From NCBI RefSeq assembly GCF_037971845.1, contig NZ_CP150227.1, positions 4,340,001 to 4,404,000 of the forward strand: DNA of 64,000 nt. Direction: 5' to 3'. Below are positions 1 through 64,000 of the stretch, in pieces; position 1 is the stretch's first letter; every line of letters begins with the position of its first letter. The notes under the pieces were generated by a model. The model was not told where the DNA came from and did no database searches. It saw only the letters and a program-made list of their open reading frames with translations. This stretch comes from Paenibacillus sp. FSL R5-0766 (GTDB lineage Bacteria > Bacillota > Bacilli > Paenibacillales > Paenibacillaceae). The position numbers and the translations under genes were made by a program.

Positions 1-2
1 CT

Positions 3-401
3 TTGGCACGCAGGGCAGATCCGGAACATCCGCTTCCTGTGCGAATTGAAGAGCTTCGGGATGAACCCTTTGTTGTATTGAAAAAAGGACAGGGCTTCCG
101 CAAACTTACATTTGATCTCTGTGAGCAGGCTGGTTTTGATCCCCAAGTTGTGTTTGAGAGCACCAATATTGAAACCGTTCAGTCGCTTGTCGCCACAGGT
201 ATGGGTATTACCCTGGTTCCACGCTTTATCGCCCGTGCCCCGCGCAGTGAATTCGTGCCTGTATACGTCCCACTCGCTGAGCCAACACCCAGCAGAACAC
301 TTGTTGTGGCTTATCGTCAAGGCAGAGTGCTGTCGAAGGCAGCCGAGGCATTCATCCATACGTTTCAACAGACTGTGGCCGAACTGTCTCAAGGAGACTA
401 A
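3..401 (+). CDS. LysR-family transcriptional regulator, C-terminal part (5' end outside window)
   Basis: The reading frame is open from the window edge, so only the last 132 codons are seen. The visible part matches the second half of a LysR effector-binding domain: a segment like FVVLKKGQGFR, then FESTNIETVQSLVATGMGITLVP, which is the typical hinge and second sub-domain, and a final helix near the stop. The DNA-binding helix-turn-helix must lie to the left and is not visible. The target genes cannot be told from here. The first in-frame codon at position 3 is TTG, but it is unlikely to be a start because the domain would be cut in half. Confidence 0.85.
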   Translation: MARRADPEHPLPVRIEELRDEPFVVLKKGQGFRKLTFDLCEQAGFDPQVVFESTNIETVQSLVATGMGITLVPRFIARAPRSEFVPVYVPLAEPTPSRTLVVAYRQGRVLSKAAEAFIHTFQQTVAELSQGD

Positions 402-445
402 TGAATTGTTCCTATGGATATGGAGGCATATGGTACTGAACCAAA

Positions 446-482
446 ACAAAGGCTTGACCCCTATGGGCCAAGCCTTTGTCGT
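446..482 (+). terminator. Hairpin terminator after the LysR gene
   Basis: An 11-bp perfect stem (ACAAAGGCTTG at 446-456 with CAAGCCTTTGT at 469-479) lies 45 bases after the LysR stop codon. The T-run after it is poor, so it may be a weak intrinsic terminator. The rest of 402-635 holds no gene that I can support. Confidence 0.5.
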
Positions 483-635
483 ATCTCGTTTCCCGCATCC
501 GTAGGATAGAGTTCTTACATTGCAATCACAGTAACTGGTTACAGTACAATGTTGCTTGTTAAGTTGTTTGGTTTTCGATGCTTATTTAAAATGTTAACGT
601 AGAAACGTACATAAGAAAACTTCATGTTTGGCGGT

Positions 636-821
636 TTATTTACGCAAATTACGATCGCTTGTCAGCCTGTTTTGCTGATTCATTACACGGCCTTCGTCCT
701 GAACAGTTGAATCAGGGGGTGATAGCCCTCCTGCTCCATTCTCTAAGAATGCCCTTAAGTGATCTTCCCTTGTGTTATCCTGTTCCAGTCTCCTGAGCGT
801 ATCTTTCACATGGTTGTCCAT
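636..821 (-). CDS. Small hypothetical protein, 61 aa
   Basis: This short gene is supported mainly by an excellent ribosome binding site: AAGGAGG lies 9-10 bases before the ATG on the minus strand. The protein is hydrophilic, rich in Asp, Glu, Arg and Asn, with no membrane segment, no cysteine and no signal peptide. The N-terminal half looks helical (VKDTLRRLEQDNTREDHLRAFLE), and the C-terminal half looks disordered. I do not recognise a family. It lies downstream of mtnU on the same strand with a gap of 90 bases. Confidence 0.6.
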   Translation of the reverse strand: MDNHVKDTLRRLEQDNTREDHLRAFLENGAGGLSPPDSTVQDEGRVMNQQNRLTSDRNLRK

Positions 822-911
822 TGATTGATCATCCTCCTTGGTGACGGGATAGTTATCATTACCCGCGTCATGGAAGAATAAACACTTCTGCGAAAATTTT
901 ATTCCGCTTTT

Positions 912-1733
912 TTATTTTTCGCCAAAATAAACGCCAGGTCGACGGTCCTCAAATACGGGAATACGGCCGCGAACCTCATCTACCAGAGATGGACGAATAA
1001 TTCCGGTCACGATCTCTTCCCCTTCGCCACCTTCAGCCACAATCTCACCCCAAGGATCAATGATGAGGGAATGTCCGAAAAATTCAGTCTCTCCCCCTTT
1101 TCCCACACGGTTACAGGCAATCACATACATCTGATTCTCAATCGCTCGTGCCGTAAGCAACGTACGCCAGTGGTGCAGACGAGGGTTCGGCCATTCAGCC
1201 GGAACAATCAATGCCTTGGCACCATTTAAAGCAAGGGTGCGGGCAAGTTCCGGAAACCGGATGTCATAACAGATCGAAGCACCCGCTGTAAGACCGTTCT
1301 GCAGTTCAAAAATTTCAGGTTCCGCACCAGGCTGTAAATATTTCTCCTCGTCCATCAGACGAAACAAATGTAATTTATCGTATCGAGTGACCTGTTTTCC
1401 TTCATGATCATACGCGTACATTGTATTGTATATTTGACCATCCCGTTTCTCGGCAATTGAACCCCCAACGATGGAAATTTGATGTTTTTGAGCAAAAGCA
1501 GACAGCCATTCCCGAGATTTCTGGCCTTCCGGGTCAGCGAGTTCATGAATTTGAGTCAAAGCGTATCCGGTATTCCACATCTCAGGTAACACAGCCAGCC
1601 CCAGATCCGGATACTGTTCTACCGCACGCTCAAGCAACGCCTGCATATGTTTATGATTGGCCTCAGGGTCTCCGAGTTGAATATCGCCCTGAATCAGGGC
1701 TACACGCATTTCTCCCTGTTTTTTTTCTGTCAT
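912..1733 (-). CDS. mtnU: Carbon-nitrogen hydrolase, probable omega-amidase of methionine salvage
   Basis: This is a nitrilase-superfamily enzyme of 273 residues. The catalytic triad is visible: Glu51 in PEMWNTG, Lys120 in YDKLHLF and Cys155 in SICYDIRFPE. The closest functional assignment is omega-amidase, which hydrolyses alpha-ketoglutaramate left when MtnE uses glutamine as amino donor in the last step of methionine salvage. The mtnE gene about 3 kb away supports this, as mtnU and mtnE are also neighbours in Bacillus. I placed the start at the ATG at 1733 because GAGGAG lies 8 bases before it. A GTG three codons upstream overlaps the ribosome binding site. A different omega-amide substrate is possible. 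Confidence 0.85.
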   Translation of the reverse strand: MTEKKQGEMRVALIQGDIQLGDPEANHKHMQALLERAVEQYPDLGLAVLPEMWNTGYALTQIHELADPEGQKSREWLSAFAQKHQISIVGGSIAEKRDGQIYNTMYAYDHEGKQVTRYDKLHLFRLMDEEKYLQPGAEPEIFELQNGLTAGASICYDIRFPELARTLALNGAKALIVPAEWPNPRLHHWRTLLTARAIENQMYVIACNRVGKGGETEFFGHSLIIDPWGEIVAEGGEGEEIVTGIIRPSLVDEVRGRIPVFEDRRPGVYFGEK

Positions 1734-1806
1734 GACAAGCACTCCTCTGAACCGTAATACCTGCTATCATAGCTTGATCCTCTTGAGTACCGCAAGCCTG
1801 TTTTTG

Positions 1807-3429
1807 TTATGAACTTGCACACAACAACTCAGGCAGCAGGGTCAGCAATCGATCGCTCGTGAGCGCATCACCCACATTCCAGGTCGACTCATCCACAGCG
1901 TACACCCGCCCATTCTGCACGGCAGGAAGGGTCCTCCAGCTGTGACTTTCCATTAGCATCTCTGTAGCCCGCCTTGCCACAACTTCCTCAGGCAGCATAA
2001 CAAACACATGATCTCCCGCGTACTGACGTACCGCTTCAGCCGAAATTTCCTTATAGGCTCTGCCTGCCGCAAGTGCTTCCTTCACTTTGGTCACTGGCCT
2101 GAATCCCATTGGATGATATAACATAGGCGCCAGACCGATATTGCCCATAACAAATAATCTTGCACCCCGATGGTATGTAAATACGGATGCCGTTTCCCCC
2201 TCTTCAATCACAGTATGGATCTTCGCCCACATCTGCTCAGTACGCTCCGCATAGGAGGTTAACCATTGTTCAGCCTGAGGTTGTCTGCCAAACCAATTGC
2301 CCAATCTGCGCATTCGTTCTTCCAGGGTGGCATGTGAATTGTAAGCAAGCGTCGGTGCAATCCGGTAAAGTTGTTCATATTGCTGTTCATTGCTGCTATC
2401 AAAAATAATCAAATCCGGCTTCATGATAACAGCTGCTTCCACATTAACCGGAGCAACCGCGTCATAGGTCTGATCTCCCAATATCTGAATGCCCAGCATC
2501 AGCAGATCCCCTGCCGAATCTCCGTAATACATAATTCGCTCCGGGTTTACTGGAATATTCACATCATGACCCAACCAATCATGTACTAATGTCTGCTGCT
2601 GAATTGATCTGTCATATTGACGAGGAGATAATCCGGTCATTTGGCGAAAACGCCTGCTGAAATAATACTCATCCTTAAAGCCCACGCGACTTGCTATATC
2701 CCGAAGTGGTTCATCTGATTTACGAAGCCATTCCTTGGCATGTTTGATGCGTACATGATTCACATAATCGAGCGGCTTGTGACCTGTGAGTTGTCTGAAA
2801 AGGGTCGTATATTGTACTGGTCTGATCTCCGCAAGACGTGCCAGTTTCTGTACAGTGATTTCTTCACCATAATGGTCGTCCACATACTGAATCGTACTGT
2901 GTAGTCTGGCTTCCATACTCTGTTCCGTCTTTGGAGAAGTGTACCGGGTAATGATCATCTCCATCCATTTTTGGAACTGTGCATTCAAATGACTGTATTC
3001 GGCATCTGTTTTATACTTCCGAGTGACATACATTTGCTCAAGCAGCCCACTTAACGGAGCATAGGGATAACCATTCAATTGGTTTCTGTGTTCAAATACA
3101 GGACGGGTAAAGAGCTCGGGATCACCCGTCAGCACATGAATAACATCAAAAGCCATCACAATATATTTCAAATCCGAGTTATTACGATGTTCAATCTGGT
3201 ACCCCTCTCCCGGAGAAAGCGGATAAACACATCCCGTAGTAAATGGAAACTGTTCATGTCCAATATATAAACGCCCATCCCCTTCTTCGCAGATCAGGAA
3301 CGCATGTTTCTCGCAAGCAACTTCCAGCATCACCTGTTCAGGTAGTTCAATTCGACGTACCAGATGATCCAGGCGAAACATGAATGCTGAAAAGAACAAC
3401 GCTCCCCCATCGGCATCCAAAGCCTGCAT
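1807..3429 (-). CDS. AraC-family regulator fused to a siderophore-binding domain (Btr-like)
   Basis: The 540-residue protein has three parts: an N-terminal AraC-type sensor region (about 1-160), a double helix-turn-helix DNA-binding domain (about 175-274, ending in the usual GFKDEYYFSRRFRQMTG signature), and a C-terminal domain (about 281-537) homologous to periplasmic iron-siderophore binding proteins. It has no signal peptide, so it should act in the cytoplasm. The architecture matches B. subtilis Btr (YbbB), which senses bacillibactin and activates its uptake genes. Ligand and targets here are inferred, most likely the adjacent lipoprotein gene. A ribosome binding site, GAGGTG, lies 7 bases before the ATG, and a Fur box lies just upstream. 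Confidence 0.9.
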   Translation of the reverse strand: MQALDADGGALFFSAFMFRLDHLVRRIELPEQVMLEVACEKHAFLICEEGDGRLYIGHEQFPFTTGCVYPLSPGEGYQIEHRNNSDLKYIVMAFDVIHVLTGDPELFTRPVFEHRNQLNGYPYAPLSGLLEQMYVTRKYKTDAEYSHLNAQFQKWMEMIITRYTSPKTEQSMEARLHSTIQYVDDHYGEEITVQKLARLAEIRPVQYTTLFRQLTGHKPLDYVNHVRIKHAKEWLRKSDEPLRDIASRVGFKDEYYFSRRFRQMTGLSPRQYDRSIQQQTLVHDWLGHDVNIPVNPERIMYYGDSAGDLLMLGIQILGDQTYDAVAPVNVEAAVIMKPDLIIFDSSNEQQYEQLYRIAPTLAYNSHATLEERMRRLGNWFGRQPQAEQWLTSYAERTEQMWAKIHTVIEEGETASVFTYHRGARLFVMGNIGLAPMLYHPMGFRPVTKVKEALAAGRAYKEISAEAVRQYAGDHVFVMLPEEVVARRATEMLMESHSWRTLPAVQNGRVYAVDESTWNVGDALTSDRLLTLLPELLCASS

Positions 3430-3454
3430 GTCGGTTCACCTCGTTTTTCTGAAA

Positions 3455-3469
3455 TGAGAATAATTATCA
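3455..3469. promoter_or_regulatory. Fur box upstream of the AraC-type regulator
   Basis: The 15-mer TGAGAATAATTATCA differs at one position from the 7-1-7 Fur core TGATAATNATTATCA. It lies 26 bases before the start codon of the regulator, where a repressor would block transcription. Iron repression of the regulator is therefore expected. Confidence 0.75.
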
Positions 3470-3533
3470 ATCATTCTGTATGGTCTGATTATAAGCGAGC
3501 GATGGTCAATAATCCAGATATGAGTTTAATCAG

Positions 3534-3562
3534 CAAAAAAGAGCGTTCAACGAAATGTTGAA
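3534..3562 (-). terminator. Intrinsic terminator of the siderophore-binding lipoprotein gene
   Basis: On the minus strand a 6-bp stem (TTCAAC and GTTGAA, 3546-3562) is followed shortly by six T residues. It lies about 70 bases after the stop codon of the lipoprotein gene, between it and the AraC-type regulator gene. Confidence 0.5.
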
Positions 3563-3631
3563 GGCCCCTTTCACTTTTTTTATAACTGCATTACTCAAAG
3601 GTGTTACTGCTGCCTCACTAGCTCGTCACCA

Positions 3632-4627
3632 TTATTGGATCATCTGTTTTGGCAGCTCTTGTAACAGCCACTCCCTCGAAAGAGCATCACTAGAAGCTTT
3701 TACGATATTAAAACGATATACTTTTCCTTCTTTCACCGCAGGCAGGTTCTTCCAGATTGTACTATCCAGCAATTCCTTGGTGGATTGTTTCGCATCGTCG
3801 GTCACAGGATCCAGAATAAATATCCGATCACCGGCAAATTCAGATAATTTTTCAGTTGAAATCTCTACAAATCCCATGTCTTCATCCAATACTTTCTGGA
3901 TTTCCGCGGTTGGCTTCAGCCCGTCTTTTCCGTATAACAACTGTGGCAATCCTGCACCCGCCATGACAAACAGACGATTCCCGGGATACATGGTGAATAC
4001 CGAAGCAGTCTCCCCTTCTTTTAATCCGTTCTCATGAAGTTGCGTCCACATCTCTTCCGTCGCTTTTTGATGAGCCGTAATCCAATCCTCTGCCTCTTGT
4101 TTCTTATTCAACAAATCGCCAAGGATACGCATGCGATCTTCTATTAAACCAAACGAATCAAATGTAACCGTGGGTGCAACCTTTGCGATCTGATCATATT
4201 GAGCCTCGTCACTGTTGGAGAAAATAATCAGATCGGGATTCAGGTCTAACGCCTTTTCCACACTGATCGGAAATCCTACATCTTCTGACTGAGCAACCTG
4301 ATCATCAAATACGGTTCCCTCTTGACGAAGTATGCCGACAGGAACTACACCAAGCGCGAGCAGATCCCCTGTAACTTCTCCATGATAGATAACTCGCTTC
4401 GGATTTACAGGAATCTCAACTTCATGGCCAGTCCAGTCTTTGAATATCCGGGTCTCGCCCTCGTTCGTCTCTTTCGTTGCAGTTTGGGTCTCTGTGGTTT
4501 CTGTGGCTGCTTTGGAATCATCTGCGCCAGCAGCAGGTGTTGCAGCCTGATTTCCACAAGCCAGTAGCAGGATGGATAACCATGTGATCGTTAATAATAC
4601 TCCCGTATTTCGTATGCCCTTTTTCAT
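3632..4627 (-). CDS. Iron-siderophore ABC transporter substrate-binding lipoprotein
   Basis: The 331-residue protein begins with a basic, hydrophobic signal peptide and a lipobox (LLAC, acylated Cys24), followed by a Thr/Ala/Glu-rich linker. The mature part is a cluster A-III (helical-backbone) substrate-binding fold: a GHEVEIPVNPKRVIYHGE first strand-loop, NPDLIIFSNSDEAQYDQIAKVAPT in the first lobe, and a second lobe from about residue 210. It should capture a ferric siderophore outside the membrane and pass it to a permease. No permease or ATPase gene is nearby, so it must work with one encoded elsewhere. A near-perfect Fur box lies upstream. It resembles the C-terminal domain of the adjacent regulator closely. 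Confidence 0.9.
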   Translation of the reverse strand: MKKGIRNTGVLLTITWLSILLLACGNQAATPAAGADDSKAATETTETQTATKETNEGETRIFKDWTGHEVEIPVNPKRVIYHGEVTGDLLALGVVPVGILRQEGTVFDDQVAQSEDVGFPISVEKALDLNPDLIIFSNSDEAQYDQIAKVAPTVTFDSFGLIEDRMRILGDLLNKKQEAEDWITAHQKATEEMWTQLHENGLKEGETASVFTMYPGNRLFVMAGAGLPQLLYGKDGLKPTAEIQKVLDEDMGFVEISTEKLSEFAGDRIFILDPVTDDAKQSTKELLDSTIWKNLPAVKEGKVYRFNIVKASSDALSREWLLQELPKQMIQ

Positions 4628-4672
4628 TTCTATTTCTCCCCCTGTATCATGTGCGTTGTGCTAGAAATTAAT

Positions 4673-4691
4673 GATATTGATTATCATTATC
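4673..4691. promoter_or_regulatory. Fur box upstream of the siderophore-binding lipoprotein gene
   Basis: The 19-mer GATATTGATTATCATTATC matches the classical Fur consensus at 18 of 19 positions. It is 46 bases upstream of the lipoprotein start codon, so iron repression of that gene is very likely. The rest of the 4628-4888 gap must also hold the promoter of mtnE, which I could not place with confidence. Confidence 0.88.
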
Positions 4692-4888
4692 GGATATTAT
4701 CATAAAACATGGTTTCTCTCAGCTCAATGGACAAAACTAAATGAGCACTTTCAGTTTTGTACAATACTCCGCTCTTTGCTCCTATGTACTGTATATTCAA
4801 GTGCATTTCCCTCTATACAGCTCGGGATTGGCGTGATAAATTAATGAGAACTATTTGCCATTTTTAATAAACCGGAGTGATGAATCTA

Positions 4889-6097
4889 ATGACCCATTCA
4901 GACCATACATCTGCTCGTTCAGCTTTTAAGATACCGACTTCTGATGTGATGACACAGCTGCCAACGCAATTTTTTGCTACCCTTGTTCAAAATGTAAATC
5001 GTGAAATCGCAAGTGGACATGACGTGATCAATCTGGGTCAGGGGAACCCGGATACACCTACACCACCTCATATTGTGAAAACACTGCAAGAGTCGGCTGA
5101 GAATCCCCTCTACCACAAATACTCCCCTTTTAGAGGGCACTCTTTCCTGAAGGAAGCTGTCGCCAAACGTTATAAGGAAGATTACAACGTTGATCTGGAC
5201 CCCGAGACTGAAGTAGCCATTCTGTTCGGAGGCAAAACAGGTCTGGTTCAGTTACCACAGGTACTGCTTAACCCCGGCGACACCGTTCTCGTTCCAGATC
5301 CCGGCTACCCGGATTACTGGTCTGGTGTTGCGCTCGCCAAAGCAAACATGTCATTTATGCCTTTGCTCGAGTCCAACGCATTCCTGCCGGATTATGAAGC
5401 TGTTACAGCCGAAGATCGGGAAAAGGCCAAGCTGATGTTCCTGAACTACCCCAACAACCCAACGTCAGCAACGGCCCCCCTTTCGTTCTACGAAGATACG
5501 GTAGAATTCGCCATTCAAAATCAAATCGTAGTAGCCAGCGACTTTGCTTACGGTGCAATTGGATTCGACGGACATCGTCCAGTCAGTTTCCTGCAAGCCC
5601 CTGGTGCCAAAGAAGTCGGTATTGAGTTCTATACGTTATCCAAAACATACAATATGGCTGGATGGCGTGTTGGATTCGCACTCGGTAACGCAGAGATTGT
5701 CTCTAAAATCAATCTGCTTCAGGATCATATCTATGTCAGTCTTTTTGGTGGGATTCAAGCTGCCGCAACGGAAGCACTTACTGGCTCCCAGGAATGTGTT
5801 GCCTCGCTGGTTTCACGTTACGAATCGCGTCGCAATACGTTTTATGACGCTCTTTCCTCGATTGGCTGGCAAGCTACGAAACCCGCAGGTTCATTCTTCA
5901 GCTGGTTGCCTGTACCTGCCGGTCATACCTCCGCTTCATTTGCAGACTTGTTACTGCGAGAAGCCAAGGTGGCCGTAGCCCCAGGTATTGGTTTTGGTTC
6001 ACATGGTGAAGGCTATGTGCGCGCAGGACTGCTAAGTGATGAAAACCGATTACGCGAAGCTGTGGAGCGGATTGGCAAGCTGAATTTATTCAAGTAA
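4889..6097 (+). CDS. mtnE: Methionine-salvage aminotransferase (2-oxo-4-methylthiobutanoate transaminase)
   Basis: This is a fold-type I, PLP-dependent aminotransferase of about 402 residues. Family signatures are visible: LGQGNPDTPTPPH near the N-terminus, FLNYPNNPTSA in the middle, the PLP lysine in YTLSKTYNMAGWRVG and a C-terminal GSFFSWLPVP. The overall pattern matches B. subtilis MtnE (YkrV), which makes methionine from 2-oxo-4-methylthiobutanoate, preferring glutamine. The link to mtnU on one side and mtnWXB on the other supports this. I chose the ATG at 4889, 11 bases after GGAG at 4874-4877. GTG at 4877 and ATG at 4880 lie too close to it. Confidence 0.88.
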   Translation: MTHSDHTSARSAFKIPTSDVMTQLPTQFFATLVQNVNREIASGHDVINLGQGNPDTPTPPHIVKTLQESAENPLYHKYSPFRGHSFLKEAVAKRYKEDYNVDLDPETEVAILFGGKTGLVQLPQVLLNPGDTVLVPDPGYPDYWSGVALAKANMSFMPLLESNAFLPDYEAVTAEDREKAKLMFLNYPNNPTSATAPLSFYEDTVEFAIQNQIVVASDFAYGAIGFDGHRPVSFLQAPGAKEVGIEFYTLSKTYNMAGWRVGFALGNAEIVSKINLLQDHIYVSLFGGIQAAATEALTGSQECVASLVSRYESRRNTFYDALSSIGWQATKPAGSFFSWLPVPAGHTSASFADLLLREAKVAVAPGIGFGSHGEGYVRAGLLSDENRLREAVERIGKLNLFK

Positions 6098-6164
6098 TTT
6101 ACAGGACAATAACCCCTTTGCATATGCCAACTTTCCATGGTATGTTATAAGAAATATTGAACGA

Positions 6165-6402
6165 AACGTGATGACGGGACCAGTAAGAGAATATCAGTCG
6201 CGCCCAGAGAGTAAATTCCACCCTGCTGAAAGAATTTACCGCGACTCTTCTCTGAAACCTACCCCTGAGCGGCCTGTTACGTACAGGACAGTGCCTTCTG
6301 TTACAGGGCATGAAGCCGGATGATCTAATCATCAATAAAGGTGGTACCGCGGAAGTAACGAACTTTCGTCCTTTTTAACTAAAGGGCGGGAGTTTTTTTT
6401 GT
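6165..6402 (+). promoter_or_regulatory. T-box leader, proline type, upstream of proBAC
   Basis: The conserved T-box sequence AAAGGTGGTACCGCGGAAG (6337-6355) is followed by an intrinsic terminator. Upstream is a stem I-like region starting with GGGACCAGTAAGAGA, whose AGAGA pairs with TCTCT at 6249-6253. The internal loop between this helix and GGG/CCC contains GAAACCTA, which offers the proline codon CCT at 6258-6260 as specifier. Uncharged tRNA-Pro would stabilise the antiterminator and allow transcription of proB and downstream genes. The specifier is my reading of the fold, and ACC (Thr) in the adjacent register is a less likely alternative. The 5' end is approximate. Confidence 0.92.
6361..6402 (+). 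terminator. T-box attenuator terminator
   Basis: A GC-rich stem (CGTCCTTT with AAAGGGCG, extended by AACT with AGTT) is followed by eight T residues. It lies immediately after the T-box sequence and forms the off-state of the leader. Confidence 0.9.
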
Positions 6403-6458
6403 ACCCGCAAAAGCCTGCTCCAGAAGCACTTATTAATCATGTTTAAGGAAGTGAAACC

Positions 6459-7562
6459 ATGACTTCACGTATTGTAGTTAAGATTGGAAGCAGCTCGCTT
6501 ACAACGGAAGAAGGCGGTCTGGATCGCAGTTCGATCACTTTTTTTGCCGGAGAAATTGCAGCATTGGCTGATCAGGGCCATGAAGTGCTTTTGGTCACCT
6601 CTGGAGCGGTAGCGGCCGGATTCCGGGAGATCGGTTATCCTCAGCGCCCCAAACTGCTACATGAGAAACAAGCCGCAGCGGCCGTTGGGCAGGCATTACT
6701 GATGCAGGCATATCAACAGGCTTTTGCAGCGCACCGCGTTACTACGGCGCAAATTCTGTTAACTCGTACAGACTTTCACAGTCGTAAACGCATGGGTAAT
6801 GCAGGCATGACCGTAGAAGAGCTGCTCAAACAGCGAGTGATTCCGATTTTTAATGAGAATGATACGGTTTCGGTGGATGAATTGAAGTTTGGTGATAACG
6901 ATCTGTTGTCCGCATTGGTTGCGAACCTGGTGAAGGCACAGCATCTGATCATTCTTACCGATACCAACGGACTGTACACCGCAGATCCGCGTAAAGATCC
7001 TTCTGCCGTTCGTTACGACCGTATCCCCGAGATAACGGCTGAGATCTACGCTTTTGCCGGCGGTTCAGGATCAACGGTTGGTACAGGCGGAATGCGATCC
7101 AAAGTTGATGCAGCCAAGGTTGCTACACGTGGAGGCGTACCTGTATTCGTGGGAAGTGTGAAAGAACCCGGAGATATGCAGAAGGCGGTTGATGGCACGG
7201 GCAAAGGAACTTACTTTGAGACACGACTCGCTTCACTATCTCGTAAAAAGCAGTGGCTCGGCTTCATGTCTACTCCGCTGGGAACCGTCGTTGTGGATGA
7301 TGGTGCTGAAGAAGCACTTGTCCATGGGGGCCATAGTCTTCTGCCTGTAGGGGTCAAGCGAGTACTGGGAACATTCCATGCCGGAGACGTCGTAGAGGTC
7401 ATTGGAATGGATGAAACCTTGCTCGGTCGCGGTATTGTCAATTATGATGATGACCAGCTTCGACTCATTGCCGGACTTCCCAGTGGAGATGTGATGAAAC
7501 GACTTGCCAGCATCCACAGACTTGAAGTTATTCATAGAGACGAATGGATTACCTTAAAATAA
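6459..7562 (+). CDS. proB: Glutamate 5-kinase
   Basis: ProB phosphorylates the gamma-carboxyl of glutamate with ATP, the first step of proline synthesis in the cytoplasm. The 367-residue protein has the amino acid kinase domain (about 1-260), opening with RIVVKIGSSSLTTEEGG and containing IPIFNENDTVSVDELKFGDND and a GTGGMRSKVDAAKVA segment. A C-terminal PUA domain follows (about 280-365). The length is usual for the family. It is the first gene after the T-box leader and is followed by proA after 58 bases. Starvation for charged tRNA-Pro should switch it on. Feedback inhibition by proline is a family property. Confidence 0.97.
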   Translation: MTSRIVVKIGSSSLTTEEGGLDRSSITFFAGEIAALADQGHEVLLVTSGAVAAGFREIGYPQRPKLLHEKQAAAAVGQALLMQAYQQAFAAHRVTTAQILLTRTDFHSRKRMGNAGMTVEELLKQRVIPIFNENDTVSVDELKFGDNDLLSALVANLVKAQHLIILTDTNGLYTADPRKDPSAVRYDRIPEITAEIYAFAGGSGSTVGTGGMRSKVDAAKVATRGGVPVFVGSVKEPGDMQKAVDGTGKGTYFETRLASLSRKKQWLGFMSTPLGTVVVDDGAEEALVHGGHSLLPVGVKRVLGTFHAGDVVEVIGMDETLLGRGIVNYDDDQLRLIAGLPSGDVMKRLASIHRLEVIHRDEWITLK

Positions 7563-7620
7563 ACTTGAAGCTATATAGTGGTTGAAATACTCAACTTTAT
7601 ATATATGAGGAGGAATTAAG

Positions 7621-8868
7621 ATGAGTGAAGTGAGAGAAAAAGCCAGCAAAGCCCAAGCAACGGTTCCACAGCTGAACCGATTGAATACAGAACAGAAAAA
7701 TACGGCCCTGCGTGTCATGGCAGATGCTTTGATTAAGGAAACGGATTCCATCATTACGGCAAACGCCGAAGATCTGGAACGCGGCAGAGAACAAGGTACG
7801 CCGGAATCCATGCTGGATCGACTCGCCCTCAATAAAGAGCGCATTGTTGGCATTGCTGAAGGATTACGTCAGATTGCGGATCTCCCTGATCCAGTCGGTG
7901 AAGTATTGGAGACATTTACCCGTCCTAACGGATTACATGTTGAAAAACTTAGAGTGCCGATTGGTCTGATCGGTATCATCTACGAAGCTCGACCTAATGT
8001 AACCGTGGACGCAGCCGGATTATGTCTCAAAACAGGTAATGCGGTGCTTCTGCGCGGCGGCTCCTCTGCCTTGTCCTCCAACCGCAAAATTGTCGAGGTA
8101 CTGCATCAGGCACTCACAACCACAGACATGCCTGCTGATGCGCTGCAACTGGTTGAGGATGCAGATCGTGCTTCCGTGGATGAAATGCTCAAACTGAACG
8201 GATTACTGGACGTTATTATTCCACGAGGCGGGGCTTCGCTCATTCGTAATGTGGTTGCCAATGCAACCGTACCTGTCATCGAAACTGGGGCTGGCATCTG
8301 CCATACCTATGTGGATGAAACAGCCGATCCGGTCATGGCAGCCGAAATTGCCATCAATGCCAAGGCACAACGTCCTTCTGTATGTAACTCCATGGAAACG
8401 TTACTCCTACATGCCGCATACGCGGAAGAGCACCTGCCTGCTCTTGCCGAACAATTCCGTGAGGCGAATGTGATTTTGAAAGGTTGCGACACGGTACGCC
8501 GTCTTGTCCCTTCCGCTCTTGAGGCAACCGAGGAAGACTATGCGACCGAGTACAACGACTATATTTTAAATATCCGTGTGGTCAAGAATCTGGATGAAGC
8601 GATGCAGCACATCGCACATTACGGAACCAAACATTCCGAGTGTATCGTAACCCGGGATACAGCCCATGCAGAGCGTTTTATGCATGATGTGGATGCAGCA
8701 GCCGTCTATCACAATGCGTCCACACGTTTCACTGACGGATTTGAATTTGGCTATGGAGCCGAAATCGGGATCAGTACTCAGAAATTGCATGCACGTGGAC
8801 CGATGGGACTGCCAGCACTGACGTCAACCAAATATCGGATTACAGGCAATGGACAGATTCGTCAATAA
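7621..8868 (+). CDS. proA: Gamma-glutamyl phosphate reductase
   Basis: ProA reduces gamma-glutamyl phosphate to glutamate semialdehyde with NADPH, the second step of proline synthesis, and usually works with ProB. The 415-residue protein belongs to the aldehyde dehydrogenase superfamily. The nucleotide-binding segment GLIGIIYEARPNVTVDAAGLCLKTGNAVLLRGG is clear, and the catalytic cysteine is in NAKAQRPSVCNSMETLL. The start is supported by GAGGAGG 9 bases upstream. It sits between proB and proC on one presumed transcript. Confidence 0.97.
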   Translation: MSEVREKASKAQATVPQLNRLNTEQKNTALRVMADALIKETDSIITANAEDLERGREQGTPESMLDRLALNKERIVGIAEGLRQIADLPDPVGEVLETFTRPNGLHVEKLRVPIGLIGIIYEARPNVTVDAAGLCLKTGNAVLLRGGSSALSSNRKIVEVLHQALTTTDMPADALQLVEDADRASVDEMLKLNGLLDVIIPRGGASLIRNVVANATVPVIETGAGICHTYVDETADPVMAAEIAINAKAQRPSVCNSMETLLLHAAYAEEHLPALAEQFREANVILKGCDTVRRLVPSALEATEEDYATEYNDYILNIRVVKNLDEAMQHIAHYGTKHSECIVTRDTAHAERFMHDVDAAAVYHNASTRFTDGFEFGYGAEIGISTQKLHARGPMGLPALTSTKYRITGNGQIRQ

Positions 8869-8904
8869 TATCTCAGCACCAGTTATATAGGAGGAACGAT
8901 AAAT

Positions 8905-9765
8905 ATGAGTCAAGAGCAACAGACGTTACTACAACAGAAGATTACTTTCCACGGAGCAGGCGCGATGGCTGAAGCCATCGTGCGCGGACTGATCTCCCGC
9001 CTGGTCGTTCGTCCTCAGGATATTACGATGCTGAACCGCAGCAACCAGAAACGTCAGGAGGAGCTCAGCACCCGTTATGCTGTACATACCGGAACGGCCT
9101 CGCAATCCTTGGATCACCTTGCCTCCACTCCGGTCATTGTACTCTGTATGAAACCCAAAGATGCTGCCGCAGCACTGCGCGAACTGGGTCCACTGTTATC
9201 ACCTGATCAACTGATCGTATCTGTCATTGCCGGATTATCAATCCGCACGATGCAGTCCTTGCTCGGTCGTAAACAGCCGATCGCCAGAACCATGCCAAAT
9301 ACATCCAGTACCATCGGACTTGGGGCAACCGGTCTTGCCTTCTCTGCGGAGATTACGGATGATCAGCGCAGTACGGTCATGACCATGTTTGAAGCAGTTG
9401 GAATCGTGACCATTGTGCCTGAAGATAAACTCGAAGTGCTCACAGGGATTTCCGGAAGCGGCCCTGCTTATGTATACTATTTAATGGAGGCCATGATTGC
9501 CGCAGGTATTCGTGGTGGCTTATCCAGCCAGCAATCTCGTGATCTCACTGTTCAGACGGTGCTTGGCGCGTCACGTATGGTACAACAAACCGGTTTGGAA
9601 CCAATGAAGCTTCGTAGTGATGTGACATCCCCGGGAGGGGCAACCCAGGCAGCACTGAAAACGCTGGACGAAGGAGATTTCTTTGAAAATGTAATCGCAG
9701 CCGTCAACCGCTGTGCAGAGCGCTCACGGGAGATGGGAGCTGCTTTGGAAGGGGATCTAAAATGA
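8905..9765 (+). CDS. proC: Pyrroline-5-carboxylate reductase
   Basis: ProC reduces 1-pyrroline-5-carboxylate to proline with NAD(P)H, the last step of the pathway. The 286-residue protein begins, after a short extension, with an unusual dinucleotide-binding motif (FHGAGAMAEAIVRGL, where many homologues have GxGxM). Family signatures follow: ARTMPNTSS, SGSGPAYVYYLMEAMIAAG and the SPGGATQAALKTLDEGDF-type C-terminal signature. GGAGGA precedes the start. Its stop codon overlaps the start of mtnW (ATGA), which couples the proline and methionine salvage genes. Confidence 0.95.
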   Translation: MSQEQQTLLQQKITFHGAGAMAEAIVRGLISRLVVRPQDITMLNRSNQKRQEELSTRYAVHTGTASQSLDHLASTPVIVLCMKPKDAAAALRELGPLLSPDQLIVSVIAGLSIRTMQSLLGRKQPIARTMPNTSSTIGLGATGLAFSAEITDDQRSTVMTMFEAVGIVTIVPEDKLEVLTGISGSGPAYVYYLMEAMIAAGIRGGLSSQQSRDLTVQTVLGASRMVQQTGLEPMKLRSDVTSPGGATQAALKTLDEGDFFENVIAAVNRCAERSREMGAALEGDLK

Positions 9766-10985
9766 ATAACATGTGCACAGCCACATATCGTCTGCATGAT
9801 GATCATGCAGACTTTCGCAAGAAAGCTCAGTCCATCGCGATTGGCATGACCGTGGGTAGCTGGACGGAGTTGCCACAAGCCCAGCGTGAAGCGATGCAGA
9901 AGCATCTGGGCGAAGTCATCAGCGTAGAAGTCCATGAAGCTGAAGGAATGGCTGTGGGTGAGCGTTACGCTGATATTACCATTGGATATCCTGATGTTAA
10001 CTTCAGCCGTGATATACCTGCTTTGCTCGTGACGGTCTTTGGCAAAATCTCAATGGATGGCCGGATCAAACTAACAAAGCTTGGTTTCTCGGATGGCTTC
10101 CTCAGTGCATTCCCTGGACCCAAGTTTGGACTGAATGGTGTTCGTGATCTGCTTGGTGTGCATGATCGTCCACTGTTAATGAGTATCTTTAAGTCAGTTA
10201 TTGGGCTAAATGCAGACGAACTGCGTGAACAATTTATTCGTCAGGCTCTTGGCGGCGTTGATTTGATCAAGGACGATGAGATCCTGTTTGAGAATAAATT
10301 GACACCCATCGAAAAAAGAGTCGAGGTCTGCATGAAAGCTGCCGAACAGGCACGTCAGGAGACCGGCAAGAAACTTCTGTATGCAACCAATCTTACAGGA
10401 CCAACATCTCGTCTGAAACAGCAAGCTGAACGCGCTATTGGTACAGGAGCCAATGCACTGCTATTCAACGTATTGTCCTACGGATATGATGTCCTGCATG
10501 AACTCAGTAGTGATCCAGATATTAATGTGCCGATTATGGCGCACCCTGCTCTTGCAGGTGCACTGTATCCTTCACCACATTACGGCATGTCGGCTTCGGT
10601 TGTACTAGGCCAGTTGATGCGTCTAGCGGGTGCCGATCTGGTGCTCTTCCCTTCTCCTTATGGTTCGGTTACGATGCCGAAGGAAGAAAATATGGCGATC
10701 ACGGAGCAATTACTGACAGCTGATCTGCCTGTACGAACCAGTATGCCCGTACCTTCAGCCGGCATCCATCCAGGCCTTGTACCACTCATTTTGCGCGACT
10801 TTGGTACAGATGTCATCGTTAATGCTGGTGGCGGTATACATGGACATCCTATGGGCACTGAGGCAGGCGGACGTGCATTCCTGCAAGCCATTGAGGCAGC
10901 TCAGCGTTCCATTCCACTTGCGCAATATGCAACCGAGCATCCGGAGCTGAAAAGCGCATTGGACCTGTGGGGTGGCGAACGATGA
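9762..10985 (+). CDS. mtnW: 2,3-diketo-5-methylthiopentyl-1-phosphate enolase (RuBisCO-like protein)
   Basis: MtnW tautomerises diketo-methylthiopentyl phosphate in methionine salvage. The 407-residue protein is a RuBisCO-like protein: the carbamylated lysine and metal ligands lie in GGVDLIKDDE (Lys170, Asp172, Glu173), and the later motifs MAHPALAGALYPSPHYG and NAGGGIHGHPMGTEAGG are present. RuBisCO-like proteins lack some residues needed for CO2 fixation, so carboxylase activity is not expected. AGGGG lies 7 bases before the ATG. The gene overlaps proC by 4 bases and mtnX by 4 bases. Confidence 0.95.
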   Translation: MNNMCTATYRLHDDHADFRKKAQSIAIGMTVGSWTELPQAQREAMQKHLGEVISVEVHEAEGMAVGERYADITIGYPDVNFSRDIPALLVTVFGKISMDGRIKLTKLGFSDGFLSAFPGPKFGLNGVRDLLGVHDRPLLMSIFKSVIGLNADELREQFIRQALGGVDLIKDDEILFENKLTPIEKRVEVCMKAAEQARQETGKKLLYATNLTGPTSRLKQQAERAIGTGANALLFNVLSYGYDVLHELSSDPDINVPIMAHPALAGALYPSPHYGMSASVVLGQLMRLAGADLVLFPSPYGSVTMPKEENMAITEQLLTADLPVRTSMPVPSAGIHPGLVPLILRDFGTDVIVNAGGGIHGHPMGTEAGGRAFLQAIEAAQRSIPLAQYATEHPELKSALDLWGGER

Positions 10986-11659
10986 GAAGTGGTAAGAAAA
11001 CAGTCATTTTCTGTGACTTTGACGGTACGATTACGCTCTCGGACAACATCGTAGCGATCATGAAACATTTCAAACCTGAGGGCATTGAAGCGATTATGAA
11101 AGATACGATTGAGCAAAAAATCTCGCTTCGTGAAGGTGTTGGAGCCATGTTTGCTCTGTTGCCTGCACCGCAGAAAGATGAAATTGTGGAATTTGTGCTT
11201 GGACAAGCGGACATCCGTGAAGGATTCAGCGAGTTTCTTGACTACGTTCGCAGCGAAGGGATCGAATTCAATGTAACCAGCGGGGGTATGGACTTTTTCA
11301 TTGAACCGTTACTCGCACCATTTCATATCCCGCAGGATCATGTCTATTGCAATGGAGCTGACTTCTCGGGTGAAACCATTAAGATTGAATGGCCGAATCC
11401 CTGCCAGCCTCCTTGTGAGAATGGCTGCGGCATGTGCAAAACAACAGTGATTCGTACCTTCCCGGAAGAACAATACAATCGAATTCTTATTGGAGACAGT
11501 CTGACAGATTTTGAAGGTGCCAAAATTGCCGATCTCGTCTACTCCCGCTCCATTTTAACGGACAAATGTATTGAACTTGGTGTGGACCATGTGCCATTCG
11601 TTACTTTTTACGATATCATCGAAGATATGAAACAGAAGCAAACACAAGGAGTGCTGTAA
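10982..11659 (+). CDS. mtnX: 2-hydroxy-3-keto-5-methylthiopentenyl-1-phosphate phosphatase
   Basis: MtnX removes the phosphate from the MtnW product to give an acireductone. The 225-residue HAD-family protein shows motif I as FCDFDGTIT (nucleophile Asp12), motif II as NVTSGGMDFF and motif IV as ILIGDSLTDFEGAK. A conserved ENGCGMCKT cysteine segment lies near residue 150. I chose the ATG at 10982 because it overlaps the mtnW stop as ATGA. Upstream in-frame codons would extend into mtnW. mtnB follows after 3 bases. Confidence 0.94.
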   Translation: MRSGKKTVIFCDFDGTITLSDNIVAIMKHFKPEGIEAIMKDTIEQKISLREGVGAMFALLPAPQKDEIVEFVLGQADIREGFSEFLDYVRSEGIEFNVTSGGMDFFIEPLLAPFHIPQDHVYCNGADFSGETIKIEWPNPCQPPCENGCGMCKTTVIRTFPEEQYNRILIGDSLTDFEGAKIADLVYSRSILTDKCIELGVDHVPFVTFYDIIEDMKQKQTQGVL

Positions 11660-11662
11660 ACG

Positions 11663-12316
11663 ATGGGCTTTGAAAAGATTACATTGGAACACAAACGTCA
11701 GGTCCTGGAAGAACTGGCTGATATTAAAGCGTTGTTCGCCAGTCGTAACTGGTTCCCCGGAACAAGTGGCAATCTGTCGATGCGTGTAGGAGACTTTGAT
11801 CCGGAGCAATTTTATTTTGCGGTTACCGCCTCAGGCAAAGACAAATCTCTTCGCACACCGGAAGACTTCCTTTTTGTGGACAAACACGGCAAAGCGATTG
11901 AGACAACAACGTTGAAACCAAGTGCCGAAACGTTGATTCACTGTGAAATCTATCGTTTGACCGGTTGTGGTGCTGTATTCCACGTGCATACCGTGTTTAA
12001 CAACCTGATTAGCGAATTCTTTGGAGCAGATGGACACGTACCGATTCAAGGAATTGAATTGATCAAGGCTTTCAACATCTGGGAAGAAAATGCGGAGATT
12101 CGTGTACCCGTCCTGCCTAACTTTGCAGATATTCCATCTATCGCTGAATTGGTGCCAGGTGTACTTGATGCCAACGTACCAGGGATCTTACTTCGGAACC
12201 ACGGCATATATGCGTGGGGTAAAGATGCTTTTGAAGCGAAACGTCATCTGGAAGCGTTCGAGTTCCTGTTCGAAGTGATGTACCGTCAACTTCTGCTGAA
12301 GGGCGCTACGAAATAG
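11663..12316 (+). CDS. mtnB: Methylthioribulose-1-phosphate dehydratase
   Basis: MtnB dehydrates 5-methylthioribulose 1-phosphate, supplying the substrate of MtnW. The 217-residue protein is a class II aldolase/adducin-type zinc enzyme: FPGTSGNLSMR near the N-terminus, SAETLIHCEIYR, the zinc-binding HVHT motif and a third histidine in LLRNHGIYAWG. It is the last gene of the run and is followed by a strong terminator. mtnD, mtnA and mtnK, also needed for the pathway, are not in this window and must be elsewhere. Confidence 0.94.
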   Translation: MGFEKITLEHKRQVLEELADIKALFASRNWFPGTSGNLSMRVGDFDPEQFYFAVTASGKDKSLRTPEDFLFVDKHGKAIETTTLKPSAETLIHCEIYRLTGCGAVFHVHTVFNNLISEFFGADGHVPIQGIELIKAFNIWEENAEIRVPVLPNFADIPSIAELVPGVLDANVPGILLRNHGIYAWGKDAFEAKRHLEAFEFLFEVMYRQLLLKGATK

Positions 12317-12348
12317 CAATCATTTATTCGAAATCAAAGCTGGATAAC

Positions 12349-12395
12349 AAAAAACACGCCAGAGGCTGATATACATAGCCCTTGGCGTGTTTTTA
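12349..12395. terminator. Intrinsic terminator between mtnB and the convergent membrane gene
   Basis: An extended stem (AACACGCCAGAGGC with GCCCTTGGCGTGTT) is flanked by A-runs on the left and T-runs on the right. It can therefore stop transcription from mtnB and, less strongly, from the opposite side. Confidence 0.85.
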
Positions 12396-12467
12396 TGTTA
12401 AGGGATAACAGCGATTAGAAGGTTGCTCTGTCATCGTAGTGTCAGTGTAAATAATCTTTAGGTCACT

Positions 12468-13769
12468 CTACAGTCGATCATCCCGATCCTTGAATAAAAA
12501 GAGACTGTCTGCTCCCTCATCATTTCGATGAGCAGCACTATGGATCCCCGTCCCCCTCTTCTTGCCAAACAGCAGCTTCAAGCCGCCAAAAATGAGCAGC
12601 AAAGATACAATGACGGTGTTCAGATAGGAACGGATCTCATACGTCATGAATGCATTAGGGAAGAGCTCATTCAGCTGTGGAATGACAAGACGGATCGCCA
12701 GGTAATATAGACCCAGCGCGGCAATCCCGAATCCAATCAGACGCTGATGACGGGCCCAGTCCTTGAAGATCGGTTGATCAACCAAAGGCTCGCGTCCATA
12801 GCGACTGGAACACTGTAGCCCGTCAAAGAAGCTGTAGAACCAGATCAACGGAATCATGAACAGGAACACCGATAAATGAAGCAGGTCCAGAATATAGATG
12901 CTTGCAAGGAACAGGAACATTAATTGCATGCCTCTTTTTTGCAATCCCAGATAGAGATGACCCGCACCTGGAAAAGCGGAAAGCAGCGTTGCAAGCACTT
13001 TGCTACGTCGTCCGGCTACTCTGCCCATCTCCAATTCTTCGAATAATGTCCGATCCTGCAGTATCTCACCAGCTTGCTTACGGTGGACATGCTGCACCGC
13101 ATCAAACATGCAGTATACCCAAATTACTGGCAGAATGAGTAAGAACATTAGAAACACCGATTCATTGGTGATCGAAGCCACAAAAACCATCATGGCAAAT
13201 GAACCAAAGAACGCCATCAGGAACGACAACCCACGATGCAACAAACCCAGATGAAGATGGCCCAATCCCGGAACAAATGAGAGCAAAATGGTGAAGAATC
13301 GTTCACCCTCACTGCCTTTTTGGTACATGGGTTGACCATAGGGCCCTTCAGGATGGCCATATTCACCACCTGGATGTTGATGTAGCTCATCTTCATTCAT
13401 CTGCTCCATAGGCCCTTGCTGACCCATGTATGCTCCCTGGTAGGGTGCTCCTTGGTGTGGAGGAGCTCCATAAGGCGCACCGTATCCCCTATAATGAGCA
13501 TCTCGTGCAGAAGGCGCACGGAGCAGAACAATAATCATGTCCAGCATACTGATCCCCCAGAAAAAAGCAGCACCGAGGGCACCGATAATCATTAAATCTT
13601 GATCATTAGTGACCATTGCTAGCATGAATGAGCCAACAGCTGTTCCGAAGAAAAGCAATGGATAAATCACAGCCCTTGCGGCCCGTCCCCAATACATGAA
13701 ACCAAGACCGGGTATCAGGTTTAATAGAAATGCGAGTAATTTGTTACGATCTGAGTGCACAGTCGTCAT
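12468..13769 (-). CDS. Membrane protein with three tandem TM2-like modules
   Basis: The 433-residue protein contains three copies of one module: each begins with a hydrophobic stretch ending in PGLG or PGAG (about 20-23, 167-170 and 267-270), continues with a short Y/L-x-G turn and two more hydrophobic segments, and ends with a W-x-x-x-D/F-D type motif. A cytoplasm-like linker rich in Gly, Pro, Tyr and Gln (about 85-155) separates copies 1 and 2. Two further membrane segments follow near 350 and 385. The function is unknown. It lies 28 bases after the anti-sigma-like gene on the same strand, so it is probably part of the ECF sigma operon. Confidence 0.8.
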   Translation of the reverse strand: MTTVHSDRNKLLAFLLNLIPGLGFMYWGRAARAVIYPLLFFGTAVGSFMLAMVTNDQDLMIIGALGAAFFWGISMLDMIIVLLRAPSARDAHYRGYGAPYGAPPHQGAPYQGAYMGQQGPMEQMNEDELHQHPGGEYGHPEGPYGQPMYQKGSEGERFFTILLSFVPGLGHLHLGLLHRGLSFLMAFFGSFAMMVFVASITNESVFLMFLLILPVIWVYCMFDAVQHVHRKQAGEILQDRTLFEELEMGRVAGRRSKVLATLLSAFPGAGHLYLGLQKRGMQLMFLFLASIYILDLLHLSVFLFMIPLIWFYSFFDGLQCSSRYGREPLVDQPIFKDWARHQRLIGFGIAALGLYYLAIRLVIPQLNELFPNAFMTYEIRSYLNTVIVSLLLIFGGLKLLFGKKRGTGIHSAAHRNDEGADSLFLFKDRDDRL

Positions 13770-13797
13770 CCTTTCTTTTCAGGCAATGCGAAACCAT

Positions 13798-14259
13798 TTA
13801 TGGTTTAGGCTTGAAGTTATCCAGCCATGAAGTGGCTGTCTCCGTCCATTTCTCGGTGAAAGACCCTCTGTGGTCGCCATCCTGGAACTTGTGATAAGGG
13901 GCTACCTTGTCAAAAAGTCCAGATGAGAGGAAGATCAATGTCAGACAGGCTGCTACCGCATAATGAAACACTTTATGTTCAAGCCAGCGCCGGTTTCGTC
14001 CAGCGCGGGATTTACGTTGAGACTTAGAGGATTGAATGCCCTCAATCCGATGCATGACTGAATCCGCAAACCCTGCCGGGTCAGGCAACGGAGGCAATTC
14101 CCCATGGATACCGAGCGCTTCCAAATAGATGTCCATTGCATCCGGATCTTCCAGCAGAAGCTGTTCCATTCGGTTCGCTTGAGTTTCACTCATATGGCCT
14201 TCAATATAATCAGTCCATTGCGCAGCGGTATACTTCTCCTGTTTACTCACGCCATTCAT
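13798..14259 (-). CDS. Membrane-anchored protein, probable anti-sigma factor of the adjacent ECF sigma gene
   Basis: About 153 residues. The N-terminal half is acidic and helical (TAAQWTDYIEGHMSETQANRMEQLLLEDPDAMDIYLEAL), like the sigma-binding domain of anti-sigma factors, but without the usual HxxxCxxC zinc motif. A basic segment (RKSRAGRNRRWLEHK) and a single membrane helix (about YAVAACLTLIFLSSGLF) follow, with a short outside tail. The gene overlaps the end of the sigma gene. AAGGAGG precedes ATG at 14259 by 4 bases and GTG at 14250 by about 13, so either may be the start. The anti-sigma role is inferred from position and topology. Confidence 0.75.
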   Translation of the reverse strand: MNGVSKQEKYTAAQWTDYIEGHMSETQANRMEQLLLEDPDAMDIYLEALGIHGELPPLPDPAGFADSVMHRIEGIQSSKSQRKSRAGRNRRWLEHKVFHYAVAACLTLIFLSSGLFDKVAPYHKFQDGDHRGSFTEKWTETATSWLDNFKPKP

Positions 14260-14794
14260 CCTCCTTCCAATGTTTTCGAATCCACTGCCGGGCACGATAC
14301 AAGCGGGATTCCACAGTCTTCACAGCCACCTGTGCATCACTGGCAATCTGCTCATAATTTTTTTCGCTTAGATAATACGCAGTGATAATGTCACGATGCT
14401 GAGCAGGCAACTGATTAATTCGTTCACGAAGTTTATCCTGACGTTCTTCACGAACGAGACGGGTAAGAACGTCTTCATCCCGTCCGGGCATATTGATTAT
14501 TTTTTCTTCTCCACCCGGATCCTCAGCAGCTCGTCTGCCCAGCTTGCGTTTGGCATCAATCGCTTTGTGAAAGGCAATTCGGGTTAACCACGTTTTGAAA
14601 CCTTCAGAACGGTAGTCGGGGAGAGACTTATACATCTGTATGAACGCCTCCTGAGCTGCATCCTGTGCTTCCTGATCGTTCCTGAGTACGGAATAGGCCA
14701 CATGGTATACATGTTGGCTATACTTATCGATCAGAGTACGCATCTGAGATGTATCTCCTTGTCGGATTTGTTCGATTACGCGCGCTTCATCAAT
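14243..14794 (-). CDS. ECF-family RNA polymerase sigma factor
   Basis: Region 2 is seen in LIDKYSQHVYHVAYSVLRNDQEAQDAAQEAFIQMYKSL and FKTWLTRIAFHKAIDAKRK. Region 4 is seen in LPAQHRDIITAYYLSEKNYEQIASDAQVAVKTVESRLYRARQWIRK. The start is doubtful. The frame is open to a GTG at 14914, but the extra 40 residues look unlike an ECF sigma factor. The only good ribosome binding site (AGGAGG, 14803-14808) lies 8 bases before an ATT at 14794, just where the family similarity begins. I therefore give ATT as the likely start, with GTG 14914 as the alternative. The probable anti-sigma gene overlaps its 3' end. Confidence 0.85.
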   Translation of the reverse strand: MDEARVIEQIRQGDTSQMRTLIDKYSQHVYHVAYSVLRNDQEAQDAAQEAFIQMYKSLPDYRSEGFKTWLTRIAFHKAIDAKRKLGRRAAEDPGGEEKIINMPGRDEDVLTRLVREERQDKLRERINQLPAQHRDIITAYYLSEKNYEQIASDAQVAVKTVESRLYRARQWIRKHWKEDEWRE

Positions 14795-14932
14795 AACTCT
14801 CCCCTCCTCTCCAATACTATAGACGACAGCTTGTGTGTTAACCCCTGCGTGATCTATCAAATTTTTGTAAAACAAAATGAATTCATTGCCTGAAAGGTTG
14901 ATGTTGCTGATCACTCATCCAATCTATAATCC

Positions 14933-14972
14933 AAAAAAAACAGGCACAGAATGACTTCTGGCCTGTTTCTTG
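14933..14972 (-). terminator. Intrinsic terminator after the DnaD-like gene
   Basis: On the minus strand AACAGGC-CAGAA pairs with TTCTG-TGCCTGTT around a 4-base loop, and eight T residues follow. It lies 19 bases after the dnaD stop codon and separates dnaD from the ECF sigma operon. Confidence 0.9.
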
Positions 14973-14990
14973 TCCCTGCCTACGCTGGAA

Positions 14991-15695
14991 TTAACGTCCA
15001 CCATTACGAAACCGCTGTGTGTACGCCTTCGCGTCTTGAACGGTCTTGACACGATTGCGACTCCACTCAAGCAGGATTCGATCGATATACCGGAAATGTA
15101 CTTTGCCTGCAAAAACCGCTTCCTTCAGAGCAATTAGAATCAATTCCTCTTGATAACGGTCCTGATCCAACCAGCCGGATATCGTCTCACACTCCATTGG
15201 CGAGAGCGGACGTCCGAATTCTTTTTCGAAAATGGAGAACATGTTCCGTTCTTCCTCTTCTTTTTGAACACTGTTCGAATCTTGACGTGCTGTATTGCTG
15301 CGCTGCTGCTCCGCACGGAATGCGGCTACTTCTTCAGCAGTACATGCTGCAAGCTTGGCATATAATCCATGTAAATCATATCGCTCGTACTGGATGTCCC
15401 GTTCTTCGTCACGGTGCTCGTCAATAGCAATATACCTATCCCTCATCAGACGTTGCAACATTCTGGCAATGCCTTCAGGTGCAAGTCCCATGCGCGCCGC
15501 AAGCTCTTCAAGCGTCGGAAACTCATTGAACTCCGCCTGACGGAACCCTAGCAGTTGAATCAGAAGAAGAACTTCTGCATCTGATAGGCCAAGCTGGTGA
15601 TAATAACGTAACAAGGCATACGGCAGATGGGCTGTACCCGAAGTCATGCCATAAGCTGCTCCATCCAACCATGCTTTGGATGTGGTGTCTTCCAT
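14991..15695 (-). CDS. dnaD: DnaD-domain replication protein
   Basis: The 234-residue protein has the DnaD arrangement: an N-terminal winged-helix domain (about 25-105, with LPYALLRYYHQLGLSDAEVLLLIQLL and PTLEELAARMGL), a linker, and the C-terminal DDBH2 domain (about 145-225, with FEKEFGRPLSPMECETISGWLDQ and a final RNRVKTVQDAK). In Bacillus DnaD helps load the helicase at oriC and at restart sites. GGGGAG is 5 bases before ATG 15695. An ATG 7 codons upstream overlaps the asnS stop but has no ribosome binding site. asnS lies directly upstream, as in B. subtilis. Confidence 0.93.
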   Translation of the reverse strand: MEDTTSKAWLDGAAYGMTSGTAHLPYALLRYYHQLGLSDAEVLLLIQLLGFRQAEFNEFPTLEELAARMGLAPEGIARMLQRLMRDRYIAIDEHRDEERDIQYERYDLHGLYAKLAACTAEEVAAFRAEQQRSNTARQDSNSVQKEEEERNMFSIFEKEFGRPLSPMECETISGWLDQDRYQEELILIALKEAVFAGKVHFRYIDRILLEWSRNRVKTVQDAKAYTQRFRNGGR

Positions 15696-15715
15696 AGACG
15701 CTCCCCGGTTAAGCA

Positions 15716-17011
15716 TTAAGGGTACAGACGATAGAGCATACGTGGGAATGCGATTGTTTCACGTACATGATCCAATCCACAGATCCATGCTACCGTCCGC
15801 TCCAATCCCAGACCGAAACCGGAGTGAGGAACCGATCCGTATTTACGCAAATCCAGATACCATTGGTAAGCTTCATCCGAGAGATTGTGCTCCTCAAAAC
15901 GTTGTTGCATCAATTCCGGATCATCGATACGCTGCGAACCGCCAATAATCTCTCCGTAGCCTTCTGGTGCAATCATATCCGCACAGAGGACAACTTCAGG
16001 ACGATTCGGATCTGGTTTCATATAAAATGCCTTGATTCCAGCAGGGTAATGTGTGATAAAGACCGGTGTGTTGTACTTCTCAGCAATTGCTGTTTCGTGC
16101 GGTGCACCAAAGTCTTCTCCCCAAGGAATATCAAAGCCTTGTCCATGCAGGAATTCAATCGCTTCATCGTACGTAATACGCGGGAATGGCGCTACGATGC
16201 CTTCGAGTTTGGATACGTCACGACCGATAGATTCCAGTTCTGCACGGCAGTTCTTCACCACGGATTGAACGACATGAGCGATAAATTTCTCTTGTACACG
16301 CAGACTTTCCTCGTGATCTACAAATGCCATTTCCGGCTCAATCATCCAGAACTCAATCAAGTGACGACGTGTTTTGGACTTCTCTGCGCGGAATGTTGGA
16401 CCGAAGGAATATACCTTGCCCAGCGCCATGGCTGCAGCTTCCATATACAATTGACCACTTTGTGTCAGATAAGCATCTTCATCAAAGTATTTGATGTGGA
16501 ACAGGTTAGTTGTTCCTTCCGCAGACGATGGTGTCAAAATCGGAGGATCAACTTGTGTGAATCCGTTACCATCAAAGAACTGCTGAACAGCGCGAATAAT
16601 CTCTGCACGAATCACCATAACAGCACGCTGCTTCGTGGAACGAAGCCACAGATGACGATGATCCATCAAGAAATCAACACCATGCTCTTTAGGCGTAATT
16701 GGATAGTTTTCAGTCAGGTGAATGATCTCAACCCCTGTAACAGTCATCTCGTAACCGGACGCACTGCGAGGTTCTTCACGAATAATACCTGTAACATACA
16801 AAGAGCTTTCTTGGGTCAGGCTTTTTGCATTGTTCCAGATCTCTTCACTAACTTCACTTTTTACAACAACCCCTTGGATATATCCGGTTCCATCACGCAG
16901 CTGCAAAAACTGAATTTTACCGCTGGAACGTTTGTTGTTAATCCAGGCACCGATTGTTACGGTTTCACCCACATGCTCGTTCACATTACGAATTACACAA
17001 TTCGTATTCAT
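15716..17011 (-). CDS. asnS: Asparaginyl-tRNA synthetase
   Basis: AsnS charges tRNA-Asn with asparagine in the cytoplasm. The protein of about 431 residues is a class IIb synthetase: an OB-fold anticodon-binding domain (about 1-110), then the catalytic domain with motif 2 ([22 protein letters not shown]), and motif 3 in [16 protein letters not shown] near the C-terminus. It lacks the GatCAB-linked features of a non-discriminating AspRS. AGGGGAG is 8 bases before ATG 17011. The ATG two codons upstream is too close. dnaD follows directly. Confidence 0.95.
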
Positions 17012-17039
17012 GCCCATATCTCCCCTTGATTCCTGAATT

Positions 17040-17078
17040 TGAAAATGCAGCGGGCAGGCTTATGCCTGTCCTCTGCAC
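17040..17078 (-). terminator. Terminator-like hairpin between ackA and asnS
   Basis: On the minus strand TGCAGAGGACAGGC pairs, with two mismatches, with GCCTGCCCGCTGCA around an ATAA loop, followed by TTTTC. The short T-run suggests partial termination or an mRNA boundary upstream of asnS. Confidence 0.6.
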
Positions 17079-17112
17079 TTCCTTGTCATTCTATATTTAC
17101 TTTACAGTTAGA

Positions 17113-18318
17113 TTACTGAGAATTCAATACGATTCGGTGTGTATCACGTGCAATGACCAATTCTTCGTTTGTTGGCACAACGAGAACTTCCACTTTGGAA
17201 TTCGCTGTTGTGATCCGGCGCGGTTCGCCGGAACGAATGGCATTCAGCGCTTCATCCAGTTCAACACCCAGATAAGTGAGCTGCTCACATACTTTTTGGC
17301 GAAGTACAACGGAGTTCTCACCTACACCAGCCGTAAAGACGATCACGTCTACACCGTTCATTGCAGCTGCATATGAGCCGATGTATTTACGCAGACGGTA
17401 TTCGTACATTTCAAAAGCAAGCGTGGAGTTGGCATCGCCATTCTCCATACCTTCCGTAATCTCACGCATGTCACTGCTGATTCCGGAGATCGCAAGCAAT
17501 CCACTGTGTTTGTTCAACATGGAGTTTACTTCGCTTACGCTCAGTTCTTCCTTGTTCATTACATAAGGTACGATGGCTGGATCAAGGTCACCACTACGTG
17601 TTCCCATCATCAGTCCCTCAAGTGGAGTCATACCCATCGAAGTATCCACGGATACGCCACCTTTAACTGCTGTTACACTGCCACCGTTACCCACGTGACA
17701 AGTGATGATTTTCAAATCTTCCAATGGACGATCCAGATACTCAGCAGCAGCCTTGCTTACGAAATCATGGGAAGTACCATGTGCGCCGTAACGACGTACT
17801 TTATATTTTTTGTAAAGCACACGCGGAATAGCATACAGATAAGCTTTTTCCGGCATCGTCTGATGGAACGCTGTATCAAAGACCATTACCTGTGGAACAC
17901 CAGGCATATTGGCTTCAGCCGCACGAATACCCATCATTGCTGCAGGGTTATGAAGTGGAGCCAAGTCGAACAAACGACGAATTTCAGCTTTGGCAGCATC
18001 ATCTACCAATGCAGATTCTTTAAATGCTTCACCACCGTGAACAACACGGTGTCCAACAGCTTGAATTTCACTTACAGAATCCAGTACACCATTTTCTTTG
18101 TGAGTCAAAATATCAATGACTTTACGGATCGCTGTTGTGTGTTCCAAGATTTCACTAACTTCTGTAACATCCTCACGGCCTGTCGGTTTGTGTGTCAGAA
18201 TGGAGGAATCCATTCCGATCCGCTCTACCAGACCTTTAGCCAGTACAGATTCGTCAGTCATATTATACAGTTGATATTTGAGCGAGGAACTCCCCGCATT
18301 AATTACGAGTACTTTCAC
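17113..18318 (-). CDS. ackA: Acetate kinase
   Basis: AckA converts acetyl phosphate and ADP to acetate and ATP. The 401-residue protein shows the family signatures LVINAGSSSLKYQLYN at the N-terminus, GHRVVHGGE, YGAHGTSHDFVS, HVGNGGSVTAV, and VFTAGVGENS near the C-terminus. The length is typical. Propionate or butyrate kinase activity is less likely from these motifs. Its ATG overlaps the stop codon of the upstream dehydrogenase gene (ATGA), so the two are co-translated. No phosphotransacetylase gene is adjacent. Confidence 0.96.
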   Translation of the reverse strand: MKVLVINAGSSSLKYQLYNMTDESVLAKGLVERIGMDSSILTHKPTGREDVTEVSEILEHTTAIRKVIDILTHKENGVLDSVSEIQAVGHRVVHGGEAFKESALVDDAAKAEIRRLFDLAPLHNPAAMMGIRAAEANMPGVPQVMVFDTAFHQTMPEKAYLYAIPRVLYKKYKVRRYGAHGTSHDFVSKAAAEYLDRPLEDLKIITCHVGNGGSVTAVKGGVSVDTSMGMTPLEGLMMGTRSGDLDPAIVPYVMNKEELSVSEVNSMLNKHSGLLAISGISSDMREITEGMENGDANSTLAFEMYEYRLRKYIGSYAAAMNGVDVIVFTAGVGENSVVLRQKVCEQLTYLGVELDEALNAIRSGEPRRITTANSKVEVLVVPTNEELVIARDTHRIVLNSQ

Positions 18319-19187
18319 AGTCGGTCACCATCCTTGTCGTACTTGAAGAATCCTTCGCCTGTTTTGGCACCCAGGTGTCCTGCACGCACCATTTTCTTCA
18401 GGACTGTAGAAGGACGATATTTCAATTCTCCGAATTCACGGAACATTCTTTCGAGTGCAGCTTCAACAGAATCCAATCCGAAACGGTCAGCCATTTCGAG
18501 TGGTCCATGTTGGAAGTTGTATCCGATACGCATTGCATCATCGATATCTTCAGCAGATGCAACACCTTCTTGCAATACATGCAACGCTTCGTTAATCAGC
18601 AGGCAGATCAAGCGAGAAGTTACGAATCCAGGGGATTCATAAATCATGACTCCTTTTTTGTCCGCTACTTCTTCAACAAAACGTCTGGTCTCTTCGAATG
18701 TTGTATCCGAAGTTTTCAGTCCACGAATAATCTCTACAAGATCAACCCGGGATACCGGGTGAATAAAGTGCATACCAATAACACGCTCTGGGTATTTGGT
18801 CGAGCTTGCAAGCTCGGTCAAACTCAGCGTGGATGTATTACTTGCCAGAATGACATTGCTTGGACAAACTTGGTCCAGTTGGCTGAATACTGCTTTTTTC
18901 GCATCCAGATCCTCTGAAATTGTCTCAATGACCATGTCGCAAGTTCCAAGTTCAGCTAAATGAGCTACCTTGGTAATACGGGAAAGAATCAATTTCTTCT
19001 CCGCTTTTGTAATCGCCCATTTCTCAAGTTGTTTATCCAGATTGGTTTCGATCATGTCATATGCATGATCCAGCTTTTGTGTTGTATGCTCCACGAGAAG
19101 CACATCAAGTCCTTTGGCTGCGAGCATCTGGGAAATACCTTGCCCCATCGTACCGCCGCCGACAACTCCTATTTTTTTGAAAAACAT
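18315..19187 (-). CDS. hbd: 3-hydroxybutyryl-CoA dehydrogenase
   Basis: This 290-residue NAD(P)-dependent enzyme oxidises 3-hydroxyacyl-CoA to 3-oxoacyl-CoA. The Rossmann motif GVVGGGTMGQGISQMLAAKG opens the protein. The dimerisation and catalytic region contains GMHFIHPVSRVDLVEIIRG with the catalytic histidine, and the C-terminal half contains GFVTSRLICLLINEA. The length fits stand-alone short-chain dehydrogenases of the Hbd/MmgB type, not the fused FadB type. It forms a two-gene unit with ackA, suggesting a link between acyl-CoA metabolism and acetate overflow. That link is inference. Confidence 0.92.
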   Translation of the reverse strand: MFFKKIGVVGGGTMGQGISQMLAAKGLDVLLVEHTTQKLDHAYDMIETNLDKQLEKWAITKAEKKLILSRITKVAHLAELGTCDMVIETISEDLDAKKAVFSQLDQVCPSNVILASNTSTLSLTELASSTKYPERVIGMHFIHPVSRVDLVEIIRGLKTSDTTFEETRRFVEEVADKKGVMIYESPGFVTSRLICLLINEALHVLQEGVASAEDIDDAMRIGYNFQHGPLEMADRFGLDSVEAALERMFREFGELKYRPSTVLKKMVRAGHLGAKTGEGFFKYDKDGDRL

Positions 19188-19294
19188 GGTTCTGCTCCAT
19201 CCTTTCGGTTCTCTATTTCTCTATTGTACCCTGTTCGCCGAAAATTACAAATTTCGACCCAACATATAATAATATCTTAGCACGAGTGAAATGT

Positions 19295-19330
19295 AAAAAA
19301 AAATAACCAGCATAAATAAATTATGCTGGT
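19295..19330 (-). terminator. Intrinsic terminator of the FtsH-like operon
   Basis: On the minus strand ACCAGCATAA and TTATGCTGGT pair with a short loop and a run of nine T residues follows. The stop codon of the FtsH-like gene lies inside the 5' arm. Confidence 0.88.
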
Positions 19331-20823
19331 AGAAGGGCACTGTCACGAAATTGACAACGAAATTGTTCGCCAGACAAAACTTCCTCACGAATCAAGATGT
19401 CGAGTGAATTGTCGAAAATTGTCCGTTGTTCTTCAAGCAACCGCTTTGTCTGTTCCATCAGTTCTTGCAGAATTAATTTATTCTCTCTCATCAGTTCCTC
19501 GGTTGTCACCATATCCATGTTCACAATCCCAAGTGAAGTCAATCCGGAAGCCATCATCGTCTGCACAACATTGGTTGCCTGATCGAAGTCATTGCGTGAA
19601 CCTGTGGAACGACCACCGTAGTACATTTCCTCCGCAGCTGCTCCTCCGAGTGCAATCATGATCTGCTCTTCCAGGAAGCGCTTCGTATATAGGAACTGTT
19701 CCTGTTGCGGGTTATGACGGACATATCCCAGCGCCTGACCACGCGGACTGAGTGCCACCTGACTAACACTGCCTGGACGAACAAGTTCAGCCATAATGGC
19801 ATGTCCCAACTCATGAATGGCGACCCTTTTCTTCTCTTCCACACTGGACTCACGGTCTGTCTTTTCACCCATCATGACTTTATCAATAGCCAGAGACAAG
19901 TGCCGCTGTTCGATGTTCAACAGCCCATCCCGCATGGCGTATATTGCCGCTTCGTTCATCACACTTTCGAGTTGTGCACCAGAGAAACCATATGATTCTT
20001 CCGCTGTCTTCTCCAGATTAACTTCCTTCATCAGAGGTTTATTCACCGCATGCAGTTCCAAAATATGCTTTCTGCCCTTTTTGTCAGGCAAGTCCACTTG
20101 AATGTGACGGTCAAAACGTCCCGGTCGCGTCAGGGCGCTATCCAGCATCTCTTTACGGTTCGTTGCAGCGATAACCAGAATTCTTGGCGTATCGGAAGAA
20201 TAGATTCCATCCATTTCCGTCAGGAGCTGATTCAGGGTCTGATCATATTCACGCTGTTGACCACCCTCACGTTTCCCCCCGATGACATCGATTTCATCGA
20301 TAAAGATAATAGCGTTTTCCTTATTTTCCTTGGTGGCACGGGTTCTCGCGTCCTTGAACAAATCCCGAATTCTGCTGGCACCCACACCAACATACATTTC
20401 CACGAACTCACTACCCGATGCTGCTACAAAAATAGAATCGGTGTAATGGGCAGCAGCCTTGGCCATCAACGTTTTCCCTGTCCCTGGAGGGCCCGTCAGC
20501 AAGATCCCTTTTAACGGGCGAATCCCAAACTTCCGTATTTCTTCATGTTTGATCAGAAAGTCAAGCGCTTCACGCAATTCCTGCTTGGCACTGTCCTGTC
20601 CGCCAATTTCTTCAAAAGTAAGCTTGGAAGGTCCTTTTTTCTTGCGTTTACGTTCCTGTGCAGCGCCTACTGTAATCCCGCCACGCATTTGCATCATGAA
20701 CAGCAAAGCTCCGACAAGCACTGCTGCAATCAGGATCGGAACAATATTAACACCAGTAAATGCAAGGAAAATAATCAATACGGGAAAAAATCCGATGGCA
20801 ACTTCTTTTGTCCACTTAGGCAT
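19321..20823 (-). CDS. Short FtsH-like AAA+ zinc metalloprotease, 500 aa
   Basis: Two adjacent hydrophobic segments at residues 8-45 form a membrane anchor without the large outside domain of classical FtsH. The AAA+ domain follows: Walker A GPPGTGKT at 111-118, Walker B IIFIDEID at 172-179, and the second region of homology at 221-239. The protease domain has HELGH at 337-341 and a third metal-ligand region with Asp412 and Asp414. All catalytic residues are present, so it should be active. Classical FtsH is about 640 residues with a C-terminal tail, so this is probably a second, specialised paralogue. It overlaps the upstream 175-aa membrane gene by 8 bases, which suggests a partnership. Confidence 0.9.
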   Translation of the reverse strand: MPKWTKEVAIGFFPVLIIFLAFTGVNIVPILIAAVLVGALLFMMQMRGGITVGAAQERKRKKKGPSKLTFEEIGGQDSAKQELREALDFLIKHEEIRKFGIRPLKGILLTGPPGTGKTLMAKAAAHYTDSIFVAASGSEFVEMYVGVGASRIRDLFKDARTRATKENKENAIIFIDEIDVIGGKREGGQQREYDQTLNQLLTEMDGIYSSDTPRILVIAATNRKEMLDSALTRPGRFDRHIQVDLPDKKGRKHILELHAVNKPLMKEVNLEKTAEESYGFSGAQLESVMNEAAIYAMRDGLLNIEQRHLSLAIDKVMMGEKTDRESSVEEKKRVAIHELGHAIMAELVRPGSVSQVALSPRGQALGYVRHNPQQEQFLYTKRFLEEQIMIALGGAAAEEMYYGGRSTGSRNDFDQATNVVQTMMASGLTSLGIVNMDMVTTEELMRENKLILQELMEQTKRLLEEQRTIFDNSLDILIREEVLSGEQFRCQFRDSALLPA

Positions 20824-21343
20824 TAGGCCACACTCCTATCTGACCGGGCACACGCGGCAGAATAATAAACTTGCTGGCATCTCCGTCTCTGAGACTGACA
20901 TATACGTTGTTGTCATCCATCGCTGTATTTACCTTCATTCCATTCGTCGCCATCTTTGACAACGTTGGTGTAATCTCAGTGTATTGCTTGTTCTCCATCG
21001 CCTGAGCTACAGTAAACATCGCATCCCCCCACCAGCTCTCCAGTGCTTCACTGGAATGATCCACAACATCCAACTTTAGTGAACGTGTTCCAATCAGGGT
21101 CTGTCCTTCTTTGTGAATATATTGTACCAGTCTGCCCAAATCAACATCAGGTTGCAGATCAAGTTTCAATTGTACGTCATTGCGGTTAATAGTTAATTGA
21201 ACGTCATTTACTCCATCGTACTGGGTAACCATCTTTTCAATCGGATTCTGCACGGCCACCTGACGATATACAAACCAACCTCCAAACAACACAACGGCTG
21301 AAATGACGGCAGTTAAAGCAATAGGCAATACTTTTAGCTTCAA
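20816..21343 (-). CDS. Membrane-anchored hypothetical protein, 175 aa, partner of the FtsH-like protease gene
   Basis: One N-terminal membrane helix (about residues 7-27) is followed by an extracytoplasmic domain with regular beta-like repeats (VNDVQLTINRNDVQLKLDLQPDVDL) and no cysteines. I do not recognise a named family. The start codon is TTG, supported by GGGAGGGG 8 bases upstream. The coding region overlaps that of the FtsH-like protease by 8 bases, so translation is coupled. It may be an adaptor or modulator that replaces the missing outer domain of the protease. That is inference from gene arrangement only. Confidence 0.78.
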   Translation of the reverse strand: MKLKVLPIALTAVISAVVLFGGWFVYRQVAVQNPIEKMVTQYDGVNDVQLTINRNDVQLKLDLQPDVDLGRLVQYIHKEGQTLIGTRSLKLDVVDHSSEALESWWGDAMFTVAQAMENKQYTEITPTLSKMATNGMKVNTAMDDNNVYVSLRDGDASKFIILPRVPGQIGVWPNA

Positions 21344-21566
21344 GTGAATTACCCCTCCCAGATTTTGGCCTAACCTACTGGCTTATTGGTATATACGAAT
21401 ATGTGCACATTGACTCCTGCGAGAATTTCGACAGGTTTGTTTGTTTTTGAATGTAACTTTGAGTACATATCTGAGTATATCACATCGTATATACAATTTC
21501 GAAGGCGAAAATATGAATAAATTATTAATTTTAACTATTTAAATCAAAAATGTTTACAGACAACAC

Positions 21567-21607
21567 AAAGAACCGGTTCAGTCGGATATCCGTCTGCCGG
21601 TTCTTTT
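21567..21607. terminator. Bidirectional-looking terminator after ypmB/tseB
   Basis: AAAGAACCGG (21568-21577) pairs with CCGGTTCTTT (21597-21606), enclosing an inner ACGGATATCCG-type stem on the opposite strand. It follows the ypmB stop on the minus strand. The better T-run is on the plus side. The remaining 21344-21566 holds no gene that I can support. Confidence 0.7.
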
Positions 21608-21645
21608 ATTTCTTTAAATTCTCTAGTTATGTCACTCTATTTGTT

Positions 21646-22176
21646 CTAGCTGTTCGGGAGTGTGTAGACCAGGTCCACCTGTTCTCCGTTGCTAAAACGA
21701 TAAAAGCGATAGTGGTTATGCGTACCGTCTTTATAATACACTTGCCACACATATATTCCATTCACAACTCCGGGCATGATTCGCTTAATCTCACCGGCAG
21801 GAACTTCAGAACTGAAGCGATTGCGGATCTGCGCTTCGGACATTCCATTCTGCAGCAGCTCACTGTGTACAGCGTTTGCACCCTTAGCCGGTTGATTGTT
21901 TGCATCGAATTTAACCCAGACCATAACATCCTGGTTATCCTTATTTTTGCCGATCAGGGTCCAGTAGATGTTGTCAGAGCCTTCTTTGTCTCCCCAGATG
22001 TACTTGCGCAATTCATCATAGGATGTAATGCCCAGTTGCTTCTGTGCTGCCTCTATAGCGAGCGCTTCTTCCTTGCGCTGGTCCTGCGTGACATAGACGT
22101 AATAACGCTGAAGTCCAAACAGAATCAGAACCAGTGCAAGCAGCGAAATCCATATCCACTTCTTTTTTTTCTTCAA
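21646..22176 (-). CDS. tseB: YpmB/TseB-like membrane protein
   Basis: The 176-residue protein has a very basic start (KKKKKW), one membrane helix (about 8-23) and an outside domain of two similar halves, each of the DUF5590/YpmB type, seen as QKQLGITSYDELRKYIWGD...YWTLIGKNKDNQDVMVWV and NGIYVWQVYYKDGTHNHYRFYRFSNGE. In B. subtilis YpmB/TseB affects the penicillin-binding protein PBP2A and cell elongation. That role is transferred by homology. The start is TTG with AAAGGAAG 8 bases upstream. As in Bacillus it lies between dinG and asnS, but aspB is not present here. Confidence 0.85.
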   Translation of the reverse strand: MKKKKKWIWISLLALVLILFGLQRYYVYVTQDQRKEEALAIEAAQKQLGITSYDELRKYIWGDKEGSDNIYWTLIGKNKDNQDVMVWVKFDANNQPAKGANAVHSELLQNGMSEAQIRNRFSSEVPAGEIKRIMPGVVNGIYVWQVYYKDGTHNHYRFYRFSNGEQVDLVYTLPNS

Positions 22177-22213
22177 AAGCCGAACTTCCTTTCCCTATGA
22201 TGCTGTCCTGCAA

Positions 22214-23518
22214 TTAACGAGCAAGCAGACCATCAAATGCCAATTGAGACTCACGCAAAATGCGTTCTTCATCCAGCGTCAGACATTCGCCATGTTTCAC
22301 CACTTGTTTTCCATCCACCCATACGTGCTCAACATCTTTGGCAGAAGCCGAGTAGATCGTATGTGAGATCAGGTCTGTATGTGGATAGAAATGTGCCTGT
22401 TCAATATCAAGGGCGATAAAGTCAGCCTTCATGCCGACCTGAAGCGCTCCGGTATTGTTCAAGAAGATGGATTTGGCACCATATGACGTTCCGAGTAGTA
22501 ACGCTTCGCCTGCTGGTACTGCTGTCGGGTCACCAGATACACCTTTGTGGATCAATGCAGCCAGTCTCATTTCCTCGAACATATCCAGGTTGTTGTTACT
22601 TGCTGGTCCGTCTGTTCCGAGTGACACGGTAACTCCTGCTTTCAGCAATGCAGGTACCCGCGCAACACCGGAAGCGAGTTTCAGGTTACTTCCCGGGTTA
22701 TGGGATACAGCCACATCATGACGGGCCAAAATTTCAATCTCTTCGTCATTAAGATGCACCGCATGTGCAACCAGAGATGGACGGGAGAAAAATCCCAGTT
22801 TCTCGAGATGTGCCACAGGACGCAGTCCATAATCAGCCACGTTCTGCTCCACTTCACGAAGCGTTTCAGACATATGTGTATGAAGAGGAAGGTTTAGGTC
22901 ATTCGCGACCTGTACAAGCTTCTCTATGTAGTCAGGAGGGCATGTATATGGGGCGTGTGGCGAGATTACGGTTGTAATGCGACCATCTGCCTGTCCATTC
23001 CACTCACGTGCAAACGCTGCCGACTCCTCCAGCTTCCGCAATTGCTCTTCTTCCGAGCACAGCCCGATTACACCACGTGCCAGTGCTGCTCTAACGCCGG
23101 ATTGCTCCACAACTTTGGCCACTTGATCCATGTGATCATACATGTCCAGGAAAGCTGTAGTTCCGCCTTTCAACATTTCAAGCACAGATAGCGAAGTTCC
23201 CCAATATACGTCTTGTGAAGTCATTTTTGCTTCCATCGGCCACATTTTTTCCTGCAACCATACTTGCAACGCAAGATCGTCTCCGTGCCCTCTGAGCAAC
23301 GACATTGCTGCATGACCATGCGTATTGATCAGACCCGGCAGGAAGAACAATCCTTTTCCATCCACTTTGGTACAATTTTTGTCTTCATCCGGCAATGTCT
23401 CACCAATATGCACAATCTTGTCATTCTCAACAACCATGTATCCGTGAACCACGTTCCATGTTGTGCCTTCATTAACGGCAAATTTGCCGTTGTGGATTAC
23501 CCATCTATTTGTTGTCAT
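22214..23518 (-). CDS. mtaD: Amidohydrolase, 5-methylthioadenosine/S-adenosylhomocysteine deaminase type
   Basis: The 434-residue enzyme is a metal-dependent amidohydrolase of the TrzN/ATZ/MtaD group. The metal-binding HxH-like site is in LPGLINTHGHAAMSLLRG, further ligands in SPHAPYTCPPDY, LVAHAVHLNDEE and SLGTDGPASNNNLDMFEEMR. It should deaminate MTA, SAH or a related adenosine derivative. Aminodeoxyfutalosine is another possible substrate because menaquinone genes of the futalosine type occur later in the window. I used ATG 23518 as start, which overlaps the rex stop by 14 bases and has GAGGA just upstream. Longer in-frame starts run deep into rex. Confidence 0.88.
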   Translation of the reverse strand: MTTNRWVIHNGKFAVNEGTTWNVVHGYMVVENDKIVHIGETLPDEDKNCTKVDGKGLFFLPGLINTHGHAAMSLLRGHGDDLALQVWLQEKMWPMEAKMTSQDVYWGTSLSVLEMLKGGTTAFLDMYDHMDQVAKVVEQSGVRAALARGVIGLCSEEEQLRKLEESAAFAREWNGQADGRITTVISPHAPYTCPPDYIEKLVQVANDLNLPLHTHMSETLREVEQNVADYGLRPVAHLEKLGFFSRPSLVAHAVHLNDEEIEILARHDVAVSHNPGSNLKLASGVARVPALLKAGVTVSLGTDGPASNNNLDMFEEMRLAALIHKGVSGDPTAVPAGEALLLGTSYGAKSIFLNNTGALQVGMKADFIALDIEQAHFYPHTDLISHTIYSASAKDVEHVWVDGKQVVKHGECLTLDEERILRESQLAFDGLLAR

Positions 23519-24158
23519 CTTCCTCGTCGTCCTTTCCAGTCTCCAAGTAATAGGCCAAACTAAGCAGATCCGTTGTAAAGTCAGCATGGTGAATGCGGAT
23601 ATGCGGCGGTGTTTTTAGAATGGTTGGTGCAAAATTAAGGATCGCTTCGATTCCAGATTCAATAAGCTGATCGGCTACATTTTGGGCTTCCGTATCCGGA
23701 ACAGTGATAATTCCAATGCGGATGTTATCCGTTTTAACCGCTTCCGTCAATTCATCCATTGGTTTTACCGTCAAACTGTTGATTTGACTACCAATCTTCG
23801 GTCCATATGCATCAAATACAGCAACAATCTTCATGTTGTCTTTCAGATATGCGTTGTAGTTGGACAAGGCTTGACCTAGATTACCCGCGCCTACCAGAGC
23901 TACATTAATTTGCTGATCAATCTTGAGAATGTGACGAATTTTCTCGATCAAATAGGATACATCATACCCGATCCCTTTACGACCAAAATCACCGAAGTAA
24001 GCCAGGTCTTTACGAATTTGCGCCGGATTCAGATCCAGCCTCTGTCCAAGCTCTTGAGAAGAAACAGTAGCCACCTCACGCTGATGCAACTCGTTCAAAT
24101 AACGCAAGTATACAGGCAGACGTCGTACCACCGCTTCCGAAATTTTATCCGATTTCAT
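23505..24158 (-). CDS. rex: Redox-sensing transcriptional repressor Rex
   Basis: Rex senses the NADH/NAD+ ratio and represses fermentation and anaerobic respiration genes when NADH is low. The 217-residue protein has an N-terminal winged-helix domain (about 1-80, with QELGQRLDLNPAQIRKDLAYFGDFGRKGIGYDV) and a Rossmann domain (NVALVGAGNLGQALSNY onward). A short acidic tail (DDEEDD) ends the protein. GGGGGAG precedes the ATG. It is followed by and overlaps the deaminase gene. ackA and hbd nearby would be plausible targets, but I did not find a clear Rex operator. Confidence 0.95.
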   Translation of the reverse strand: MKSDKISEAVVRRLPVYLRYLNELHQREVATVSSQELGQRLDLNPAQIRKDLAYFGDFGRKGIGYDVSYLIEKIRHILKIDQQINVALVGAGNLGQALSNYNAYLKDNMKIVAVFDAYGPKIGSQINSLTVKPMDELTEAVKTDNIRIGIITVPDTEAQNVADQLIESGIEAILNFAPTILKTPPHIRIHHADFTTDLLSLAYYLETGKDDEEDDNK

Positions 24159-24206
24159 TCTTGCTCCCCCTTACCAAGGCCACGATAAAATAATAAATGA
24201 AAAGAT

Positions 24207-24258
24207 GAGCATTCTGTATAAACTCAAAGATAAACGTGACATTTTATACAGAATGCTC
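24207..24258. repeat. Perfect 16-bp inverted repeat between dinG and rex
   Basis: GAGCATTCTGTATAAA (24207-24222) is the exact reverse complement of TTTATACAGAATGCTC (24243-24258), with a 20-base loop. On the minus strand the hairpin lies about 120 bases after the dinG stop and about 50 bases before the rex start. The following sequence is T-rich but not a clean T-run. It could be a dinG terminator, an operator or a mobile palindrome. Confidence 0.8.
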
Positions 24259-24375
24259 CTTGTAATTTAGGTTATAAGTTCTTGCGTGCAACTACTTAAA
24301 TCGGATCTGGGAATATCTAATAAAGTTTAACTCCAAACAATAGTGTCATGCAATGATATAACGAACAAAAAACCA

Positions 24376-27237
24376 TTATTTTTGTTCATTAGCAGGTTTT
24401 TCCAACCACTCGGTAATTCGTGGAACCATCTGCTCCGTGAGCATATGCTCCATTTTGGGACCAGGTAATGAATATAAAAAGAATTTACCATAATACGCTT
24501 CAATCACCCGTGTATCATATACAATCACAATGCCTCTATCCTTTGCTGTACGCACCAATCGGCCAAATCCCTGTTTGAAACGAATGACCGCTTGTGGCAC
24601 GGACAGTTTCATGAACGGATTTTTCTTCTGTTCCTGAAGCAACTCACTCTTGGCTTCCACCAACGGATGATTCGGTGGCTGGAACGGCAGTCGCACAATA
24701 GCGAGACAGGTTAGCGCCTCTCCCGGGATATCTACACCCTCCCAGAAGCTGCTTGTGCCCAGAAGTACCGTAGCTTTGGCATCTTGGAACCTGCGAGTCA
24801 ATTTGGAACGACTTCCACTGTCAACGCCTTGACCAAGCAACGAGATGTCGTTGCCAGACAGTGCCTCCTTCAGCGGATCATAGACCTGTCGCAACATCTT
24901 GTATGAAGTAAACAGAACCATCATGCGTCCACGCGTAGCAATTGCCGTCTCTGCAAGTGATTGCACCAGCATATTAACAAAGTGCGCATCACCCACACTT
25001 CCCTTCACACTCGGGAAATCACGCGGAATCACCAGAAGTGCCTGATCGCGATAGTTGAAAGGTGACGGCAGCATCGACGTTAACAGCCGATTATTCTCAG
25101 AGGCTTCCTGTAAGCCAAGCTGCTCAATCATGAACTGGAATGACTTATCTACCGAGAGCGTAGCCGATGTAAGCACAACACTTTTCTTTTTGTCAAAAAA
25201 TAAATCCTTAAGTTGGGCACTGACATCTACAGGTACGGCATACAGCTGAAGAGATTTACTGCGGAACTGACCGCTGGCTTCCATCCAGTACACCGTTTTG
25301 GCGTCATCCATTCGCATGAAGAACCGTAGATTCTCCTTCAATGTGGTCAGATCTTTCAGTAATCCTGTAATGTCCGTGATCAAACTATCCGATTGATAAT
25401 CATCCTGATCTTCTTTCACCTCAAGCAGCAATTTGTCCCCTTTGCGAACCAAATCGCCCAGAGTCACATAGATCTGGTTCTCCAGATCCTGCAACTCCTG
25501 CCATTTTGCAGGTTTCTGAGATGCTTTCAGACGCAGTGAAAATTGCCCCGTTTCTCCCGGTGAAGCATCACTTCGTTCAGGCAACAGACCAAACAAGGCA
25601 TCGCTCATACGATCCCACAGCTCCTTAACTTCAAGAGCGAGCGGGAACATCTGATCCACCATAGAGCCCCATTGCACCGAATTTTCATGCCCGGATAACT
25701 GCGAACGAAGCATAGGCAGCTGACCATTACGACTGTCTTTAAATAGGCGGGTCAGTGTATGAACCAAGGTGAAATATTTCATATGCATTCCAAGATGTTT
25801 ACCAGCGACATCCTCCAGATGATGTGCCTCGTCAATCACAAGACTCTCATAGGCTGGCAGCAGCTGATGCGCGGCTTTCACATCCGTAAATAATTTGGAG
25901 TGATTGGTGATTACGATATCAGACAACCCTGCTTCATGTTTGGCACGATGGTAGAAACATTTGCGGAACCATGGACATGATCTTCCCAGACAAGACTCTG
26001 ATTCGCTCTGTACCGTCTCCCAGAAGTCCCCTCCGCGTCCGCTAAGGTTAAGTTCCTCATCATCTCCGGTTTCGGTCTGTGTAAGCCAGACAATCATCTG
26101 AGCCGCTGTGAAATAATCCTCTTTGGGTGTAGCGAATTCACGTTTATTGATTTTGTGTTCAAATTTGCGCAGGCACAGGTAATGTCCACGTCCTTTGAAT
26201 ACAGCAGCCTTAAACGGGAACGGAACCACTTGGGTCAGCATCGGAATGTCTCGCTCTCTCAATTGCTCCTGCAGATTGATCGTATGCGTGCTGACCATAA
26301 CTTTCTGTTCTTGCTTCACACTTTCGTATATAGCAGGCAACAGATACCCTAGAGATTTACCGGTACCCGTTCCTGCTTCGATCAAGAGATGTTTCTCTTC
26401 ATCCAGGGCTTGCCTTACACTGCTGAACATCTGAGTCTGCGCTTCACGCTCTTCGTAATGATCCAGCGTATCCTTCAGGTTCTCCCGAACCTGGTCCATA
26501 AACTGTTCGAAGCTTACACCATCGAGGGGGTTAGCCTCCCGCTCATCGCGTGGTGCACCAATATCAGTCCAATCACTTACATTAAGAGCAAGCTGACGAT
26601 AATAGGTATGTCCGTCCAGATCCTGAATCGGCTCTGCTTCCTTCTCACTGCGCATTCCGTCCAAAAACCAACCCAAGTCACTGTCTTCTGGTGAAAACAG
26701 GTCACTGAGGCGCTGAATCGTTATGAGCGGTAATTCCTTTAACTCATCCAGACACTTGAGCAACACATAGGCTGTCGCCAGTGCATCACTGTCTGCCTGG
26801 TGAGGGCGATCATGTTGAAATCCAAATTCGGAAGACACATAACCGAGTTGATAAGAACCCAGTGATGGGAATGTAATCTTCAGAAAATCAATCGTGTCCA
26901 GAATGCGGCCAGTGAACGGCAAATAACCGCAACGGTCGAGAGCATTCTGCAAAAAGTGAAAATCAAAAGCGACGTTGTGTCCAACAAGCACCACATCATT
27001 AAGCAGCGGAACCATCTCCATCATCATCTCTTCGAGTGAAGGAGCGTCCGCCACATCTTCATCGGTAATACCCGTCAACCCCGAAATAAACGGGGGAATC
27101 GGTACACCAGGGTTCACATAAGAACTATATATTTGAGTTATGCTGTAGTCATGATCTATGATGGCAAGTCCGGCCTGTATAATCTCACCGTCGGACTGCG
27201 TGCCGGTTGTTTCGAAATCCAATACGGCAAATTTCAT
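24376..27237 (-). CDS. dinG: DinG-type helicase with N-terminal DEDD exonuclease domain
   Basis: The 953-residue protein joins a DnaQ-like 3'-5' exonuclease domain (about 1-175, with VLDFETTGTQSDGE, LVGHNVAFDFHFL and HQADSDALATAY) to an XPD/DinG-type superfamily 2 helicase. Walker A is EAGTGTGKS, the DEAH box is VIDEAHHLED, and the late motifs SATLSVD, GTSSFWEGVDIPG and QGFGRLVRT are clear. Four cysteines between motif I and the DEAH box (CLRKF ... SCLGRSCPWFRKC) could bind an iron-sulfur cluster. The family is linked to DNA repair. The layout matches the long Gram-positive DinG (YpvA/DinG type). Confidence 0.95.
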   Translation of the reverse strand: MKFAVLDFETTGTQSDGEIIQAGLAIIDHDYSITQIYSSYVNPGVPIPPFISGLTGITDEDVADAPSLEEMMMEMVPLLNDVVLVGHNVAFDFHFLQNALDRCGYLPFTGRILDTIDFLKITFPSLGSYQLGYVSSEFGFQHDRPHQADSDALATAYVLLKCLDELKELPLITIQRLSDLFSPEDSDLGWFLDGMRSEKEAEPIQDLDGHTYYRQLALNVSDWTDIGAPRDEREANPLDGVSFEQFMDQVRENLKDTLDHYEEREAQTQMFSSVRQALDEEKHLLIEAGTGTGKSLGYLLPAIYESVKQEQKVMVSTHTINLQEQLRERDIPMLTQVVPFPFKAAVFKGRGHYLCLRKFEHKINKREFATPKEDYFTAAQMIVWLTQTETGDDEELNLSGRGGDFWETVQSESESCLGRSCPWFRKCFYHRAKHEAGLSDIVITNHSKLFTDVKAAHQLLPAYESLVIDEAHHLEDVAGKHLGMHMKYFTLVHTLTRLFKDSRNGQLPMLRSQLSGHENSVQWGSMVDQMFPLALEVKELWDRMSDALFGLLPERSDASPGETGQFSLRLKASQKPAKWQELQDLENQIYVTLGDLVRKGDKLLLEVKEDQDDYQSDSLITDITGLLKDLTTLKENLRFFMRMDDAKTVYWMEASGQFRSKSLQLYAVPVDVSAQLKDLFFDKKKSVVLTSATLSVDKSFQFMIEQLGLQEASENNRLLTSMLPSPFNYRDQALLVIPRDFPSVKGSVGDAHFVNMLVQSLAETAIATRGRMMVLFTSYKMLRQVYDPLKEALSGNDISLLGQGVDSGSRSKLTRRFQDAKATVLLGTSSFWEGVDIPGEALTCLAIVRLPFQPPNHPLVEAKSELLQEQKKNPFMKLSVPQAVIRFKQGFGRLVRTAKDRGIVIVYDTRVIEAYYGKFFLYSLPGPKMEHMLTEQMVPRITEWLEKPANEQK

Positions 27238-27312
27238 TGCAATGTACGGTCCCTTCCATTCCAGTCTATGTTACAGCATAGCAAAAAAAAGGGGATTTGA
27301 AAATTAACTGAC

Positions 27313-27357
27313 AAAAAAGCGGTGTCCCCGCCGCTATGCCAAAGGAGGGAACACCGT
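27313..27357 (-). terminator. Intrinsic terminator after the TPR gene
   Basis: On the minus strand CGGTGTTCCC pairs with GGGGACACCG around a larger loop, followed by six T residues. It separates the TPR gene from dinG. Confidence 0.8.
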
Positions 27358-27378
27358 TTTTTGTCGCCGAATTCCCGC

Positions 27379-28026
27379 TTAATGAAGGGTCGTCAGCTGA
27401 TTAGCATATTGCAATTTTCCCCTGTTCAACCTGCAAGCTTCCATGTTGTACAGTGGTTCGGTCAATGTCGGGTCATACTGAAGGGCCTGTGCAAAGAGTG
27501 AACATGCAGCTTCGGGATTTGCAAGCTTGGCTTGAATACAGCCCAGAGCGTTACATACAAGCCCTTTTAAGCGAGGTGAACCCTTAAGGTACATGATCTG
27601 CTGCAAATGTGTCCCGGCTTCCGCCATTTGTTCCAGATTCAGATACGCGAGCGCCAGGTAAAAACGAGTCAATGCACTCTCCGGATGGTCGGTCACAACC
27701 CGGGAGAACTGCATGATCGCCTGCGGATACATCTGTAATTTGAAATAACCCTGACCTCGACTGAAACATTCCAGATGGAGTTCAGGCAGAGCGGTAACAG
27801 CTTCCTGTTCCGGTTCAAGGGAAGCAGGTTTATCCATCTCTCGCTCCCTCACCTGGCTCATCTTTTCTTCAAACATCAGCCATTCATCCAGCATTCCGTC
27901 ACTCATCCGCTTAAGCAAATTCCACTTTTGCAGCAATTCTTGTTTGTTCAGGCCTTCAGCGGAAGGATAGCTCTTGATAATTTCATCTAACATGTCGTTC
28001 ATTTCTGCGAAAACATGCTGGAACAT
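27379..28026 (-). CDS. TPR-repeat protein, 215 aa
   Basis: The C-terminal 110 residues form about three tetratricopeptide repeats (LECFSRGQGYFKLQMYPQAIMQFSRVVTDHPES, ALTRFYLALAYLNLEQMAEAGTHLQQIMYL, VCNALGCIQAKLANPEAACSLFAQALQYDP). The N-terminal part is predicted helical with no signal peptide. It is a cytoplasmic interaction protein of unknown role. GGTGGGG lies 8 bases before the ATG. It sits between panD and dinG on the same strand. Genes of this kind are often weakly conserved in function. Confidence 0.85.
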   Translation of the reverse strand: MFQHVFAEMNDMLDEIIKSYPSAEGLNKQELLQKWNLLKRMSDGMLDEWLMFEEKMSQVREREMDKPASLEPEQEAVTALPELHLECFSRGQGYFKLQMYPQAIMQFSRVVTDHPESALTRFYLALAYLNLEQMAEAGTHLQQIMYLKGSPRLKGLVCNALGCIQAKLANPEAACSLFAQALQYDPTLTEPLYNMEACRLNRGKLQYANQLTTLH

Positions 28027-28119
28027 CGATGCATCCCCACCCTTGAAAAAATGGATTAGTGCAGTGACCTGTACTCATTTTTTGCTTCAAGGGCCGATTT
28101 CATTCTCCTTACCAGTCGA

Positions 28120-28503
28120 TTACATAATTGTTGCGTGGACTTCCTGTTTCATCGTTTGTACAGGTTTATTCTGTCCATCTACAAACACAACGGTTGGTTT
28201 GTGAGTATTTGCCTCTTCCTGCGACATCATGGCGTAAGAAATGATAATGACGTTATCTCCAGGCTGCACCAGACGTGCAGCTGCGCCGTTAAGACATATG
28301 ACCCCGCTTCCGCGTGGTCCTGGAATCACATAAGTTTCCAGACGTGCACCATTGTTGTTGTTCACAATTTGCACTTTTTCGTTTTCCATCAAGTCGGATG
28401 TTTCCATCAAGTCTTCATCTATGGTAATGCTACCCACATAGTTCAAATTGGCTTCCGTTACCGTAGCCCGGTGGATTTTGGATTTCATCAGTGTTCTAAA
28501 CAT
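28120..28503 (-). CDS. panD: Aspartate 1-decarboxylase precursor
   Basis: PanD makes beta-alanine from aspartate for pantothenate synthesis. The 127-residue pyruvoyl enzyme has the self-cleavage site in [14 protein letters not shown] (Gly-Ser, at residues 26-27 of [25 protein letters not shown]). The downstream [21 protein letters not shown] and [11 protein letters not shown] signatures are present. It overlaps panC by 8 bases and ends the panB-panC-panD operon. Confidence 0.96.
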
Positions 28504-29392
28504 GGGACAGTACCTCCGATTTTTGCAACCTTATATTGTCAATCAATCTTGTTTTTCCGAATTTCACCGCAAGTGCGATGAGCAGATCGTCACGTCCTTG
28601 AACTTCTTCCTGATCTGCGAGCGGCTCCAGACTTGGAAAAGCCTGAATCTCGGCGTAGTCGATAACAGCAAGCGGTGAGCTTGCAATCTGCTCGCGCAGA
28701 ATACGACGGATATCTGCGGCGTTAATAGCTACACCTGTATCTGCAGCTTCTTGAGCTGCACGCAGTGCCTTCGACAGAACTAGAGCCTGATTACGCTGTT
28801 CAGCGCTAAGATAGACGTTACGTGAACTGAGGGCAAGACCATCCTCTTCGCGAACAATCGGACAGGGTACAATTTCTACAGGCATATTCAAATCATTCAC
28901 CATCTGTTGAATGACCGCAACCTGCTGAGCGTCTTTCATTCCAAAAAATGCACGCTGTGGCTGTACGATGTTGAAGAGTTTGGAGACTACGGTCGTTACC
29001 CCGTCAAAATGTCCTGGACGTGAAGCGCCACATAAGCGCTCCGTCAATTTGGAGACAGATACCGTCGTTTGCGTTGCCTGTGGATACATCTCTTCAACAG
29101 AGGGAATAAATACGATATCCACTCCTTGTGAACGTGCTGTTTCCACATCTCTGGCTTCATCCCGCGGATAGCTGTCAAAATCTTCATTAGGGCCAAATTG
29201 AATTGGATTAACAAATATGCTTAATACCACGATATCGCTCTGTTGTCTGGCTGCCTGCATCAAGCTTGCATGACCTTGATGAAGATAACCCATTGTTGGT
29301 ACCAGACCTACAACGGACGCACTGGACCGAATCGCTTGACGCTTCAAGCTTAGTTCCTGTCTTAACTCTGCGATTGTCCGTAATACTTTCAT
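28496..29392 (-). CDS. panC: Pantothenate synthetase
   Basis: PanC joins pantoate and beta-alanine using ATP. The 298-residue protein is of the nucleotidyltransferase type: [15 protein letters not shown] contains the HxGH motif, followed by [48 protein letters not shown] and the KMSKS-like SSRNVYLS. It overlaps panB by 4 bases and panD by 8 bases, so the three genes are translationally coupled. Confidence 0.97.
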
Positions 29393-30267
29393 GAGTTATT
29401 CCCCACCTTTTCCTTGCGTTGTCCGCCGTACAGTTGATCCAGAACACCATCCGCAGCATTGAATACATGCTCTTCGGCCGGGAACGAACGATCTTTCACT
29501 TCTTTCACGTAAGCTTCGATGCTGGTTCTGATTAATGTACCCACATCTCCATAGGTTTTGACAAATCGTTTGGGCGTATACGGAGAGGCGTATTGAACCA
29601 CATCGTGGAATACCAGTACCTGACCATCACAACCTCGTCCTGCTCCAATTCCGATGGTTGGGATGGACAGTTCCTCCGAGATCGCCCGTGCAACTTCTTC
29701 CGTAACCAGTTCAAGCACAATGCCAAACGCGCCTGCAGCTTCCAGAGCTTTGGCTTCGTCCATCAGACGTTTTGCATCCGCTGCATCCTTGCCCTGAATG
29801 CGGTAACCACCAATCTGATTAACCGATTGAGGTGTCAGTCCAATATGTCCAAGAACAGGCACGCCTGCTTGCACGACTGCTCTGACGGTGTCCGCTATCT
29901 CAACTCCGCCTTCCATTTTAACCGCATGGGCTTGCCCCTCCTGCATCAGTCGACGTACACCCTTAAGGGTCTCATCCACGCTGCCATGATAGGTCATAAA
30001 AGGCATATCAGCCACAATAAACGTTTTCTCGGCCCCGCGCACTACGGAACGTGTGTGGTACACCATGTCGTCGATGGTCACCGGAAGCGTCGAGTTATAA
30101 CCCAGTACTACATTACCAAGTGAATCACCAACCAGGATCAGATCGATACCTGCTTCCTCTGCGAGGAGCGCCGTTGGATAATCGTAAGCCGTGATCATGG
30201 TAAGTGGCACGCCATCCTGCTTATATTTTTTCATTTTCACAATATTCAACGCTTGTTTGTTCGCCAT
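29389..30267 (-). CDS. panB: Ketopantoate hydroxymethyltransferase
   Basis: PanB transfers a hydroxymethyl group from methylenetetrahydrofolate to 2-oxoisovalerate, the first step towards pantothenate. The 292-residue TIM-barrel protein carries LTMITAYDYPTALLAEEAGIDLILVGDSLGN at the N-terminus, MPFMTYHGS, KMEGG, VLGHIGLTPQ and GIGAGRGCDGQVLVFHD. It is slightly longer than E. coli PanB (264) because of a C-terminal extension after about residue 265. It is the first gene after a structured leader with an attenuator-like terminator. Confidence 0.96.
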   Translation of the reverse strand: MANKQALNIVKMKKYKQDGVPLTMITAYDYPTALLAEEAGIDLILVGDSLGNVVLGYNSTLPVTIDDMVYHTRSVVRGAEKTFIVADMPFMTYHGSVDETLKGVRRLMQEGQAHAVKMEGGVEIADTVRAVVQAGVPVLGHIGLTPQSVNQIGGYRIQGKDAADAKRLMDEAKALEAAGAFGIVLELVTEEVARAISEELSIPTIGIGAGRGCDGQVLVFHDVVQYASPYTPKRFVKTYGDVGTLIRTSIEAYVKEVKDRSFPAEEHVFNAADGVLDQLYGGQRKEKVGNNS

Positions 30268-30306
30268 TTTCTCTCATGGCTCCTTTCTTCTTTTCAAATA
30301 AACGCA

Positions 30307-30336
30307 ACAAAAAAACCTTTTAGTTTTCCACTAAAA
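30307..30336 (-). terminator. Attenuator-like terminator in the panB leader
   Basis: On the minus strand CTTTTTAGT pairs with ACTAAAAGG around GGAAA, followed by seven T residues. It lies about 40 bases before the panB start and after the two leader hairpins, as expected for a leader that decides on read-through. Confidence 0.85.
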
Positions 30337-30403
30337 AGTCCCGAAAAGTCAAAAAAGAGTCACTTGCGATCGTCCCTTCTGTCTCGGTCCTCTTCGGCTC
30401 AGA

Positions 30404-30519
30404 GCAGAATCCAACAACTCACTTAAACGTATTTCATTCTGGCACTGCGGTCTGCTTGTATAAAACAACACATCAAAGCAGAACAAAGGTTACTGTTACG
30501 GGAGTGCAATTCGGTCTGC
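30404..30519 (-). promoter_or_regulatory. Tandem hairpin leader of the panBCD operon (pan motif-like)
   Basis: Two similar hairpins stand in tandem in the leader: positions 30519-30478 and 30455-30404 on the minus strand. Both begin with GCAGACCG(A/C)A(T/G)TGC-like bases and close with TCTGC, with asymmetric internal parts. A structured RNA called the pan motif is known from panB leaders of Firmicutes, often as a tandem pair, and this leader fits that description in gene context and layout. I could not check the conserved bulge bases against the published model, so the family name is an inference. Confidence 0.7.
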
Positions 30520-30545
30520 ATTAGCCGATATCGCCTCACGAACAC

Positions 30546-30574
30546 AGTATACCAAAGTTCTGCTCAAACTTCAC
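30546..30574 (-). promoter_or_regulatory. Promoter of the panBCD operon
   Basis: The -10 box TATACT (30551-30546) is preceded by TGG, forming an extended -10 element. A weak -35 GTGAAG (30574-30569) lies 17 bases upstream. The transcript would start near 30539 and carry a leader of about 270 bases. Bases 30268-30614 hold no protein gene. Confidence 0.6.
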
Positions 30575-30614
30575 GTCTTATGTTCATTTTACCAGTGAAA
30601 ATTCGACAAATTGT

Positions 30615-31592
30615 TTATGATTTCCAGGAAATCTCACCAGAGATGATTAGTGTATGTTCTCCATCGTGCTTCGCCACGATAAGTGCACCAGAAGGGTCAA
30701 GACCAATTGCCTTCCCTTCAATGACACCATGAGGATTCGTCACAGTAATCTCTCGATTCATCGATACGGACAGGGCCTCCCATAGTGCTGAGATCACGCC
30801 GAATCCTTCTTTTTGATACAAATAATACAACTGTTCAAGCTCCGTCAAAATGGCAGCCGTTAGTTTGGTGCGATCAACGGGATGACCCGTCTCCATCTTG
30901 AGCGAAGTAGCTATAGTTGTAAGATCTTCCGGATAATCCTCTGGATCAAAATTCACGTCAACACCTATACCTGCAATACAGTATCTGACTTCATGATCTT
31001 CCACCGTGGATTCAAGCAATATGCCACATACCTTGCGTCCGTCAATCAACACATCATTTGGCCATTTAATGCCCGCATCAGCTCCTGAACAAGCTCGAAC
31101 GGCACGACATACAGCCACTCCTGTTAATAAAGTTAGCTGGGGCGTATGCTGAAGTGGTAGATCAGGGCGTAACAGGACACTCATCCAGATTCCTTTACCC
31201 GGAGGAGAGAACCACTGTCGACCGAAACGTCCTCTTCCTCCTGTTTGTTCTTCCGCAATGACCACAGCACCTTCTGCCTGCCCTTGCTCAGCTAGCTTGA
31301 GAACATCCCCTTGCGTAGACAGGGTCGAAGCCAACAAAACAGCCTTACGGCCAAATACGGTTGTATCCAGTGCCAATTGGAGGGCAGTAGCGTCAATGCT
31401 ATCCGGCTTCGTTACCAGACGGTATCCTTTGCGGGATACAGCTTCAAACTCATAACCCATGTCTCGCAACTTGTTCACATGTTTCCACACAGCGGTCCGA
31501 CTGATGGACAGATTACGACTGATCTCTTCACCCGATACGAATCGTCCTTCTGCATTTAATAACATATGTAACAGATCTTCATGTTTGGTCAT
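30615..31592 (-). CDS. birA: Bifunctional biotin ligase and biotin operon repressor
   Basis: BirA attaches biotin to carboxyl carrier proteins and represses biotin genes when biotinyl-AMP accumulates. The 325-residue protein has an N-terminal winged helix (about 1-60, VSGEEISRNLSISRTAVWKHVNKL) and the ligase domain (GGRGRFGRQWFSPPGKGIWMSVLLRP, KWPNDVLIDGRKVCGILLE, GIGVDVNF). A C-terminal SH3-like domain follows. The start overlaps the end of cca by 14 bases, giving the conserved cca-birA coupling. Confidence 0.95.
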   Translation of the reverse strand: MTKHEDLLHMLLNAEGRFVSGEEISRNLSISRTAVWKHVNKLRDMGYEFEAVSRKGYRLVTKPDSIDATALQLALDTTVFGRKAVLLASTLSTQGDVLKLAEQGQAEGAVVIAEEQTGGRGRFGRQWFSPPGKGIWMSVLLRPDLPLQHTPQLTLLTGVAVCRAVRACSGADAGIKWPNDVLIDGRKVCGILLESTVEDHEVRYCIAGIGVDVNFDPEDYPEDLTTIATSLKMETGHPVDRTKLTAAILTELEQLYYLYQKEGFGVISALWEALSVSMNREITVTNPHGVIEGKAIGLDPSGALIVAKHDGEHTLIISGEISWKS

Positions 31593-32880
31593 CTTGAACC
31601 ACCCGCTTCACTTCGGCACTTAGTGCTTCATGCTGATTCGCTATCGTTCCAATCGCTGTTTCTCGTAACAAATGTTTCATCAGTTGACCCAGCCAAGGCC
31701 CACCTTTGCGCTGCACCATTTGTAACACTTGTTCCCCTGTGATATCCAGCTCTTTCAAGTCATGCACAGGGATCGATTGACTCCATTCGGCTGCAACCTC
31801 TTTAACCAAAACAACCTGTATTTCTGCCTGTTCGGACTGATTCCGCCATCCTGCTGGTAGTGCAGACTGTATTCGAAGCCAATCATCCGCCGCCTGAACG
31901 CCACAAGCCAGAACAGTAACGATCCAATCGGAACGGAGACTGACCGTATCCTTCGGCTCCTGAACGGAAGTGTGAATCAACTGTTCCACCTGAAGGACCC
32001 CTGTTATACGAGAACGATGTTCATTGGAGAATGTCCACTGACGTAATAATACATCTGCTTCATCCTTGCTATAACCACCAGCAATCAGGATGAGTGACCA
32101 GCGGAGCAACACATGCTCACCTGACAATTGTTCCAGATTGGATAACAACGTCTTGTTAAAACGCGCCGAGATAACTGGCGCTTTGATGTGCGCAAGCGCA
32201 TCACTTCTGTATAACAGCTCCAACCCTCTTAAAGGATGCGGTCCCGACATCATTTTTACCATCTCGGTACGTACCCGTTCCATTGCTATATGTTGAAGCA
32301 GGTCTTTCTGCCTTACAAGACCTTTCCACGTGTTATGGGCAATTTTGAAATCAAATACGGAAGCAAACCGGACACAGCGGAGCATCCGCAGTGCATCTTC
32401 ACCAAATCGTTCCATCGCAGAACCCACACATCTGACTCGCTCTTCCTTGATATCTGCCTGTCCACCGAATGGGTCAACGATTGTCCCAGTGACATCCATG
32501 GCAAGAGCGTTCATCGTGAAATCACGCCGCTGTAAGTCTTCCTTGATATCTTGAACAAATTGAACCGCAGCAGGTCTGCGATTATCCTGATATTCGGATT
32601 CTGTTCGAAACGTGGTCACTTCAAAGTAATAACCGCCCGAACGAACGGTAACCGTACCGTGTTGTAAACCTGTAGGAATACAATCGTCAAACAGTTCCAT
32701 GACTTGCTCTGGAGAAGCAGATGTCGTGATATCCATATCGTCTACAACTCGTCCCAGCAATTCGTCACGAACGCAACCACCTACCCAATATGCCTTGTAA
32801 CCATGTTTGTTTAATGTTGTGAGTACATTCTCACTTTGCATTGCCATTTTACGATCTACCTGTGTCCATTGAACCACCAC
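31579..32880 (-). CDS. cca: CCA-adding tRNA nucleotidyltransferase
   Basis: The enzyme adds or repairs the 3' CCA end of tRNAs. The 433-residue class II nucleotidyltransferase has YWVGGCVRDELLGR, the metal-binding DDMDITTSA, the arginine-rich RRDFTMNALAMD, and the nucleotide-selecting EDALRMLRCVRFA. A helical body follows. The start is a GTG (32880 or 32877) with GAGGTG upstream. An ATG 11 codons later is a possible alternative without a good ribosome binding site. It follows bshA and overlaps birA, as in Bacillus. Confidence 0.95.
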   Translation of the reverse strand: MVVQWTQVDRKMAMQSENVLTTLNKHGYKAYWVGGCVRDELLGRVVDDMDITTSASPEQVMELFDDCIPTGLQHGTVTVRSGGYYFEVTTFRTESEYQDNRRPAAVQFVQDIKEDLQRRDFTMNALAMDVTGTIVDPFGGQADIKEERVRCVGSAMERFGEDALRMLRCVRFASVFDFKIAHNTWKGLVRQKDLLQHIAMERVRTEMVKMMSGPHPLRGLELLYRSDALAHIKAPVISARFNKTLLSNLEQLSGEHVLLRWSLILIAGGYSKDEADVLLRQWTFSNEHRSRITGVLQVEQLIHTSVQEPKDTVSLRSDWIVTVLACGVQAADDWLRIQSALPAGWRNQSEQAEIQVVLVKEVAAEWSQSIPVHDLKELDITGEQVLQMVQRKGGPWLGQLMKHLLRETAIGTIANQHEALSAEVKRVVQDDQT

Positions 32881-32939
32881 ATATCACCTCTTCTCTTGCC
32901 TGTTGTGGTATGCACAGTATGATTTAATCAAAGAAATGA

Positions 32940-34100
32940 TTAACCGCAAACCGGCTTCAGATTCGGAACTTCCCTTCCTAACACCCGGTAATATATCTGT
33001 TCATATTCATGCCGAATAGCATCATTGCAAAAGTCGTGATGCGCGCGCTGAAGACATGCTTCCCTGAACTCCGCAGCCAAACGATCGTCCGTCAATAAAC
33101 GGATGGTGTTCTCGGCCATGGATTGTGTATCCCCGATCGCGGATAAATACCCCGTCTTACCATGTAAGACCAGTTCCGGAATTCCTCCGGCCTGTGAACC
33201 GATCGTGGGTACGCCACAAGCCATTGCTTCGAGCGCCACAAGTCCGAAACTTTCCTTCTCCGATGGAAGCATCAACACGTCTGCCATGGAAATGACCTGA
33301 GCAATGTCATCCTGTTTGCCAAGGAAATGAACTTTATCATTCAACCCGAGATCATTAATTTTCCATTGCATCTTCGGCAAATCAGGTCCTTCACCAACAA
33401 ATAACAGTTTGGCAGGAACCTGCTCCTGTACCTGACGGAAGACCTCTACCACATCCTGAGTTCTCTTCACCGGTCGGAAATTGGAGATGTGCATTAATAT
33501 TTTTTCGTCGGGCGCAGCAAAGTCTCTTCGCAGACTGGCAGCATCCCGCGGATAATATATTCGTTTGTCAATAAAATTATAGGTTAGATCGATTGGACGC
33601 TGAATATCCAGCAATTCGACCGTTTCCCGAATCAAATCTTGTGATACGGCAGTAACCGCGTCACTTTCATTAATGGCTAGACGGATCAGATCCTTCAGAG
33701 ATTCATCTTGAGCCAGAACCGTAATATCTGTTCCATGTAACGTGGTAACCACTTTAAGGCCGTCCCCTACCATCTGTTTCGCAAGAAAGGCACATACTGC
33801 GTGTGGAACGGCGTAATGAACATGCAGCAGATCCAGCTGCTGTGACTTAGCCACCTGAGCCATCTTTGTTGCCAGGGACAGGTCATACGGAGGGTAACGG
33901 AAAACATAATAATCATTTACTTCAACTTCGTGATAAAAAATATTTTTCTGGAACGTACCCAGTCTGAACGGGATACTGTTGGCAATAAAATGAACCTGAT
34001 GCCCCTGTTCGGCAAGTAATTTGCCCAGTTCCGTTGCGACAACGCCAGACCCGCCGAGGGACGGATAACAGGTGATGCCGATTTTTAGCTTTTTATCCAT
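32940..34100 (-). CDS. bshA: N-acetyl-alpha-D-glucosaminyl L-malate synthase
   Basis: BshA is the glycosyltransferase that joins UDP-GlcNAc and L-malate, the first step of bacillithiol synthesis. The 386-residue GT4 protein opens with KIGITCYPSLGGSGVVATELGKLLAEQGH, has LLHVHYAVPHA, LHGTDITVLA, and the EKESFGLVALEAMACGVPTIGSQAGGIPE nucleotide-sugar-binding region. I chose ATG 34100, which has GGAG 10 bases upstream. An earlier in-frame start gives a 17-residue extension without family similarity. bshB1 lies just upstream. Confidence 0.95.
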   Translation of the reverse strand: MDKKLKIGITCYPSLGGSGVVATELGKLLAEQGHQVHFIANSIPFRLGTFQKNIFYHEVEVNDYYVFRYPPYDLSLATKMAQVAKSQQLDLLHVHYAVPHAVCAFLAKQMVGDGLKVVTTLHGTDITVLAQDESLKDLIRLAINESDAVTAVSQDLIRETVELLDIQRPIDLTYNFIDKRIYYPRDAASLRRDFAAPDEKILMHISNFRPVKRTQDVVEVFRQVQEQVPAKLLFVGEGPDLPKMQWKINDLGLNDKVHFLGKQDDIAQVISMADVLMLPSEKESFGLVALEAMACGVPTIGSQAGGIPELVLHGKTGYLSAIGDTQSMAENTIRLLTDDRLAAEFREACLQRAHHDFCNDAIRHEYEQIYYRVLGREVPNLKPVCG

Positions 34101-34199
34101 CCTGTGGACGCTCCTTTGATCTCCCGCTTCATGCAGGTTGATATAATGCAATGGAATAATGAAACCCTTCGTTTCATTAAACGTAAAATGTGAAATCGC

Positions 34200-34898
34200 T
34201 TATTGGGCACCCGGGCCAAATTGAGGAACCACGTAAGGTGTAATTGTAGCAAAACCTTCTGCAAACGGGATGAGACTGCGTTGTCCGAGCAAGGAATCAC
34301 GGGCTCTTACACGTTCAATATACCCTTGATTCAATGGCGTCGAGACCGCTCCGTCTCCCAGTTCGAATTGGGAACGATAAGAGAGCAATGATGTTTCTTT
34401 TTGCTCATAGTGTTCCGTAATATCAACAATCAAATCCGTAGGCCCGATGTCATTAATAAAGTAAAAATAAAGTTCCTTCACCTGCACGGCAGGCATGTCC
34501 GGCATGTAGTTGCGAAGCTTGGCGTTAAATACAGCCTCCTGCACAAGCTTACTGCAATTGACATGATCCGGATGACGATCTTCCCAATACGGAGCAAACA
34601 CCATCCGAGGGGCATGACGCCGTATCTCAGCCGTTACCGCCTGTACATGTTCAGGAGTAAGATACAAGCCACGATCAGGAAGCCCCAGATTCGTTCGACA
34701 CGAAAGACCGAGGATGCGGGAGGCTTGCTCCGCTTCCTCGGTTCTGCGCTCTACTGTTCCGTTGGAAGACATCTCAGCACGAGTCAGATCACACACGCCT
34801 ACTTTCAAGCCAGCAGCGGTATGTTTGGCAATCGTTCCACCCATACCAATCTCCGCATCGTCTGCATGTGCTCCAAAGATGAGAATATCCAGACTCAT
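34200..34898 (-). CDS. bshB1: Bacillithiol deacetylase BshB1
   Basis: BshB1 removes the acetyl group from GlcNAc-malate in bacillithiol synthesis. The 232-residue LmbE/PIG-L family protein shows the zinc ligands in [15 protein letters not shown] and the third ligand in [12 protein letters not shown]. The C-terminal segment [18 protein letters not shown] is typical for the family. It overlaps mgsA by 4 bases (ATGA) and is followed by bshA. Confidence 0.95.
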
Positions 34899-35335
34899 TC
34901 GGAATCACCCGAATTCAATCCAGCCTCCGGCTTGTATTTATGTACCAGCTCTCTCCAGGCAAAATCACCACGATCCAGAGCCTTAACCAGAATCTCAGCG
35001 GTAGCGATATTGGTGGCAAGTGGAATTCCCTGCACATCACAAAGACGCAGCAACGCATTAATATCCGGCTCGTGAGGTTGTGCCATCAGTGGATCGCGCA
35101 GGAAAATAATCAGATCCATCTCATTTTGCGCAACCAAAGCTCCAATCTGCTGATCTCCGCCCAGTGGGCCTGATTCGAATCGATGAATCTTCAGAGACGT
35201 TCCTTCCATAATACGAAGGCCTGTTGTTCCTGTAGAATACAATTGATGGTCCGTAAAAACAGGCTCATATGCCGTCACGAAGTTAACCATCTCTTCTTTT
35301 TTACGATCATGGGCAATAAATGCTATTTTCAACAT
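34895..35335 (-). CDS. mgsA: Methylglyoxal synthase
   Basis: MgsA turns dihydroxyacetone phosphate into methylglyoxal, a bypass of lower glycolysis. The 146-residue protein contains [17 protein letters not shown], the phosphate-binding STGTTGLRI, the catalytic region [14 protein letters not shown] and [23 protein letters not shown]. The length is a little above the usual 135-150 range midpoint because of a short acidic tail. It lies between dapB and bshB1, as in B. subtilis. Confidence 0.96.
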
Positions 35336-35346
35336 GACAATCTCCT

Positions 35347-36150
35347 TTAGTCGATAAAGTGGTCAAATCCGTAGATCATTCCTGTATATTCCATAACCTT
35401 TTGAACACCAATCTTAACACCAGGCATATAACCTGCGCGCTCGTAGGAGTCATGCCGAATTTTGAGTGACTGTCCATAGTCTCCGAAAACAACTTCCTGC
35501 TGCGCGAATACGCCAGGCAATCGTACACTGTGAATTCGGAAGCCGTTGTAATAACCGCCGCGTGATCCTTCAATCGTTTCTTCCTCATTCGGATTACCCT
35601 GACGAAGTTCTTCCCGATTGGCAGCAATCAGTTCGGCAGTTTTGATCGCAGTTCCGGAAGGAGCATCCAGCTTCTGATCCCCGTGATATTCGATAATCTC
35701 CACATTTGGCATATGTTTGGCAGCCTGTGCTGCGAATCGCATCATCAGAATGGCACCAATCGAGAAGTTAGGGGCAATAAGCCCTCCAATTCCTTTGTCC
35801 TGGCATTGCTTGTCCAACTGTTCAATCTGCTCCGGCGTAAAGCCGGTAACACCCATGACAGGTCTGACTCCATGACGGATCGCGATCTCGGTATGTGTAA
35901 AAGCATATTGCGGCACTGTAAAATCAACCATAACCTGAGGTTTTGTTTCGGCAAAAGCCATTTCGATATCATCAGTCACCAGCACCCCGCACGCTGGCAA
36001 ACCAACAAGGGTTCCTGCATCCGTGCCTGCTCCGGAGCGGTTGACAGCCGCTGCAAGCTCCAATTCCGGGTCCTGAAGTACCAATTTCACAACTTCACGG
36101 CCCATACGGCCAGCCGCTCCGATCACGGCAACTCTGATTACTTCACTCAT
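35347..36150 (-). CDS. dapB: 4-hydroxy-tetrahydrodipicolinate reductase
   Basis: DapB works in the diaminopimelate/lysine pathway, feeding peptidoglycan and dipicolinate. The 267-residue protein has the N-terminal nucleotide-binding motif [15 protein letters not shown] and the family signature [23 protein letters not shown], including the catalytic histidine and lysine. The C-terminal [17 protein letters not shown] segment is also typical. The gene starts the block dapB-mgsA-bshB1-bshA-cca-birA. Confidence 0.97.
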
Positions 36151-36230
36151 ATTGACTGCATCTCCTCACTATGTTGGATCATATCGTAGAATCCATTTCA
36201 ACTCGAAAGAAATCTTTGCAGAATGAATTC

Positions 36231-36755
36231 TTATTGAATGGATTTCATACGTTGCTTGATTTCCTGTAACATCTGATGCAGTTGCCCATTCTGCGGGTCC
36301 AGCAAAATTGCCTCACGCAGCGCCTGAATTGCATAGTCAAATTCATTCAAATCACTGTAAGCCAGCGCAAGCATAACATGAGCCTCCACTGAGAGCGGAT
36401 CAAGTTTGACCGCTTCTTGCAGAAGCGTAGACGCTTCCACATAGCGCTCCTGTGTTGCAATACCCGCCTGCTCCAACAACAACTTCGCTCTGGAGGTCAA
36501 TTGTTTCGCTTCCAACGTCTGCAGATGCAAAATATACTCTTCGGTTCCTGGCGACAATTCGACTGCTTTGCGCGCGAATTCAAGCGCTGGAACCAAATGC
36601 TTGCTGCGGGCGTGTGTAATGGAACAGCGGTAATATAACTCCGCATGTTTTGGATGAGCGTGAATGGCTGACTCGAACCAACGAATCGCCTGTTCAAAAT
36701 CATTTTGCAATATACAGCGGTAAGCCTGCTGCATATATTCTTCCGGTTTCATCAT
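36231..36755 (-). CDS. TPR-repeat protein, 174 aa
   Basis: At least three tetratricopeptide repeats are visible: YMQQAYRCILQNDFEQAIRWFESAIHAHPKH near the start, AELYYRCSITHARSKHLVPALEFARKAVELSPGT, and VEAHVMLALAYSDLNEFDYAIQALREAILLDPQN near the end. The protein is cytoplasmic and of unknown role. I used the ATG at 36755, which has GGGGAGGG 8 bases upstream. A longer frame of 25 extra residues reaches into the preceding gap without a ribosome binding site. It lies between the MazG-type gene and dapB. Confidence 0.85.
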   Translation of the reverse strand: MMKPEEYMQQAYRCILQNDFEQAIRWFESAIHAHPKHAELYYRCSITHARSKHLVPALEFARKAVELSPGTEEYILHLQTLEAKQLTSRAKLLLEQAGIATQERYVEASTLLQEAVKLDPLSVEAHVMLALAYSDLNEFDYAIQALREAILLDPQNGQLHQMLQEIKQRMKSIQ

Positions 36756-36805
36756 TAAGCTGACCCTCCCCGATCGGGTGATGGTACAGCATATGTAATC
36801 TACGC

Positions 36806-37135
36806 CTAATCGGTGTTTTTGGGAGTCCACCGATTGGCATCGCGGGTGTTAAATTTATGCATGACTTTGTCGTGTGCCTCGGCCAGATCAATTCCCAGCG
36901 AGTTCGCAAAACAAATCGTGATAAATAAAATATCTCCAAGCTCAAGTTCAATGGAATTGGCTGCTTCGGAAGACTTCTTCGGCTTTTCACCGAACTCATG
37001 ATTCACTTCCCTTGCAAGCTCCCCAACCTCTTCAGACATCCGGGCCAACATGGCCAGAGGACTGAAATACCCCTCCTTGAACTGGGAGATATACTGATCA
37101 ACCTCACGCTGCATTTCTGCGATGCTTTTCTCCAT
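36806..37135 (-). CDS. ypjD: MazG-type nucleotide pyrophosphohydrolase (YpjD family)
   Basis: The 109-residue all-alpha NTP pyrophosphatase has the metal-binding pair SEEVGELAREVNHEFG and ELELGDILFITICFAN. It probably cleaves non-canonical or excess nucleoside triphosphates to monophosphates. The substrate is not known. The gene is the first of the minus-strand block containing dapB and is located as in B. subtilis. Confidence 0.92.
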   Translation of the reverse strand: MEKSIAEMQREVDQYISQFKEGYFSPLAMLARMSEEVGELAREVNHEFGEKPKKSSEAANSIELELGDILFITICFANSLGIDLAEAHDKVMHKFNTRDANRWTPKNTD

Positions 37136-37307
37136 GAGAACGGATTCTCCTTTTGAAATGATGTCGTATTTGTTCCTAATAATATCAGTTATTTAGATTC
37201 ACTTCCACCATCATCAGCGACAAATCATTTTTAAAGATTCAATAAACAGGTATACTAGATGGGAATGATTAGTTCTTCATTCTAATTTATCTACAGCGAG
37301 GGATCTT

Positions 37308-38177
37308 ATGAGCACTGCCAAAACCTGGGTTCAAGTTAAACTGGTTCTTCCCATCGTACTGGGGACAGCCTTATATGCCTTTGGGCTCCTCTATTTCATT
37401 ATCCCCAACCAGCTTATGGAAGGTGGCCTCACCGGGGTTACGGTGCTGATCAATTACGCTTTTGGCATCTCACCTTCACTTACAACCTTGATTCTGAATG
37501 TTCCCCTCTTTCTGATCGGGCTCAAAATTTTGGGCGGCAGACAGATGATCTATACGGGTATCGGAATTGGGGCACTGACCGTTTTTCTATGGTTGTTTGA
37601 GAAGTTGATTCACTTGGGCTGGATTGAACCATTACATACCGAGAATGACCTCCTGTTAGCAGCACTATATGCAGGTGTTACCCTTGGAGCCGGTCTTGGC
37701 ATCGTATTTCGTTGGGGTGGAACGACGGGCGGTTCAGACATCATTGCTCGTATTCTCAATCGGAAGTACGGGTGGAGTATGGGACGAGTATTACTGGGCA
37801 TCGATTTTGTGATTATCGGGCTCTCTCTCATCTACATCCCCAAAGAAAAAATTCTGTATACGCTTGTAGCTGTATTCATCGCCTCCAAAGTCATTGACTT
37901 TATTCAGGAAGGTGCATATTCTGCCCGGGCATTTATGATCATTAGTGACCATGCACCCGAGATTGCGGACCAGATCACACGGGATATGGATCGTGGCGTC
38001 ACCCTCATTCCAGCCATTGGCGCGTACTCTAAACAGGCCAAACACATGGCCTACTGCGTGATCTCCAGGCAAGAGTTCAGGCGTCTGCAGACCATTGTAC
38101 GTTCCATTGACCCGAGAGCTTTTGTCATCATCAACGATGTTCACGATGTACATGGCGAAGGTTTCAAAGAAAGCTGA
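37308..38177 (+). CDS. ypjC: YitT-family membrane protein with DUF2179 domain (YpjC-like)
   Basis: The 289-residue protein has about five membrane segments in the first 200 residues (LVLPIVLGTALYAFGLLYFIIP, LTTLILNVPLFLIGLKIL, LLLAALYAGVTLGAGLGIVFRWGGTTGGSDIIARIL, VLLGIDFVIIGLSLIYI, TLVAVFIASKVIDFI) and a soluble C-terminal DUF2179 domain (ARAFMIISDHAPEIADQI to the end). The conserved GGTTGGSDI is a family hallmark. The function of this family is unknown. It is the only plus-strand gene in this block and lies, as ypjC does in Bacillus, between ypjB and ypjD. Confidence 0.9.
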   Translation: MSTAKTWVQVKLVLPIVLGTALYAFGLLYFIIPNQLMEGGLTGVTVLINYAFGISPSLTTLILNVPLFLIGLKILGGRQMIYTGIGIGALTVFLWLFEKLIHLGWIEPLHTENDLLLAALYAGVTLGAGLGIVFRWGGTTGGSDIIARILNRKYGWSMGRVLLGIDFVIIGLSLIYIPKEKILYTLVAVFIASKVIDFIQEGAYSARAFMIISDHAPEIADQITRDMDRGVTLIPAIGAYSKQAKHMAYCVISRQEFRRLQTIVRSIDPRAFVIINDVHDVHGEGFKES

Positions 38178-38202
38178 TGTACGTACTCAGAAACTATAAG
38201 AA

Positions 38203-38263
38203 AACCTCTTTTTACATGAAGAGCCGTTAGCGTGGCTATTCATGCGGAAAGAGGTCTTTTTTT
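38203..38263. terminator. Terminator between convergent ypjC and ypjB
   Basis: A long imperfect stem (ACCTCTTT with AAAGAGGT, plus inner ATGAA/TTCAT and GCC/GGC pairs) is followed by seven T residues on the plus strand. A shorter T-rich end is on the minus strand. Confidence 0.75.
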
Positions 38264-38301
38264 ATATACCATTTATAGACTAGGATCAAGTTCATATCCG
38301 A

Positions 38302-39171
38302 TTAGCGCCGAAAAGGAAAAATCCCCTGCTGCTGCGCACGATATTTACGATATCCGGCGTAACTTAACGTCGCCACAATGACCGAACTAATGAGCAGCCC
38401 GGCTGCCCTGCGATCAGGACCCTGTACAAACGGTACAAAGGCACTCTCGTCCTTCTCGCGACCAAACAACTGGTTCACCAGTTCCTCCCCATGGCCCACC
38501 ATGCTCTTTAACTGAGCCAGATCTGGCTGCTTTGCATTGGTAAGCCCTTTGGTATGAGATAACCAAGCGTCCATCTGAGCAATTTCATACGGTTCACGGC
38601 GAATCAGTGCGGCAGGACGAATCGTCTCATAATGCTCCTCCAGAACGGTGTAGCGGTTTGCCAGTACGGCGGCAGTTTGCCCTTGATTTGTAGCAGCGGA
38701 TAAAGCGTCCAGATCGTTTTTCACGATTTTATAATACTGAAGCCATAAAGGCTTGGTTGGATTCGCGAGACTATCTGCTGCAAGTCTGAGCTTGGCAGAG
38801 GACTGTTGAAGAGAAGCGTCGTCATTTTTCACCTTCACAACGGCTTGTTTCACTTCAACTATGGTTTCGGACAAGGCGTGAATGCCCTCGACTGTTGTTT
38901 GTCCCTCAAAGGAGATATGCTCCAAACTTTTACTGATACGCAGAATGCTTCCTCGCACTTCTTCAATATTATTCTCGAGCGCCTGACGATACAATATGGC
39001 TGCTTCCTCATTCAGTTGTGCAATTGAATTGCTTGTGGACACTTGCTGATCTGAATTCGAATTTAATGCTTCACTTTGCGCGGATACACGATATGCTAAG
39101 TTCGTCCAAAGCAGCAGAGCCATGAACGATACCACCAATAAGCCAGTTTTGACCCCAAACGTTCTCTTCAT
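38302..39171 (-). CDS. ypjB: Sporulation protein YpjB
   Basis: The protein of about 289 residues has an N-terminal signal/anchor (MKRTFGVKTGLLVVSFMALLLWTNLAY), a long helical outer part, and a C-terminal membrane helix (AAGLLISSVIVATLSYAGYRKYR) followed by a basic tail. The context between ypjA and ypjC and the two-helix layout match YpjB, a protein linked to sporulation in Bacillus. I chose ATG 39171, which has GGGAGGG 6 bases upstream. Two upstream in-frame ATG/GTG codons are too near the ribosome binding site. Confidence 0.85.
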   Translation of the reverse strand: MKRTFGVKTGLLVVSFMALLLWTNLAYRVSAQSEALNSNSDQQVSTSNSIAQLNEEAAILYRQALENNIEEVRGSILRISKSLEHISFEGQTTVEGIHALSETIVEVKQAVVKVKNDDASLQQSSAKLRLAADSLANPTKPLWLQYYKIVKNDLDALSAATNQGQTAAVLANRYTVLEEHYETIRPAALIRREPYEIAQMDAWLSHTKGLTNAKQPDLAQLKSMVGHGEELVNQLFGREKDESAFVPFVQGPDRRAAGLLISSVIVATLSYAGYRKYRAQQQGIFPFRR

Positions 39172-39237
39172 GGACATCCCTCCCACCACCAATGTATGGC
39201 GGGAAACAGTTCGTTAGAACAAGCTCAAGATCGGATA

Positions 39238-39864
39238 TCAGGTTCGTTTCGCTTGTCTTAAGGCCAGCCACGCGCACAGAATGCTCACCAGTGTCAGTCC
39301 GAATGTGAAATTACGCACACCATCTACATGATCATAGAGGGAAGCGGGTAACCAAGGGTAAATATCATATGTATAATCCATCGTATCGTTCAACAGCGTC
39401 CAAAGACCTGCAACGACAAGGGAAGCCCAGCGGAAGCCGAAAAAGCGTACATAAATAAGAGCTTCAATGGCCATCGCACTATGCGAAGCAATCAACATCC
39501 AGTCTTGCCAGTGCTGTGTACCGCCTTGCATCCAGCCAGCGAAAATAATGGACACGGCCCACACGCCATATTTCACAGATGTAACCACGGCAAGCGCCTG
39601 AATCACATGTCCGATCCGTTTGATAATGATGGACCGTGGCGGGTACAAGACCCATAACAACGCTAAAGTAAAAAACAAGCTCGCTGTTGGGCTATCTGGC
39701 ACAAATACGATCTGCCACATCGGCTGCTCAGCCAGCGTCAATTTCATTTGCTCTCCGTACCAGATGTATCCGTATACCGTTCCTACCGCATTACACCAAA
39801 ATAATAGCCACAGGAAATAACGATTGGTTAGAAATTCTCTACTCCAGAAATACGATAAAGCCAC
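39238..39864 (-). CDS. ypjA: YpjA-like membrane protein (DUF1405)
   Basis: The protein has about six membrane segments and few charged loops (FLTNRYFLWLLFWCNAVGTVYGYIWYG, ASLFFTLALLWVLY, VIQALAVVTSVKYGVWAVSIIF and others). The function is unknown. The gene lies beside qcrC and ypjB as in B. subtilis. I chose the GTG at 39864 (protein start ALSYFW after Met), because GGAAGGGG lies 8 bases upstream and homologues begin near this point. The open frame extends 17 codons further, and an ATG at 39885 is possible. Confidence 0.8.
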   Translation of the reverse strand: MALSYFWSREFLTNRYFLWLLFWCNAVGTVYGYIWYGEQMKLTLAEQPMWQIVFVPDSPTASLFFTLALLWVLYPPRSIIIKRIGHVIQALAVVTSVKYGVWAVSIIFAGWMQGGTQHWQDWMLIASHSAMAIEALIYVRFFGFRWASLVVAGLWTLLNDTMDYTYDIYPWLPASLYDHVDGVRNFTFGLTLVSILCAWLALRQAKRT

Positions 39865-39926
39865 ATTCCCTGCCCCTTCCTTCATCAATATTGTGCACGA
39901 TACAGTGCTGTCCAAAAAAACACTTC

Positions 39927-39958
39927 AAAAAAACCTGACCGCATAAACGATCAGGTTT
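39927..39958 (-). terminator. Intrinsic terminator after qcrC
   Basis: On the minus strand AACCTGATCG pairs with CGGTCAGGTT around TTTATG and seven T residues follow. It should end the qcrABC transcript, so ypjA needs its own promoter or read-through. Confidence 0.88.
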
Positions 39959-39975
39959 CATTGGTTATTTCGATT

Positions 39976-40860
39976 TTACTGTTCTGCTTTCTGTTTCGCA
40001 AGCCATTCGGTCAGATGAGTAATCTCTTCATCCGTAACACCTTGAGCAATAGCATTATTATACTGAGGCTGCATTGCATTGTAGCCTTCTTTGATAATGG
40101 TCAGAATCTCTTCCTGGCTGTGCTTGTCACCCACACCCCGAAGTGAAGGTCCACTTGCGCCCTTCATATCAGCCGCATGGCAGCCAATACAACCGGCCTT
40201 CTTGTACGTTTCCATTGCAGGATCATCCTGTTCCACGATCGCAACTTCTTCTTGCTGTCCAGGTGCATTGGAAACGGGTGGGAGCCCCTGTTCACGCCTC
40301 TCCAGCGCTTCTTCTTCACGTTGAATATGTTCAGGCTTCTGTCCACTTGCTTCCAACTCATGCTCGTAGTGCGTCCACGCTACATTTGTCAGGTAGAATA
40401 CAGAAATGACCGACAAAATCATCAGTGATGAAGCAATTGGGCGTTTATAGAAACGCCGCTCCTTGCCTGTGTCCAGGAATGGTGCCAGCAGCAAAGCTCC
40501 AAAAGCGACTCCGCTGACCCCCAGTACCCCGAGCAGAACGTAATCGCCCGATGCGTATGGATACTTCAAGTACTGATACAGAAAAAGGAAGTACCAGTCC
40601 GGCATGGGAATTACGGATGCGCTCGGATTGGCCGGATAGCCCAAAGGTGCAGGTTCTGAGATCGTTAGTACCAGAATCCCCACCAATACAACGACACCAA
40701 CCATCCATTCTTTCAGCAGGAAGTTGGGAATAAAGGCTTCTGATTTGCCGGGATACGCCGTGTAATCAGGAGGGGTAATGAATCCCGCCCCTTTACGGAC
40801 CCGTGAATCACCGACAAAGATAACCTTTTCCTCATCATCCTTCTTATGTCCGTGAGCCAT
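39976..40860 (-). CDS. qcrC: Menaquinol:cytochrome c reductase, cytochrome b/c subunit
   Basis: The 294-residue protein fuses subunit IV-like membrane segments (about 55-150, with FIPNFLLKEWMVGVVVLVGILVLTI and VLLGVLGVSGVAFGALLLAPFLD) to a C-terminal cytochrome c domain. The covalent haem site CIGCHAADMKGASG is near residue 225, and the sixth ligand is probably the methionine in YNAMQPQ. The fusion is typical of Bacillus-type bc complexes. It accepts electrons from menaquinol through QcrB and passes them on to cytochrome c and oxidases. Confidence 0.96.
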   Translation of the reverse strand: MAHGHKKDDEEKVIFVGDSRVRKGAGFITPPDYTAYPGKSEAFIPNFLLKEWMVGVVVLVGILVLTISEPAPLGYPANPSASVIPMPDWYFLFLYQYLKYPYASGDYVLLGVLGVSGVAFGALLLAPFLDTGKERRFYKRPIASSLMILSVISVFYLTNVAWTHYEHELEASGQKPEHIQREEEALERREQGLPPVSNAPGQQEEVAIVEQDDPAMETYKKAGCIGCHAADMKGASGPSLRGVGDKHSQEEILTIIKEGYNAMQPQYNNAIAQGVTDEEITHLTEWLAKQKAEQ

Positions 40861-40881
40861 TGCGATTCCTCCCTTCTCAGT

Positions 40882-41553
40882 TTATAGTGGTCCCGAAATG
40901 CCCTGTCTGCGGATCATGATAAAGTGTCCGACCAGAAGCACCAGAAGCACAGCGGGGAGGAAGAATACGTGCAGGGCAAAGAATCGGGTTAGTGTCTGTG
41001 CACCAACAATCGTACCGCCTTGCAGGAATTCTTTAATAATCGGTCCTAGCCAAGGAACCGTGTTAGCAATCTCCAATGTTACTTTTGTTGCAAAATAGGC
41101 TTTGTTATCCCATGGCAACAAGTACCCTGTGAGCCCCAGGCCCAACATGACGAAAAAGATCAGCATGCCGACAACCCAGTTCATTTCACGCGGTGCCTTG
41201 TAAGAGCCTGTAAAGAACACACGCATCGTATGTAAGAACATCATTACGATAACCAGACTGGCTCCCCAGTGGTGCATGCCGCGAACAATTTGGCCGAAGG
41301 CTACTTTGGTCTGCAGGTACTCCACACTTGCGTAGGCATTGATAATATCAGGTACATAATACATGGTCAGGAACATGCCTGACAGAATCTGAATAACAGT
41401 AATAAAGAACGTCAATCCACCAAAGCAGTACACGAATGCGGAAAAGTGATGAGCCGGATTTACATGCTCTGGAACTTCATGATCCGCAACGTCCCGCCAG
41501 ATTGGCGTGATGTCAAGACGCTCGTCAATCCAGTCATAGACATTTTTAAACAT
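40882..41553 (-). CDS. qcrB: Menaquinol:cytochrome c reductase, cytochrome b subunit
   Basis: The 223-residue protein is the N-terminal, b6-like half of cytochrome b with four membrane helices. Haem-ligand histidines are visible in GMHHWGASLVIVMMFLHTMRVFF and in FALHVFFLPAVLLVLLVGHFIMIR. The early segment HVNPAHHFSAFVYCFGGLTFFITVIQILSGMFLTMYY is typical. It carries the quinol-oxidising site together with QcrC. It lies between qcrA (15 bases away) and qcrC in one operon. Confidence 0.97.
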   Translation of the reverse strand: MFKNVYDWIDERLDITPIWRDVADHEVPEHVNPAHHFSAFVYCFGGLTFFITVIQILSGMFLTMYYVPDIINAYASVEYLQTKVAFGQIVRGMHHWGASLVIVMMFLHTMRVFFTGSYKAPREMNWVVGMLIFFVMLGLGLTGYLLPWDNKAYFATKVTLEIANTVPWLGPIIKEFLQGGTIVGAQTLTRFFALHVFFLPAVLLVLLVGHFIMIRRQGISGPL

Positions 41554-41568
41554 CTGCGTTCACGCCTC

Positions 41569-42111
41569 CTAATTCACTCGGGTGTTCGGAACAATGTCGC
41601 CCAGATATACCCAACCCTGCTCTTCCTTGACTACGTACTCATCCAGCGGTTTGGGGGCTACGGCAAGATTCTTCCCTTCCTTGTCATAGTGCGCGCCATG
41701 GCAGGGGCAATGATACTCGTCAGGGTACTGCTTGTCACTATTCCAGCCTACTGTACATCCCAGATGTTTACAGATAGGTGAGAGTGCATAAATTTTACCC
41801 TGCTCGTCTTTGCGAATCCACGCCACTAACGATGCATTACTCAGATACCAACCATCCTGTTGTTTAAGTTCAAAGGTGAATTCTTGAGGCTCATTCGTAA
41901 TTTTGCTGATTTCAGCTACTTTGACAGAGGTGCCTTCTCCCTTATGTTGCAAAATCGGGTCCACCGCAAAACGGACCATAGGAAGGATTGCACCGGCGGC
42001 CATGTAGGCTGTAGCTCCACCAAGCGTGTACGTCAAAAACTGCCTGCGTGACATCTCCATGCGGCTTGGCAATTTCAATGAAGCTTCGTGGTGGTCATGC
42101 TCACTGCTCAT
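41569..42111 (-). CDS. qcrA: Menaquinol:cytochrome c reductase, Rieske iron-sulfur subunit
   Basis: The 180-residue protein has an N-terminal twin-arginine-type signal anchor (MEMSRRQFLTYTLGGATAYMAAGAILP) and a Rieske domain with both [2Fe-2S] ligand boxes, CKHLGCTVGW and CPCHGAHYD. The twin arginine suggests folded export by the Tat system. It takes electrons from menaquinol and hands them to cytochrome c. It is the first gene of qcrABC, behind a strong promoter. Confidence 0.96.
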   Translation of the reverse strand: MSSEHDHHEASLKLPSRMEMSRRQFLTYTLGGATAYMAAGAILPMVRFAVDPILQHKGEGTSVKVAEISKITNEPQEFTFELKQQDGWYLSNASLVAWIRKDEQGKIYALSPICKHLGCTVGWNSDKQYPDEYHCPCHGAHYDKEGKNLAVAPKPLDEYVVKEEQGWVYLGDIVPNTRVN

Positions 42112-42193
42112 ACTGTCTCCAACCCCCTTTTTCAGCCAACTCTCTCAAACGTTTTCATTTTCATAAATTCCACGACTTACTAGAACATACATA

Positions 42194-42222
42194 ATCATAT
42201 AGTAGCCCTAGAACACCGTCAA
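42194..42222 (-). promoter_or_regulatory. Promoter of the qcrABC operon
   Basis: TTGACG (42222-42217) and TATGAT (42199-42194) are separated by exactly 17 bases and lie about 85 bases upstream of the qcrA start. The surrounding DNA contains TGTGACAAAT-like A/T-rich sequence that could bind a redox regulator, but I cannot name one. Confidence 0.75.
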
Positions 42223-42303
42223 GAATTTGTCACACATTTTTAAGGTTCAATTGTAAGCGTTATTAAAAAATTGTTGTAAAATTGTCACATTTGTCGCTAA
42301 AAA

Positions 42304-42726
42304 CTATTTTTTCCACAACTCTCGTATCTTTTCCCCTACAAATCTCGCAATCCCTTCTTCTCCGACCTCACGAGTTAACACGGACCGACTCAAAACCAGA
42401 TCAGCAGCTGGAATTTCCATGCCATCCAAATGACCATCTGATGACATAATAACCACATATTTGAATCCTGAGGATTTAAGCTGTGCGGACAAGGAATTTA
42501 ATGTCATTGACAATTCCGAATTAGCATAATGAAAGGCTGGATAAGTCATGATTCTCCCTTTGAAAGGAATTTCGACCAGATCCAGAAAATCTCTCAGCCG
42601 CTCCAATGCCTCGGTAGCTTCAACTGGCGACTGCTCACCGCTAAGAGCTGTGTATGGAATAAGGCATGTATCCAGATAGAGTTGCAGTTCAGCCCAGCTG
42701 TCTTGAGTCATCTCACTGAATTTCAA
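42304..42726 (-). CDS. ypiF: YpiF-like protein (DUF2487)
   Basis: The protein of about 140 residues begins KFSEMTQDSWAELQLYLDTCLIPYT and contains the YPAFHYANSELSMTLNSLSAQLKSSGFKYVVIMS core of the YpiF/DUF2487 family. No function is known. I placed the start at TTG 42726, because the family starts at this point and AGAGGGG lies about 10 bases upstream. The frame is open for 17 more codons to 42777 and an ATG at 42762 is an alternative with no ribosome binding site. It lies upstream of qcrA as in Bacillus, separated by a promoter. Confidence 0.82.
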   Translation of the reverse strand: MKFSEMTQDSWAELQLYLDTCLIPYTALSGEQSPVEATEALERLRDFLDLVEIPFKGRIMTYPAFHYANSELSMTLNSLSAQLKSSGFKYVVIMSSDGHLDGMEIPAADLVLSRSVLTREVGEEGIARFVGEKIRELWKK

Positions 42727-42820
42727 TTCCCTATATCCCCTCTCTATCCATTTTATTCCCATATTATATATGACCATATCTTATAAATCCAGACATTCAT
42801 TTTGGAATTACACATATCAA

Positions 42821-42853
42821 AAAAGGAAATACGCCTTTGCGCATTCCCTTTTA
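42821..42853 (-). terminator. Intrinsic terminator after the IDEAL-like small gene
   Basis: On the minus strand GGGAATGCGC pairs with GCGTATTTCC (two wobble pairs) around AAAG and is followed by six T residues. It is 26 bases after the stop codon of the small gene. Confidence 0.85.
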
Positions 42854-42878
42854 TATCAGAAAGGAACTATTTTGCCTA

Positions 42879-43058
42879 TCAGTTTATGGTCCTCAGTTCA
42901 TCCGTCAGACTCCGGAAAGCTACTTCGTCTCCGGTAGCTAACGCTTTATCGATTTCCAAATAGAGCTTCTCGCTGCGCTGTTTGCGAAGCGCTTCGTCCC
43001 ACACCATCTCAGCTGCCAGCCCCAACATGACTTCATACGTAACTTTCATTTTATCCAA
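42879..43058 (-). CDS. Small IDEAL-domain-like protein, 59 aa
   Basis: Translation from a TTG at 43058 gives 59 residues. The protein starts MDKMKVTYEV and has a C-terminal segment YLEIDKALATGDEVAFRSL followed by TDELR, which fits the IDEAL motif found at the C-terminus of YpiB-family and related Bacillus proteins. GGAGGT stands 8 bases before the TTG, and an in-frame ATG follows three codons later (43049). A strong terminator follows. B. subtilis ypiB occupies this neighbourhood, so this may be a short relative lacking the long N-terminal part. The role is unknown. Confidence 0.82.
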   Translation of the reverse strand: MDKMKVTYEVMLGLAAEMVWDEALRKQRSEKLYLEIDKALATGDEVAFRSLTDELRTIN

Positions 43059-43081
43059 TAGGATGCACCTCCAAAACGGAT

Positions 43082-43588
43082 TTAAGAGCTCCTATATTCT
43101 TTTCCTTTGGTAACATAACCCAGTGAAGTTCTGGACATCCGCTCCAGATCGGCATCAGTCAGCTCACGTATCACTTTGGCAGGTGTCCCCAAAGCAAGAG
43201 TATAGGGCGGAATTTTACTATTCTCAGTAACAACAGAACCGGCTCCAATCAGCGTATATTCGCCAATATCGGCTCCATTCAGCAGAATGGCTCCCATGCC
43301 GATTAATGATCCTGTTCCAATACAACAACCATGAATGATCGCTGTATGTCCTACTGAGACATCATCTCCCACAATCAAAGGTTGATCAGTATTGACATGC
43401 CCGACAACGTTATCTTGAATATTACAGCGCTTTCCAATGATAATAGGAGCCAAATCAGCCCGCAGGACTGCATTGAACCAGACGGAAGACTCTTCTCCCA
43501 TTCTCAAATCACCGATCAGTTTTGCACCTTCAGCCATATATACCGAAGGGTGTAACTGAGGTTGTAGACCTTTGTATGGAATTATCAT
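43082..43588 (-). CDS. Gamma-carbonic anhydrase-like hexapeptide-repeat protein
   Basis: The 168-residue protein is a left-handed beta-helix with hexapeptide repeats. The three zinc-ligand histidines expected in gamma-carbonic anhydrases are visible in NVVGHVNTDQP and in VGHTAIIHGCCIG. The family includes YrdA, PaaY and CaiE-like proteins. Real carbonic anhydrase activity is not certain. ATG 43588 is the start, with AAGGAG 8 bases upstream. Two upstream in-frame codons would place the start on the ribosome binding site. The IDEAL-like gene follows directly. Confidence 0.88.
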   Translation of the reverse strand: MIIPYKGLQPQLHPSVYMAEGAKLIGDLRMGEESSVWFNAVLRADLAPIIIGKRCNIQDNVVGHVNTDQPLIVGDDVSVGHTAIIHGCCIGTGSLIGMGAILLNGADIGEYTLIGAGSVVTENSKIPPYTLALGTPAKVIRELTDADLERMSRTSLGYVTKGKEYRSS

Positions 43589-43632
43589 TATTATCACTCC
43601 TTAATTTGGGAGTGATTTTAGCAACTTGTCCT

Positions 43633-44751
43633 TCACTTGTCAAACATAATAGGCGTAATGTCTCCTGAGATAGAGCGACAGGATGCAGCAAGACGTGTGC
43701 CCCAGGCTGTCATTTGTATAGTCCTGCCTTCCTCATGTTCCCCAATACGGACCATGCCGAGATGCAACATCATTTTAACAATTCTGTTATCATAGATGGC
43801 CTCGGCCGTATCATAGTAAAACGGCTGAATGAACGGACCGATCTGACGAAACAGCGACTCGGCGGTTGACCATTCTTGGGCACATTCGCCTGTCCAATAT
43901 ACAATAGAGGACAGATTGGGAATAGCACCTTTATACAATCTTAACCAAAACCTAAATAGCTGTATCATTTCGGCTGTTTTCTCAGCTCCCAGCTTGTCTT
44001 CTCCAGCTGGTGATAACTTCAGCGTGCCTTGCTCCTCACGAACCAGCCGATGGTGAAATGCATAGTCGTAGAGAAGTGCGAAACGATCCGGGTAATCCTT
44101 GAAGGAACGGCCATATCCGAATCTCCATCCACCTTTGCCCACCAATTCCTCACTAATGTGCAGATGCTCCATAATCTGCTGTTGAGAGCGACGGTACATC
44201 ATGCCTTCAGCGTTAAGGGCAATTTCGTGCTGCTGGACAAACTGCAGGAACAACTTGAGATCATCCGCTAAGAGATGATATTCATCCCGATACATGGGTG
44301 GTTCTGTTGTTTTGGTAATCCCTGCTCGCAGACGTGTGGATAACACATCCCTGAATCTTAGTTTCAGATCCTGGGGTACCTGATACAAATACCTGGTCTG
44401 CTGCGTTGTCCCATTGAACAACCATCCACTCTTATTGAAGCGAACGATGAGATCACGTGGACTCGCGCCAGCCTCACTCTCCTTTTTGTCCATCGATTGA
44501 CGGGCTATGGCAATGAGTTCTTCCATACCATAATACTGGCGAGGGTCAAACAACAAGTTGTTCAAAAAACGCTGATCTGCTTGATTCAGTTGACGTACCT
44601 GCTGCTCAAAAAAAGGTCTGCTGCCCAATGTAGTGAGAATACTCTGGATGAGTTCATGTTTGGAATTGGGCTTGCATTCACATTGGTAATAGTCTGCTAT
44701 TCGATTAAGCTGGCCAATATCGGCAAAAGTAAGCATATCCGCTAGATTCAT
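43633..44751 (-). CDS. Conserved hypothetical protein, 372 aa, possibly helicase-associated winged-helix type
   Basis: The N-terminal 35 residues (ADIGQLNRIADYYQCECKPNSKHELIQSILTTL) resemble a SAP-like helix-turn-helix nucleic-acid-binding motif. The rest is helical with winged-helix-like stretches (QQIMEHLHISEELVGKGGWRFGYGRSFKDYPDRFALLYDYAFHHRLV), similar in feel to XPB/Ssl2-type helicase N-terminal domains. No catalytic motif, membrane segment or signal is seen. I do not recognise the family with certainty. It lies alone between the phosphatase and the carbonic anhydrase-like gene. Confidence 0.78.
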   Translation of the reverse strand: MNLADMLTFADIGQLNRIADYYQCECKPNSKHELIQSILTTLGSRPFFEQQVRQLNQADQRFLNNLLFDPRQYYGMEELIAIARQSMDKKESEAGASPRDLIVRFNKSGWLFNGTTQQTRYLYQVPQDLKLRFRDVLSTRLRAGITKTTEPPMYRDEYHLLADDLKLFLQFVQQHEIALNAEGMMYRRSQQQIMEHLHISEELVGKGGWRFGYGRSFKDYPDRFALLYDYAFHHRLVREEQGTLKLSPAGEDKLGAEKTAEMIQLFRFWLRLYKGAIPNLSSIVYWTGECAQEWSTAESLFRQIGPFIQPFYYDTAEAIYDNRIVKMMLHLGMVRIGEHEEGRTIQMTAWGTRLAASCRSISGDITPIMFDK

Positions 44752-44962
44752 GGGTCCATCGCCTCGCCCGTTAACTACTTCGACTGCTGATTCGGAGCCT
44801 GAAATAGTTTGGTTTTGTAAACATCGTTGACGGAATTCCCATAATCTAAACCTCTTTTTGGAAATCTTTTATGTTTTAAAACATACTATGCCTCAAGTTG
44901 GTCAATCAGAAGAAAAATGAGAGGTTTGAAATCATATACAGTCTTTATTTCCCCATAAAACG

Positions 44963-44999
44963 CAAAAAAACAACCCAAGTTAACTTACTCAGGTTGTTT
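44963..44999 (-). terminator. Intrinsic terminator of the histidine phosphatase gene
   Basis: On the minus strand AACAACC pairs with GGTTGTT, with AGT/ACT inside, followed by seven T residues. The gene's last codons form the 5' arm. Confidence 0.85.
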
Positions 45000-45584
45000 C
45001 GCTGTGTCCAAAGACAGATGTCGTGTGCAATTATATAACAGCGGACTCCAGTCATCACGTTCCTTTTCCAGGATCGTCAGTGACAGGTTTCCAATCCGTT
45101 CTGTATACCGATCTTTAAACAAAGCTGTTAACAGGTTGGCCAAGAAAGCTCCGTGAGTGACAATGAGCACGTTTTGGTCCGGATAGGCAGACCATAGATC
45201 TTCCAGAAACGCCAGTGCACGAATCTGGATATCCGCTACCTGCTCCTGTCCCAAGTCCAATGTCTCCCAGGCTTGGCCCCAACGGGCAACCCGTTCTTCT
45301 GAAGTCAGACCTTCAATCTGACCAAAAGCCCTTTCTTTCAACCGTGCGTCCGGCTCAAGCAAAGGTACATTCAACAGCTTTGAGATAATCTCCCCTGTTT
45401 CCTGTGCCCGCGATAATCCACTTGTGATGATATAGTCCCATTGGTATTCTTCCGTCAGCAGACGTCTTCCCAGGCGCTCTGCCTGTTCACGACCTTCTCC
45501 ATTCAGAGGAATATCCGTCTGACCCTGTATACGGCCCGCCGCATTCCAGTCTGTAAGACCGTGACGAATAAGCCCGATTCGCAC
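44985..45584 (-). CDS. Histidine phosphatase superfamily protein (phosphoglycerate mutase-like)
   Basis: The 199-residue protein begins with the catalytic RHG motif (IGLIRHGLTDWNAAGRIQGQTDIPLN), has the second arginine in SGLSRAQETGEI, the acid in KERAFGQIEG, and the second catalytic histidine in VLIVTHGAFLANLL. It is of the small phosphatase type (PhoE/CobC-like), not a true glycolytic mutase. The natural substrate is not known. The start is GTG 45584 with GAGGGA 5 bases upstream. Confidence 0.9.
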   Translation of the reverse strand: MRIGLIRHGLTDWNAAGRIQGQTDIPLNGEGREQAERLGRRLLTEEYQWDYIITSGLSRAQETGEIISKLLNVPLLEPDARLKERAFGQIEGLTSEERVARWGQAWETLDLGQEQVADIQIRALAFLEDLWSAYPDQNVLIVTHGAFLANLLTALFKDRYTERIGNLSLTILEKERDDWSPLLYNCTRHLSLDTAKQPE

Positions 45585-45627
45585 TTACATCCCTCATTTC
45601 TCCACACGGCGAACGAAAGGTTATTAC

Positions 45628-46263
45628 CTATGCACTCGCACCTTGTTTGCGTTTATTCGTTGTTCGATGCATACGTCCAAGAGAAAATAACGCCATTCCT
45701 ATTGCAAGTAAAGAGAGGGCCATCCAATACTGCGGATAAGCAGGTCCCATGCTCACAACAAAAGGTTCTATGATACTTCCTCTGTCCGCTCCAGTCATGT
45801 TGTACTGATACATTCCAGAGGACGATGGTCCGCTTCCGGCAACCCCTGTCTCCAGAATACCCGTAGCAACAACCTTGGTTTGCTCAGCTTCTGATACGTC
45901 TGGCTTAAACATTGCCATATACAGAAAGCTGCATAAAAAAATAGCCAGGAACGCGGCGATCCACAAAGACATATGCTTGCGGATCACAGCAGAGAAACGA
46001 TTAACCTTTACCTCTTCCGGCAGAAGCCATGGAGACTCCGCGTAGATCCGGTCCATAACGTTACGGTTCACTCTCTCTGCCTGTTGTTCTGTCACTGGAA
46101 CCGGAATGCTGTGCAGCAAGATCTGAGCTTCTTCCCAGACCTCAAACTGCTCGGAGCACTCATCACAACCAGCGAGATGAGCATGAAATGCAATCCGCTG
46201 AGGATGAGTTTCCGGCAAGTCCCAGACCAGTGCAAACAGTTCCTGGGCTTCATTGCAATTCAT
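45628..46263 (-). CDS. Zinc-finger anti-sigma factor
   Basis: The 211-residue protein has an N-terminal anti-sigma zinc domain with the HxxxCxxC motif (HLAGCDEC, with an earlier cysteine at position 3 and histidine before it), followed by a linker. Two membrane helices follow (about SLWIAAFLAIFLCSFLYMAMF and YWMALSLLAIGMALFSLG). The outside region between them may sense the signal. It overlaps the ECF sigma gene by 4 bases, the usual arrangement for a sigma/anti-sigma pair. The inducing stress is not known. Confidence 0.9.
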   Translation of the reverse strand: MNCNEAQELFALVWDLPETHPQRIAFHAHLAGCDECSEQFEVWEEAQILLHSIPVPVTEQQAERVNRNVMDRIYAESPWLLPEEVKVNRFSAVIRKHMSLWIAAFLAIFLCSFLYMAMFKPDVSEAEQTKVVATGILETGVAGSGPSSSGMYQYNMTGADRGSIIEPFVVSMGPAYPQYWMALSLLAIGMALFSLGRMHRTTNKRKQGASA

Positions 46264-46853
46264 CGGTTCTTCATCCCTTCATATGGCTCGTACACCGGTT
46301 CGAAGAAATAAGGTTCCAATTGAGTTTTTACGCTTGATCTTGCTCTGAATAATAGCGATTTCACAGAACTGACGCTCTGCCCAAGAATATTCGCAATCTC
46401 TTGGTAGTCTAGTTGATCATACTCGCGGAGTATAATCGCAGAACGCTGCTTCTCCGGCAAATTGTTAATCGCATCCCTAACCAGCATCACCCGCTCGCTG
46501 CGTAGTACAGCATACTCCGGTGCATTCTCCGAAGGAGCAACGGGAACAATCCCGCTCTCTTCAAGTGGGACATTTCCGCTGCGCTGTTTGCGAAGCTCAC
46601 TCAGTACCGTATTTCTCGCAATGGTATATAACCAGGTTGAGAATGAGGCATCCACCTCACGGAAAGAGTGCAGACTGCGGAACGCCTTATAGAAAGTCTC
46701 AGAACAGAGATCTTCCGCAAGCAGCTCCATATTGGAACTTTTCAACATATGATATACGAAAGCCAGTATTTTACGCTGATAACGACTCATCAGCTCGGAA
46801 TATAACTCCAGGTTACCTTCCTTGATCTCTCGAATCAACTGGGAATCCGTCAT
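46260..46853 (-). CDS. ECF-family RNA polymerase sigma factor
   Basis: The 197-residue protein shows region 2 (ELYSELMSRYQRKILAFVYHML, EDLCSETFYKAFRSLHSF, STWLYTIARNTVLSELRKQR) and region 4 (LPEKQRSAIILREYDQLDYQEIANILGQSVSSVKSLLFRARSSVK). The start is ATG 46853, with AGGAGGGG 10 bases upstream. A longer frame of 19 residues starts within the ribosome-binding region. The zinc-finger anti-sigma gene overlaps its end. The group (SigW/SigV-like) is not certain. Confidence 0.92.
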   Translation of the reverse strand: MTDSQLIREIKEGNLELYSELMSRYQRKILAFVYHMLKSSNMELLAEDLCSETFYKAFRSLHSFREVDASFSTWLYTIARNTVLSELRKQRSGNVPLEESGIVPVAPSENAPEYAVLRSERVMLVRDAINNLPEKQRSAIILREYDQLDYQEIANILGQSVSSVKSLLFRARSSVKTQLEPYFFEPVYEPYEGMKNR

Positions 46854-46910
46854 TTGAGTGCGACCCCTCCTCGCCCATCCATGTGCTTCTCCCCGTTCGA
46901 CTCTATCCAT

Positions 46911-47321
46911 GTATTACCGAACAGGCACAAAAAAGTTGCGGTTCTCACCGCATATAAAAAGCGTTCAGCGCCATAACTGGCCTTCCCGCCAAATTCCCCT
47001 ATGTAATGGCAATTTCCCCAACGTTTCTACATTAACAGTATTTATTGTACAACGGTCTGCATCATCCTGGCAAATCCATTGGCATCCGCAAAACCCGACC
47101 TGTCATTCATATGCGGTCATTTTCACGTTCATGACTTCATTTTGAGCCTTTTTGGTAACCCTTGCTTATATAGACGGACGATATACTGAAAAGGTTACAA
47201 AAATGTGATATTTATTGGATCTAAGGTATCCTAACAGATTAAGGAGGGAGATGTAAATAGAGGATGTAAGTTCAAATGTAACTATTAACATATCAATGCC
47301 TTTCCCATAACTTTTTAAGAC
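46911..47321. other. Gene-free stretch upstream of the ECF sigma gene
   Basis: No protein gene is supported here. On the minus strand two copies of a GGGGAA(A/T)TT(G/T) motif lie 21 bases apart near 47001-47024, upstream of the sigma gene, and could be a regulatory site. On the plus strand a perfect AAGGAGGGAG is followed at once by ATG-TAA at 47251-47256, and two more ATG-TAA pairs follow at 47264 and 47276. Confidence 0.5.
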
Positions 47322-47350
47322 AAAAAAAAGACCGCTTACATAAGCGGCCA
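47322..47350 (-). terminator. Terminator of the candidate small RNA
   Basis: A 9-bp stem (GGCCGCTTA with TAAGCGGTC) is followed by eight T residues on the minus strand. No protein gene ends before it, which is the main hint that it serves a non-coding transcript. Confidence 0.88.
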
Positions 47351-47407
47351 TTGCTCACGTGGAGCAATACAGTTATTGGATAGGAGTGGAGAGAAACCAT
47401 ACTGTAC
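47322..47407 (-). ncRNA. Candidate small RNA with its own promoter and terminator
   Basis: A roughly 85-base transcript is predicted. It starts near 47405-47407 after a consensus promoter and ends in an intrinsic terminator. The fold shows three elements: a 5' stem UACAGU/ACUGUA (47406-47401 with 47373-47368) closing a 27-base loop that contains the pyrimidine-rich UUUCUCUCCACUCCUAUCC; a perfect 7-bp hairpin (47350-47368); and the terminator stem. The CU-rich single strand could pair with Shine-Dalgarno sequences. No known family is recognised. Confidence 0.75.
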
Positions 47408-47411
47408 CCTT

Positions 47412-47440
47412 ATTATATGTATACGTTTTCATTTTGTCAA
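47412..47440 (-). promoter_or_regulatory. Consensus sigma-A promoter of the candidate small RNA
   Basis: TTGACA (47440-47435) and TATAAT (47417-47412) are both perfect consensus hexamers, separated by exactly 17 bases. A promoter of this quality without a downstream gene within 80 bases implies a strongly expressed short RNA. Confidence 0.9.
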
Positions 47441-47549
47441 CACTTTCAGTAAAATTGTTTGAATTAATTATATCTTTCGGTAAATCAGGATAATACATCC
47501 TTTTTTTGTGTGACTGAAAATCAAATAACAACTCCAATATAACCTCACA

Positions 47550-47573
47550 AAAAAGAGGGCTTTCGCCCTCTTT
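47550..47573 (-). terminator. Intrinsic terminator of the trp-hisC-tyrA operon
   Basis: AAGAGGGC pairs with GCCCTCTT around a GAAA tetraloop and is followed by six T residues, just after the tyrA stop codon. Confidence 0.92.
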
Positions 47574-47579
47574 CTCGTC

Positions 47580-48674
47580 TTATATCCACACTTGATAGCC
47601 TAAGGAATCCAATAACGTCTTGGCTCGTTCCATATCTTCTTCCTGACGGAAAGACAGACGCATAATGCCCGGCACATCCACCCGGTTTTCGATAATCTCC
47701 AAGTTGCTCAAGTTGATATCATTCGCCCCAAGCTCAGTTGCAATCTTACCGATCATACCCGGTGCATCCTGAACATCAGTATATAGATCAAATAACGGCG
47801 AAATCATGCCTTTGCGTCGTTCTGGTAATATACTGCGGAACTCGCGGGCCTGACGGAATGCCTCCTCTATACCTTCACCGTTCTTATGTTCCAGCATATC
47901 CGTAAAGGCCGTCATCTGGCTATTCCAGTCCTTAAGCAAGCCCAGCAGTACATCACGGTTGCTAAGCAAGATATCTCTCCACACAATCGCATCACTGGAC
48001 GCAATCCGGGTAATATCCCGAAAACCGCCTGCAGCCAGCATTTTATACAGTGGATTCGACTCATTATATTCACGTACCTGATTCACCAGCGCAACAGCAA
48101 TAACATGTGGCAGATGACTAATCGCCCCCACGATGTCATCGTGCAGCAGAGGCTCCACACGCACGATCTGTGCCCGCGTATACGCAAGCAGCTCAGACAA
48201 CCTGCTGTAGGCTTCCTCAGGTACATGTTCTGAAGGGGTTAAGACATAGTATGCATTCTCAAATAACACGGCTGAGGCCGCATCTACGCCTGCACGCTCC
48301 GACCCCGCCATAGGGTGACCACCAATGAAGTAAGCGTCAGTCAACCGCACATGCTCGGCACAAGCGGCAATGGAAGCTTTAGTGCTTCCTACGTCCGTGA
48401 TGATACATCCTTTTTTCAATGGCAGCTTGGAGAGCTTTTCAAAATAGGATTCAAGCAAACCTACGGGAACGCACAAAAAAATAAAGTCGGCATCCTCTAC
48501 CGCTTCTTCCAGAGAGAGCGTAGCATCATCCACTACACCGCTCGCTATGTACTTGTCCTTCAGTTCATCCAAGTGGGCGTAGCCCATCACGGTTACATCT
48601 GGCTTGCCTTTGAAGCAGAGCGCCAGTGAACCGCCGATGAGTCCTACACCAATCATTGCAATTTTTAGTTTCAT
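47580..48674 (-). CDS. tyrA: Prephenate dehydrogenase
   Basis: TyrA oxidises prephenate to 4-hydroxyphenylpyruvate for tyrosine. The 364-residue protein opens with the Rossmann motif IAMIGVGLIGGSLALCFKG. TyrA motifs include IITDVGSTKASI, FIGGHPMAGSERAGVDAA and AISHLPHVIAVALVNQV. A C-terminal ACT domain (about 290-364, APGMIGKIATELGANDINLSNLEIIE) suggests feedback control by tyrosine or another amino acid. It is the last gene of the trp supercluster and is followed by a terminator. Confidence 0.96.
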   Translation of the reverse strand: MKLKIAMIGVGLIGGSLALCFKGKPDVTVMGYAHLDELKDKYIASGVVDDATLSLEEAVEDADFIFLCVPVGLLESYFEKLSKLPLKKGCIITDVGSTKASIAACAEHVRLTDAYFIGGHPMAGSERAGVDAASAVLFENAYYVLTPSEHVPEEAYSRLSELLAYTRAQIVRVEPLLHDDIVGAISHLPHVIAVALVNQVREYNESNPLYKMLAAGGFRDITRIASSDAIVWRDILLSNRDVLLGLLKDWNSQMTAFTDMLEHKNGEGIEEAFRQAREFRSILPERRKGMISPLFDLYTDVQDAPGMIGKIATELGANDINLSNLEIIENRVDVPGIMRLSFRQEEDMERAKTLLDSLGYQVWI

Positions 48675-48700
48675 GGGTCCTCACTCTTTCATCGCCAGTA

Positions 48701-49801
48701 TTAAGGGCGTGCTACCGCCTTCTCAGCCAGCGTGTTCTCCAGTGCCGTGACAAATGCACGGTTCTGTTCTGATGTTCCGACGGACACACGAATGTAAGTT
48801 GGGTATACGTGGAATCCTGAGCGAACGATAATGCCTTGTTTGAGCAAGGATTGGAACGCAATTGCCGAAGGCATATTCAGGTCAACCATAATGAAATTAC
48901 CCTGTGAAGGGAAATACGACAATCCGAGCCGTGTAAATTCATTTTGCAGGTAATCCCGATCCGTTGCATTCCGCTTCGAGCACTCTTGAACAAAATCCTG
49001 ATCCAGTAGTGCAGCGGTTGCCGCAACCTGTCCAAAACGGGAGGTGTTAAACGGTTCACGTACACGGTTAATCAAATCAATAATTTCGGGACGTGCAATA
49101 CCATATCCGATCCGAAGCGAAGCCAAACCGTAAATTTTGGAGAATGTCCGCAGGATGACCAAGTTCGGATACCGTTCGATCAATGGTATACTTTGCGGGT
49201 ATGCTTCATCGGTTACGAATTCATAATAAGCTTCGTCCAGTATGACCATCACATGAGCAGGCACACGGTCCATAAAGGCTGTAAGTTCCTGCTCGGAGAT
49301 AATCGTACCTGTCGGATTATTTGGATTACACACCCATACTGCTTTGGTTTTGTCGTTAATTTGCGCGAGCATCGCGCTCAGATCATGCGTGCCATTTTTC
49401 AGAGGCACTTCGATGGACACGGCACCCTCAATATCTGCATTGCTTTTATATACAGAAAATGTCTGATCTGCCATGATGGTCTCGTCACCCGGCAAGAAGA
49501 AAGCTCTTGTGATCAAAGCAATAATCTCATCGGAACCACAACCAAATATTAAGTTGTTCCGTTCAACGCCAAGATGCTTGGCAAGAACTCCCGTCAGCTC
49601 AACCGAGCTACCATCTGGGTATATGCTTATATTAGTCATTTCTTTCGTAATGGCTTCCAGAGCGGCAGGAGAACTGCCGTACGGGTTTTCGTTGGAGGCC
49701 AGCTTGATGACTTGTTCAAGCCCCAGTTCACGTTTCACTTCTTCAATCGGTTTGCCCGGCTGGTACACAGGCAGATTGACAATCTGGGATTTCGGTTTCA
49801 A
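48701..49801 (-). CDS. hisC: Histidinol-phosphate aminotransferase
   Basis: HisC transaminates imidazole-acetol phosphate in histidine synthesis. In Bacillus the same enzyme also serves tyrosine and phenylalanine synthesis, which explains its position between trpA and tyrA. The 366-residue PLP enzyme has KLASNENPYGSSP, VWVCNPNNPTGTI, DEAYYEFV and the PLP lysine in ILRTFSKIYGLASLRIGYG. The start is TTG with AGGAGG 8 bases upstream. A hairpin between trpA and hisC may modulate its expression. Confidence 0.95.
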   Translation of the reverse strand: MKPKSQIVNLPVYQPGKPIEEVKRELGLEQVIKLASNENPYGSSPAALEAITKEMTNISIYPDGSSVELTGVLAKHLGVERNNLIFGCGSDEIIALITRAFFLPGDETIMADQTFSVYKSNADIEGAVSIEVPLKNGTHDLSAMLAQINDKTKAVWVCNPNNPTGTIISEQELTAFMDRVPAHVMVILDEAYYEFVTDEAYPQSIPLIERYPNLVILRTFSKIYGLASLRIGYGIARPEIIDLINRVREPFNTSRFGQVAATAALLDQDFVQECSKRNATDRDYLQNEFTRLGLSYFPSQGNFIMVDLNMPSAIAFQSLLKQGIIVRSGFHVYPTYIRVSVGTSEQNRAFVTALENTLAEKAVARP

Positions 49802-49866
49802 CCCGACCGCCTCCTGTTATTGAAATAATGTTAGACACGAATCAGCGTGCACCTCATGTGTCCAAA

Positions 49867-49887
49867 AGATGTCCTTTCAGGACATCT
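49867..49887 (-). terminator. Hairpin between trpA and hisC (possible intra-operon attenuator)
   Basis: A perfect 9-bp stem (AGATGTCCT with AGGACATCT) starts right after the trpA stop codon. Only four T residues follow, so it may be a weak terminator or an RNA-stabilising element rather than a full stop. Confidence 0.55.
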
Positions 49888-50694
49888 CTATCCCTTTAAT
49901 TGTGCCACAAAGTTGCGAATTTGCAACAGTCCCGCTGCACGCGTATCCGGATTTTCAAGCAGAGGAATCGAATCTTCCACCTGACGAACAATGGCACTAC
50001 CTACAACAACGCCATCGCAGATGCGGGAGAAATGTGCCACCTGCTCATGACTGGAGATACCAAAACCTACCGCTACAGGGAGGTCTGTCAGACTTTTCAC
50101 CGTCTCAATGAAGCTTTCAACGCCATCAAAGAAAGAAGCTCTCTCTCCGGTTACCCCTAGGGATGATACACAATAGATAAAGCCACTCGCTCCCGTTACA
50201 ATCCGCTCAATCCGGGCATTAGAGGTAGGTGCAACAAGCGGCACCAGATGCACACCCGCACGATTTGCCCGTTCACGCATCTCTTCCGCTTCCTCAATCG
50301 GCAGGTCCGGAATGATCATGCCACTAATATCGTGTTTGACCAATTCATCAAAGAATACATCCAGTCCTGTCTGCAATACCGGATTATAATAGGTGAACAG
50401 TACAAACGGCAGTTTCACACCTGCCTTACGAGCTTTTGCAGCAGTTTCCATAACAGTACGAATGGTAATCTGGCTTTTCAGCGCACGTTCGGAAGCACGC
50501 TGAATGACTGGGCCATCTGCAAGCGGATCTGAATAGGGAACACCCAGTTCCAAAATGTCCGCTCCAGCCTGTTCAAGCTCCTTGATGATATCAATCGTTG
50601 TATCCACATCCGGGTCTCCCACGGTTAAGAATGGAATAAGTGCCGTGCGATTCTGTTCCTTCAATTGCTGGAAGGTCTGGTCCATCAGATTCAT
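49888..50694 (-). CDS. trpA: Tryptophan synthase alpha chain
   Basis: TrpA cleaves indole-3-glycerol phosphate to indole, passed to TrpB. The 268-residue TIM barrel shows [46 protein letters not shown] with the catalytic Glu and Asp, and later [14 protein letters not shown] and the phosphate-binding [13 protein letters not shown]. It overlaps trpB by 4 bases and is followed by a short hairpin before hisC. Confidence 0.97.
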
Positions 50695-51890
50695 CCCAAG
50701 TCACCTCCCGTGTATTTCATGATCGATTCAACATCCTTGTCTCCACGTCCCGACAGACAAATGACTACAATATCATCTGCTGTAAGTTCAGGCGCCAGTT
50801 TGACAACTTGGGCTACCGCATGTGCAGACTCCAGAGCAGGAATGATTCCCTCCGTCCGACATAGGAGTTGCAGGGCATCCAGTGCTTCCTGATCCGTGAT
50901 CGGTACATATTTTGCCCGTTCAATATCCTTGAGATAGGAATGCTCCGGACCAACACCCGGATAATCAAGTCCGGCCGAGATGGAATGTGCTGGCTGAACC
51001 TGTCCATACTCATCCTGCAACAGGTAACTCATAGATCCCTGGAATACACCATGCGTACCTTTGGTCATCGTCGCAGCGTGATACTCGGTTTCGACCCCTT
51101 TGCCTGCGGCTTCAACACCAACAAGTTTCACATCCTGATCGCCGATAAATGGATAGAACATACCGATCGCATTACTTCCTCCACCAACAGCTGCTACAAT
51201 TACATCCGGCAAACGCCCTTCGATCTCCTGAATCTGACGACGGGTCTCATCACCAATCACACGTTGGAAATTCCGCACCATCATCGGATATGGATGAGGA
51301 CCAACCACTGATCCGAGCACATAGAATGTATCCTCCACATTACTGACCCAGTAGCGAAGTGCTTCGTTACCAGCATCCTTCAGTGTCCGTGTTCCGGACG
51401 TAACCGGAATCACTTCTGCTCCGAGCAGCTTCATCCGAAATACGTTTAACTGTTGACGCTCTGTATCTTCTTCGCCCATAAATACTTTGCATTCCAATCC
51501 AAGCAATGCGGCTACGGTTGCCGTTGCAACGCCATGTTGACCTGCACCCGTTTCGGCAATAACTTTCTTTTTGCCCATCCGTTTGGCAAGCAAACCTTGT
51601 CCAATGGCGTTATTAATTTTGTGCGCGCCTGTATGATTGAGATCTTCACGTTTCAGATAAATTTTCGGTCCGCCCAATCGGCGTGACAATTGCTCTGCAT
51701 GATACAATGGCGTTTCACGTCCAGAATACTCGCTTAGCAGATAGTTCAGTTCCTTGTTAAATTCCTCATCTTCAGAGAAGTGGCTGTATGCCTCCTCCAA
51801 CTCAATAAGTGCGTTCATTAGTGTCTCAGGTACAAAGCGGCCTCCGAAGTGACCGAAACGCCCGTGTTGATCCGGCAATTGATGTGTCAT
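50691..51890 (-). CDS. trpB: Tryptophan synthase beta chain
   Basis: TrpB condenses indole and serine to tryptophan with PLP. The 399-residue protein has the start [16 protein letters not shown], the PLP lysine in [42 protein letters not shown] and the phosphate-binding GGGSNAIG. It is the TrpB1 type that pairs with TrpA. The start overlaps the trpF end by 4 bases. Confidence 0.97.
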
Positions 51891-52627
51891 GCCTGCTTCA
51901 CCCTTTCTACGAATGCTGTAATCTTGGCAATATCCTTCACACCTTCAGTCTCCACGCCGCTGGATACATCGACGCCGAAAGGTGCATATGTCTGTATTAG
52001 TTGTTGTACATTGTCCGGCTGCAAACCTCCTGCAACGAACAGAGCAATTTCGCGACTTTTTGCCCATTCAGCATAGGCAGGGATTCGCTCCCAGGCAAAC
52101 GTTTTGCCGGAGCCCCCTCCATATAGAGGATCATGGGTATCGAGCAATATCGCATCCACGAATTTATCATAAGTATCAAGAGCCCTTATTGCTGCATCAT
52201 CAGCTTCCGGTCCCGTTTCATCTTTGGGAAAAGAGAAAACTTTGAACACTTTGGCATTCCACCGCTGCTTCACCTGCTGGCAAAATTCCGCAGTCTCCTG
52301 TCCATGCAGTTGAATAACATCCAGCTGAGCAATGTCCATAATGTGTTCCAGTTCTTCGAGCGTAGGATTCACAAATACACCCGCAAGCTTCGGCCGATCA
52401 TAAGTAGACCATTCGAACAACACCGTTCTTAATGCAGCAGCCTGCTCGGGTTCGATTCGGCGGCGTGATTTGGCAAAAACAACACCAATGTAATCCACAG
52501 GCAAGTTTATCATCGATTTTAGCACTTCAACGTCCTGAAGTCCACATATTTTTACGGCCGCTGGCAGCGGGTTTCTCAGTTCTGACATACTTTCGCCTGT
52601 GCCATCGTGTATGGAAGTATTCATCAT
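51887..52627 (-). CDS. trpF: Phosphoribosylanthranilate isomerase
   Basis: TrpF isomerises phosphoribosylanthranilate to the carboxyphenylaminodeoxyribulose phosphate. The 246-residue TIM barrel contains [14 protein letters not shown] (catalytic Cys), [26 protein letters not shown], and the C-terminal [10 protein letters not shown] and GVDVSSGVE. About 20 N-terminal residues before AAVKICG are extra; an internal ATG at 52588 is an alternative start. The first ATG overlaps the trpC stop codon. Confidence 0.94.
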
Positions 52628-53412
52628 TTGGGTCCCATCAGATCATATACAGCCGCCTCGACATCATCCTTGCGCATGAGATGCTCACCTACGAGAATAC
52701 CATGAACACCGGCCTGGATCAGAGGTACTGTTGATTCTGGTCCGTCAATACCACTTTCGCTAATCAAGGTAACGCCACTTGGAATCAATTCCATCAAATC
52801 CAGTGTTGTGTTCAGACTGGTTTCGAATGTTTTCAAATTACGATTGTTGATGCCCACAAGTGTTGCCTGCGGAATCTCCAATACCTGCTCCAGTTCTGTT
52901 CGATCATGGACTTCAATCAAGGCATCCAGCCCCAAACTTTTGGCGAATTCCAGATATTGACGAATCTGTTCAGGTGTCAGAATACTGGCAATCAGCAATA
53001 CCGCGTCCGCACCCAGCAATCTTGCCTCGGCAATCTGTCGTTCATCTATAATAAAATCCTTGCGCAATAGCGGAATGTTCACCGCTTGATGAATCGCCTG
53101 CAAGTACTCATTGCTCCCTTGAAAATACGACACATCTGTTAATACGGAGATGCAGTCTGCACCTGCTCGTTCATAAGCGGCAGCAATCTCTACCGGATGA
53201 AAATCCGGACGGATCAACCCTTTGGACGGCGAAGCCTTCTTCACTTCAGCAATAAGGCCGAGTTTGCGATTGCGTCCGCTTGATAGTGCTTTTTCAAACC
53301 CCCGGGTTGCAGGTAGTTGTTCGATTTTTTGGATAGCTTCATCCATGCGAAATGTCTGTGCCAGAACTTCAACTTCTTTATGTTTGGTTGCAACGATTCG
53401 ATCAAGATACAT
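52624..53412 (-). CDS. trpC: Indole-3-glycerol-phosphate synthase
   Basis: TrpC closes the indole ring. The 262-residue TIM barrel starts LDRIVATKHKEVEVL, then has LIAEVKKASPSKGLIRPDFHP with the catalytic lysines, ISVLTDVSYFQGSNEYL, LLRKDFIIDERQI and LVGINNRNLKTFE. The phosphate site LISESGIDGPEST is near the end. It overlaps trpD by 11 bases and trpF by 4 bases. Confidence 0.97.
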   Translation of the reverse strand: MYLDRIVATKHKEVEVLAQTFRMDEAIQKIEQLPATRGFEKALSSGRNRKLGLIAEVKKASPSKGLIRPDFHPVEIAAAYERAGADCISVLTDVSYFQGSNEYLQAIHQAVNIPLLRKDFIIDERQIAEARLLGADAVLLIASILTPEQIRQYLEFAKSLGLDALIEVHDRTELEQVLEIPQATLVGINNRNLKTFETSLNTTLDLMELIPSGVTLISESGIDGPESTVPLIQAGVHGILVGEHLMRKDDVEAAVYDLMGPK

Positions 53413-54493
53413 GACTGTACGCCTCCGTTGTATGAATTAACTGTTCAAGCTTCCCGGCAGCTTTGCCCGAATCTACCGCTTCTGCGGCAAGTGTCACCCC
53501 TTCAGCAATGCTATCTGCAAGACCGGATACATAGATGCACGCTCCGGCGTTCAACAGAACGACATCGCGATAGGCACTCTGCTCACCCTGGAAGATCCTC
53601 TTAATAATTTCGGCATTCTGTGCCGCATCTCCTCCAAGCACCGCTTCGAGCGGATGCAGAGACAAACCCATATCACGTGGATCAATATCGTAGGTGTGCA
53701 CTTCACCATTGCGAAGTTCAGATACCTGAGTTGGTGCCGAGATACTGATTTCATCCAGACCATCATGGCTGGCCACAACCAACGCTCTTTTGAGACCAAG
53801 ACGATTCAGTACTTCAGCAATCATCGGCGTCCGGGAACGATCATACAGGCCAAGCAATTGGCGATCTGCTCCCGCAGGATTCGTTAAAGGTCCGAGCATG
53901 TTGAAAATGGTACGAACACCCAGCTCTTTTCTTGGTCCTGCCGCATGTCGCATGGAAGGGTGATATACTTGGGCAAAACAGAAGCAGATTCCGATATCAT
54001 CCAGACATTGTCTGGCCTGCTCCCCGTTCAGATGGATATTTACACCGAGTGCCTCTAATACATCTGCACTACCCGCTTTGCCTGAAGCTGAACGGTTGCC
54101 ATGTTTGGCGACCCGAACCGAGACGGCCGAAGCAATAATGGCGGATGCTGTGGAAATGTTGAATTTGTGAATACCCGATCCACCTGTTCCACACGTGTCC
54201 AGCAAGCCGCTGCCATCCGTTAGAATCCGTCCACCCTGACCACGCATGGCTTCAGCAAAACCGGTGATCTCATCCACCGTTTCCCCCTTCATCCGCAGCG
54301 CCATCAGCAAACCTCCGATTTGAGCCGGCGTTGCCTCACCTCTCATAATCGAGTACATCAAATCTCTTGCTTCGGCTTGCTCCAGATGGCTGCCCTCCAA
54401 AATCTTCGCCAGGCCATTCTTCATGCCTTCCTCACGAGTAATCTCAGCAATGGGGGTTACAGGGTTCTCATTCATTATTGGGTTTATGTTCAT
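53402..54493 (-). CDS. trpD: Anthranilate phosphoribosyltransferase
   Basis: TrpD joins anthranilate and PRPP. The 363-residue type III phosphoribosyltransferase has LLMALRMKGETVDEITGFAEAMR, DTCGTGGSGIHKFNISTASAIIAS (the PRPP-binding region) and KHGNRSASGKAGSADVLEALG. The later LGPLTNPAG is also typical. The N-terminus has about 25 residues before the conserved part, and internal starts are possible. It overlaps trpC. Confidence 0.96.
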   Translation of the reverse strand: MNINPIMNENPVTPIAEITREEGMKNGLAKILEGSHLEQAEARDLMYSIMRGEATPAQIGGLLMALRMKGETVDEITGFAEAMRGQGGRILTDGSGLLDTCGTGGSGIHKFNISTASAIIASAVSVRVAKHGNRSASGKAGSADVLEALGVNIHLNGEQARQCLDDIGICFCFAQVYHPSMRHAAGPRKELGVRTIFNMLGPLTNPAGADRQLLGLYDRSRTPMIAEVLNRLGLKRALVVASHDGLDEISISAPTQVSELRNGEVHTYDIDPRDMGLSLHPLEAVLGGDAAQNAEIIKRIFQGEQSAYRDVVLLNAGACIYVSGLADSIAEGVTLAAEAVDSGKAAGKLEQLIHTTEAYSHVS

Positions 54494-54510
54494 CTCCGGT
54501 CTCTCCTCTC

Positions 54511-56079
54511 TCAGTTCTTAGCGGCCGCTGGTGTGACAAAGTAGTCTGCATTCGCCAGTCTCAACGTGCTGTCCTTTTCTTTGGCAGGAAACATTGCTTC
54601 TGCTGTTCGAATCGCTTTGAGCAACGCTTTAGCTTTGTTAACCGTTTCCTCATATTCATTCTCAGGTACAGAATCCCATACGATTCCCGCTCCGGCCTGT
54701 ACATAAGCTTTTCCTTTTTTGAAAATAATCGTACGAATCGTAATACAGGAATCCATGTTACCCGAGAATCCGAGGTATCCGATCGCTCCTGCATATGCAC
54801 CCCGTGCCTCTTTCTCCAGTTCTGCGATAATCTCCATCGCACGCAATTTCGGTGCACCGGATACGGTACCCGCAGGCAAACATGAGAGGAATGCATCGAA
54901 GAAATCCTTGTCGTCTCTAAGCTCGCCGGTAACGTTGGACACCATATGCATAACGTGAGAATACCGTTCAATCTCCATGAACATGTCACACTTCACACTG
55001 CCGAAGCTGGATACCCGGCCCAGATCGTTACGACCCAGATCAACCAGCATCAGATGCTCCGCGCGTTCCTTCTCATCCTGGAGCAGATCAGCAGCGAGTG
55101 CACGATCTTCCGCTTCTGTTGCCCCCCTTGGACGTGTACCTGCAATCGGTCGTGTCTCCACACGATTCCCGTCCACCTTGACCAGCGCTTCAGGCGAAGT
55201 ACCCACGATAATCTCATCATCCATTTTGAGGTAGTACATATAAGGTGACGGATTCAGGGTCCGGAGCACACGATACACGTGGAGCGGAGAAACTTCCGTA
55301 TCAATGTGGAAACGCTGGGACAATACCACTTGAAAAATATCACCTGCGCGAATGTAATCTTTGGCTTGTTCCACATTACCGATAAATTGCTCCTTCGTGA
55401 GGTTGGAGCGAATATCCCCCAGTTCCACGTCTCCCGGAATGGAACGCGGATTCAGGTTCTCCCCTGGTCCTTGCTGCTGCAAACGTTCTGCGGTCTGCTC
55501 CAGCTTCTCCGAAGTCACTGCATACGCTTGACGTATCTCGTCATCCGTTGCACCGTCCTTGACGTGTACGTTACCAACGAGCAGCATCTGCTGCTTCACA
55601 TGGTCAAACACGATAATCTGGTCACAGAACATAAAACGAATGTCATCCATATTCAGGTCATCCAGCGCGTGGGCTGGAAGCTTCTCATAATAGGAGAGCA
55701 GATCATATCCAAAGAAACCAATTGCCCCACCTGTGAATGGTGGCAGTTCATCATCTTTTGGACTGCGATACTTACGCAGCAGTGCTTTCAGTTCTTCAAT
55801 CGGTTTGCCTGGCAATTCACGAGTTTCCCCTGCTTCTTCTACAACGATCCGACCCTTCTTGGCCGAAATCATCAGGAACGGATCTGTACCGATGAACGAG
55901 TATCTCGCCCATTGGATACCCCCCTCTACACTTTCCAACAGGAATGCACGGTCATTGTCAGCATAACGGCGGAATATTCGAATCGGAGTCTCCATATCTG
56001 CCAGAATCCGTTTGACTACCGGAATCAGATTATACTCATTCGACATTTTCAGTACTTGATTAACGTTTGGCGTTATCAT
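54511..56079 (-). CDS. trpE: Anthranilate synthase component I
   Basis: TrpE makes anthranilate from chorismate using ammonia from a glutamine amidotransferase. The 522-residue protein has the N-terminal TrpE domain with the SVEGG-type tryptophan-feedback segment (AFLLESVEGGIQWARYSFIG) and the chorismate-binding domain with IRAGDIFQVVLSQRF, TRPIAGTRPRG, DLGRNDLGRVSSFGSV and LPAGTVSGAPKLRAMEII. No trpG is in the operon, so the amidotransferase subunit is presumably shared with folate synthesis, as in B. subtilis. AAAGGA is 9 bases before the ATG. The leader carries the TRAP-type control region. Confidence 0.97.
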   Translation of the reverse strand: MITPNVNQVLKMSNEYNLIPVVKRILADMETPIRIFRRYADNDRAFLLESVEGGIQWARYSFIGTDPFLMISAKKGRIVVEEAGETRELPGKPIEELKALLRKYRSPKDDELPPFTGGAIGFFGYDLLSYYEKLPAHALDDLNMDDIRFMFCDQIIVFDHVKQQMLLVGNVHVKDGATDDEIRQAYAVTSEKLEQTAERLQQQGPGENLNPRSIPGDVELGDIRSNLTKEQFIGNVEQAKDYIRAGDIFQVVLSQRFHIDTEVSPLHVYRVLRTLNPSPYMYYLKMDDEIIVGTSPEALVKVDGNRVETRPIAGTRPRGATEAEDRALAADLLQDEKERAEHLMLVDLGRNDLGRVSSFGSVKCDMFMEIERYSHVMHMVSNVTGELRDDKDFFDAFLSCLPAGTVSGAPKLRAMEIIAELEKEARGAYAGAIGYLGFSGNMDSCITIRTIIFKKGKAYVQAGAGIVWDSVPENEYEETVNKAKALLKAIRTAEAMFPAKEKDSTLRLANADYFVTPAAAKN

Positions 56080-56106
56080 CAGATCACGTCCTTTCAGATT
56101 TAGGTA

Positions 56107-56286
56107 AGTTCAACTAAAGATTGTTTACACTGAGCACTTCGATGACAGAACAACCTTCCGATCACTGTTATCCCCAGATTTTTTTGATTCCCTTTCAAAA
56201 GGGAAAATCCGGTGATAAATGTGAACGCTCCGCTTCTTCAGGTTATTTCTGTCCTCTCCGTTTTTGTGTAAAAGTTTAGTTGAACT
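56107..56286. mobile_element. MITE-like element in the trp leader
   Basis: Perfect 12-bp terminal inverted repeats, AGTTCAACTAAA (56107-56118) and TTTAGTTGAACT (56275-56286), bound a 180-bp unit flanked on both sides by TA, the target duplication made by IS630/Tc1-mariner-type transposases. A second pairing block (TTTACAC with GTGTAAA) extends the stem, and the interior contains further inverted segments such as TTCCCTTT/AAAGGGAA, so the whole unit folds into one long hairpin. It encodes no protein. I infer a non-autonomous element. A conserved structured RNA is the alternative. Confidence 0.75.
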
Positions 56287-56317
56287 TATAGGGGTAGAAG
56301 AAGCAATTCAATATACG

Positions 56318-56347
56318 AAAAAAACCTCTACCATCAGGTAGAGGTTT
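56318..56347 (-). terminator. Attenuator terminator in the trp leader
   Basis: AACCTCTACC pairs with GGTAGAGGTT around a TGAT loop, followed by seven T residues on the minus strand. It lies between the trp promoter and trpE, so it can only act as an attenuator, or as a stop for transcription from aroH. Confidence 0.92.
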
Positions 56348-56667
56348 GGTTATAAGCTGTATTTAACAGGGTGATGCTTCATAAATAACAAGTCCCTATA
56401 CTTCGCTCTCGGTTAATTCACAGGTCGCTGAATTGATGCATTTCACATCATTCAATCGGGAAAATAAATTAGTTATAACACTTCAACTACTCATTCCAAT
56501 ATTTCGTAAAATATGGGAGAGTACATTGATTGTGTTTGTACCAAAATATATCAAAACAAGATGTCCTATGACACGTTTGTTTTCCCTGTTCCTGTTACCT
56601 ATTCCGTAGCACGACGTACCGTGAATCAGTTGACCGGTTTCTGTTGCCCCGGTTACCACCCACTGGA

Positions 56668-56722
56668 CTCTGCTATATACTCCACTAGCTCAGCTGCTCT
56701 CAGCTCAATCTCTACTCTACTC
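56668..56722 (-). promoter_or_regulatory. TRAP-type binding region: eleven NAG triplets in the trp leader
   Basis: On the minus strand, from 56722 to 56668, the leader reads GAG-TA-GAG-TA-GAG, then ATT-GAG-CT-GAG-AG-CAG, CT-GAG-C-TAG-TG-GAG and TATA-TAG-CA-GAG. That is eleven triplets (eight GAG, two TAG, one CAG) spaced mostly by 2 bases. The tryptophan-activated RNA-binding protein TRAP (MtrB), an 11-mer, binds eleven (G/U)AG triplets spaced by 2-3 bases. The region begins within a few bases of the predicted transcript start. One CAG and two odd spacings (1 and 4) are departures from the ideal. Confidence 0.8.
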
Positions 56723-56733
56723 AACTGGTTCTC

Positions 56734-56762
56734 ACTATACATCATTATGATCGGTTTGACAA
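56734..56762 (-). promoter_or_regulatory. Promoter of the trp operon
   Basis: TTGTCA (56762-56757) and TATAGT (56739-56734) each match consensus at five of six positions and are separated by exactly 17 bases. The -35 overlaps the gap right after aroH; transcription would start near 56727. Read-through from aroCBH is also possible. The leader of about 650 bases holds the TRAP-type site, an attenuator terminator and the MITE-like element. Confidence 0.78.
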
Positions 56763-56770
56763 CCCACTAC

Positions 56771-57148
56771 TTAAGAGCCAGAAGGTGTTGCCAAATCCGG
56801 ACGTAATGCCTGTGCACCGTTCAGATACACATGGTTGATTTCATTCTGAGCTTTGTTTGTATTCACATGCACCATGAAACGAATGCACTGCGCCAAGGCA
56901 CCTTTAACAGGAACCTCCAGTGCACACATCAGTGGTACGAGTTCCCAGCCATCCAGTTGGCGAATAGCTTTTGCCGGAAAAGCAGCATCCAGATCCCCAG
57001 TTAACGTAATCCACACACTACAGATATCTTCCGGTTGGATCTCATTGCGATCCACGATCTCCTGCAGCAATACAGCCGTTTCTTTCAAAATCTGTTCTTC
57101 GTTGTTCTGCGTGACTGTTGTAGCCCCGCGAATTCCCCGTGTGACCAT
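56771..57148 (-). CDS. aroH: Chorismate mutase, AroH class
   Basis: AroH converts chorismate to prephenate for phenylalanine and tyrosine. The 125-residue protein matches the trimeric AroH class of B. subtilis: VTRGIRGATTVTQNNEEQI at the N-terminus (catalytic Arg), SVWITLTGDLDAAFPAKAIRQL and CIRFMVHVNT with the active-site arginine. The C-terminal tail is slightly longer. It is preceded by aroB at 5 bases and followed by the trp promoter. Confidence 0.96.
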   Translation of the reverse strand: MVTRGIRGATTVTQNNEEQILKETAVLLQEIVDRNEIQPEDICSVWITLTGDLDAAFPAKAIRQLDGWELVPLMCALEVPVKGALAQCIRFMVHVNTNKAQNEINHVYLNGAQALRPDLATPSGS

Positions 57149-57153
57149 TGCTG

Positions 57154-58248
57154 TTATTCTCCCTTCCTGAGCATTTCAATGACGTCCCGAACTGCCGACA
57201 CAGGTACGTCCTTCACAATTCTTGCAGCCCCAATCCGATCGGGAATGATAAACACCATATGACCTTCACGGAACTTTTTGTCATGCATCATCGCTTCCAT
57301 TAATGCATCCGTGTCGAGATGAGCAGGCATCGTTGTTGGAAGGCGAAGTGAACGCAACATGCGGACCGTATCTTCATACAGCCCTGCTGGCGCACCAAGC
57401 TTCTCACCAAGCAATGCCGATCCAGCCATACCGATGGAAATTGCTTCTCCGTGCAGGAATTCTCCATAACCGGCAATCGCTTCAATGGCATGACCAATCG
57501 TATGTCCAAGGTTCAACAATGCACGTTCTCCATTTTCACGCTCGTCTCTGGATACTATCTCTGCCTTGATACCACAACCTCGCTCCAGACCATATCCCAA
57601 CGCTTCGGGATTGAGCGCTAGCAACTCCTCTGCATGTTCCTCACACCAGTGTGCAAAAGCCGCATCACGGATCAGCCCGTGCTTCAGCATCTCTGACAAA
57701 CCTGCCGAAACATCTCGTGGTGGCAAGGATTGAAGTGTGTCCACATCATAGAGCACTAGCTCGGGCTGGTGGAACGCACCGATCATATTTTTGGCCAGCG
57801 GATGATTGACAGCTACTTTACCGCCCACACTGCTGTCATGCGCCAAAATCGTTGTAGGTACTTGAACAAACTTGATTCCACGCATATATGTAGCGGCAAC
57901 AAAGCCAGCCAGATCACCTACGACCCCACCACCTAGGGCCAGAATCGCAGAACTCCGATCCAACTTACCTTCGATCGCAACGGTCATCATATCCTGGTAC
58001 ACCGAAAGAGATTTCGATGTTTCACCAGAGGGCACAACCGCCGATACGACTGTATAACCAGCCGTACGTAGCGTTTGCTCCAAACCTGACAAGTATTTGG
58101 GAGCCACATTTTCATCTGTAATGATGAGTAGCGGACTTTTTTTGGTCAAGCCATATTGCTCAAAATATTGAGGGGCTTGTGCCAATAGGCCGCTGCCAAT
58201 CAGAATCGGATATGAGCGTTCCTCCAACTGTACCGTCAGCTGACGCAT
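57154..58248 (-). CDS. aroB: 3-dehydroquinate synthase
   Basis: AroB cyclises DAHP to 3-dehydroquinate with NAD and a metal. The 364-residue protein has the NAD-binding ALGGGVVGDLAGFVAATYMRGI, VPTTILAHDSSVGGKVAVNHPLAKNMIGAFHQP and the metal ligands in LNLGHTIGHAIE and GEAISIGMAG. I placed the start at ATG 58248 (MRQLTVQLEERSYPILIG), with CTGGAG 10 bases upstream. The longer open frame (to 58344) adds 32 residues that overlap aroC and have no similarity. Confidence 0.96.
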   Translation of the reverse strand: MRQLTVQLEERSYPILIGSGLLAQAPQYFEQYGLTKKSPLLIITDENVAPKYLSGLEQTLRTAGYTVVSAVVPSGETSKSLSVYQDMMTVAIEGKLDRSSAILALGGGVVGDLAGFVAATYMRGIKFVQVPTTILAHDSSVGGKVAVNHPLAKNMIGAFHQPELVLYDVDTLQSLPPRDVSAGLSEMLKHGLIRDAAFAHWCEEHAEELLALNPEALGYGLERGCGIKAEIVSRDERENGERALLNLGHTIGHAIEAIAGYGEFLHGEAISIGMAGSALLGEKLGAPAGLYEDTVRMLRSLRLPTTMPAHLDTDALMEAMMHDKKFREGHMVFIIPDRIGAARIVKDVPVSAVRDVIEMLRKGE

Positions 58249-58249
58249 A

Positions 58250-59419
58250 TTAGTAATTCTCCAGTTGAGCGTTATAACTTGCAACATTGGCACGGATCTC
58301 TTCCATGGAATCGCCGCCGAATTTCTCCAGGAATGCTTTGGCAATTTCCCAAGCTACAACATGCTCCATAACCACACTCGCTGCTGGTACAGCACAAGCG
58401 TCCGAGCGCTCAACCTGAGCCGTAAATGCTTCTTTTGTATCAATATCAACACTTTGCAGTGGCTTATACAACGTTGGGATCGGCTTCATCACACCACGTA
58501 CAACGACTGGCATACCGTTTGTCATACCACCTTCGAATCCACCCAGACGGTTGGTTGCCCGGTGGTAGCCGCGCTCGTCCGTATGCATGATTTCATCATG
58601 CACCTGTGATCCTCGAATGACTCCGGCTTCGAATCCGATACCAATCTCTACACCTTTGAATGCATTAATGGACATTACGCCCTGAGCGATTCGTGCATCC
58701 AGCTTGCGATCGTATTGAACATAACTACCCAGGCCAATAGGTACACCTTCAACGATACATTCCACTATTCCTCCGATGGAATCGCCTTCTTGTTTAATCT
58801 GGTCGATGTAAGCTTCCATCTTCTTTTCTGTCTCAGCATCCGTAACACGTACAGAGGAAGCTTCTGTTACTGCGATCAGTTCATCAATCGGAAGGTCCTG
58901 ATACGGAGCTTCGATCTCTCCAATACGAAGTACACGTCCAGCTACCTTGATTCCGAATTCAGCCAGGAATTGACGTGCAATGGCGCCACATGCCACACGT
59001 ACCGTTGTCTCACGCGCACTGGAGCGCTCCAGTACGTTCCGCAAGTCTTTGAGATTATACTTGAGTCCACCGTTCAAGTCAGCGTGTCCAGGACGAGGAC
59101 GATGAACGCGACGTTTCTCTTCGTCACTGCCTTCAATCGGCTCAATATTCATAATATTCTGCCAATGTTTCCAGTCATTATTTTGAACAACCAGCGCTAC
59201 CGGAGCACCTGTTGTATATCCATGACGGATACCACCAACAAAATTCGCCTGATCTTTCTCGATCTGCATCCGGCGTCCACGGCCATATCCCTTTTGACGG
59301 CGGTGAAGCTGGAAATTCAGTTCTTCAAAATCAATCGTCAAATTACTTGGCAATCCTTCAATAATAGCGGTCAATTGGGGTCCGTGCGTCTCCCCTGCGG
59401 TTAAATAGCGTAAACTCAT
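58250..59419 (-). CDS. aroC: Chorismate synthase
   Basis: AroC forms chorismate from EPSP with reduced FMN. The 389-residue protein has the N-terminal [80 protein letters not shown] and the C-terminal [25 protein letters not shown]. The start is ATG 59419, with GGGGG 8 bases upstream. An upstream in-frame start at 59452 lies before this site. This gene is called aroF in B. subtilis. Confidence 0.97.
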
Positions 59420-59540
59420 AATACGTTCCCCCTTTAAACTGTTAAACTTCACATTGCTAAAATCCCATAATTTCTTTGCTTATTATAGTATAGCTGACCC
59501 GCTTTGACAAGAAAGTCGGCTCTTTCTTGTACTTGGTATA

Positions 59541-59582
59541 CAAATAACCGCCTGAACACATGTACATGTGCTTCAGACGGCT
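59541..59582 (-). terminator. Terminator-like hairpin after cheR
   Basis: GCCGTCTGAAGCACATG pairs with CATGTGTTCAGGCGGT (one mismatch and one wobble) as a long nearly perfect palindrome, followed by TTATTTG on the minus strand. It lies between cheR and aroC and could be a terminator or a recombination-type palindrome. Confidence 0.65.
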
Positions 59583-59597
59583 CAACAACCATTATCA

Positions 59598-60392
59598 TTA
59601 TTTTTTCCGATAGAAGAATGTCTCTGCTGTCTCCAGACCATATTGTCCCGGGGAGAAGATCTGCTCCGTACTGCCCACAAACAAAATACCGCCTGGACGC
59701 AAACTTGCTGCAAATTTGTGATACAACAGGTTTTTGGCTTCCTCGGTAAAATAGATCATGACATTTCGGCACACAATCAGATCGTACCCATCGTCAAAAC
59801 GGTCCACCAGCAAATTTTGTTTCATGAACTTGATCGAATTTTTGAGTTGCTCATCAATACGGTATACCAAGCCATCCTGCTTGAAGTAACGATTCGCCGT
59901 TTCCTTTGGCACATCCTTAAGTGAGCGTTCCATATAACGCCCTTCCTTGGCTTTGGCCAATGCACCTTCATCCAGATCACTTGCCGTAATGGAGCTGTCC
60001 TTCAAAATGCCCATCGTGTCCAGAATCATGGCGAGTGTATAAGGTTCTTCACCTGTTGAACAGGCTGCACTCCAAACTTTAGCACGACGCTTGGACCCCA
60101 GCAGCTCAGGCAGGATCTCGTCCCGCAACACTTCCCAACGATTGGGATTACGCCAGAATTCCGACACGTTAATCGTCATACGATCAAGGAACTCGTAAAA
60201 CAATGATTTATCTTTCTGCATAGCTTCAAAAAAGTTAGAAAATGTATGAAACCCGTTTTTGTTGCGAAGTGTGGTCAGCCTTCTTTTCATCTGGCCTTCC
60301 TTGTATTGAGCAAGATCAATGCCTGTGCTCTCTTTGATTTTACGAATGAATCCGGTGTAATCCGGGTCTAGTAGTTGTTCTTGCTCCAGCAT
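59598..60392 (-). CDS. cheR: Chemotaxis protein methyltransferase CheR
   Basis: CheR methylates glutamates of chemoreceptors with S-adenosylmethionine. The 264-residue protein has the N-terminal helical domain ([46 protein letters not shown]) and the SAM-binding domain with [48 protein letters not shown] and [12 protein letters not shown]. It has the ndk-cheR-aroC position of B. subtilis. No other che genes are in the window. The start has a GGGTG upstream. Confidence 0.96.
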
Positions 60393-60417
60393 CGTGTATC
60401 ACCCTTTTGGCTAATAA

Positions 60418-60861
60418 TTACAACCAGGCTGCGATGCTCTTGTCGTATACCACCAGTTCATCTGAAGCAAAGAAATTTGCTGCTTCACGGGAAGCACTTT
60501 CCGGTGAATCTGCCCCATGAATCAGATTGTGTGGTGTGTGGCTGGCGAAGTCTCCGCGAATGGTACCCGGAGCTGCTTCCTTCACATTGGTTTTTCCGAT
60601 GACGATGCGCGCAAGCGCCACAATATCGTCCCCTTCCCACACCATGGCAAATACAGGCCCAGATGTGATAAAACGAACCAGATCATCGAAAAACGGTTTA
60701 CCTTCATGTTCAGCATAATGGCGTTTTGCCTGATCCTCAGACATCTGCACCAATTTGCCTGCCACCAACTTAAATCCTTTGTCTTCCAGACGGCTAATAA
60801 TTCGACCGATCAATCCACGCTGCACACCATCCGGCTTCACCATCAAAAATGTACGATCCAT
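60418..60861 (-). CDS. ndk: Nucleoside diphosphate kinase
   Basis: Ndk balances nucleoside triphosphate pools by phosphate transfer. The 147-residue protein has [49 protein letters not shown], and the catalytic histidine in [21 protein letters not shown]. The start is ATG 60861 with GGAG 7 bases upstream, and an in-frame GTG 5 codons earlier overlaps this site. The protein is of usual length. Confidence 0.97.
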
Positions 60862-61015
60862 CAGCTCACTCCTCACTCACGGTTCAAAGTTAATCACTAT
60901 GTAAACGCAATCCCTCTGATTGTAACATACATGTCCAAATCCTCCCAATGAGGAATATCACAGTTCTGTTCATCTTTGGGTGTGAGCAATCCGAGAGTTG
61001 AAGGTCATACAAAGT

Positions 61016-61990
61016 TTAATGCGTACGTTTAACCACAAAATGAGCGATGTCACGCAGGTTTTTGGTCGTCTTGATGTTAGGTAGCTGATCGAGAGCATCG
61101 AGCGCTTTCTTCATATATCGGTCAGCAAGGGCTTCTGCTTTAGCAATTCCTTGACTTTGGCGAATCATTCCAATTGCATCCGATGCACTTGCCCGTCCTT
61201 CTTCATGCTGGACACGGGAAATCTCCTTAAGCAAAGGTTCCCGCAGATCGGATTCTTCCAAGGCATAAAGTACAGGAAGAGTGATATTCCCTTGCTTCAT
61301 GTCACTGCCAGGTGGCTTGCCAAGTTGTTTCTCAGTACCTACCAGATCAAGTACATCATCTTGAATCTGGAAAGCCATCCCCACATTGTATCCGTACGTA
61401 TACAGCAGGGAAGATACATGTTCAGGCGCACGTGTAGCCAATGCCCCTAACTGACAGCTAACCGCAATCAAAAGTGCTGTTTTGCGGCGAATCCGCAGCA
61501 GATAGTTACGAACACTTTGTCCCGTATTGAAAAAGTCGCGAATTTGCTCCATCTCACCAATGGACATCTGTACCATAGCTTTGGCAAGGATACGATGAAT
61601 CGCTGGATCGGATAATCCGGCAGTCATTTCAAGTGCCTTACCGTAGATATAGTCTCCAGTATACATGGCAATCCGATTATCCCATTTTGACTTCACCGTA
61701 GGTTTGCCTCGGCGTGTCTCCGCATTATCAATAACATCATCATGAACGAGAGATGCGGAATGAATGAGTTCCAACGGAACCGCAACCAACTTCAGACGTT
61801 CAATGTCGTATGTACCAAATTTCCCGCCAAGTAACACAAAAACGGGCCGCAACCGTTTTCCTCCTGCTTTGAGCAAATGAAGTGACGTTTCACTCAGCAG
61901 CTTCTGTTCTCCTCGAACACTGCGATACAATTCTTTCTCAATGTAATCCATGTCCTTTTTTAACAACCCGAAAATATCCAATAGTTTCAT
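61016..61990 (-). CDS. hepT: Heptaprenyl diphosphate synthase component II
   Basis: This all-trans polyprenyl synthase extends farnesyl diphosphate to the side chain of menaquinone. The 324-residue protein has the first aspartate-rich motif in LIHSASLVHDDVIDNAETRRGKPTVKSKW, the second in GMAFQIQDDVLDLVGTEKQLGKPPGSDMKQGN, and LLKAGGKRLRPVFVLLGG at the N-terminus. In Bacillus it works as a heterodimer with HepS, which is not in this window. GGGTGA precedes the ATG. It overlaps the upstream 75-codon frame by 4 bases (ATGA). Confidence 0.94.
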   Translation of the reverse strand: MKLLDIFGLLKKDMDYIEKELYRSVRGEQKLLSETSLHLLKAGGKRLRPVFVLLGGKFGTYDIERLKLVAVPLELIHSASLVHDDVIDNAETRRGKPTVKSKWDNRIAMYTGDYIYGKALEMTAGLSDPAIHRILAKAMVQMSIGEMEQIRDFFNTGQSVRNYLLRIRRKTALLIAVSCQLGALATRAPEHVSSLLYTYGYNVGMAFQIQDDVLDLVGTEKQLGKPPGSDMKQGNITLPVLYALEESDLREPLLKEISRVQHEEGRASASDAIGMIRQSQGIAKAEALADRYMKKALDALDQLPNIKTTKNLRDIAHFVVKRTH

Positions 61991-62214
61991 TCGTTCACCC
62001 GTATCAGCGTATTGTCAGTCCATAAATTCATGCTTACCTTCCCCTCCAGCAAGTCGGGCCTGCAGGCATTACGAAAAACCCGGCTTACCGTTCTTGCTTG
62101 TGTTGTTCTATAAGGTAATCTAACGTGTTTTTCTTCTCCGAATGTCATAGCCGACACCCGAAAATTAAACTCTGCGACTTGTTCTGAAACAAAATACAGA
62201 AGTTGCCGGAGCAT
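61987..62214 (-). CDS. Possible small protein, 75 aa, between ubiX and hepT
   Basis: The frame ends in the ATGA overlap with hepT, the usual mark of an operon member, and fills the gap between ubiX and hepT. The sequence is basic, hydrophilic and without a known motif. No convincing ribosome binding site lies before its ATG, and another in-frame ATG (before TFGEEKHVRLP) exists at 62148. I regard it as a possible real gene or the remnant of one. Confidence 0.4.
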   Translation of the reverse strand: MLRQLLYFVSEQVAEFNFRVSAMTFGEEKHVRLPYRTTQARTVSRVFRNACRPDLLEGKVSMNLWTDNTLIRVNE

Positions 62215-62333
62215 GGGTCAAGACTGTGGTTCATGAAGACTCACCATCAGCACTCACCAATACCCCGGGATTCGGGGGACAAATAAACCGAGCAACACGT
62301 TGGCAAAAAACAGCCTTGTATCGAACTCAGTCG

Positions 62334-62954
62334 TTATCCCCGTTCATCCGGTTCTCCCCATCTTGTAAACAGTTGATGTGGGATGCGCAAGCTATCCAGC
62401 ACTTTCCCCACCAAAAACAGAATCAACTCATCCATAGTCTGAGGTTTGTAATAAAAAGCAGGCATAGCCGGTATCATTCGTACACCAAGACGAGAAAGCT
62501 TCAGCATGTTCTCCAGATGGATTGCATGAAGAGGTGTCTCACGTGGTACGAGGATCAATGTTCTTCCCTCTTTCATCATAACATCGGCTGCGCGAGACAT
62601 CAGATTATCCGACGATCCCTGCGCGATGGACGAAAGAGTTCCCATCGAACATGGCATGATAATCATGCCGTCGGCCAGATAAGAACCACTTGCAATGGAG
62701 GCTCCTATATCACTCACAGGATGATAGGTCAGAGAACCGGCACGGTTGCCGAATTTTTCTTCCAGCACCGCGTCCCGATTCGTCACATCCCAGTCCAATT
62801 CTTCTTTCAGTACACGCCACCCTGCATTGGATATGACCAGATGAACGTTATATTCCAAATCAAGCAGTGTTTCAATTAATCGAACGCCATATATGCTGCC
62901 ACTCGCTCCGGTAATTCCGACAACCAGTCGTTTATTGTCCGGCTGCTGCACCAT
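62334..62954 (-). CDS. ubiX: Flavin prenyltransferase UbiX-like
   Basis: UbiX attaches a dimethylallyl group to FMN, making the prenyl-FMN cofactor of UbiD-type decarboxylases. The 206-residue protein contains LVVGITGASGSIYGVRLIETLL, MIIMPCSMGTLSSIAQGSSDNLMSRAADVMMKEGRTLILVPRETPLHAIHLENML and IPAMPAFYYKPQTMDELI, all typical. A partner decarboxylase is not in the window. Together with ubiA and menG it suggests a role in menaquinone synthesis via the futalosine route. It abuts ubiA. Confidence 0.93.
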   Translation of the reverse strand: MVQQPDNKRLVVGITGASGSIYGVRLIETLLDLEYNVHLVISNAGWRVLKEELDWDVTNRDAVLEEKFGNRAGSLTYHPVSDIGASIASGSYLADGMIIMPCSMGTLSSIAQGSSDNLMSRAADVMMKEGRTLILVPRETPLHAIHLENMLKLSRLGVRMIPAMPAFYYKPQTMDELILFLVGKVLDSLRIPHQLFTRWGEPDERG

Positions 62955-63821
62955 TTATTTCACCGCCAGATCAATTAGAGTGAACGTAAATACAATTAAA
63001 CTAAGCAAACTGTTCATGGTAAAAAACGCCGTTTGAACACGGCTCATATCATTAGGCGATACAATATAGTGTTGGTAGAACAGAATTCCATACGTCACCA
63101 ACATGCCTGCACCATACCACCAGCTCAGATCTGTCATCAACAATAACGCAAGAAAACCAATTGCAGTAATCACATGGAAGAACTTGGCGATCTGCAAGGA
63201 TTTAACCAAGCCAAAACGGGAAGGTATGGAGTGAAGCCCCTCTCCCTGATCGAAATCCAGATCCTGACATGCATAGATAATATCAAAACCCGCTGTCCAG
63301 AACACAATCGTAACGTACAGCACAATCGCTGTCCAATCCATCGTTCCTGTTACAGCTACCCAGCCACCAAGTGGTGCCAAACCAATCGTCATTCCGAGAA
63401 CAACGTGGCATAACCATGTGAATCGTTTGGTGTACGAATACAGTACCAACATAAACACAGCAATAGGCAACAGCTGCATCGATAATACATTAAGATTGGA
63501 TGAGGCCCAGAATAACAATATAAATGAGATAATGACAAATATAACAACTTCCCCATTTTTCAACAGCCCTGCCGGGATGGCTCTCATCGCGGTACGCGGG
63601 TTTTTGCCATCAATCGCTTGGTCGATAATTCGGTTCAAACCAAAAGCCGCACTACGTGCACCGATCATCGCAAGCAATACCCACATGATCTGCATCCAGC
63701 TTGGGAAGGTATCATTCACTACCATGGAGCCGAGGATCGCCCCCATAAATGCAAAAGGTAAAGCAAAAAGCGTGTGTTCAATCTTGATCATTTCTAAAAA
63801 AATGCGAATTTTCCTAAACAT
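62955..63821 (-). CDS. ubiA: UbiA-like polyprenyltransferase
   Basis: The protein of about 288 residues is an integral membrane prenyltransferase with eight or nine helices. The first aspartate-rich motif is in AFGLNRIIDQAIDGKNPRTAMRAIPAG and the second in IIYACQDLDFDQGEGLHSIPSRFG. It transfers a polyprenyl chain to an aromatic acid; in this context (menG, hepT, ubiX) probably a menaquinone precursor, as MqnP does. The start is ATG 63821 with AAGGAG 7 bases upstream, and it overlaps the menG stop by 8 bases. A TTG at 63842 is less likely. Confidence 0.92.
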   Translation of the reverse strand: MFRKIRIFLEMIKIEHTLFALPFAFMGAILGSMVVNDTFPSWMQIMWVLLAMIGARSAAFGLNRIIDQAIDGKNPRTAMRAIPAGLLKNGEVVIFVIISFILLFWASSNLNVLSMQLLPIAVFMLVLYSYTKRFTWLCHVVLGMTIGLAPLGGWVAVTGTMDWTAIVLYVTIVFWTAGFDIIYACQDLDFDQGEGLHSIPSRFGLVKSLQIAKFFHVITAIGFLALLLMTDLSWWYGAGMLVTYGILFYQHYIVSPNDMSRVQTAFFTMNSLLSLIVFTFTLIDLAVK

Positions 63822-64000
63822 GCTGATTCTCCTTGGTTCCAATATGCAGTGCCGCGATACCTCCGGTCAGAGGGTAGGCCTGCACTTGTTGTAATCCAGT
63901 TTCTGCAAAGATATCTGCCAGTTCCTGCCTTCCCGGAAAAATGGCCAGTGAGTCCGGTAGCCATTTGTACTGCTCAAAACTTTTAGCAAACACTTTCGCA
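63814..64000 (-). CDS. menG: Demethylmenaquinone methyltransferase, C-terminal part
   Basis: Only the last 61 codons are inside the window; the gene starts to the right. They read FEQYKWLPDSLAIFPGRQ, a segment like LADIFAETGLQQVQAY, then PLTGGIAALHIGTKENQHV, which match the end of MenG/UbiE, including LTGG-(I/V)-AA-(L)-HIG. The enzyme methylates demethylmenaquinone in the last step of menaquinone synthesis. It lies directly upstream of ubiA and overlaps its start. Confidence 0.9.
   Translation of the reverse strand, partial: AKVFAKSFEQYKWLPDSLAIFPGRQELADIFAETGLQQVQAYPLTGGIAALHIGTKENQHV

Follow-up and report, generated by a model that had tools for sequence, protein, structure and literature searches.

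A predicted CU-rich small RNA gene of the Bacilli with a likely CcpA-type operator at its promoter

In the window (the whole 64,000-nt stretch of Paenibacillus sp. FSL R5-0766 DNA analyzed here), minus-strand positions 47322-47440 begin with a perfect promoter of the sigma-A type; a CU-rich loop of 17 bases, a 7-bp hairpin, and finally a terminator follow (Table 1). We consider it probable, with moderate confidence, that this locus is an independent small RNA (sRNA) gene found across much of the Bacilli, likely repressed by CcpA and acting in trans on Shine-Dalgarno (SD) regions of metabolic mRNAs. While a preferred sugar is present, CcpA would repress the sRNA promoter; upon release from CcpA, the sRNA would be transcribed, and its loop would pair in trans with the SD regions of metabolic mRNAs, and it would fill a RoxS/RsaE-like role where RoxS/RsaE is missing. 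The promoter, loop, hairpins, and terminator, as well as their conservation, can be read from the sequence itself. The initial annotation had placed the sRNA between a sigma/anti-sigma pair and tyrA, and Pfam matches of the neighboring genes bore this out. A T-box leader (RF00230, 94.3 bits) is also present in the window, at 6162-6376 (+).

Table 1. Features of the predicted sRNA locus and its neighbors, in window coordinates.
Feature	Position	Strand	Basis or remark
-35 box TTGACA	47435..47440	(-)	promoter search
TGAAAACGTATACA, a cre-like CcpA operator that fills the spacer of the promoter	47418..47431	(-)	letters and cre statistics
-10 box TATAAT	47412..47417	(-)	promoter search
predicted sRNA, ~84 nt	47322..47405	(-)	fold and conservation; 5' end placed from the position of the -10 box
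class-wide 24-base core GTATGGTTTCTCTCCACTCCTATC	47379..47402	(-)	<=3 mismatches in 166/398 Bacilli genomes
17-nt unpaired CU-rich loop TTTCTCTCCACTCCTAT, likely seed	47380..47396	(-)	unpaired in fold
7-bp hairpin, differing from genus to genus	47350..47368	(-)	fold and order/class comparison
intrinsic terminator: 8-bp stem, 4-nt loop, eight T	47322..47349	(-)	promoter/terminator search and fold
tyrA	47580-48674		one flank of the sRNA locus
ECF sigma gene	46260-46910		other flank of the sRNA; Pfam
putative zinc-finger anti-sigma gene	45628-46263		paired with the ECF sigma gene; Pfam, zinc-finger match slightly under the cut-off

The promoter first described as TTGACA, 17 bases, and TATAAT was confirmed as a 12/12 match at 47440-47412 (-), and it is unique at that grade among the seven promoter-like sites of any grade in 46000-49000 (4.6 expected by shuffling). 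Positions 47405-47322 fold with -24.4 kcal/mol, compared to a shuffled mean of -13.05 (z -4.5), and none of 200 shuffles reaches this stability. In the predicted structure, a short closing stem presents a 17-nt unpaired loop (UUUCUCUCCACUCCUAU) and is followed first by the 7-bp hairpin and then by the terminator. The core's complement, AGGAGTGGAGAGAAACCAT, is laid out like an SD sequence, spacer, and start codon. The loop, the 7-bp hairpin, and the eight T residues noted at the outset all agree with the letters and the fold, but the terminator stem comprises 8 bp (5 of them G-C pairs) instead of the 9 bp originally given. The 5' stem, described earlier as UACAGU/ACUGUA, holds as a local form, although the fold resolves it into ACAGU/ACUGU plus UGG/CCA and not into one 6-bp helix, and the form seen more widely is GUAUGG paired onto CC(A)UAY-type letters.

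Conservation in related genomes had been proposed as a check, and promoter, loop, and terminator were found to be kept in 59 genomes of the order. A 181-base BLAST query matched 59/59 order genomes and 17/17 genera, which excludes a chance origin of the locus; beyond close relatives, the match was often reduced to the promoter and core (query 41-103). When the loci of the order were read out, the promoter-to-loop stretch, -35 box and whole loop included, was largely kept and the 3' hairpins varied by genus. At the level of the class, we used a sample of 398 genomes taken evenly over the Bacilli. With up to 3 mismatches, the 24-mer GTATGGTTTCTCTCCACTCCTATC was found in 166 of these genomes and in 70 of 145 genera, whereas its reversed control gave a single match in the 398 genomes; a 75-base BLAST query matched 175/398, some of these being weak, promoter-only matches, and a scan of named genomes for the core returned at least 118 stretches, 80 of them listed under a name. 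Among the matches listed are Paenibacillus, Cohnella, Saccharibacillus, Brevibacillus, Aneurinibacillus, Shouchella, Halalkalibacter, Alkalihalobacterium, Pseudalkalibacillus, Alteribacillus, Marinococcus, Geomicrobium, Caldalkalibacillus, Melghirimyces, and Thermoactinomyces. Some genomes carry two copies of the core (family f37 and the Brevibacillus family, f32/g62). As a separate observation, the two copies in one genome (G293; L101, L102), like those in the f37 genomes, differ in their promoters and 3' parts, and a group of loci from family f16 (L236-L242) shows a divergent form, GTCTGATTTCTCTCCACTCCTAGC, in which the inner loop letters are kept and the closing stem is changed.

Across 96 dereplicated loci (of 255), the best-fit promoter had 0 mismatches of 12 in 51, 1 in 29, 2 in 12, and 3 in 4. 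The loop reads TTTCTCTCCACTCCTATC in 89 of the 96, a count inflated by the fact that the loci were chosen by an anchor within the loop. Letters of the CC(A)UAY type 3' of the loop are possible pairing partners for the GUAUGG 5' of it: at least five closing pairs were obtained in 58 of 70 representatives, compared to 33% with shuffled 3' arms, and the closing pair was absent in 9 of the 70. Such pairing does not amount to covariation, since the GUAUGG arm is nearly invariant. Of the 70 representatives, 55 have two hairpins in the 3' part and 14 have one, and the median fold z of this part is -4.36; thus, the 3' hairpins are rewritten and yet stable while the loop letters stay fixed.

The locus also appears to be independent of its neighbors. 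Among the matches listed, the sRNA of Paenibacillaceae lies mostly between tyrA and the sigma gene, and elsewhere it is often found 3' of a tyrA-like gene plus a ~430-aa ORF, or among other genes. A segment of ~200-250 bp (estimated by eye) that contains the sRNA together with its promoter has opposite orientations in L001 and in L005, L007, and L008, with the neighbors unchanged, in species whose sRNA regions are 98-99% identical. In window coordinates this segment lies at about 47270-47520. Its orientation differs among close Paenibacillus species (L001 vs L005, L007, L008, L011), a pattern that suggests local inversion on repeated occasions. Because inverted copies sit between the same neighbors, the sRNA need not rely on tyrA read-through or lead into the sigma gene. 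The original designation of an independent sRNA gene is therefore well supported by sequence, through the promoter, loop, and terminator in the 59 order genomes, the core, promoter, and 3' hairpins class-wide, and the inverted copies. As expected of a trans-acting intergenic sRNA, the locus has its own promoter and its own terminator (from sequence, fold, and inverted copies) and a conserved, unpaired, non-coding seed. A mobile origin was considered and rejected: the exact 21-base core was absent from viral contigs, and no match was found in phages or plasmids.

The catabolite-responsive element (cre) has the consensus TGNAANCGNWNNCA. The promoter spacer, TGAAAACGTATACA, matches this consensus perfectly, a feature that the initial annotation did not mention, and with a CcpA-type operator as the spacer, any high expression of the sRNA would depend on conditions. 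We searched for cre-like sites in 86 dereplicated loci (from 253), covering the 81 upstream bases and the 3' part of each, with expectations from dinucleotide shuffles. A perfect site was present in 49 of the 86 loci (0.2 expected), and a site with at most 1 mismatch in 71 (4.5 expected), counts that overstate the number of events since related loci are not independent. The place of the site varies by clade: it fills the spacer in Paenibacillales, lies over the -35 box in Marinococcus and f33, and falls within the terminator hairpin in Brevibacillus, Halalkalibacter, Shouchella, and Geomicrobium (L159, L136, L143, L150, L262), and this movement between clades argues that the operator itself is kept. 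In the same 86-locus search, cre-like sites were absent from the Aneurinibacillus family, f27, f40/f41, and some others. The sRNA thus has a cre site placed to act on its promoter, as expected of the CcpA regulon, and a site so placed, within the spacer or across the -35 box, makes binding and repression by CcpA likely. Separately, two promoter spacers (L096, L122) and one further locus (L291), from f29, f42, and Caldalkalibacillus, contain (A)GTGGAGAG-type letters complementary to the sRNA's own core.

The earlier statement that the RNA matches no known family holds for Rfam 15. No match was found at the locus at the gathering cut-off, and in a permissive scan the matches to Arrc14, Plastid-atpF, ylbH, BjrC1505, TarA, snR96, Trp_leader, STnc560, and suhB were all far below threshold and were rejected. 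In the literature, searches of titles and abstract openings and of open-licence text, with Paenibacillus/Brevibacillus sRNA terms and core strings, returned no description of the RNA. Judged by Rfam 15 and the literature searched, the sRNA family appears to be new, and its CU-rich, trans-acting kind is known. A close comparison is RsaE/RoxS (RF01820), whose C-rich regions pair with SD sequences (PMC4409812). Like RsaE/RoxS, the new RNA has its own gene and an unpaired core that begins with UUUCUC followed by C-rich letters (the RsaE core being UUUCUCCCAUCCCC), but its loop, closing stem, and locus are different, and the RF01820 model gave no match in the window at its cut-off, nor around the locus at E up to 5. 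RsaE/RoxS is described as being under ResDE/SrrAB and Rex (PMC4409812, PMC8216469), whereas the new RNA has a cre-like operator.

RF01820 was found in 112 of the 398 class genomes, 82 of them over the cut-off, in a scan with stricter filters that lost weak matches and detected the B. subtilis control. According to the two lists, compared by eye, none of the 398 genomes contains both the new core and RF01820, no family code is common to both, and 120 genomes have neither. This exclusivity follows family lines, and phylogeny contributes strongly to it and may do so alone.

Three other sRNAs invite comparison. CsfG, encoded on the opposite strand of the RF00516 'ylbH leader', resembles the new RNA in being widely conserved and in its CU-rich conserved loop (GGUUUCUCCUCUCCC in CsfG vs GGUUUCUCUCCACUCC here), but it occupies a separate locus in the same genome (G000 2403264-2403358, L441; RF00516 68.5 bits), and the RF00516 score at the new locus is 17.8 bits against a cut-off of 50. 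RF00516 was present in 8 of 10 genomes tested, comprising 6/6 with the new RNA and 2/4 with RsaE. Unlike the new RNA, CsfG is under sigma F and G in the B. subtilis forespore; it increases after glucose exhaustion, and RoxS, FsrA, and CsfG have been grouped as C-rich sRNAs with possibly overlapping targets (PMC8216469). RsaI of Staphylococcus aureus is a known CcpA-repressed, SD-blocking sRNA; it is repressed by CcpA in glucose, as is proposed for the new RNA, and pairs with the SD sequences of glcU_2 and fn3K (PMC9266662). RsaI and the new RNA, set side by side by description, would follow the same logic, and common descent is unsupported. RosA of Bacillus subtilis is likewise a CcpA-repressed sRNA (PMC8216469), but it is a sponge of RoxS, whereas the new RNA has a CU-rich sequence of its own and was seen in no genome in which RsaE/RoxS was found.

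The proposal that the CU-rich loop blocks SD sequences is plausible and is the best-supported reading of its function, with one partly conserved candidate target found outside Paenibacillus; sites at pyk and tkt proved not to be conserved, and a class-wide 12-mer gave no clear enrichment. In 20 genomes, AGGAGTGGAGA had 88 matches (sRNA copies included) compared to 36 for the reversed pattern, and at 34 of the 68 sites outside the sRNA core a start codon lies 10-17 nt on, opening a frame of at least 40 aa. By a reading of their N-terminal letters, the genes that follow these sites resemble transketolase, transaldolase, a pyruvate kinase, hexulose-phosphate synthase, PTS EIIA, and amino-acid and sulfur genes. 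As conserved targets, pyk and tkt were both rejected: a score of at least 27 was reached in 2 of 30 pyk leaders (G040, where the site was first seen, and G059), with the G040 gene being a second copy and most loci compared being the other pyk, and in one tkt leader out of 29, that of G211, in which the site had first been noticed. The 12-mer TAGGAGTGGAGA followed by ATG within 8 nt occurred at 49 distinct sites, of which the 166 sRNA-bearing genomes account for 30 and the 232 others for 19. As the sRNA-bearing genomes are larger, this is no clear enrichment; the reversed pattern gave about a dozen matches. For GAGAAACCATG, 54 matches were counted in 20 genomes (27 for the reversed pattern), and 17 of the 52 contexts read head a frame of at least 100 aa; an MFS transporter recurs in two genera, and one site in the present genome precedes a beta-glucosidase-like frame. 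An MFS transporter gene from two genera of the family (L457, L470) begins GGAGAGAAACCATGC, which can pair with the sRNA core along 15 nt (one G-U) that span the SD sequence and start codon.

Acyl-CoA dehydrogenase genes recur among the core-complementary sites, and the one in Aneurinibacillus relatives is the best target candidate. Within this family, one of two tandem copies has a ribosome-binding site (RBS) that reads approximately AGGAGTGG(A/G)GAGAA-ATG in 10/10 sRNA-bearing genomes; this RBS scores 27-42 in all ten, compared to 13 in the one sampled relative without the sRNA (G138), and some of its A-to-G changes remain pairable as G-U. Scores of at least 27 were reached by 1.3% of 977 background RBS windows and by 1 of 54 in Aneurinibacillus-family loci. 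Compared by family, in an analysis for which the gene was picked after matches had been seen, mean RBS scores were 20.1 in the sRNA-bearing group (n=23) and 15.9 in the other (n=13; p=0.015, or p=0.037 minus the Aneurinibacillus family), and 1 of 300 shuffled cores equaled the real core. With the RsaE core (p=0.82) or the CsfG core (p=0.26), the two groups did not differ at this RBS, and the 'new minus RsaE' difference gave p=0.0018. At least seven sRNA-bearing families score 11-16 at the site, and one genome without the sRNA (G290) scores 31. At 1e-90, the gene had no match in 10 of 11 order genomes, this Paenibacillus (G000) among them. These letters suggest that the sRNA may touch fatty-acid oxidation in some lineages, with Paenibacillus outside the reach of this lead.

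The 17-nt loop is almost unchanged class-wide, which is more than one SD seed requires, and the pyk, tkt, and 12-mer tests revealed no class-wide conserved target. Both points would fit an RNA whose frozen loop serves mainly as a protein-binding site or decoy that titrates Hfq, a KH protein, or another, with pairing being secondary, and CsfG, which has conserved CU-rich loops, does co-purify with Hfq in B. subtilis (PMC3574147). We nevertheless consider this unlikely, given that the core complement has the layout of a ribosome-binding site and that one RBS, that of acyl-CoA dehydrogenase, tracks the presence of the sRNA. Less likely by a clear step is that the RNA is a sponge or partner of another sRNA, in which case CcpA control would act on that partner: although RosA, a CcpA-repressed RNA that binds RoxS and FsrA in B. 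subtilis (PMC8216469), offers a precedent, RsaE/RoxS occurs in 0/166 core-bearing genomes, and the loop of the new RNA is itself CU-rich.

Least credible, to the point of being very improbable, is that the locus encodes a small ORF or is a leader or attenuator of a neighboring gene. The initial annotation held that no open frame fits here, and indeed none closes inside, but a frame from the ATG in GTATGG passes through the terminator. In 36 of 70 representatives, the frame from this core ATG passes the terminator without a stop, as a coding reading would allow; in 32 the frames stop at many different points, and 2 have no such ATG. Since these frames end variably or stay open, selection appears to act on the RNA letters and not on a peptide, and the fixed letters include codon third positions; a small ORF or leader peptide was rejected on both grounds. 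A cis-acting role on tyrA or on the sigma gene, as leader or attenuator, was likewise rejected, as both the orientation of the sRNA and its neighbors vary between genomes. A trans-acting, SD-pairing sRNA remains the explanation that we prefer.

To our knowledge, few trans-acting sRNAs of the Firmicutes are widely conserved. The new RNA occurs in more of the sampled class than RsaE (166/398 vs 112/398) and carries its own likely CcpA switch. RsaE has been described as the only trans-acting sRNA besides 6S that is common to S. aureus and B. subtilis (PMC4409812). It is tempting, if doubtful, to picture the Bacilli as split between two interchangeable master metabolic sRNAs, RoxS/RsaE and a CcpA-wired RNA, with the RBSs of shared targets (e.g., acyl-CoA dehydrogenase) rewritten to match; our estimate of this possibility is slightly lowered because the RsaE core scores no higher at the candidate site in RsaE-bearing lineages. 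If true, RNA-level carbon control without RoxS in Paenibacillus, Brevibacillus, Aneurinibacillus, and related lineages would become a testable question, and so would whether an sRNA and its target sites change together when one master sRNA replaces another.
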